Source: Microcaldota archaeon (GTDB taxonomy: Archaea; Micrarchaeota; Micrarchaeia; Norongarragalinales; Norongarragalinaceae). Taken from it: DNA of 33,628 nucleotides. Under the pieces are notes generated by a model that had not been told where the DNA came from, did no database searches, and worked only from the letters and a program-made list of their open reading frames with translations. The first letter of the stretch is position 1. Each line of letters opens with the position of its first letter. The stretch is taken from assembly GCA_016212375.1 (NCBI GenBank), contig JACRGH010000069.1, positions 1-33,628 of the forward strand, given 5' to 3'. A program made the position numbers and the translations under genes. Positions 1 through 33,628 of the stretch are shown here, piece by piece.

Positions 1-81
1 GCCCAGGCGTTTCAGCGGAAGATGCCGCCGGAAACGCTGGTCGGTTTGTTTTTGAAGCAAATTGACGGACTCGGAGGGTGA
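1..81 (+). CDS. C-terminal end of a CDS truncated by the window edge (…AQAFQRKMPPETLVGLFLKQIDGLGG*)
   Basis: Frame 1 is open from base 1 to TGA at 79-81; the product cannot be recognised from 26 aa. Confidence 0.35.
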   Translation, partial: AQAFQRKMPPETLVGLFLKQIDGLGG

Positions 82-150
82 AATTTTTATGGAAACCTTT
101 AAGGCAAACCAACCGCGAAATAATAACCGGGCTCAACAGTTTACAATGGC

Positions 151-630
151 TTGGTCAACCTTAAAAACGATATCCGTAAGTCCTGGTCGAATATTGACGT
201 TCTTTTGATGCAGCGGTACAGCGAACTACCCAACTTGCTTTCTTGCGTCAAGGCCTATATGGCGCACGAGACCAAGGTGCTGGAATCCGTTACGCAGGCC
301 CGCACGGCTTTCATGAATGCCAAGACCGTGCCTGAAAAGGCGGCCGCTTACGGCATGGCGTCCGGTGCGCTCAAGGCCCTTTTCGCCGTGGCGGAAAACT
401 ATCCCCAGTTGCGTGCCGTGGAGAGTTTCCAGCAAGTGCAAAACCGCATTTCCGGCCTTGAAAATGAGATTGCCGACCGGCGCGAATTCTACAACAACTC
501 CGTGAACCTGTACAACACCCGCATCCAGTCCATTCCTGACGTGGTGCTTGCCAACCTGCTGGGCTACAAGCCGGAGGAGTACTTCAAAGTCTCGCAAGAG
601 GCGCGCCAAGACTTCAAGGCTACGTTCTAG
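151..630 (+). CDS. LemA family protein, apparently lacking the usual N-terminal transmembrane helix
   Basis: YNGLVNLKNDIRKSWSNIDVLLMQRYSELPNLL…YNTRIQSIPDVVLANLLGYKPEEYF matches the LemA family pattern. The similarity starts just before the ORF start (frame 1, ~142), after in-frame TAA TAA at 121-126. Confidence 0.8.
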   Translation: MVNLKNDIRKSWSNIDVLLMQRYSELPNLLSCVKAYMAHETKVLESVTQARTAFMNAKTVPEKAAAYGMASGALKALFAVAENYPQLRAVESFQQVQNRISGLENEIADRREFYNNSVNLYNTRIQSIPDVVLANLLGYKPEEYFKVSQEARQDFKATF

Positions 631-683
631 ACGGCGTGCTGGCAGCTTGGGTGAATTGGATTTTGCGCGAGTTTCCGGTGCGC

Positions 684-1955
684 CTACTTTTCCAGCAATT
701 CCTTTGCCCGTGCTGCGTTGACGTTCTTCTCGTCAGCCATCTGGGCCGCAATCCGGTCGATCTGGTCGCCCGTTGCGCCCGCGAGGACGGCGATGTTCTT
801 GGCGTGAAGCTTCATGTGTCCGCGACTAATTCCTTCGGTTGAGAGCGCGCGCATGGCGGCAAAGTTCTGCGCTAAGCCGACGGCGGCTAAAATTTCGCCC
901 AGCTCCCGCGCGGATTGGACGCCCAGAATTTTTAGCGCGATTTTGGCCAATGGGTGCGTGCGTGTGGCGCCGCCGACCAGCCCCACGGCGACCGGAAGCG
1001 TGATTTCGCCTTTCAGGTCGCCGTCTTTGGTCTTGCTGTACGTGGTGAGGCTGGTGTAGCGCCCGTTTTTGACAGCGTAACCGTGGGCGCCCGCTTCCAT
1101 GGCGCGCCAGTCGTTTCCAGTGGCAATTACCACGGAGTCGATGCCGTTCATGATGCCTTTGTTGTTGGTACATGCGCGGTAAGGGTCGTTTTTGGCAAAT
1201 TCAAACGCGTCCAGCATCGCCTCGACCACTTGTTCACCGGTGAATTGGTTTTTCGTGCTCTGCGCCAGTGATTCCTTGGTCCAGATGGCGGTCGCGGTCG
1301 CGGTGCGGTGGATGGCGAGATTTGTAAGAATTCGGAGGCGCGTCTGGCCGCCGGTAATGGTTTCCAAGTCCGAGCTAATGGCCTCACACATGGTGTTGAC
1401 GGCATTGGCGCCCATGGCGTCCTGGGTGTTGACGTGCAGGTGCACAATGAGCATCTCGCCGCGGGCCGTTTGGAGGATTCGGCTTTGGATGTCCGTCACG
1501 CCGCCGCCACGCGATACCAGCATCGGGTCTTTGGCGTTGGCTTTGGCCATCAGTTCCGCTTTTTGGCGTTCTATGGCCGCGATGGCTTTTTTCAAATCCG
1601 GTACGTGGACGATTTGGATTTGTCCAATCATTATAGGCAAGGTGCTTGTCGCCGTGAATCCGCCTCCGGATTGGGCTAATTTGGCGGCAAATGAGGCACC
1701 TGCAACGACCGAAGGCTCTTCCAACACCATGGGGATAAGCTGGTCTTTTCCATTGATTTTGAAGTTCGTGGCAATACCCATGGGAAGCGCGTAGGTGGTG
1801 GCGACGTTTTCAATCATCCGGTTCGCCGTTCCCTCGTCCAGGCTGCCGAATTTCGCAAAAAGGGCCTTTTCGTCGGCCGTCAACTGGCATTCGGCTGCAA
1901 GCTCGTCGAGCCGTCCGGCGGGTGGCTTGGTCTTGAATTCAGTAGTAAGTGTCAT
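684..1955 (-). CDS. mvaA: Hydroxymethylglutaryl-CoA reductase, class II type
   Basis: NRMIENVATTYALPMGIATNFKINGK…EEPSVVAGASFAAKLAQSGGGF and MGANAVNTMCEAI are class II HMGR-like motifs. ATG start chosen at 1955; the ORF extends to a TTG at 1982. Confidence 0.9.
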   Translation of the reverse strand: MTLTTEFKTKPPAGRLDELAAECQLTADEKALFAKFGSLDEGTANRMIENVATTYALPMGIATNFKINGKDQLIPMVLEEPSVVAGASFAAKLAQSGGGFTATSTLPIMIGQIQIVHVPDLKKAIAAIERQKAELMAKANAKDPMLVSRGGGVTDIQSRILQTARGEMLIVHLHVNTQDAMGANAVNTMCEAISSDLETITGGQTRLRILTNLAIHRTATATAIWTKESLAQSTKNQFTGEQVVEAMLDAFEFAKNDPYRACTNNKGIMNGIDSVVIATGNDWRAMEAGAHGYAVKNGRYTSLTTYSKTKDGDLKGEITLPVAVGLVGGATRTHPLAKIALKILGVQSARELGEILAAVGLAQNFAAMRALSTEGISRGHMKLHAKNIAVLAGATGDQIDRIAAQMADEKNVNAARAKELLEK

Positions 1956-2167
1956 GGTTTGGTTGTGCGACAAAACGTTCAAAAACGCATCGTTTCTGCC
2001 ACAAACCGGTTTGACGATTGACGTAGGTTGGATTGTTTTTTAAACGTCTCCTCCATGGCATTGCTTGCAAGCAAGGTTTTTTTCAGACTTAGTCGTCCCT
2101 TTGACCTTGGCACGTTTTTCATCGTATTAGTCGGCGGATTTAGAAGATTTGTGAGCTTACCTTCCTT

Positions 2168-3211
2168 ATGAACAAAGCAGGCATCATCGGTTACGGCGTG
2201 TCCATCCCCCACTACCGCATCAAAACCACGGAAATCGCCCGGGTCTGGGGCAAAGACGGTGAACACATCGCCGCCGGCTTGGGGGTAAAAGAAAAAGCCG
2301 TCGGCAGTTTTGATGAAGATTCAGCCACTATTGCAGTTGAGGCCTCGCGCCGCGCGGTCAAGATGGCCGGAATTGATGCCCAAAAAATCGGTGCCATTTA
2401 CATCGGTTCGGAAAGCAAGCCCTATGCGGTCAAGCCCACCGCGGCCACCGTGGCGGACGCTTTGATGGCAGGGCCTGATCTCATGGCTGCGGATTATGAA
2501 TTCGCTTGCAAAGCCGGCACGGCGGGCATCCAGACGTGTATGGGCCTTGTGAAGAGTAACATGATTGACGTCGGACTTGCAGTGGGAGCGGACACGGCCC
2601 AAGGACTCCCCGGAGACGCGTTGGAGTTCTCTGCGGCATCCGGTGGGGCTGCTTTCCTGATTGGCCGCGAAAAATGCATTGCCGATATCAACCACACCTA
2701 TTCGTTTACCACGGACACGCCGGATTTCTGGCGCCGCCAGCATGAAGAGTTTCCGATGCATGCCGGACGGTTCACCGGCGACCCGGCGTATTTCAAACAC
2801 GTCGTGAGCGCCGCCAAGAAAATGCTGGAAATCGCCAAAACCAAGCCCTCGGATTACGCTCACGTGGTGTTCCACCAGCCCAACGGCAAGTTCCCGGTCC
2901 GTGTGGGCCAGATGCTCGGCTTTTCCAAAGAACAGGTCCAAACCGGCCTCATAACGCCGGTCATCGGCAACACTTATTCCGGTGCGTCCATGATTGGCTT
3001 GGCGGCTGTATTGGACATCGCGAAATCCGGGGACCGCATCTTGTGCGTGTCATATGGTTCTGGTGCCGGTTCCGATGCATTCGACCTTACCGTCACCTCG
3101 GAAATCAGCAAACACAAGCCGGTGGCAAAAGTCCAGGATTTGGTGGCTGACAAGGAGTACATCGATTACGCGGTATATGTGAAGCACCGTCGCAAGTTGA
3201 AGAGCCTTTAA
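2168..3211 (+). CDS. Hydroxymethylglutaryl-CoA synthase, archaeal type
   Basis: [29 protein letters not shown] (catalytic Cys region), [23 protein letters not shown]; adjacent to thiolase and DUF35 genes. Confidence 0.93.
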
Positions 3212-3409
3212 AAAAAAAGAAAAAAGGCAAATCCCGAATTCCACTTAAGAAAAAAAGGAAAAGAAAAAGAGGAACAATTGAAACAAAAGTTGCTTTGGAA
3301 AAAGAAAAAAAATTCAATTTCGCGTTGCCGTTGCAATCGTTTTTGCGTTTTTAGTTTTTTTCCTGGCGCTTTGACGCATCCGTAAATGGTTTGAAAAAAG
3401 GTTTTGTTT

Positions 3410-4576
3410 ATGCGTAACGTTTCCGTCATCGGCGTAGGACAGACGACCTTCGGGGAGCATTGGTCCCTCTCGTTGCGGGACTTGGTCACCGAAGCGGGAG
3501 TGAAAGCCATTGAAAACGCCAACGTCGAAGGCAAGGACGTCCAAGCCCTTTTTGGCGGTTGCATGGCCTCCGGTCGCTTCATCGGACAGGAGCACATCGG
3601 CGCCTTGATGGCCGACCAGATGGGCATGAACCCGGTTGCGGCGTACCGCACCGAAGCGGCGTGTGCCTCCGGCGGCGTGGCCTTACGTTTGGGCTATATG
3701 GCCGTCGCCTCGGGCATGTACGACATGGTCGCTGTGGGCGGCATGGAAAAGATGACGGACATTTCAACGGAGGATGCCGCCGTCGCCTTGGCTGGAGCAG
3801 GGGACCAGGAATCCGAATTGTTCAACGGCGCCACCTTCCCCGCGATTTACGCCCTGATGGCCCGCCGGCACATGCACGATTTTGGCACCACGGAGGAGCA
3901 GATGGCGTTGTGCGCCGTGAAAAACCACGGACACGCCGTTCACAACCCGTTTGCCCAGTTCCGCAAAGCCATTACGGTTGAACAAGTCATGGATTCGGGG
4001 TACATCGCATCACCCTTGAAGCTTCTGGATTGCTCGCCGCTGACCGATGGTGCCGCGGCCATGGTCCTGTGTGCATCCGACAAAGCGAAAGACTACACGG
4101 ATAAACCGGTGGACATCATCGCCTCGGCGCAAGCTTCGGACACACTTGCATTGCATGAGCGCCGCACCCTGACGGGATTGCACGCGACGGAAGTCGCCGC
4201 GAAAGAAGCCTACACTCAGGCCAAAATTACGCCCAAGGACATCGACTTGCTGGAATGTCATGATTGTTTCAGCATTGCCCAATTGATGGCCCTGGAAGAC
4301 TTGGGCTTTTGCAAAAAAGGCACCGGCGGCCGCTTTGTCGAGGAAGGCAACACCGATTTGGGCGGCGTCATTCCCACAAACCTCTCTGGCGGCTTAAAAG
4401 CCGTCGGCCACCCGGTGGGCGCTTCGGGGGTGCGTGAGGCCATCGACGTGGTGCGCCAATTGCAGGGCACGGCCCCAAATCAGGTCCAGTTGAAGAACCC
4501 GGCAATCGGTTTGAGCCACAACGTGGGCGGGTCTGGTGCGACGGTCGTTGTCCATGCATTCAAGAAAGGATTTTAG
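3410..4576 (+). CDS. Acetyl-CoA C-acetyltransferase (archaeal thiolase)
   Basis: MRNVSVIGVGQTTFGEHW, EAACASGGVALRLG, DLLECHDCFSIAQLMALEDLGF, NLSGGLKAVGHPVGASGVR, GLSHNVGGSGATVVVH. Confidence 0.93.
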   Translation: MRNVSVIGVGQTTFGEHWSLSLRDLVTEAGVKAIENANVEGKDVQALFGGCMASGRFIGQEHIGALMADQMGMNPVAAYRTEAACASGGVALRLGYMAVASGMYDMVAVGGMEKMTDISTEDAAVALAGAGDQESELFNGATFPAIYALMARRHMHDFGTTEEQMALCAVKNHGHAVHNPFAQFRKAITVEQVMDSGYIASPLKLLDCSPLTDGAAAMVLCASDKAKDYTDKPVDIIASAQASDTLALHERRTLTGLHATEVAAKEAYTQAKITPKDIDLLECHDCFSIAQLMALEDLGFCKKGTGGRFVEEGNTDLGGVIPTNLSGGLKAVGHPVGASGVREAIDVVRQLQGTAPNQVQLKNPAIGLSHNVGGSGATVVVHAFKKGF

Positions 4577-4711
4577 GAAAAGATGAATTTGGCACTGATG
4601 GGAAAAAAATGCGGCCGTCAAGCGCAAGGAAAAAAAATAAAGAATCGAAAAATTTTCAAAAAAAAGAAAAAAAGCCATTGAAAAACTTTGAAAAGTCAAC
4701 GTGATGGACAC

Positions 4712-4744
4712 ATGAATGAAGCACTTCCCCTGATCCCGCGCAGC
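4712..4744 (+). pseudogene. 5' terminal fragment resembling the start of the downstream DUF35 gene (MNEALPLIPRS vs MKEALPLMWRN)
   Basis: ATGAATGAAGCACTTCCCCTGATCCCGCGCAGC is similar at peptide level to the gene start at 4831, with many codon-level differences. Confidence 0.5.
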
Positions 4745-4746
4745 TT

Positions 4747-4797
4747 CTTGGGGGCAACCAAGGTTTCCCCCGCGAACCTGGGACGCACCCCCCTTCC
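4747..4797 (-). repeat. GC-rich gene-terminus-associated repeat, copy A (inverted orientation)
   Basis: Reverse complement GGAAGGGGGGTGCGTCCCAGGTTCGCGGGGGAAACCTTGGTTGCCCCCAAG aligns with copy C (GGAAGGGGGTGAGGCCCAGGCCGGGCCAGGGGGAAACCGTGTTTCACCCGGGGCGACC). Confidence 0.65.
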
Positions 4798-4830
4798 TAA
4801 GCGGTTTAGAGTTAACGAGGTTTCCGAACA

Positions 4831-5232
4831 ATGAAAGAAGCTTTACCGTTGATGTGGCGTAACATCCCCGAGCGCTACAATTTGCTCGGCTCACGTTGCG
4901 ACACTTGCGGCAAGAACTATTTCCCGCAACGCAAAGTCTGTCCAAATTGCCGACGCAAGGGCAAACTGGTCGAGGCGAAAATGCCGGAAACCGGAAAAAT
5001 CGTATCGTATTCCGAAGTGTTCGTCGCGCCAACCTGGTTTGACCACGAAACGCCCTATTTCCTCGCTATTGTGGAACTGGATAACCACGCCACGCTTCTA
5101 ACCCAGGTTGTCGATTCCAAACGCGAGAAAATCAAGGAAGGCGCCCGCGTGGAACTTCTGTTCCGCAGGATTTACGAGGATTCCCCCGAAGGCGCCATCG
5201 CGTACGGGTATAAGTTCAAGGTCGTTTCGTAG
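4831..5232 (+). CDS. DUF35 family OB-fold/Zn-ribbon protein, likely partner of thiolase/HMG-CoA synthase
   Basis: CDTCGKNYFPQRKVCPNCRRKGKLVE Zn ribbon followed by an OB-fold-like region (MPETGKIVSYSEVFVAP…); position after thiolase. Confidence 0.9.
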   Translation: MKEALPLMWRNIPERYNLLGSRCDTCGKNYFPQRKVCPNCRRKGKLVEAKMPETGKIVSYSEVFVAPTWFDHETPYFLAIVELDNHATLLTQVVDSKREKIKEGARVELLFRRIYEDSPEGAIAYGYKFKVVS

Positions 5233-5287
5233 GAGGGGGCGAGGACGACTAAGGTCCAGGGTGAAACGCTTTCCCCCGGGGCTTAGG
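5232..5287 (+). repeat. GC-rich gene-terminus-associated repeat, copy B
   Basis: GGAGGGGGCGAGGACGACTAAGGTCCAGGGTGAAACGCTTTCCCCCGGGGCTTAGG aligns with copy C in the same orientation. Confidence 0.65.
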
Positions 5288-5290
5288 AAC

Positions 5291-5330
5291 GGGGCCATTG
5301 CGTACGGGTATTACGTTCAAGGTGGTTTGA
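5291..5330 (+). pseudogene. Duplicated, diverged 3' end of the DUF35 gene
   Basis: GGGGCCATTGCGTACGGGTATTACGTTCAAGGTGGTTTGA vs GGCGCCATCGCGTACGGGTATAAGTTCAAGGTCGTTTCGTAG (5191-5232); high identity with a 1-nt indel. Confidence 0.7.
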
Positions 5331-5440
5331 ATTTTTTCTTCTGCGTGTGTGTTGGCCGTTGACGACTCGTATTTTCCCATGTCTCCGGTTGATTTTTTTT
5401 CTACTCAAGGTTTTTAGCCTCCCCGCGGCACGTGTATACT

Positions 5441-5677
5441 ATGAAACCGAAAGTGGATGGGTACAAGGCGCATTGTTGGCTTGCCACTCATGGAACTGAA
5501 TCCGAAAAGTATTCCGGCCAATGGGTGGCCGTCGGGGAGAATGGAATCTTGGCGGCTTCTTTTTCATTCAAGGATTTTGTCAAGCAGGTGGAACAACTGG
5601 ATGTTTTCATGCCGCTGATCACGAAAATCCCCACGGATGAAGATGCCCTTTACGTTTTGCGTGTTGTGCCCCAATGA
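5441..5677 (+). CDS. Small protein resembling the DUF5678 family
   Basis: YSGQWVAVGENGILAASFSFKDFVKQVEQL…; overlaps the next gene by 4 nt (ATGA). Confidence 0.55.
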   Translation: MKPKVDGYKAHCWLATHGTESEKYSGQWVAVGENGILAASFSFKDFVKQVEQLDVFMPLITKIPTDEDALYVLRVVPQ

Positions 5678-6078
5678 TGCACTTTCCGTATGTACAACGC
5701 AAAGGGCACTATTATCCTCTTTTGAACCTGGAACTAGGCCATATGGGTAAATTCATCGCGGCCGAGGCTTTGGTCGATTCCGGTGCCGATTTCAGCGTCT
5801 TTCGAGCGGAATTTGCTGAGTTACTGGGCATTCCCATCGAACGCGGTGAAAAAGTCAATCTCAAGGGAATCGGCGGTGAAATTCCCTGTTACCGCCATGT
5901 GTTGACCTTCCGCTTTGCCGGTCGGATATTCCAGTGGCCCGTTTATTTCTCTCGGCAATTCCGATTCTCCATGAATCTGTTGGGCCGTTCCGGATTCTTC
6001 GAACCGTTTGACATTACCTTTCGCGAGGGAAAAAAAGAATTTACGTTGAGCGATGCCGAATCAAACTTTCCATCTTAG
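5674..6078 (+). CDS. Retropepsin-like aspartic protease domain protein
   Basis: AEALVDSGADFSVFRAEFAELLGI (DSGA motif) and INLLGRSGFFEPFDITF-like C-terminal pattern. Confidence 0.75.
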   Translation: MMHFPYVQRKGHYYPLLNLELGHMGKFIAAEALVDSGADFSVFRAEFAELLGIPIERGEKVNLKGIGGEIPCYRHVLTFRFAGRIFQWPVYFSRQFRFSMNLLGRSGFFEPFDITFREGKKEFTLSDAESNFPS

Positions 6079-6090
6079 GTTTTATCCATC

Positions 6091-6390
6091 ATGTCTGCTG
6101 AACCCTACCTCTACCACTTCTACGGCCGCGAGTGCCCCTGGTGCATCAAGATGCATCCGCTGGTCGACCGGCTGGAACACGAATTGAGGATTAAGGTCGT
6201 CCAACTGGAAGTGTGGCACAACGAGGAAAACAAAAAAAAGCTGGCGGAATTCGCGGACAAAATCCGCCCGGCGTGCGGAGGACGGCTTGCGGTTCCCGCG
6301 TTTTACAATACCAAGACCGGTTCGGCGATTTGCGGCGCGCTCGATTACGAGACCCTGAAGGAATGGGCGACTGAAACCAATTTGCGATGA
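6091..6390 (+). CDS. Thioredoxin/glutaredoxin-fold protein (CPWC)
   Basis: YLYHFYGRECPWCIKMHPLVDRLE…LAVPAFYNTKTG (active-site CxxC and cis-Pro). Confidence 0.75.
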   Translation: MSAEPYLYHFYGRECPWCIKMHPLVDRLEHELRIKVVQLEVWHNEENKKKLAEFADKIRPACGGRLAVPAFYNTKTGSAICGALDYETLKEWATETNLR

Positions 6391-6400
6391 TTTGCTAAAA

Positions 6401-8746
6401 CTACGGTTGGCCCAAGACTTTCCGGTCGGCTGGCAGCGCACGGCATTCGCTCATCGGCGGCGTGTAGGTGCACGGAATGACCCCATTGAGATTCACGTTT
6501 TCAATGAAAGTCTTGCTGAAGGACTCGCATCCTATCTTGTTATTACGAAACTCGTAACAGTAGCTTCCCAGTGTCGATTTGAGTGCATCGACGTCCTGGT
6601 TCTGCTTTTCGGCTTCTTTCAACGCGTCTTGGCTGGGCGTGCATTTGTTTTCGCGGATGAATCCGGCCGGCCAGATGCAGTACCGGTCACGGGCTTCGCA
6701 GACTACCTTTGAGACGGGGCCTTCGTTGGGTGTGGGGATGCAGCGGTTGACCAACGCTCCGAAATTGTAGTTGTTCGTCACGCGGGTATCTTTGGCGGCG
6801 TTACCCAGGTCGCAGCATAGTTGTCCACCGGAGCAGGGGATTCCGCCGACGGTGTCCAGCACGAACGCACTGCCACAGGTAGTGCGGCATTCGCCGGCTT
6901 TGCCGATGTACGCGATGCTCCGATAGGGGACCGGCTGTCCGTATTTATTGAAATAGTATTCGCGCGTTTGGAATCGGTCTTCAACGGTCAAGTTGCCTTC
7001 ACATGCCTTCAATTCGCTCGTGGTTTGGGCCGTACTGGCGATCGGTCGCGGGGCCGGTTGCGTTGGAGGCGCTATTTTTTCAGGTGACTGCTTGCCGGTG
7101 ATTTGTCCGGACGCTTCGTGTTCTTCCAGTTGACGTTGGATGCCTGTATACCCATCGTATACTTTTATTTTCAATCCGTACGTCCCGGTTTGGGCAGGCG
7201 GGTTGGCGTCAACGGGGTAAATGTACAATCCGTTCTGACGGTGCGTGGTTGTGTCGAGGTTCCGCCTGAATGGCAGGCGCCCTTGGCTCGTGAATTCTAC
7301 GGTGATGCCGCCGCGGTGTTTCTTCAATTCGGCCTGGTCGATGGCGAACGCGACGTATACCATCCGCTTGTTGGCGCTTTGAGGACTTTGGTAGATTCGG
7401 ATAGTTTCCGGGTCGATTAACGGCTTTCCTCCAGTCGGAACGGAGGTGCGCGTGTCTTTTTCCGGTTTCTGTTTGGCTTCCGCGGCGCGTTCTATCGCCC
7501 GAGTCTGCATCACGGTCAGTACGACATATTGCGCTGTTTTTTCCTTATAGCGGGCTTTAAGTTCTTCGGGCACGTGTTTCAGGTCCAAGGCCGACGTCAT
7601 GAAACGGACGGCGGTTTCACTGCTTGGCATCTTTGGCTCCATGATTCCGGGTTTGACTTTGCCGGTTTGCGTTTGCGGGTCGTACAGTCCCACAGGCACG
7701 GGCAATGTCGTCTTCTTGAACGTGTCAATCTGTTCGACTCTCAGTTCCGCAAGGCCGTCGCTTGCGACGCTCTTTACCGTGAAGTAGTAGTCCTGGAATT
7801 GGAGCTTGTCGCCTTTTTTCAACAGGTATTGTCCCACCTGGGTCGGTTCGCCGGCGACGTGCACAGGGCCTTCCACAAACCTCTCGGGCTGATTGCTCCA
7901 AGAGGGTTTCTCTTCGGCGGCCACCTGGTGGAACGTCGTGAGAATGATAACGTAATCCCCGTTGGGAACCGGTTCGCCATCGGGTGAGCGGCCGTACCAC
8001 TGGACGGGCTCGTCGCCGAAATCGGCCGGATTCTGGACATCTTCAGTCACGCTCTTATAGATGACGTTGTCCGCCTTTCGTTCCACGAGGTTTGAACGGA
8101 TATCGCCTAACGGCTTGACGGTCACGCTTTCTGAAAACGAAGTGCGCAGGTTGCCACGGGGGATTTTTTCGGCTTCTGACACGTCTTCGACGAATCTGGA
8201 ATAGGTATCGGGGTCATACGCGATTCCCTTGATGCCAACGAAGACTTTAAGGGGCGGCTGGTGGGTGAACACCCATCCCACGGTGGGGTATTCGTCCGCG
8301 GTACTGCCCGGTGGACGCGGAAGCGAGTAGGCCGGAAGCCGGAAAAGCGGAATCAGTCGGGGGTTGGCTTTTTGGAATGCCGAATCCAATGACAAATCGG
8401 TCCACTTTTCCTTGGTGCTTTCCAGCCAAATCTTCCTGCTGTTAACTTTGATCTGAATGAAGATTTTGCCGGAGGACGAGTCGGTCCACGCCAAAGTTGC
8501 ACGTTTCGGAAATTTCTCAGAGTCGGAACGCTCCGTTTTTAGGTATTTAACGTCGTCTTCCAGGCTGGGCTTGGCCGCGGCATATCCCGTGGGTATTTTT
8601 TCCAAGACGAAGAAGTCGATGACCGAGTAGGTGCTTTCCATGAATGTCTTTTGAAACGAAACGGTCACGGGCGCGGCAAGGACCAGTGCAGAAAAGAAGA
8701 GTCCGGCAATCAGGACGGAAAAGGCGAGGTTCGAAAAAATCTTCAT
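6401..8746 (-). CDS. Large secreted protein of unknown function with a Cys-rich C-terminal region
   Basis: 781 aa ORF with N-terminal signal peptide MKIFSNLAFSVLIAGLFFSALVLAAP and many Cys in the last ~200 aa. Confidence 0.8.
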   Translation of the reverse strand: MKIFSNLAFSVLIAGLFFSALVLAAPVTVSFQKTFMESTYSVIDFFVLEKIPTGYAAAKPSLEDDVKYLKTERSDSEKFPKRATLAWTDSSSGKIFIQIKVNSRKIWLESTKEKWTDLSLDSAFQKANPRLIPLFRLPAYSLPRPPGSTADEYPTVGWVFTHQPPLKVFVGIKGIAYDPDTYSRFVEDVSEAEKIPRGNLRTSFSESVTVKPLGDIRSNLVERKADNVIYKSVTEDVQNPADFGDEPVQWYGRSPDGEPVPNGDYVIILTTFHQVAAEEKPSWSNQPERFVEGPVHVAGEPTQVGQYLLKKGDKLQFQDYYFTVKSVASDGLAELRVEQIDTFKKTTLPVPVGLYDPQTQTGKVKPGIMEPKMPSSETAVRFMTSALDLKHVPEELKARYKEKTAQYVVLTVMQTRAIERAAEAKQKPEKDTRTSVPTGGKPLIDPETIRIYQSPQSANKRMVYVAFAIDQAELKKHRGGITVEFTSQGRLPFRRNLDTTTHRQNGLYIYPVDANPPAQTGTYGLKIKVYDGYTGIQRQLEEHEASGQITGKQSPEKIAPPTQPAPRPIASTAQTTSELKACEGNLTVEDRFQTREYYFNKYGQPVPYRSIAYIGKAGECRTTCGSAFVLDTVGGIPCSGGQLCCDLGNAAKDTRVTNNYNFGALVNRCIPTPNEGPVSKVVCEARDRYCIWPAGFIRENKCTPSQDALKEAEKQNQDVDALKSTLGSYCYEFRNNKIGCESFSKTFIENVNLNGVIPCTYTPPMSECRALPADRKVLGQP

Positions 8747-8913
8747 GGTTTTAGGATGCGGTTTGTACTTAAAAAACTCCGTTTTTGCGTTTCGGCTGGT
8801 TTTTTTCTCCCTTATCTCTTTCTATTTCGCAGGCGGCTTTTTGCCTATTTTTTTCCCCTTTTTGCAACCTTTAAATCCCCGTTTGGGCCTTTCTTTGCTA
8901 TCAGGTCATCGTC

Positions 8914-9339
8914 ATGGCGGAAAACTGGGTTATTCTAGCATTGGGCGCGGTCGTGCTATTGGGCGTTGCCAACGTCCTTCTGAAATTGGTGGCGGTAAAA
9001 GCCCAGGATTCGAATTTGCCCGTGCACGACCTGGTCGCATGGTTGCCGGTCATCGTTCTGGTGGTATTGGCGTTGGCGGCGCTTGTGGTGTGGGTGCTCA
9101 AACCGTCCTCCGACCTTCTGGTTTTGTCCGTTTTCTGGATTTTAGCCTCCGTCGTGGCCGTTGCGTTCATCTTCCTGGCTTTGCAAAAGGGCAGCGCGTC
9201 CGTTGTTACCGCCCTGTTGGCATTATCGGCCGTGGTCGTCGCCGTGATTTCTTTCGTCTTTTTCGGCGAACGCCTTTCGGCCCAGCAGCTGGTGGGCATC
9301 GCGTTGTGTTTGGTGGCCGTGGCGGCGTTCGCCCTATAG
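8914..9339 (+). CDS. EamA/DMT-like half-size membrane transporter
   Basis: 141 aa, four or five hydrophobic helices; FLALQKGSASVVTALLALSAVVVAVISFVFFGERLSAQQLVGIALCLVAV is EamA-like. Confidence 0.8.
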   Translation: MAENWVILALGAVVLLGVANVLLKLVAVKAQDSNLPVHDLVAWLPVIVLVVLALAALVVWVLKPSSDLLVLSVFWILASVVAVAFIFLALQKGSASVVTALLALSAVVVAVISFVFFGERLSAQQLVGIALCLVAVAAFAL

Positions 9340-9357
9340 TTTTCTTGTTTTTGCGCG

Positions 9358-10491
9358 CTATTTTTGGATTTTGTGCACCTCGATTTCCTTTTCGCCAGGC
9401 CGTTCAGCCAGGAATCGTTCGAGGTTTTTTCGGGCAGTCGACAGTTTTCCGTATTTTTTCCGCATCTGCACATCGCGTTTTTGCATGTCTTCCAACCGCA
9501 ATCCATCCGGTGTTTCATTTTTGCGCAAGGCGCTTAGCACGCGCTCCCATTCGTTCAGGTCGAATTGGATTTCCAGCGCTTTTTCAAAGTCCGACCGATC
9601 CTGTAAAAGTCGTTTTTGGGTTAGGAGCCATTCACTTTCCTTCCCTTTCTCCGGAGGTGAGTCCAATAGGTTTCGTGTTTCGTATTGCCAGCGCTGATAC
9701 ATGCGTTCTGTCGAGAGGGGCGTAATTTCCGCTTTTTCCTCTATGTTTTCCTCTTGTACGGGCTGCAGTCGGTCCATCAGCCCCCGACCATATTGGAATG
9801 CCCGTTTTTTCCATTGCTGCATGATTTTCCGGGTGCCGGTGACGTTCTGGACCGCCGTTTCGGGCGTTTGCCGCAACACTTCATGCAACGCATCCAGCAT
9901 CCGCAACGTGACGTGGAGCCGGTTGTATTCGCGCTGGATGTCCCCGGCGCATTTCCTGACATGGTCGAAGTTTTTGGCTTTTTGCTGGGCGCTCAGCGGT
10001 TTGGCGCCCGTCCTAGAATGGAGGATGAGTCCGTCCACCCGGTTGGCCAATGGGACCCGTCGTTTGAGTGTGCGGTTTTCCAACGTGTTGCGGATGGCCG
10101 CGTCCACCGGCGGGTACATGCCCGCCGTTGCTGAAAAATAAAACGCCATGTCCGGAAGCCCGAACGCATGTGCCGCCGCCAACCCGACTCCGGACGCTTC
10201 CAGGGCTTCCTTGAGGGTGATGGTGTGGATGTTTCGTTTTGGCATCGCGACGCGGAGCGGGTTGCGTCCTTGGATCAGGCTGAGTTGGTGTTCAGGTTTG
10301 CTCACCAGTTCATTCAGGACCCGGTGGGCGTAATATTGCGTTTCCAATTGGCGGATGCGTGTTGCCACTTTCTGCCGGGCGCGCTGGGGCGAGACGTTGT
10401 TCAGCAGGATGGAATAGTGTTTGAGCAATTCGTCAGCCAAGCTGTCGAAGTGTTCGGGAAACGGCGCTTCGGACCGGCGCAAAAGGACCAT
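9358..10491 (-). CDS. Hypothetical protein
   Basis: 377 aa ORF rich in charged helical segments; no family recognised. Confidence 0.75.
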   Translation of the reverse strand: MVLLRRSEAPFPEHFDSLADELLKHYSILLNNVSPQRARQKVATRIRQLETQYYAHRVLNELVSKPEHQLSLIQGRNPLRVAMPKRNIHTITLKEALEASGVGLAAAHAFGLPDMAFYFSATAGMYPPVDAAIRNTLENRTLKRRVPLANRVDGLILHSRTGAKPLSAQQKAKNFDHVRKCAGDIQREYNRLHVTLRMLDALHEVLRQTPETAVQNVTGTRKIMQQWKKRAFQYGRGLMDRLQPVQEENIEEKAEITPLSTERMYQRWQYETRNLLDSPPEKGKESEWLLTQKRLLQDRSDFEKALEIQFDLNEWERVLSALRKNETPDGLRLEDMQKRDVQMRKKYGKLSTARKNLERFLAERPGEKEIEVHKIQK

Positions 10492-10791
10492 GGGGACGTA
10501 AGGGCGGTTTTTGTTCTATAACCTTGCGGCGGTCGGGGGTGGCAAAGATACAAAAAAATTAAAAACGGCGCCGGCTACAAGTTGTCCATCGCTTTTTCCG
10601 GCTCTTCAGGTTCATTCGGGCCTTTTTACCGGTTGACGTTTCCGAGGTTTTTTCCCATGAGAAGCACTATTACATCTCAATCCAACGCTCCGTCGCCTTC
10701 AGTGGCTAGCCCGGTTGCATCCTCTATTCCGGCTTCCGTCCCGTCTACTTTGCCTGCTACTCCAAAAACCCATGCCCCGGCCATGCCTTCC

Positions 10792-11742
10792 ATGACCTTT
10801 GATTACGATATCCTCATCATCGGAGCGGGTGCCGCCGGCCTGACCGCCGCCGTTTATACCACGCGCAAAAAGCTCAAAACCGGCATCATCAGCATCGACG
10901 TGGGCGGTCAGACGAATTTGACGTCCAACATCGAGAATTATCCGGGTGTGGATGCCATGCACGGCGCCATGCTGATGCAGGAGTTCCTCAAAAAAGCGGT
11001 GTCCTTCGGTGCCACCTTGGTCAGCGGAAAGGTAGGAAAAGTGGAAAAATTGGAACCGGCCGGATTCAAAATCCACCTCAAAGATGGTCAGGTCCTTTCA
11101 TGTAAAGCGCTCATTTTGGCATTCGGCAAAGTCCCGCGCACCCTTGGGATTCCGGGCGAGGACCACTACTTCGGCAAAGGCATTTCCACCTGCGTGACGT
11201 GTGATGGGCCCCTGTTCAACCAAAAAGATGTCGTCATCGTGGGCGGCGGCAATTCGGCTATCGAAGGTGCTTTGGAGCTGTCGCACATCGCCAAGAAAGT
11301 CTATTTGATCCACCGGCGGGACAAGTTCACCGCCGATGCCGTAACGGTGGACAAGCTCAAGGCCAAAGCCAATTTGGAAATCATTTACAACTCGGTGTGT
11401 ACGGAAGTCAAGGGCGACAAATTTGTTCGAAGTGTGACGGTCGAGGACGTCAACAGCAAAGCCAAACGTGACCTTGCCATTTCCGGCATGTTTTTGGAAA
11501 TCGGTTTCATCATGGACATTTCCATGTTGGACGGCCTCGGCCTGCAAACCAACGAAAAGAAAGAAGTGGTCACCGATTTACGCTGCAACACCAACGTTCC
11601 GGGCATCTTTGCGGCCGGCGATTGCACCATCATCCCGTATAAGCAGACCGTCATTTCCGCGGGAGAAGGGGCGAAAGCCGCGCTGGAGGCGCATCGTTAC
11701 CTTACCGGGGCTAAGGGAATTACCCTTGACTGGGATCATTAA
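10792..11742 (+). CDS. trxB: Thioredoxin-disulfide reductase
   Basis: DYDILIIGAGAAGLTAAVYTTRK, CVTCDGPLFNQKDVVIVGGGNSAIEGALEL, GIFAAGDCTIIPYKQTVISAGEGAKAALEAHRYL. The ORF extends upstream to an ATG at 10657. Confidence 0.93.
   Translation: MTFDYDILIIGAGAAGLTAAVYTTRKKLKTGIISIDVGGQTNLTSNIENYPGVDAMHGAMLMQEFLKKAVSFGATLVSGKVGKVEKLEPAGFKIHLKDGQVLSCKALILAFGKVPRTLGIPGEDHYFGKGISTCVTCDGPLFNQKDVVIVGGGNSAIEGALELSHIAKKVYLIHRRDKFTADAVTVDKLKAKANLEIIYNSVCTEVKGDKFVRSVTVEDVNSKAKRDLAISGMFLEIGFIMDISMLDGLGLQTNEKKEVVTDLRCNTNVPGIFAAGDCTIIPYKQTVISAGEGAKAALEAHRYLTGAKGITLDWDH
11644..11711 (+). repeat. 68-bp perfect direct repeat, copy 1 (inside the trxB 3' end)
   Basis: Identical to 11809-11876, offset 165 bp. Confidence 0.95.
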
Positions 11743-11746
11743 TCCC

Positions 11747-11803
11747 GGAAGGGGGTGAGGCCCAGGCCGGGCCAGGGGGAAACCGTGTTTCACCCGGGGC
11801 GAC
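11747..11803 (+). repeat. GC-rich gene-terminus-associated repeat, copy C
   Basis: GGAAGGGGGTGAGGCCCAGGCCGGGCCAGGGGGAAACCGTGTTTCACCCGGGGCGACC aligns with copies A (rc) and B. Confidence 0.65.
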
Positions 11804-11808
11804 CAAGT

Positions 11809-11907
11809 CAGACCGTCATTTCCGCGGGAGAAGGGGCGAAAGCCGCGCTGGAGGCGCATCGTTACCTTACCGGGGCGAAAGGTATTTCGTTGGATTGGGA
11901 TCACTGA
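11809..11907 (+). pseudogene. Duplicated 3' end of trxB with a recoded last 10 codons (…GAKGISLDWDH*)
   Basis: 68 bp identical to 11644-11711, then GCGAAAGGTATTTCGTTGGATTGGGATCACTGA vs GCTAAGGGAATTACCCTTGACTGGGATCATTAA in the intact gene; peptide conserved except T/S. Confidence 0.85.
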
Positions 11908-12002
11908 TTTGAATCCCGATTCTGGCGCGCGAACGGCGTTTCGTTGCAGGACCAAAAAAATGTTTGCGCTGAATGCTTAGCGCTAAGGGTTCAAAAAAAA
12001 TA

Positions 12003-12033
12003 AAGCGCGGGGAAGCGCTTTCGGCTTTTTTCT
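12003..12033 (+). terminator. Hairpin plus T-tract between convergent trxB and the minus-strand CDS
   Basis: AAAGCGC-GGGGAA-GCGCTTT followed by CGGCTTTTTTCT. Confidence 0.55.
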
Positions 12034-13246
12034 AACGGATTTTAAGGGCCGCGTCGGCAATCCGGGCCAATTCCGGCATCCCGCCCTGCGTCCGAGATTT
12101 GAGGAACGCAATCAGATCCGTCCGGCTCAATACCGCTTTCCGGGCTCCGACTTTCCGGGAGTAATCGTTCCATTGTCTGACGAAGTCTTTGGCCTGGATT
12201 TCGCCGGCGTTCGCACCGATGCGGTTGCGGTGATTGAGCCATTCGTGGGTCAATTTGACCGTATCCACTCCGTGGTTATGCGGATTTTTATAATAGTTTT
12301 TTACCGCGGTCTGAGCTAAACTTATCCGCGAATGTTGTTGAATCGCCTGGGGTTGGACAACCGCAGTTGGGGCAGTTGAATACCGGTCTTCGACCATTTT
12401 GGTTCCGAAATAATTCGCTCCAAGCGCCATTCCGCCTGCGACCGCCGCACCGGCTGCAATCCATTGCATGCGGGATGCTTTTGGCCCCGGGTATTGACTG
12501 GCCTTTCCGGTTTTCTTGAAATCATTTGGCCGATACACGTTCAAAAATCCGATGTCGGTCAATTTCCGCCCGTTTGACAATTCGTTTTCAATTGCGGCCC
12601 TGATTTTATGCGCATGTTCGGAGGATAATTTGTCGATTTCGATGTTGTGCCCATTTGCCATCTCAACTGTTTTCAACTCTTTCCCATTGCGAAGGCTGTA
12701 ATACAGTTTGATGGCGTTGATGTCGTGTTTTCTTTGGAACCATCCTCCGGATTTCGGCTTGTCGAACACGTCAAAAAAACTGATCTTTCCTTTTTTATCA
12801 ATCATTTTTTGGATATTTCCAAAAAGTACCGTAGGATTTTCCAAATGCTTGGCGTATGTATCCGGTAGGTGGTTGATTCCCAATTGGGTTTGGAGCATTG
12901 TTTTCAATTGTTCCGACGTACGGCTATCCGAATGTGGGGTAGCTTCATTCTCTTGGGTCCGTTTCCCTTTGAACCATTCCCTCGGTCTCCATTCGTGAAT
13001 CGGTTTTATCCAAGCCATAATGCCGCGCCCTCCCTTTTTGGGTTGATTAAATAGTGACGGGTCTGTATTTAACTGTTGGTCGGCTTGGCGGGTCGGCCCG
13101 TCATTTGCCAATGTGGTTTCTTTTTCCTTTGTTTTTTTTGACGCGTATTCTTCAGCGGCTCTTTTGCGTGCTTCCCGCTCTTCGTTGCTTGCAAAAAGCC
13201 GCACTACCTTTTTCCGCGGCAGGGGTCCTTTCGGGTTTTCCGTCAT
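12032..13246 (-). CDS. Hypothetical protein with an internal transmembrane segment
   Basis: MTENPKGPLPRKK… start chosen because the longer ORF (to 13369) overlaps the divergent lipoprotein gene; TM SRMQWIAAGAAVAGGMALGANYF. Confidence 0.7.
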   Translation of the reverse strand: MTENPKGPLPRKKVVRLFASNEEREARKRAAEEYASKKTKEKETTLANDGPTRQADQQLNTDPSLFNQPKKGGRGIMAWIKPIHEWRPREWFKGKRTQENEATPHSDSRTSEQLKTMLQTQLGINHLPDTYAKHLENPTVLFGNIQKMIDKKGKISFFDVFDKPKSGGWFQRKHDINAIKLYYSLRNGKELKTVEMANGHNIEIDKLSSEHAHKIRAAIENELSNGRKLTDIGFLNVYRPNDFKKTGKASQYPGPKASRMQWIAAGAAVAGGMALGANYFGTKMVEDRYSTAPTAVVQPQAIQQHSRISLAQTAVKNYYKNPHNHGVDTVKLTHEWLNHRNRIGANAGEIQAKDFVRQWNDYSRKVGARKAVLSRTDLIAFLKSRTQGGMPELARIADAALKIR

Positions 13247-13337
13247 GCTTTTCGTTGGGTTGATTCGGGTATAAAATCCGTATTTTAGGCGGTTTTTGGC
13301 CGGTTGGTTTTTATCCGTCCGGGACGTCAAATTTGCC

Positions 13338-14327
13338 ATGGCGCGTACGTTGTTATTTTTGGGATTCATCGTGGTCGCACTAATTTCAACCGGCTGCCTC
13401 TCCTCGACCGTTTACAAATACGTCTGCACCGACGGCCGCATCTTGGACGCACCGCAGGGGTGCCTTAACTTGTCGAGCGGTTCGGGCCAGGGCGGCACCG
13501 GCGCGTCCGGCGGCTCCTTGGTGCCGGAACCCACGCTTCCGGGCGGCGGTTTGCCTTCGATTACTCCGCCTTCCAGCGCAGACCTTGGGGTGCTGGAACG
13601 TGACGTGCTGGACGGCATCAATTTGGTCCGCGTCCAAAATGGCTTGGATCAACTGAAATGGAGCGAGCGCGCGGCGTCAGCCGATCGCAAGTACGCCCAA
13701 TACTTGGTCGAATCGGGTAATTTCGCCCACTCGGCCGATGGCGGGCAGACGGTGCACGACCGTCTGGACGGGGAGGGTTTGACGTATTTTTTGGCCAATG
13801 AGAATTTGGCCCAGGTGTCGTTCAGTGGAGCGTTGCCCTCGGCGAAAGAGGTGGTGGACGGTTGGATGCAAAGCCCGGGGCACCGCAGCAACCTCATCGA
13901 CGTTGACAAGCTTTACAGTCATGCCGGCGTGGGAGTGTATTGCGGCAAAGGCGTCTGCGTTTTTGCGTATTCCGCAGTGAGTTTGCGGCGGACTTCGGCT
14001 TATGCGTTGGAGCCGAATTTCTACTCGTTCGTATACGTCAACGACCCCGGTTTCGGATTCGCAAAAACCGTGCCGGTCAGCATCACCCTGTCCAATGTTT
14101 CCGGAAAACTGGACGCGTTCGTATTGCCCAATTCTACGGTGTTTGATGAGGCCAAAGCCTTACCTGCTTCGGATTTCGCGGCTCGCAAGTTCCCCTATGT
14201 GCGGTCGTTCGAGAATAGTCGTGGCTTTTCGGTTGACCTCAACGCCTCGGTGGGCACCGGTGTGATGGTGATTAACACGGCGACGCAAACGAGTAAGTTT
14301 GTGTTGACGGTTGAGTTGACGGGGTAG
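13338..14327 (+). CDS. CAP/SCP-domain (CAP superfamily) predicted lipoprotein
   Basis: MARTLLFLGFIVVALISTGC lipobox; CAP motifs INLVRVQNGLDQLKW…GNFAHSADG…NENLAQ…VVDGWMQSPGHRSNLI…GVGVYC. Confidence 0.85.
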   Translation: MARTLLFLGFIVVALISTGCLSSTVYKYVCTDGRILDAPQGCLNLSSGSGQGGTGASGGSLVPEPTLPGGGLPSITPPSSADLGVLERDVLDGINLVRVQNGLDQLKWSERAASADRKYAQYLVESGNFAHSADGGQTVHDRLDGEGLTYFLANENLAQVSFSGALPSAKEVVDGWMQSPGHRSNLIDVDKLYSHAGVGVYCGKGVCVFAYSAVSLRRTSAYALEPNFYSFVYVNDPGFGFAKTVPVSITLSNVSGKLDAFVLPNSTVFDEAKALPASDFAARKFPYVRSFENSRGFSVDLNASVGTGVMVINTATQTSKFVLTVELTG

Positions 14328-14400
14328 CATCTCGTTATTTTATTTTTCCACAATCCTGATGCTTTTATCTATCTGTTTGTTTGTTGATGTGTTGGTTGTT

Positions 14401-15249
14401 TTGGAAAAATACCTTGCATTGTTTTTCGTTGGTGTTCTTATTTTTGGGTGTACTCAGCCATTGCGGTGCGTCGATTCCGACGGTGGTGCTGATTTTTTCC
14501 AAAAAGGAACGGTGTCCAAAACCGATGGGTTGAGTGTTATGAACAATACCGATTGGTGTAAGCCGCCTACTTTCGGACTTGTATCCGTGAGCTTTGGTAT
14601 TCGTAAAACGTTGAAAATCAATGATACGATTGATGTCAATGGCACCGGCACGCTGACACTTCTTAAGATTACGAGGGAAATTGATTCACACTATTTGGTT
14701 GGTGGGCGTAGTGGGTTCACTGGTAATGTGTCTGCTGAACATGCGGAGTTTAATTGCACGGGGCTTTGTACGAATACTCGTTCTGGGCGTTTTAGATTGA
14801 TTACCGACCAATTGCCTAACGGGCTTAAAGACGGTCTTGATAGTACCAACATTGGTTTTGACGGTAATCCCGACCCGATTTGGTTTTCAATTTTCGCAAC
14901 CGCGATACGCCCGGACCAAGTCGATCTTACTATTATCCGCTCGTATGGTAGGCAAGGCGTGGATCACCGGCTTTCCATTGGAAATAAAGTCATGTTTGGC
15001 AACGATACGTGGTTCGCCGTCGATTCAATCAGCGATAATACGACCCATATTACCGTTTCCTCCAGAACCGGGGTCAAGGCCCTTCAATTGCGTGGCGGAG
15101 ATTCTTTTGATGATAATGTCTCGGTGGTCTGGATTCAGGGAGTTGAAGCCCCCGTGAATACTCGATTGATAGAGTATACTTGTACGCGAACTGAAACTCA
15201 CGATTGCGCGGTTGATGGGAAATTATGTCAGGATGGGGCATGCAAATAG
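14401..15249 (+). CDS. Predicted secreted lipoprotein of unknown function
   Basis: TTG start gives MEKYLALFFVGVLIFGC (lipobox); CVDSDGGADFFQKGTV motif; visibly lower GC than neighbours. The ATG alternative is 14359. Confidence 0.65.
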   Translation: MEKYLALFFVGVLIFGCTQPLRCVDSDGGADFFQKGTVSKTDGLSVMNNTDWCKPPTFGLVSVSFGIRKTLKINDTIDVNGTGTLTLLKITREIDSHYLVGGRSGFTGNVSAEHAEFNCTGLCTNTRSGRFRLITDQLPNGLKDGLDSTNIGFDGNPDPIWFSIFATAIRPDQVDLTIIRSYGRQGVDHRLSIGNKVMFGNDTWFAVDSISDNTTHITVSSRTGVKALQLRGGDSFDDNVSVVWIQGVEAPVNTRLIEYTCTRTETHDCAVDGKLCQDGACK

Positions 15250-15353
15250 CCGGAATGTTGTGTTCTTTTTTTTACTTGCGTCTGGATTGATGCGCCCTCT
15301 TATTTCTTGGCGATTTCCGTCTTAGGCTTTTGTTACCTATCTTTTTTCTTTTC

Positions 15354-16604
15354 TTATGTCCCGTGCTGCCAACTCTTCAAATAGTGTTCCTGCTCAGCGG
15401 ACAAGACGTCAATCTTGACGCCCTGGGTGTCCAGTTTGGTCTGCGCGACAAATCGGTCCAGCTCATCCGGCAACAAATGTACGCCCGCTTTGAGGGATTT
15501 GCCGTGTTTGAGGAGGTATTCCGCGGCCAACGCCTGGTCCGAGAACGAAAGATCCATGATTTCCGAGGAGTGCCCTTCCGCGGCGGCAAGGTTCGCCAAG
15601 CGACCTTCGCCGATGAGGAAAATCCGTCTGCCGCTGGATAGGGTGTATTGGTCCAGGTTGTCGCGGACCGTCTCTTTTGTTTTTGCCATTTTTCCCAATT
15701 GTTGGACGTTGATTTCGCAGTCAAAGTGGCCGGAGTTGGCCAAAATCGCGCCGTCTTTCATTTTCTGGAAGTGTTTTTCGGTGAGGACGTCCTTATCGCC
15801 TGTGAGGGTGACGAAAAAGTCGCCGTATTCAGAGGCTTTGTCCATGGTCGTCACGGTGTAGCCATCCATGTGGGCTGCGAGGGCCTTGACCGGGTCCACT
15901 TCCGTAATCGTGACTTTGGCACCCATGCCGTGCGCCCGTAAGGCCATGCCTTTGCCGCACCAGCCGTAGCCGGCCACGACGAATTGTTTGCCGGCGAACA
16001 GGGCGTTGGTGGTACGCATGATGGCGTCCAGGGTGCCTTGCGAGGTGCCGTAAAAATTGTCAAAGTAGTGTTTGGTGGGCGTGTCATTGACCGCGATGAC
16101 GGGAAATTCCAATTTGCCGTCGGCCGCCATGGCGCGCAATCGGATGACCCCCGTAGTGGTCTCTTCCTGGCCGCCGACGATTTGCGGCATGAGGTCCCGC
16201 CGGCTTTGGTGCACCGTGTTGATTAAATCCGCGCCGTCGTCGATGACCACGTGCGGCTGGATATCCAGGGCGGAATTGACCGCTTGGTAGTAGTCCTCTT
16301 TTTCAATGCCGCGCCAGGCGTATGTGTCGATGCCGCTTTGTGCCAAGGCCGCCGCGACGTCGTCCTGGGTGCTCAAGGGGTTGGAGCCGCAAAGTGATAC
16401 GTTGGCACCACCGGCTTTGAGTGCCAATACCAGCACGCCGGTTTCCTTGGTCACGTGCAAACAGCAGGCGATGTTTTTGTTGGCAAATGGCTTTTCCTTT
16501 TCAAAGCGTTTGCGGATTTCAGCCATTACGGGCATGTTGTGGTACGCCCAGTCCAGTTTCTGCAGGCCCTGTTGTGCGAGTTTGGGGTTTTTGACTTGGC
16601 TCAT
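15354..16604 (-). CDS. ahcY: Adenosylhomocysteinase (S-adenosylhomocysteine hydrolase)
   Basis: MPVMAEIRKRFEKEKPFANKNIACCLHVTKETGVL, DDGADL, VAGYGWCGKGMALRAHGMGAKVTITEVDPVKALAAHMDGY. Confidence 0.95.
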   Translation of the reverse strand: MSQVKNPKLAQQGLQKLDWAYHNMPVMAEIRKRFEKEKPFANKNIACCLHVTKETGVLVLALKAGGANVSLCGSNPLSTQDDVAAALAQSGIDTYAWRGIEKEDYYQAVNSALDIQPHVVIDDGADLINTVHQSRRDLMPQIVGGQEETTTGVIRLRAMAADGKLEFPVIAVNDTPTKHYFDNFYGTSQGTLDAIMRTTNALFAGKQFVVAGYGWCGKGMALRAHGMGAKVTITEVDPVKALAAHMDGYTVTTMDKASEYGDFFVTLTGDKDVLTEKHFQKMKDGAILANSGHFDCEINVQQLGKMAKTKETVRDNLDQYTLSSGRRIFLIGEGRLANLAAAEGHSSEIMDLSFSDQALAAEYLLKHGKSLKAGVHLLPDELDRFVAQTKLDTQGVKIDVLSAEQEHYLKSWQHGT

Positions 16605-16832
16605 AAAAAAATCACCTAAAACGTGGAATGGCACCTTGGTGTACTCATACGCTTTTTAGGCTTCTGACGGGCAATGCGGTTTGGTCATTCTTTCCCGCTT
16701 TGAGGTTTTCCCATCTTTTTGTTTTCCACGTTTTTTGGCCCTTTTGCAACCGTTTTTTAATGTGGATTCTCAAATTTTTTCATCGGGGTTTTTTCCAATA
16801 CGTGAATCGAGCAAGTCGGGGAATTGGTTTTC

Positions 16833-16964
16833 ATGGCCGTCAGCGGAATGTGGTTGTTAATCGTCTTTTTCGGCATCATCTACGCGCTCCAGCAGGGCGT
16901 CAGCTCCGATTTATTCATTATTATGGGTGCAATTGGGGCGGTGGCATTCGTTACCACCCAATGA
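16833..16964 (+). CDS. 43-aa small membrane protein MAVSGMWLLIVFFGIIYALQQGVSSDLFIIMGAIGAVAFVTTQ
   Basis: Read directly from sequence; two hydrophobic segments; below the supplied ORF-track length cutoff; preceded by a promoter-like TTTTGCAACCGTTTTTTAA. Confidence 0.5.
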   Translation: MAVSGMWLLIVFFGIIYALQQGVSSDLFIIMGAIGAVAFVTTQ

Positions 16965-17183
16965 CGGGTGCCAAAGCGTGCGGTTTGCACGGTGTTCGCC
17001 CGCGGCGTCGTTGGGTTTCAAGACGTTGGGGTTTTTACGAACGCCCGTCCGGGTTTGTGTTTCCATTTTAGCCACTTTTTGCTTTTTTGCTTCCTGTTTT
17101 TCACATCCGTTTATCAATTTTTGGATTTTTCGTCGGTTTTTTCGCGGTTTTCTTTCCGTTTTCCGTTTCACGCACCCGCGGGT

Positions 17184-17391
17184 ATTTTATATCAGCGGGG
17201 CGCAAATCGAGAGCAATCAATGCCCGAACGTATCGGGCGCATCCGCGGTGAGGCTTTGTCTTCGAGTCGGATGCGACGCACCTATTATCGCGCGTTTGGA
17301 TCTTGAGGCCTTTTTCCGCGGCAAGCAATCGGGGAAGCGGGTTTTATGTCCATGGGCCACTTGCGGTGCGGGGCACGACGGCGTCCGTCGT
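17184..17391 (+). promoter_or_regulatory. TATA-like promoter and hairpin-rich leader upstream of the ATP synthase operon
   Basis: TTTTATAT at ~17185; hairpins GCCCGA-ACGTA-TCGGGC (17222-17238), CGCATCCG…CGGATGCG (17238-17275), ACGACGG-CGT-CCGTCGT (17375-17391). Confidence 0.45.
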
Positions 17392-17445
17392 CCAAGACCA
17401 TTGAAAATTGAATTCCAAGATTTGAATAATTCGGGTGGAACTTAC

Positions 17446-17787
17446 ATGTCAACGGAACACGCTCATGGTTCATCGGATTCGTCAAGCGAAATGACGCGCA
17501 ATTTGCAGGCGTTGCACGATGAGGAATCACGTCTTAAGGATGATGCGATTGCCTTGGTGCAGGAAAAGCAGGCTTTGTTGGATTCGGCTCGAAAAAAAGC
17601 GCAGGCCCTCCTGGATAAGGCCCGTGAAAAAGCCGAATCCGAGCGCGAAAAGATCCTATCCGCCATGCAGGCCAAGGTGGATGCGGAAAAAAATGAGTTG
17701 CTGAAAAAAGCCGACCGCGATGCGGCCGCTTTGCGCAAGAAAAAATTGAACCTGACGTCCAAATTGTTACCCTTGGTGTTTCCCTAA
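17446..17787 (+). CDS. atpH: A-type ATP synthase subunit H-like coiled-coil protein
   Basis: Ala/Lys/Glu-rich coiled coil immediately upstream of subunit I in canonical archaeal order. Confidence 0.7.
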   Translation: MSTEHAHGSSDSSSEMTRNLQALHDEESRLKDDAIALVQEKQALLDSARKKAQALLDKAREKAESEREKILSAMQAKVDAEKNELLKKADRDAAALRKKKLNLTSKLLPLVFP

Positions 17788-17806
17788 ACCGAACTGTCGA
17801 CTGTCT

Positions 17807-19738
17807 ATGTTTTTCCCTGAAAAATTAGTCAAAATCCGGGCGTTTTGCCCCGTCCCCAAGCGTGCCGCGCTGGTCGACGCCCTCTATGAATTCGGCGTCA
17901 TCCACGTCTCGGATGCCAAAACCTTTTCCTCGTCCAAGCCGTTGGACCATTTCCGCATCGTCTCGGAACGTCTCATTTCATTGCGCGCGGTGGCAAGCCA
18001 ATTGGCCATTTTGCCTGCGATTGATTCCCGCGACGTCCCGCTGGATGTGCTTTTGGCGGAATATGAGCGGCTCAAAGTCGATGAGTGGTCGTCCCTGTTG
18101 AAGCAGGTGGACCAATTGCGTGCCAACGTCGCGGAACTGGACGAGCGCCAAAGCAAGTTGCGCCCGTTCCGGAAATTGGACATCGATTCCCGCGTCATGG
18201 CGTCAAGCCGTCTGGGTTTTGCCTATTTCGCCCCGGGTCCGCATTTTTCATGGGATGCACTCCAAGAAGTCCAAGCCGGAAAAAAAGGCTCATGGCATGC
18301 GCCCCAACAGGTGCATTTTGAATCCACCCAGGTGCGCGACGGAAAGGAAAATTATGTATTTTTGGCCTACGACCTCCGATCGTCCGAGCAGGTGCAAAAA
18401 GCCTTGGGGACCGCTGCCAAAGTCTTCGAGATTCCGGCCCTGCTCGGAGGCGGCACGTTCGTCCATGCCTATGACGAATTGGAACTGCACTTGCAAACCG
18501 CGCACGCCGATTTGGCCGCTTCCATGCGCCGTGTGGATTGGTTCGTCCAGCACAAAGGTCGCGCGTTTTCCGAATTGTTAGGGGGTTTTGAAATCGCCGC
18601 GAAAAAAGCGGAATTGCCCACCAAGTTCGGCCAAAGCCAATTGCTTAATGCGGCGGAAGGCTGGATTCCGGAAAACCGGTTTGACCAATTGGCGGCTGCC
18701 TTGGAATCCCGTTTGGGTACGTCCGTGTTGTTGGAAAAAGTTCCCACGAGCCAGACGCCGCCGACCAAATTGGACAACCCGCGTCCCATCCGGCCGTTCG
18801 AATTTTTGGTCAAAGCCCTCTCCCTTCCGGATTACCATGAATTGGACCCCACTATCTTGGTCTTTATCTCATTTCCCATTTTCTTCGGCATGATTTTGGG
18901 AGACGTCGGCTACGGCCTGTCCATGGTGGCCCTCTCGTTTGTCATGCGCCAAAAATTCAAGGAAGGCTTTTTCCGCAGCATCTCCGGCATGATGATGTTC
19001 TCCGGCATCTGGACGGTAGCCTGGGGTTTCGTCTTCGGTGAGTTCTTCGGCGCGGAAAGCATTTTTGGTTACGCGTTGCACCCTGTCATCCACCGCTTGG
19101 AAACCGAAGGCATCCTGCACTTGATGCAATTGTCATTGCTGTTCGGTTTCGTCCACCTCTCGTTGGGCTTCATCGTAGGCGCCTACGTGGCGTTCAAGGA
19201 AAATCATCTGAAGCACATGGCGGCGAAGATTTCATGGCTTTTGTTGATGGTCTCCATCATGGCCTATTTGGCGATTTCGGCGAATATTGACGGTTTGGCG
19301 CTGTTCGCGGTCTACGGCTCGGCGTTGCCGTCCGTTGCTTGGCTGGCACTGATGACCGTATCGTTGGTCAGTTTGCTTCTGACGGAAGGGGTCAACGCGT
19401 TGGTCGAATTGCCCGGCGTGGTGGGTAACGTGGTCTCGTATTTGCGTATCATGGCACTTGGCATCGTTGGCGTGGTCCTTGCGGGAATGGTCAACCAAAT
19501 CCCGCTGAAACCCTCGTTGGACCCGGCGGGCTTGTTGTCTTTCGTCCTGTTCAGTATCGCGTTCGTCGTGGGCCAGATTTTCGTTCTGGGCCTGGGTATC
19601 TTCGAGTCGTCCATCCAGTCATTGCGTCTTCATTACGTCGAGTTTTTCTCGAAATTCTACCACGGCGGGGGGCACGCCTTCGTGTCGTTACGGGAGGAAT
19701 CCAATCGGAAAAAAGCGAGCCGTTCGGGTGGGGTTTAA
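17807..19738 (+). CDS. atpI: A-type ATP synthase subunit I
   Basis: 643 aa; N-terminal cytosolic part, C-terminal multi-helix region with PIFFGMILGDVGYGL and PGVVGNVVSYLRIMALGIVGVVLA. Confidence 0.92.
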   Translation: MFFPEKLVKIRAFCPVPKRAALVDALYEFGVIHVSDAKTFSSSKPLDHFRIVSERLISLRAVASQLAILPAIDSRDVPLDVLLAEYERLKVDEWSSLLKQVDQLRANVAELDERQSKLRPFRKLDIDSRVMASSRLGFAYFAPGPHFSWDALQEVQAGKKGSWHAPQQVHFESTQVRDGKENYVFLAYDLRSSEQVQKALGTAAKVFEIPALLGGGTFVHAYDELELHLQTAHADLAASMRRVDWFVQHKGRAFSELLGGFEIAAKKAELPTKFGQSQLLNAAEGWIPENRFDQLAAALESRLGTSVLLEKVPTSQTPPTKLDNPRPIRPFEFLVKALSLPDYHELDPTILVFISFPIFFGMILGDVGYGLSMVALSFVMRQKFKEGFFRSISGMMMFSGIWTVAWGFVFGEFFGAESIFGYALHPVIHRLETEGILHLMQLSLLFGFVHLSLGFIVGAYVAFKENHLKHMAAKISWLLLMVSIMAYLAISANIDGLALFAVYGSALPSVAWLALMTVSLVSLLLTEGVNALVELPGVVGNVVSYLRIMALGIVGVVLAGMVNQIPLKPSLDPAGLLSFVLFSIAFVVGQIFVLGLGIFESSIQSLRLHYVEFFSKFYHGGGHAFVSLREESNRKKASRSGGV

Positions 19739-19805
19739 ATCATGCCGACGGAATCACACATCACGCGTATGGAAAAGCATTTTTCAAATTGAGGTGAATT
19801 AAAGT

Positions 19806-20036
19806 ATGGCCGTAGATTTAGGTTCGGGTTTGATCGCCATCGGCGCAGGTCTTGCCGTTTTGGGCGGTGCGTTGGGCACGGCCTACGCACAAGGAAATAT
19901 TGGCGCCGCGGGCATGGGCCTTTTGGCTGAACGCGAAAGCGCATTCGGAACCGTCATCATTTTGTTGGCGTTGCCGGAAACCATCGTCCTGTTGGGCTTC
20001 ATCATCGGTTTCCTGCTGTTGGGCAAGATTGCTTAG
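19806..20036 (+). CDS. atpK: A-type ATP synthase subunit K (c-ring proteolipid)
   Basis: 76 aa two-helix hairpin, AYAQGNIGAAGMG…LLALPETIVLLGFIIGFLLL; GAGGTGAA Shine-Dalgarno-like upstream. Confidence 0.92.
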   Translation: MAVDLGSGLIAIGAGLAVLGGALGTAYAQGNIGAAGMGLLAERESAFGTVIILLALPETIVLLGFIIGFLLLGKIA

Positions 20037-20091
20037 ATTCCCTAAGCATCGCTCGTTAACCCCATCATAGGTTGGAAGTGCCACTTATCCC

Positions 20092-20643
20092 ATGACTTTG
20101 GACCATCTTCGAAAGGAAATCCGCCAGGAGGCCCAGCGGACGCGCCGCGACGCGCTAAAGGACGCCGAAAACGAAAGTGACGCAATTGTCAAGGAGGCTG
20201 AAAACCAGGCCAAATCCCTCTTGGAATCCTCGCGGCAAAAAGCCGAGGATGACGCGTCACAAAAGCAAAGCCTGGTCTCCGCCGCCCGCCTTGAGGCGAA
20301 AAAACGCATCGCCGAGGCCCGCGACGAACTGGTAGCCGTCCAATTGGGCGAGGTCCGCGAGGCGTTGCGGGAATTCGCCGATTCGTCCAAGTACGACGGT
20401 GTTCTGAAGGACTTGGCCAACAGCGGTGCCGAGGCATTGGGTGGAAAAGTCCGCATCTTGGCCCGTAAAAAAGATTTGCCCAAACTCAAGAAATGGGGTT
20501 ATTCGGATGTGGATGAATTGGATTGTTGGGGCGGCTGCATCGTGGTCACAACCGATGGCCGCATCCGGATGAACCAGACATTCGAGGCCTTGTACGAACA
20601 GGGTTTGGAAAAACTGCGCCAAGGTATTTTCGAGGAATTGTAA
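20092..20643 (+). CDS. atpE: A-type ATP synthase subunit E
   Basis: N-terminal long coiled coil, C-terminal DCWGGCIVVTTDGRIRMNQTFEALYE typical of subunit E. Confidence 0.9.
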   Translation: MTLDHLRKEIRQEAQRTRRDALKDAENESDAIVKEAENQAKSLLESSRQKAEDDASQKQSLVSAARLEAKKRIAEARDELVAVQLGEVREALREFADSSKYDGVLKDLANSGAEALGGKVRILARKKDLPKLKKWGYSDVDELDCWGGCIVVTTDGRIRMNQTFEALYEQGLEKLRQGIFEEL

Positions 20644-20645
20644 CT

Positions 20646-21668
20646 ATGGTCGATTTGGAATACGGATACGGTTGCACACGCATCAAGGCACTTGAGACCC
20701 GGCTTCTGACCCGAAAGCAATGGGCGGATTTGTTCAGCGTATTTTCACTGCCCGAAATGACCGTGATGCTGCAGGAAACGTCCTACAAGGACGCGCTAAT
20801 CCGCGCCTCCCAGAAACACGCGGGAATCGAATTGCTGATGGTCGGCCTAGCGGACAATTGGGTTCAGACGTTGCGCACCATCGAACGCATCATCCCGGAT
20901 AAGGCGAAAAGCGCGTTGGACGTCCTGTTGCGCGAATGGGAAGTGCAAGACGTCAAGACCGTCTGCGCCAAAAAAGCCTTGGGACAAATCGTTTCCATGG
21001 ATGAGCTTTCCGTTGCAACCGAATCCAGCCGCAAATTGTGCGAAAAACTCATGGAACAAAAAGATTGGGCCTCGTTGCTCAACGTGCTGAAAAGCTCTTG
21101 GTATGGCGATGCGTTGCGCGCCGATTTTACCCGCATGCAGGACCCTGCCGAGTTCCGCTTGGTAAGCCAGGCTCTGGACCGGGCGTACGCCCAGCAAGTG
21201 TCCGAGGTGCTCAAAGCCAAAGCCCATCCCAACACCCGCGCTTTGCTCCGGCTGCGCCAGGAATTTTTGCACACCATGATCGTCCTCCGGCTCAAACCCA
21301 TCGCGTCCTCGGCTGACATTGAAAAGGAATTGTTCGGAACGCCGTCGCAAAAAGTCCGTGACCTCCTTGGGGCCGCCAATCTGGATGAGGCCGTTCGTTT
21401 GTTGGGTCTGCCGGATTCCGTACTTGCGATTTACCATGAAAAGAACGCCTTGAGCGCCATCGAACTGGGCCTGGAAAAACAATTCGTCCAGACGGCACTC
21501 AAGAAGTTCCGCGCCTCCGTCTTGAATTTCGGCGTGGTCATCGGGTTTTTGTACCTTAAATCCGCGGAAATTGCCAACCTCAAGCGTTTGGCGCTTGGGA
21601 AGTATTTCGGCGTGGAAGACCAGTTCAGGCCGTTTTTGTTGCAGGAAATCACCGGTGCATCCTCATGA
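20646..21668 (+). CDS. atpC: A-type ATP synthase subunit C
   Basis: YGYGCTRIKALETRLLTRKQWADL; position in operon; C-terminal EIANLKRLALGKYFGV. Confidence 0.88.
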   Translation: MVDLEYGYGCTRIKALETRLLTRKQWADLFSVFSLPEMTVMLQETSYKDALIRASQKHAGIELLMVGLADNWVQTLRTIERIIPDKAKSALDVLLREWEVQDVKTVCAKKALGQIVSMDELSVATESSRKLCEKLMEQKDWASLLNVLKSSWYGDALRADFTRMQDPAEFRLVSQALDRAYAQQVSEVLKAKAHPNTRALLRLRQEFLHTMIVLRLKPIASSADIEKELFGTPSQKVRDLLGAANLDEAVRLLGLPDSVLAIYHEKNALSAIELGLEKQFVQTALKKFRASVLNFGVVIGFLYLKSAEIANLKRLALGKYFGVEDQFRPFLLQEITGASS

Positions 21669-21991
21669 AAGACTCCATTGCCGTCGTAGGGGATTCGGAA
21701 ACCGTGTTGGGCTTCCGGTTGGCGGGTATCCAAAAGGCGTTTACGACCAATGCGGCGGCCGATGACGTGGATGCCGTGTTGGAAACCGCGCTTTTTACGC
21801 CGCAGGTCGGCATCCTTATCGTCAGCCAGGACGCGATGGAAAAAGCGTCCGCTAAAATGCGGAAAACTACGGAAGAAAGCACCAAGCCGGTCGTGGTCGT
21901 CATTCCCGGCAAGAATACGAAAAGTGCCAAGGGTAGTTCAAATTTGGCTCAGTTGGTCAAGCGCGCCATCGGCGTGGACATTATGAAATAG
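21665..21991 (+). CDS. atpF: A-type ATP synthase subunit F
   Basis: MKDSIAVVGDSETVLGFRLAGI…; ATGA overlap with atpC. Confidence 0.92.
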   Translation: MKDSIAVVGDSETVLGFRLAGIQKAFTTNAAADDVDAVLETALFTPQVGILIVSQDAMEKASAKMRKTTEESTKPVVVVIPGKNTKSAKGSSNLAQLVKRAIGVDIMK

Positions 21992-22201
21992 GTTTTGGAC
22001 CGCGGGCTACAACACGGGTCCGGTTCAAAGACTAAAAAAATTCATTACGAAAAAGCGCAAGGAAAAAAACGGTACGAAAAAGCAAGGAAAAAACGTTAAA
22101 AAAAATAAAAACCAAAATGACGAAAACAACGCCGCCAGAAAAAATCGCCAAACAAAACAAAAAATATTCACAAAAAATTTCAACAGAAGGTGAAACTGCT
22201 C

Positions 22202-23980
22202 ATGGGAAAACTTTCTAAGATTTCAGGCCCGGTCATCGTTGCAGAAGATATGCTCGGCGCGCAAATCAACGAAGTGGTCAAAGTCGGCGACGAGGAGTTG
22301 CTGGGCGAAATCATCGCCTTGAAATACGACAAAGCCAGCATCCAGGTCTACGAGGACACCGCCGGCCTCAAACCCGGCGACAAAATCGTCGGCACCGGCG
22401 CACCCCTCCAAGTGGAACTGGGCCCCGGCTTGCTCAAAGGCGTGTTCGACGGTATCCAGCGTCCGTTGGACGTCATCATGCAGCGCACCGGCGCGTTCAT
22501 CCACCGGGGTGTGAACATCCCGGCGTTGGATGTCAAGGCCAAATGGGAATTCCAAGCGTTAGCCAAAAAAGGCGATACGGTCCACCCTGGTGACGTCCTC
22601 GGTACGGTCCAGGAGACCAACATCGTGCATCAGATTTTGGTGCCGCCGTACGTCAAGTCCGGCAAATTGGGGTCCTTCAAATCCGGCACGTACACCGTGC
22701 GCGATACCATCGGTGAAATCGGCGGGACCAACGTGGGTCTTTCGCAGATGTGGTCGGTACGCTCGCCCCGGCCTTCAAAAGAAAAATTGCGCTTTTCCAC
22801 CCCCCTGGTCACCGGCAAACGTATCATGGATACGTTTTTCCCCATTGCCAAAGGCGGTGCGGGCGCCATTCCCGGACCGTTCGGCTCCGGCAAGACCGTG
22901 AACCAGCAGGATTTGGCCAAATACTCCGACGCGCAAATCATCATCTACGTCGGTTGCGGCGAACGCGGCAACGAAATGACGGAAGTGCTTACGGAGTTTC
23001 CGAAATTGGAAGACCCGCGCACCAAGAAGCCCCTGATGGAGCGCACCGTTCTGATTGCCAACACGTCGAACATGCCGGTGGCCGCGCGTGAGGCGTCCGT
23101 CTATACGGGCATCACCCTCGCGGAGTACTACCGTGACATGGGCTATTCGGTGGCGCTCATGGCCGACTCCACTTCGCGGTGGGCTGAGGCCATGCGTGAG
23201 ATTTCCGGCCGCATGGAAGAAATGCCGGGCGAAGAAGGCTACCCTGCGTATTTGGGTCGCAAATTGGCCGAATTCTACGAACGCGCCGGCTCGGTCCAAT
23301 GTTTGGGCTCGCCGAACCGCGAAGGCTCGGTGACCGTCATCGGCGCCGTTTCTCCGGCCGGTGGCGACATTTCCGAACCGGTTTCCCAAGGAACGCTCCG
23401 TATTACGAAAGTATTCTGGGCGCTCGATGCGAACCTATCGCGTCGCCGCCACTACCCGGCCATCAACTGGCTGAAAAGCTACTCGCTGTACGACAATGAG
23501 CTGGCCGACTGGTACGCAGACAACGTGGCAAAAGACTTCTACCCCATGCGCGCCTTTGCCATGGGCCTTTTGCAAAAAGAGGAAGAATTGCAGAACATCG
23601 TGCAATTGATTGGTCCGGATGCGTTGCCGGAAAAAGAACGGTTGGTTCTGGAAGCCACCAAGATGATCCGCGAGGACTTCTTGCAACAAAACTCGTTCGA
23701 CCCGCAGGACGCGTACGCTACGCCCGCGAAGCAGTATTGGATGCTTAAGACCATCCTGCACTTCTTTGACAAGGCGAATGATGCGTTGGCGTTGGAGATG
23801 CCGTTGGATAAAATCATGTCCGCCAAAGGCCGCGAGCAGATTCCGGGACTCAAACGCGTGCCGGATGCCGATATCAAGAAGTCGTGCGAGGCTATCCAGA
23901 AAGACCTGGATGCCGCTTTGACGCCCCACGGTCATGGGAAAGCGCATGCCGAAGAGTCCAGCCACAAGGCGAAGGCATAA
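22202..23980 (+). CDS. atpA: A-type ATP synthase catalytic subunit A
   Basis: [17 protein letters not shown]-loop [43 protein letters not shown]; no intein. ATG at 22202 preferred over GTG at 22190. Confidence 0.97.
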
Positions 23981-24005
23981 TGTTACTGAAAAGGTGTATT
24001 GCTCT

Positions 24006-25385
24006 ATGATTAAAGAATACCAAACTGTCAAAGAAATTTTTGGCCCCATCGTCTTCGTCGAGGACGTGCCTGCCGCGGCGTATAATGAGACCGTGGAAAT
24101 CATCATGCCGTCGGGTGAAAAACTCAAAGGCCAGGTATTGGAATCGTCCAAGGGCCTTGCCGCCGTGCAGGTGTTCGGCGCCACGACCGGCCTTGATACG
24201 CATAAAACGAAGATCCGGTTTTCCGGAGAAACGCTGAAGATTCCGGTATCCGAAGACATGTTGGGCCGGGTGTTTGACGGAACGGGTCAGCCTTTGGACA
24301 AAGGCGCGCCCGTTACGTCGTCGGAACGCCATGACATCAACGGCTTTGCCATCAACCCCTATGCCCGTGCCGAGCCGCACGACTTCATCCAAACGGGTAT
24401 TTCCACCATCGACGCGCTGAACACGTTGGTGCGGGGTCAGAAATTGCCCATTTTTTCGACAGCCGGTTTGCCGCATAATGAATTGGCCGTACAAATCGCC
24501 CGCCAGGCCACGGTCCGCGGTTCCGGCGAGGAATTCGTCGTCGTTTTTGCGGCCATGGGCATCACCAACGCCGAAGCGCAGTTTTTCATGAAGGACTTCG
24601 AGAAAACCGGAGCTTTGGAGCGTGCCGTGCTTTTCCTGAACTTGGCCAACGACCCCTCCATTGAGCGTATCCTGACGCCCCGCATGGCCCTCACTACGGC
24701 TGAATATTTGGCCTATGAAAAGGATATGCAGGTACTGGTCGTCATGACTGATATGACCAACTACTGCGATGCGTTGCGTGAAATCGCCGCCGCGCGCCAG
24801 GAAGTCCCGGGTCGTCGTGGCTATCCGGGTTACATGTACACCGACTTGGCGTCCCTGTACGAGCGTGCCGGAACCATCAAGGGCAAAAAAGGTACGGTGA
24901 CGCAGTTACCCATCTTGACCATGCCGGAAGAAGACATTACTCACCCCATCCCGGACTTGACCGGCTACATTACGGAAGGGCAGATTGTGCTTTCCCGTGA
25001 ACTTCACCGTAAGAACATCTACCCCAACGTAGACGTCCTGCCTTCACTGTCGCGTTTGATGAATCTCGGTATCGGGCCCAAACGCACGCGTGAGGACCAC
25101 GCCGGCGTATCTTCGCAATTGTACGCGTCATACGCTCAAGGGCGGGATTTGCGCCAATTGGTCGCGGTCGTCGGCGAAGAAGCGCTGGGGGATAAGGACA
25201 AGAAATTCCTGAAATTCGCCAACGAATTCGAGGCGCGCTTCATCCAGCAGGGCCGCAACGAGAACCGCTCGGTCGAAGATTCCTTGGATTTGGGCTGGGA
25301 ATTGTTGTCCATCATCCCGGAAGACGAATTGAAGCGTGTCAAGCCGGAACATTTAGAGAAATACGGCCGTAAGTTCCGCACGTAA
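24006..25385 (+). CDS. atpB: A-type ATP synthase subunit B
   Basis: [21 protein letters not shown]…[43 protein letters not shown]. Confidence 0.97.
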
Positions 25386-25389
25386 GGAC

Positions 25390-25432
25390 GCCGCAACGAC
25401 GGCCCTTTTTAATTTTTTTTATTTTTTTAAAT
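25390..25432 (+). terminator. Weak hairpin plus T-rich tract between atpB and atpD
   Basis: GCCG-CAACGA-CGGC followed by CCTTTTTAATTTTTTTTATTTTTTT. Confidence 0.4.
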
Positions 25433-25557
25433 TTTCAAACACAAAACGCTTGCCGCTTCAAAAAAGTGCTGCCGGAAAGCGCAAGGAAGAAAATAATTTT
25501 TTAATCCAAATTGAAAAGAGCAAAAAAGAAAAAACTCAATCCTTGAAGTGACTTGTC

Positions 25558-26229
25558 ATGGCAAAAGAAAACGTAAAACCCACCCGCATGGAATTGCTCA
25601 ATACGAAAGGCAAAGTCAAGCTTGCGGAGAAGGGCCACAAGCTGCTCAAGCAAAAGCGTGACGCGTTGGTGTTGGAGTTTTTCAGCGTCATCAAAAAGGC
25701 GAAAGATTTGCGCAACCAGGTGGACACGCAGTTGATCGCCTCGTATCGTGCGCTTGCAATTGCCGAAGCCATGCACTCCCGATTGTTCTTGGAAACCGCG
25801 ACCTTGGCGGCGCACGCGGCGCCCGAAGTCGAAGTCAGCACGGCCAACATCATGGGCGTCCGGATTCCAAAAATCAAAGGCTTGGCCATTCAACGCAACC
25901 TCCTCCAAAGAGGCTACAGCGTGCAGGGTTCCTCAGCGGCGTTTGATGAAGCGGTCGAGGCCTTCGAGAAATCCCTGAACTGGATTATCCAGTTGGCGGA
26001 AACCGAAACGGCTCTCAAGAAGCTCCTTCAAGAGATTGAAAAAACGAACCGCCGGGTCAATGCGTTGGAATATAACATCCAGCCGGAACTCAAGCGGACG
26101 ATTAAGGAAATCCAAGGCCACCTCAATCGGTTGGAAGCGGAATTATTCTTTTCACTAAAAGTGACGAAGAAGCGCTTGGCGAAAAAAGCGGAATTGGAAG
26201 AAGACCTCAAGGCGAAGAAAAAGAACTGA
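25558..26229 (+). CDS. atpD: A-type ATP synthase subunit D
   Basis: PTRMELLNTKGKVKLAEKGHKLLKQKRDALVLEF…TNRRVNALEYNIQPELKRTIKEIQGHLNRLE. Confidence 0.96.
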   Translation: MAKENVKPTRMELLNTKGKVKLAEKGHKLLKQKRDALVLEFFSVIKKAKDLRNQVDTQLIASYRALAIAEAMHSRLFLETATLAAHAAPEVEVSTANIMGVRIPKIKGLAIQRNLLQRGYSVQGSSAAFDEAVEAFEKSLNWIIQLAETETALKKLLQEIEKTNRRVNALEYNIQPELKRTIKEIQGHLNRLEAELFFSLKVTKKRLAKKAELEEDLKAKKKN

Positions 26230-26245
26230 TTTCCGCTTTGGGCCA

Positions 26246-26335
26246 TACCCCGGCCTTTAGGCCGGCAATATGTCCCAAATGCTGTTTGATTTGCCCCTGC
26301 GGGGATACCCCGGGCTTTAGCCCGGGGAGGATGTC
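26246..26335 (+). repeat. Two tandem ~60-bp hairpin units resembling IS200/IS605-TnpB right ends (solo, no transposase)
   Basis: ATACCCCGGCCTTTAGGCCGGCAATATGTC (26246-26274) and ATACCCCGGGCTTTAGCCCGGGGAGGATGTCA (26306-26335), in register at 60 bp. Confidence 0.6.
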
Positions 26336-26418
26336 ATTTTTTTGCCGTGCACCGTTGCGGCCGTTGTGGCTACATTTTTGCCCAATCTTGATTTTGTGTC
26401 CATAGTGCAGGATCCAGT

Positions 26419-27720
26419 TCACTTGAATTCCCCCAACTTTTTCTGCCCACTTCCATCCACCAACCCGCTCAACCTTACCCCCACCAACCGCACCTTTCGT
26501 CCGGACTCCAGTGCAGGCCATATCGAGTCTTTGGCTACGGTCCGGACAGATTCCAAGGCTTGCGTCGTCTTGATGCTTTTTGCACGCGTATGTGTCTCAA
26601 AGTTGTCAAATCGGATTTTGACGCCCACGGTCTTGAACCACACGTTTTCCGCGATGGCATCGCTGTGGACGCGGTTGCACAATTCGTCCAACGTGGCGCG
26701 CAAGTCGACCCAGTTGTTCGTGTCTGTTCCAAATGTGGTTTCTCGGGAGATGGATTTAGGCTGCCAGAATCCGCCGAGCTGGACCGAACCGTGGCCCCAT
26801 GCCGCGGCGTGAAGCGAGAGGCCCCAACTGCCCAACAATTCGGCTAAAACCCTTGGCTTGCTCCGGGCGATTTGGCCGATGGTGGTAATGTTGGCATGAT
26901 TGAGGCGGATTTTGTTCTGAGGCCCGACGCCCATCAGTGCTTCCGCCGGAAGGGGCCAGATTTTGGCTTGCAACTCATGTTGCTTTACCACGGTCAGCCC
27001 ATTGGGTTTTTGCATTCCGGCGGCCATCTTCGCGATGCCTTTGTTCCACGCGATTCCGATGGAACACGTCAGGCCCGTTTTGTCCAAGATGGCGGCCTTG
27101 ATTTGGCGTGCGGTTTGTTCGGCGGCTGTGAAAGTTCCGATTGTTCTAGCTCCATCGGTCCCGCTTAAATCCAAATAGCCCTCATCGATGCCCGTCTTCT
27201 CCGTTTTTGCAAATTCGCTCGCAATCTGGAAAATGTGCCTGGAAACGGCGCTGTAGTGGCGGTAATCGACCGGCAAGAAAATGGCATCCGGGCACAAGCG
27301 GTACGCCTGGGAAATGGGTATGGCCGATTTGATGCCGAATTTCCGTGCAACATAGTTCGCGGTGCACACCACCCCCCGTCCGTGGCCATGGCGCGGGTCC
27401 GCCCCCACGACCACCGGTAAGCCTGCCAATTCCGGCCGTCGGACTTGCTCCACTTGCGCAAAGAAGCAGTCCATGTCGAGGTGGGCGATAATCGGTTCGT
27501 AGTTATGGCCTGTTGTAGACGCGTTTTTCGTGTGGCCTCTAGGGGTGTCCTTGCCATCGGATTGTTTCGGAAAGGCCATTGAAGCGGCGGGGGCAACGGA
27601 CTTGGCTTTTGGCAATTCCATTGTGGCTTTTTCCGTTTGCGTTTGGTCGAACCTCGCAGTGCCGGTCGGTCGTGCATTATTCAACGTGGCGGAGCCTGGT
27701 GCAAAAACGGTTGCCTGCAT
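26419..27720 (-). CDS. dinB: Y-family DNA polymerase (Pol IV/Dpo4-like)
   Basis: IIAHLDMDCFFAQVEQVRRPELAGLPVVVG, TGIDEGYLDLSG, CSIGIAWNKGIAKMA; C-terminal GQKKLGEF resembles a PIP box. Confidence 0.95.
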   Translation of the reverse strand: MQATVFAPGSATLNNARPTGTARFDQTQTEKATMELPKAKSVAPAASMAFPKQSDGKDTPRGHTKNASTTGHNYEPIIAHLDMDCFFAQVEQVRRPELAGLPVVVGADPRHGHGRGVVCTANYVARKFGIKSAIPISQAYRLCPDAIFLPVDYRHYSAVSRHIFQIASEFAKTEKTGIDEGYLDLSGTDGARTIGTFTAAEQTARQIKAAILDKTGLTCSIGIAWNKGIAKMAAGMQKPNGLTVVKQHELQAKIWPLPAEALMGVGPQNKIRLNHANITTIGQIARSKPRVLAELLGSWGLSLHAAAWGHGSVQLGGFWQPKSISRETTFGTDTNNWVDLRATLDELCNRVHSDAIAENVWFKTVGVKIRFDNFETHTRAKSIKTTQALESVRTVAKDSIWPALESGRKVRLVGVRLSGLVDGSGQKKLGEFK

Positions 27721-27757
27721 GGTTGCCTTCCTCGCTTAGGCTAGCGGGGCGGTGTGG

Positions 27758-27796
27758 GAAATAAAAGGCGGCGGGGCGAGGTGGCCGGTGGACTTA
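27758..27796 (-). promoter_or_regulatory. Promoter-region repeat 1 (upstream of dinB)
   Basis: GGCGAGGTGGCCGGTG (27775-27790) identical to 28477-28492, adjacent to an A-rich AAATAAAAGG that reads as a TATA-like box on the minus strand. Confidence 0.55.
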
Positions 27797-28180
27797 TCCG
27801 AGCATTCGGCGTAGGGCGTTCAACTGTCGGTCAAATGAAATCACCGGCGTTTGAAGTCCGACTGAAAGTTCCACGACCAAGTAATCGATGAAACTGAGTT
27901 TGCGTTGGATGAGTTGGATTCGGGAGAATGTGGCTTTGATTTCTTCCTCCCGCGTCGGCCTGACGATGAATTGGCGGTTTTTTTGCAGTTTATCCAACAG
28001 ATCCAGTGCGAACGTAACTCCGCGTTTATACGTCATTGCCGTCATTGTTTCTTCGAGGATTCGGTCCGGAACCACAAAAACATTTCCAGAGTCTTTTTTC
28101 GCTTCTTGAACCGCTTGGTGGTGGTTGACGTCGTCCGGTGTGAAAAATGATATCAAAAATGAGGAGTCCGCTATCATCAT
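27794..28180 (-). CDS. vapC: PIN-domain toxin (VapC-like)
   Basis: MMIADSSFLISFFTPDDVNHHQAVQ…SFIDYLVVELSVGLQTPVISFDRQLNAL; acidic PIN residues. Confidence 0.88.
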   Translation of the reverse strand: MMIADSSFLISFFTPDDVNHHQAVQEAKKDSGNVFVVPDRILEETMTAMTYKRGVTFALDLLDKLQKNRQFIVRPTREEEIKATFSRIQLIQRKLSFIDYLVVELSVGLQTPVISFDRQLNALRRMLG

Positions 28181-28413
28181 CGTTTTACCCCGTACACGAT
28201 TTCATCCACTTGCTCGCTCCAGCGGACTTTTTTGCCCAATTTAGGTTGGCTTTCAATCCAATCGATCAGGTCCTGCATCGTTTCGGTCTTTTTGGGCTCT
28301 TCTTTGCCTAATTTTTCCATAATGACGTCGCTGAAGCTCTGGCTTTTGCCTTTGAGGCTTTTGAGTAGGTTGTAGGCCGGTTCGGACAAGCTAATCACCT
28401 TGACCATATGCAT
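28177..28413 (-). CDS. vapB: VapB-like antitoxin
   Basis: KVISLSEPAYNLLKSLKGKSQSFSDVIMEKLG (RHH-like N-terminus); 4-nt overlap with the PIN gene. Confidence 0.85.
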   Translation of the reverse strand: MHMVKVISLSEPAYNLLKSLKGKSQSFSDVIMEKLGKEEPKKTETMQDLIDWIESQPKLGKKVRWSEQVDEIVYGVKR

Positions 28414-28459
28414 AGTGCATGCACATTTGGATTCTTATGCATTACTCCGGTTTGAGGCG

Positions 28460-28497
28460 GAATAAAAAGGCCCGGAGGCGAGGTGGCCGGTGACTTA
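28460..28497 (-). promoter_or_regulatory. Promoter-region repeat 2 (upstream of vapBC)
   Basis: GAATAAAAAGGCCCGGAGGCGAGGTGGCCGGTGACTTA vs repeat 1 GAAATAAAAGGCGGCGGGGCGAGGTGGCCGGTGGACTTA. Confidence 0.55.
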
Positions 28498-28664
28498 CAA
28501 AAATGGTTGGGGTTTGTTTTGCTTTCCAGCTTTTGGGGCCATAGGCGTTTGCGCGGTTTTTTTAACGCTCTTTTCCAAGGTTTTGTTGGAGATACTTCAG
28601 TTGGGGCTTTTTGCAACCGCTACCCGCCGCTATCTCCCTCTATCATAACGTGTGATTCAACCGC

Positions 28665-30305
28665 ATGAACAAACGCCTCGCCGTCGTCGACCAAGCGCTC
28701 TGCAAGCCGGACCAGTGCCAACTGGAGTGCATCAACGTCTGCCCGGTCAACAAACTCAACCAGGAATGCATCGTATTATCGGATGACCGGAAGCTTGCGA
28801 TTATCTCGGCGCCATTGTGCACCGGTTGCGGCCTTTGCATCAAAAAATGCCCCTTCCACGCCATTTCCATCGTGAACCTTGTCGCGCCGGTGGAAGACAA
28901 ATTGGTTTTTTCCTACGGTGACAACTCCTTCAAATTGTACGGCGTGGCCCTGCCTGAAAAAGGGATTTTCGGCGTATTGGGGGATAATGGCTGTGGCAAG
29001 TCCACCAACGTCAAATTGTTGGATGGAAAGCTCAAAACGCAAAAGTTGAACGTCAAGGAGTGGCAGCGTTTTTTCGAGGACAAACCGGAATTGGTAGTCA
29101 AACCCCAGGAATTGGTTGCGGCCAATTTGGGAAAGGTCGGCGAATTGCTCAAGAAAGTCGGCGGCCCCCGCCTGAGTCAGCTGACCGAGACGTTGGACTT
29201 GGACGACCTTAAGGACCGTGACTTAAAACAATTATCCGGCGGTGAGTTGCAGCGCGTCATGGTCGCAGCCGCCTTATGTCGCCAAAAAGAGGCCTTTTTG
29301 TTGGACGAGCCTTTTGCGTTTTTGGATTACGCCTACCGCATCCGTTTGGTGGAATACCTCCGCAAGCACTTTTCTGACCAACGCGTGCTTCTGGTCGATC
29401 ACGACTTGTCCTTGCTTTCATATGCGTGCGACCAGACGTACATTTTGTTCGGCGAGCCGGGTGTGTACGGCATCGTTTCGCAACCGTATGCCACGGACCG
29501 TGCGATTCATATGTTTCTGGAAGGCTTTTTGGAAGGCGAAAACGTGCGATTTCGGGAAGAGCCGGTGCGCTTCAAGCCGCCCACCCAGGAAAACCGAACC
29601 GTTCCCAACGTGGTCCTTCCTTCCGCCCATATCGAGCGTGGCACATCCTTTTTCGTGGACAGCCCGACGGACATCACGCTCAATGCGGGTGAAATCGTGG
29701 GCCTTGTAGGTAGAAACGGCACCGGAAAAAGCACGTTGGCAACCCATTTTTCCAACCAAATGGGCGGCTCCCTCAAGCCCCAGCTGTTGGACCGCTCCGA
29801 CGACCTGGTTCTGGGGGTCATGCGCGAGGACACGCCGTTCCAACAGCGCTTCATCCGGGATATGGCCATCAAGAAATTGGAATTCTTTACCTTCCAACAG
29901 CTTTCCGGCGGGGAATTGCAAAAAGTGCGCGTGTTTGAAGCCCTTTCCAAGCCCACGAACCTGTATGTGGTGGACGAGCCGACCAACATGATGGATGTTC
30001 GCGGACGGGTGGCCCTCTCACGCTTGCTTAGGGAAAAATCCAAAGAAGGCGCTTCCATCCTTCTCATTGATCATGACTTGGAATTCGTCCTCAATACGGT
30101 GGATCGTTTGATGCTGATTGACGGCGTGCCCTCCAAGTACGGAAACGTCGCTGGCGTGTTTGAAAAGCAGGACGGCATCACGCGCTTGTTGGCGGATTTT
30201 GATTTGACTTACCGTCGGGACTCAAAGACGGACCGGCTTAAGCTGAACAAAGCCGGCTCTCAAAAACATATGAAACTGAAGGAATCCGGCAAGTACGTCG
30301 AATAG
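28665..30305 (+). CDS. rli: ABCE1/RLI ribosome-recycling ATPase (Fe-S, twin ABC domains)
   Basis: CKPDQCQLECINVCPVNK and CTGCGLCIKKCPFHAISIVNL Fe-S domain; LSGGELQRVMVAAALC and LSGGELQKVRVFEALSKPTNLYVVDEPTNMMDVRGR. Confidence 0.97.
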   Translation: MNKRLAVVDQALCKPDQCQLECINVCPVNKLNQECIVLSDDRKLAIISAPLCTGCGLCIKKCPFHAISIVNLVAPVEDKLVFSYGDNSFKLYGVALPEKGIFGVLGDNGCGKSTNVKLLDGKLKTQKLNVKEWQRFFEDKPELVVKPQELVAANLGKVGELLKKVGGPRLSQLTETLDLDDLKDRDLKQLSGGELQRVMVAAALCRQKEAFLLDEPFAFLDYAYRIRLVEYLRKHFSDQRVLLVDHDLSLLSYACDQTYILFGEPGVYGIVSQPYATDRAIHMFLEGFLEGENVRFREEPVRFKPPTQENRTVPNVVLPSAHIERGTSFFVDSPTDITLNAGEIVGLVGRNGTGKSTLATHFSNQMGGSLKPQLLDRSDDLVLGVMREDTPFQQRFIRDMAIKKLEFFTFQQLSGGELQKVRVFEALSKPTNLYVVDEPTNMMDVRGRVALSRLLREKSKEGASILLIDHDLEFVLNTVDRLMLIDGVPSKYGNVAGVFEKQDGITRLLADFDLTYRRDSKTDRLKLNKAGSQKHMKLKESGKYVE

Positions 30306-30364
30306 TCTAACGCCGTACGTTCAAAGAAAGCGGGCCGTTTGTGCCTTGGTGTTTTTTTATTGTT

Positions 30365-31093
30365 TCACCGATAGCCTTCGCCGGGTAATTGTTTTCCGAC
30401 GATTTTTGACAATGTTTCGTAAGACCATTTCCGCATTATTTCCAATTCATCCCGGTGGATTCCGGCACGCTCCGAAAGGCGGGTTAACAATGTGTTGGGG
30501 TCCATGCCATGACGTTCGTTGCGCGACAGGACTTGTTGTCGGCTTTCCGGCGTAATTAGTCCTTCCCGGACCCATTGCCGCCATAGTGTTCGGATTTCCG
30601 GAGACGGGATTGTAGTGCGGCTCCAGAGTCCTGATGAAATGTAGCGGTGCATGAGTTGGGCGAGGCGCTGGCGTCGTTTCAGTGCCACTTGGTATAATGT
30701 CTTTCCTTCCGTTTCGTCCAAGTCCTGTGGCCGCTCTCCCGTCCGGACGACCTGCAGGTAGTGTCCTTTTGTTGTTTCGGCCGTTTTCAAGACGTTTCCG
30801 AGAAATTCATGCAGTTTCTTCAGATGCTCTTGGCGCGCCTCTTCCGTGGCGGTACTGGACGGGCCGCCTTGAAGTTTCTCGGCTTTGGGATACGCTTGTT
30901 TGGGCAAAAATTCCGTTGGCATCCCCAAGACGTGGTCCAGCACATCCGAGTCGGCTTTTCGGATTTCTCCCTCGCCGCTATTCAGGCGCTCTTGGAGTCC
31001 CTTGGGACCTTCCACGTGTTTTCTCAGGGCAGGGATGTGGTAATCAAAACGGCCCAGTGGGCTTTGAATCATCGAACGTGCGGGTCTGGTCAT
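30365..31093 (-). CDS. Hypothetical protein
   Basis: 242 aa ORF; AGGAGGAACAT Shine-Dalgarno-like sequence upstream of the minus-strand ATG; no family recognised. Confidence 0.7.
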   Translation of the reverse strand: MTRPARSMIQSPLGRFDYHIPALRKHVEGPKGLQERLNSGEGEIRKADSDVLDHVLGMPTEFLPKQAYPKAEKLQGGPSSTATEEARQEHLKKLHEFLGNVLKTAETTKGHYLQVVRTGERPQDLDETEGKTLYQVALKRRQRLAQLMHRYISSGLWSRTTIPSPEIRTLWRQWVREGLITPESRQQVLSRNERHGMDPNTLLTRLSERAGIHRDELEIMRKWSYETLSKIVGKQLPGEGYR

Positions 31094-31383
31094 GGGTATG
31101 TTCCTCCTTTTCCTGTTACGGGTGGTTTAGTAAACAATCCGACTGTTTTTATGGTCATGCGTCAACGGCGCGTGCTTTTTAAACGCCTTTTTCCTAACTG
31201 ATGAAGTTGTTTTTTTTCCCGATTTCGGGCAAGTGGGGAGTAAGGTTTCAGCGGCTTTTCAGCCGTCGGCGCGTCTTTTTGGACGTGATGGAAGTGGCGT
31301 CGGAAGTTCCGGTTTTTAATGCCGTTTCCTGGAAGCCACCAATGCCTTTTACTTTCCAATTCATCTCGAGGTGTTTCCAAAGT

Positions 31384-33381
31384 ATGGATATTGGTTTGTT
31401 GTTGCCCTTCGCTTTCGTGTCGGGCCTGGTGTCATTGGTATTTGCCGGCTATCTTATCTGGAGCGTGCTGAAAAAGCCCACCGGTTCTCCAAAAATGCAG
31501 GACATCGCCAAAGCCATCCAAGAAGGGGCCCAGGCGTATCTGATGCGCCAATACAAGACCTTGGCCCTTTTTGTCGTGCTGTTGGCCGTACTCATCGGGT
31601 ATTTCGTCAATATGCCCACCGGCATCGCGTTCCTGGCGGGGGTGCTTTGTTCCGCAATAGCTGGCTACGTGGGCATGATGGTCTCGGTCCGCGCCAATTT
31701 GCGCACCGCCGAGGCCGCTAAAAAAGGCCTTCATGATGCGCTGTCCGTGGCGTTCCGCGGCGGCGCCGTGACCGGCTTTACCTTGGTGGGTCTTGGGCTT
31801 TTGGGCGTGTCCATCATTTATTCATTCTATCAGGACCTCAACGTGCTGATCGGTTTTGGTTTCGGCGCGTCCTTGATCTCCCTGTTCGCCCGTGTGGGTG
31901 GGGGCATCTACACCAAAGCCGCGGACGTCGGCGCTGACCTTGTAGGGAAAGTCGAAAAAGGAATTCCCGAGGACGATCCGCGTAATCCCGCGGTGATTGC
32001 CGACAACGTGGGCGACAACGTGGGTGACTGCGCCGGAATGGCGGCCGACTTATTCGAGTCCTACGCCGTGACGGTCATTGCCGCCATGTTGTTAGGGGGC
32101 ATTGCCGCAGCAAGCTTGGGCGGCTCGGTTCTGAATTACGTGATGCTGCCGTTGGGCGTTGCGGCTGTAGGTGCATTGGCCGCAATCGTCGGCTCGATGT
32201 TCGTCCGCCTTGGAAAGTCAAAGAACATCATGCATGCGCTTTACAAAGGCGTTATCACTACGGCCGTCCTTTCGGCTGTCGGCTTTTACTTTTTGACAAC
32301 GCCGGATATGAAATTGTTCTACACCACCCTGGTGGGTATTGCCGCGACCGTCTTGATGTTCGTCATCACCGAATATTACACTGCGAAAGAGCACAAACCC
32401 GTGCAATGGGTGGCGGAATCCTCACGCACCGGTGCCGGGACAAATCTGATTGCCGGATTGGCCGTTGGGTTGGAATCCACCTTATTGCCTGTTCTTTTGA
32501 TTGTCGCGGCCATCGCCGTTTCCTACAGTTTGGCCGGCATCTACGGCATTGCCCTGGCGGCAACCGCGATGCTTTCCGCAACCGCCATCGTCATCGCTTT
32601 GGACGCGTATGGACCGATTACGGATAACGCGGGCGGCATTGCTGAGATGGCCGGTTTGCCGGCGAACGTCCGCAAGGTCACGGATGAACTGGATTCCGTG
32701 GGCAACACCACCAAAGCCACCACCAAAGGCTTTGCCATTGCCGGTGCGGCATTGGGTGCGTTGGCGCTGTTCGCAGCATTTGCCGAAGCCACACACTTGA
32801 CGACCATCAACGTCCTGAATCCGGCCGTAGTCATCGGCCTGTTTTTGGGCGGTGCGCTACCGTTTTTGTTCGCTTCGCTTCTGATGCGCGCCGTGGGTAC
32901 GGCGGCGTTTGAAATCGTGGAGGAAGTCCGCCGCCAATTCCGCGAGATCAAAGGCCTCATGTCGGGCAAAGGTCGTCCGGATTACGCGCGTTGCGTGGAT
33001 TTGGCAACAGCCGGTGCCTTGAAGCAATTGATGGTGCCGGGCTTGTTGGCCGTCCTCTCGCCTTTGGTCGTCGGATACCTGTTCGGCGTGGAAGCGTTGG
33101 GCGGCATGTTGGCCGGCTCCATCGTGTCCGGCTTTTTATTGGCATTAATGATGTCCACCTCCGGTGCGGCGTGGGACAATGCCAAGAAGTACGTGGAAGA
33201 CGGACACTTCGGCGGTAAAGGCTCGGACGCGCACAAAGCCGCGGTAGTCGGTGACACTGTGGGTGACCCGTTCAAGGACACCGCCGGCCCTTCTTTGAAC
33301 GCTCTCATCAAGGTGCTCAACACGGTCTCGTTGGTCTTCGCGGGCGTCTTAGTTACGTACGCGTTGCACCTGATTGGTTGA
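31384..33381 (+). CDS. hppA: Membrane-bound proton-translocating pyrophosphatase, K+-independent type predicted
   Basis: GGGIYTKAADVGADLVGKVEKGIPEDDPRNPAVIADNVGDNVGDCAGMAADLFESYAVT; VGNTTKATTKGFAIAGAALGAL; GDTVGDPFKDTAGPSLNALIKV. Confidence 0.97.
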   Translation: MDIGLLLPFAFVSGLVSLVFAGYLIWSVLKKPTGSPKMQDIAKAIQEGAQAYLMRQYKTLALFVVLLAVLIGYFVNMPTGIAFLAGVLCSAIAGYVGMMVSVRANLRTAEAAKKGLHDALSVAFRGGAVTGFTLVGLGLLGVSIIYSFYQDLNVLIGFGFGASLISLFARVGGGIYTKAADVGADLVGKVEKGIPEDDPRNPAVIADNVGDNVGDCAGMAADLFESYAVTVIAAMLLGGIAAASLGGSVLNYVMLPLGVAAVGALAAIVGSMFVRLGKSKNIMHALYKGVITTAVLSAVGFYFLTTPDMKLFYTTLVGIAATVLMFVITEYYTAKEHKPVQWVAESSRTGAGTNLIAGLAVGLESTLLPVLLIVAAIAVSYSLAGIYGIALAATAMLSATAIVIALDAYGPITDNAGGIAEMAGLPANVRKVTDELDSVGNTTKATTKGFAIAGAALGALALFAAFAEATHLTTINVLNPAVVIGLFLGGALPFLFASLLMRAVGTAAFEIVEEVRRQFREIKGLMSGKGRPDYARCVDLATAGALKQLMVPGLLAVLSPLVVGYLFGVEALGGMLAGSIVSGFLLALMMSTSGAAWDNAKKYVEDGHFGGKGSDAHKAAVVGDTVGDPFKDTAGPSLNALIKVLNTVSLVFAGVLVTYALHLIG

Positions 33382-33395
33382 GCCCGATTCCAGGT

Positions 33396-33446
33396 CCGGC
33401 GCAGAGCCGGCTTGGGGTTCATTTTTTTCTTTTTTTTTGTTTTTTT
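33396..33446 (+). terminator. Hairpin plus T-rich tract after hppA
   Basis: CCGGC-GCAGA-GCCGG followed by TTTTTTTCTTTTTTTTTG. Confidence 0.55.
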
Positions 33447-33628
33447 CTCGTTTTGAGGCGTCGGTGGGTTCGTTTTCGTTTTTGGATTTTTTGTAAGGGT
33501 TTAGTTTTGTAGGTCGACCGAAAGGCGTAAGTTCTACTTTTTCGTACCTCTTTTGCTTGGGCGTCCCGACCAGGACGCCCCGCGCAAAAAAAGGCCCACC
33601 CGCCATGACAGACGAAAAATACGTACGC

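Follow-up and report, generated by a model that had tools for sequence, protein, structure and literature searches.

A folded non-coding element lying between duplicated gene ends in Micrarchaeota

The trxB-like thioredoxin reductase gene described here ends twice. Its stop codon at 11742 is followed 4 nt on by a GC-rich element and then by the trxB 3′ end once more, in a truncated copy whose terminus encodes nearly the same peptide in other codons. How did one gene come to have two ends, and which of them is its own? The window, meaning the whole stretch of DNA analysed (33,628 nucleotides), is contig C56 of a Micrarchaeota MAG. Its relevant features are listed in Table 1; a TTG start at 10582 is also possible for the trxB-like ORF. 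The 68 bp at 11644–11711 that the first-pass annotation had marked as duplicated recur at 11809–11876 with 0 mismatches, and the GC-rich copy lies, as it had described, between the first stop codon and the second block, the intervening 66 nt being made up of TCCC, the 58-nt element and AAGT. Homology between the copies begins 3 nt before the 68-bp block, with AAG-CAGACC in the gene and AAG-T-CAGACC in the relic. The peptides AKGITLDWDH and AKGISLDWDH, each followed by a stop codon, were correctly reported; the number of differing codons was not, being eight of 11 with the stop included (seven synonymous and one non-synonymous changes) instead of nine. A single extra nucleotide after base 3 is present in many relics, for example at 11805–11809 of the window (AAG-T-CAG; GTT-N-CAAATC).

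Table 1. Positions of the trxB duplication, the element and the second element copy in the window
Feature	Position	Strand	Evidence or remark
Second host gene, ending in EGAIAYGYKFKVVS and a stop codon	4831–5232	+	Upstream copy of duplicated end at 5188–5232
Second element copy in the window	5231–5286	+	49.5 bits; pseudoknot pair CTAAG/CTTAG
Relic, truncated end copy of gene 4831–5232	5287–5330	+	
trxB-like thioredoxin reductase gene, carrying the terminus inferred to be imported	10786–11742	+	TIGR01292 9e-97; Pyr_redox_2
Upstream copy of duplicated block	11641–11711	+	AAG + 68 nt, identical to relic
Recoded trxB terminus, inferred to be imported	11712–11742	+	8 of 11 codons unlike relic; mismatch switches from 0% to 31%
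Mobile element copy	11747–11804	+	58 nt, GC-rich; covariance models R1/R2, 74.2 bits
Third strand GGGGG of inferred triplex on hairpin 2	11751–11755	+	G.G-C / A.A-T / T.A-T covariation, antiparallel register only
Hairpin 1	11759–11773	+	11759–11762 with 11770–11773
Hairpin 1 loop	11765–11769	+	Pairs with last 5 nt of element
Hairpin 2	11775–11795	+	11775–11779 with 11791–11795
Element 3′ end CGACC	11800–11804	+	Pseudoknot partner of hairpin 1 loop; host junction next
Relic, truncated native trxB 3′ end	11805–11907	+	Terminus closest to that of sister genome G001
Parts of trxB relic	AAGT; 11809–11876; 11877–11907	+	AAGT; identical block; native terminus with stop TGA

The origin of the two termini was assessed by comparison with a sister genome. 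The trxB gene of G001 has a single end with the spelling of the downstream copy and carries no element. Its last 33 nt show four differences from the downstream copy and nine from the upstream copy. Because G001 resembles the downstream copy, the upstream terminus, which is the one in use, is taken as the incoming one and the downstream terminus as the native relic. Polarity of this kind is clear for trxB and several further genes, not for all. Across 17 protein 3′ ends the left and right copies differ by 87 synonymous and 10 non-synonymous codons (unconstrained expectation, ∼21% synonymous), and the termini therefore diverged under selection in separate lineages rather than by drift after tandem duplication. 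This excess, which points to orthologous termini from separate lineages, upholds the view of the first-pass annotation that a simple tandem duplication is inadequate. Its proposal that a small element supplied a diverged, functional terminus, the old one persisting as a relic, is right, as judged from the single native-like end in G001 and the genome-wide association with gene ends described below, and is far more general than one locus. Its further suggestion, that recoding protects the restored site from re-targeting, was rejected because the block adjoining the junction is not recoded; ∼14 copies are perfect over at least the first 11 nt.

The trxB element belongs to a dispersed family, some 60 copies strong, of short and tightly folded non-coding elements situated at gene ends in this lineage of tiny archaea. 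A first covariance model, built from 15 copies, located the element at 63 places in six of 11 genomes of the same archaeal family, with uneven copy numbers (25 in G001, 18 in G005, 11 in G002 and six in G000), and a second model detected it in just those six among 301 Micrarchaeota genomes. Copies range in length from 53 to 146 nt and none contains an ORF. No Rfam match at gathering level was obtained in the window, and a single pattern match among IMG/VR viral sequences was attributed to chance, the rest of the element being missing. Degenerate element-like copies in G001 are not fully included in the catalogue; at L242 and L065, the G001 orthologues of element-bearing genes, a degenerate element-like sequence (GGGGGTCGAGGCG...) lies right behind the stop codon, beneath the reach of the model. 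Variants with long additional hairpins in the loop of hairpin 1 or 2 occur at L103, L104, L097, L098, L105, L106 and L109, and some of these are identical at unrelated loci. Another family of dispersed hairpins (about GGGGGTTCCGGAGGACC..GGGGG-loop-CCCCCGCGGTTC) was noted at L065, L073, L079, L085, L089 and L097; it sits to the left of the element near tRNAs, and at several tRNA loci its own end adjoins a tRNA fragment broken in the T-loop. The window also holds, at 26227–26325, two copies of another GC-rich hairpin repeat (ATACCCCGGxCTTTAGxCCGG), 60 bp apart.

The copies share an arrangement in which a truncated gene-end copy stands right at the 3′ end of the element and a complete version of the same gene end, in a different spelling, on its 5′ side. 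This gene-end architecture was scored in 51 of 64 element copies; the same score was reached by 1.0% of 1,500 gene ends chosen at random and by 1.3% of random positions in sister genome G001. Since 51 of the 64 copies have the arrangement, against ∼1% of random sites, its occurrence at trxB is not a matter of chance. Eight further copies were located later by element sequence alone. Seven show the architecture, and in the eighth, with a lower score, it is recognizable by eye; the copy at 5231 is counted in both sets. The repeat, which the first-pass annotation had proposed to follow to other gene ends, is thus tied to gene ends genome-wide and in sister species. Targets are the 3′ ends and 5′ ends of protein genes and tRNA genes, with the element on the strand opposite to the gene at protein 5′ ends, and they include thioredoxin reductase, a translation elongation factor, an ATPase subunit and tRNAs. 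At two loci, L074 (G005:C81) and L075 (G001:C11), tandem insertions of two consecutive elements are accompanied by successive copies of one gene end. The G001 orthologue of the window gene duplicated at 5188–5330 carries a different element, one codon away.

Analysis of the fold used an alignment of 47 distinct copies. Compensatory changes preserve both hairpins as well as a pseudoknot, in which the loop of hairpin 1 pairs with the final five nucleotides of the element and which occurs in variants such as GTAAG/CTTAC, GCAAG/CTTGC, CGGAT/ATCCG and CTAAG/CTTAG. Paired cells amount to 92.9%, compared with 53–58% after a slide by one column, and double changes were found in 12 of the 14 pairs (0 of 500 shuffles). 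In the majority CGACC form, one base of the pseudoknot is mismatched. Covariation further links the purine strand of hairpin 2 to a strand of 5 nt located 5′ of hairpin 1, in the antiparallel sense (G.G-C, A.A-T, T.A-T), with a mutual information of 1.57 in this register (null maximum 0.39; other registers at most 0.22). As far as can be judged from comparative data alone, this covariation is the code of an antiparallel purine-motif triplex, a structure best known for DNA. Most T.A-T triples come from one subfamily, so there are fewer independent triplex changes than copies, but four of the five layers show matching changes. Agreement is also seen by eye in copies not included in the alignment (A.A-T in L202; A at the matching layer in L107). 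Minimum-energy folding of a single copy was not significant (z of −0.2 as RNA and −0.8 as DNA), and the fold is evident through covariation alone. Selection on the element sequence for two hairpins, the pseudoknot and a third strand on hairpin 2 is demonstrated. The triplex code and the strand specificity of the fold suggest recognition as folded single-stranded DNA; folded RNA is not excluded.

The two sides of the element differ in how they join the host. Mismatch between left and right copies is ∼25% at positions 1–6 from the element end, falls to ∼7% at positions 7–11 and then rises to ∼18%. We read this profile as the trace of a putatively precise 3′ junction and a variable 5′ exchange point, and the 5′ side looks like homologous recombination. 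The trxB copies are identical through position 72 and show 31% mismatch thereafter (p < 0.002); so abrupt a change from identical to diverged sequence reaches significance in four of 13 testable copies (trxB and three others), not in the other nine, and the identical tract varies among copies from 0 to 68 nt. The target motif is weak (RNK-GARAA, confined to the first 8 nt) with nothing upstream; no single conserved attB/attP core was found, the targets sharing this 8-nt motif only. Inspection revealed no integron R/L boxes or constant GTT core, although a strand-specific fold exists. Where the target is coding, flank position 3 coincides with the codon wobble position in 12 of the 13 genes that run along the element and in 10 of the 14 that run against it, a few of the latter being possibly misassigned ORFs. 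The pattern suggests a role for identity of the carried flank with the target, save at position 3, and we can offer no firm mechanism for it. A guide-like step in identity at 20 nt, seen over all duplications, weakened when long duplications alone were considered and for this reason was dropped as evidence.

Mobility is indicated by several comparisons. Identical or near-identical elements occupy different genes in two within-genome pairs, elements in different genes of G002 and G005, which belong to different genera, have two differences in 53 nt, and three copies at unrelated loci in G001 share a common extension of hairpin 2 of ∼70 nt. Empty sites were found in sister genomes. Six target genes were struck in more than one species, often with a different element and with junctions a few nucleotides apart, a pattern suggestive of recurrent homing to these gene ends. 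As for the machinery, no Y1 transposase (PF01797) was found in any element-bearing genome, and Y1 transposition was rejected on that ground. LAGLIDADG genes are uninformative, being present in each of the 11 genomes. Serine recombinase is present in one element-rich genome only; the family search gave no match to the element distribution and this enzyme was discarded as mobilizer. Tyrosine integrase (PF00589) is present in every one of the four element-rich genomes; of the remaining seven it occurs in G003 alone, which has integrases and no detectable elements (p ∼0.015 for a draw of four from 11, ignoring the kinship of the MAGs). Because the 11 genomes are related, the association is no more than a lead. 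The main integrase, which carries a cysteine motif at its C-terminus, is similar to archaeal XerA at a score beneath the family cut-off. No integrase gene lies within the element copies, and adjacency links no enzyme to the element. A tyrosine integrase acting in trans is the best available enzyme candidate, unproved in the absence of adjacency or an assay.

There is good support for the element family, for the import of gene ends and for the fold. To account for them we favour a mechanism, with a probability of roughly 0.6, in which a recombinase acting in trans moves the ORF-less folded element together with a donor gene terminus, makes a precise junction on one side only and leaves the host end as a relic. 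The moving unit would consist of the donor terminus and the folded element; for trxB, the donor lineage would have had a single end reading GCTAAGGGAATTACCCTTGACTGGGATCATTAA. The recombinase would recognize the fold, and the 3′ junction would be made at most ∼6 nt from the element end at the weak RNK-GARAA target. On the 5′ side the donor terminus would pair with the host gene and be exchanged by homologous recombination at a variable point, so that the gene could work on with the imported terminus and its own would stay behind as a relic. In this scheme the nature of the molecule (DNA or RNA), the identity of the enzyme and the sequence of steps are inferred. That this constitutes a new class of mobile element, in which a folded-single-strand attachment site (pseudoknot and purine-motif triple helix) is combined with a one-sided site-specific junction and homologous repair and gene ends are traded between archaeal species, is put forward tentatively, at a little under even odds.

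Instead of a folded strand, a tyrosine recombinase might integrate small double-stranded circles (100–250 bp) in trans, the element being the attP arm and the gene ends attL and attR. The restored gene end would then follow the same logic as for prophages and islands at gene ends, and the T-loop targets in tRNAs, the co-occurrence of integrase and the weak 8-nt target motif are compatible with it. However, the target has no conserved arm and its core is different at each site, the identical tract is of variable length (0–68 nt), no copy contains an integrase and no full-size relative was found, and a strand-specific pseudoknot and triplex are unexpected of a double-stranded arm; we consider such circles unlikely. 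The compact pseudoknotted fold directly 5′ of target-matching sequence, and the target wobble on flank position 3 in both orientations, could also be those of a guide-RNA-like scaffold in the style of TnpB omega-RNA, with a nuclease cutting uninserted alleles and repair copying in the element and a rescue terminus. The matching block is kept in the upstream copy, though, which would be cut too, no PAM-like conservation is seen upstream, long duplications show no sharp identity step at 20 nt and 5′-end copies are antisense to their gene. No TnpB-type nuclease (PF07282) was found in element-rich G001 and G002 (25 and 11 copies), and a guide appears distinctly improbable, more so than the circles.

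Plain tandem duplication followed by drift, or a chimera of metagenome assembly, can be raised against any MAG data without raw-read mapping such as these. We nonetheless hold it to be very improbable: the same architecture is present in four species with separately assembled genomes, the element lies between the copies every time, the synonymous excess is 87:10 and the sister trxB is single-ended. Target-primed reverse transcription of a read-through transcript, as by a retro-element, would explain one fixed and one variable end, but is strongly disfavoured by the lack of reverse transcriptase (PF00078) in all 11 family genomes and is given hardly any credence. A homing-endonuclease mORF was rejected, the elements being 53–146 nt long without an endonuclease ORF.

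If movement of the folded element by a trans-acting recombinase is true, a gene-less mobile element survives through repair of its own damage; by this repair, conserved genes would become landing sites and their ends would be exchanged between species. The covariation of the third strand would be comparative-sequence evidence, in a natural element, for a purine-motif triple helix, which is usually argued from chemistry alone, and the dispersed copies offer a natural mutant library for site recognition.

A literature search, with most subscription journals outside its reach, returned analogues and no description of this element, and we could not match its kind to anything described. In phage 21 and e14, which integrate into icd, and in tRNA-targeting islands, the recoded gene 3′ end likewise comes from the element, and tRNA or protein gene ends are the targets. 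Those are kilobase elements with an integrase and one fixed core, whereas the archaeal element is 55–140 nt long and has a different target at each site. IS200/IS605 ends, REP/RAYT and MITE-like elements are also short dispersed hairpins, whose cut end pairs with bases of the loop or foot; the archaeal element differs from IS200/IS605 in having no Y1 transposase, and we know of no gene-end duplication with an imported terminus in this group. Nor, to our knowledge, has gene-end replacement been found for the GC clusters of yeast and sponge mitochondria, a different type of genome. These clusters and repetitive hairpin elements are, in the portions of the sources available to us, similar as short mobile GC-rich hairpins (PMC2800124, PMC4478555). 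Integron attC sites, including those of archaeal integrons, are folded single-stranded DNA used by a tyrosine recombinase, which is shown there and proposed here; the archaeal element differs in its topology (pseudoknot, triplex) and lacks R/L boxes, a constant GTT core and cassette ORFs or an array (PMC9668308). In fungal mitochondria (Allomyces, Glomus and Rhizopus), mORFs are associated with duplicated C-termini of atp6, atp9 and cox2 (PMC3630166). The mORFs encode a homing endonuclease and occupy few sites, in contrast to the archaeal element with no ORF, ∼60 sites, 5′ ends and tRNAs among its targets and a conserved fold (PMC3630166). In both, a foreign, synonymously diverged C-terminus on the gene is followed by the element and then by the native relic, and it is the native copy that matches close relatives (PMC3630166).
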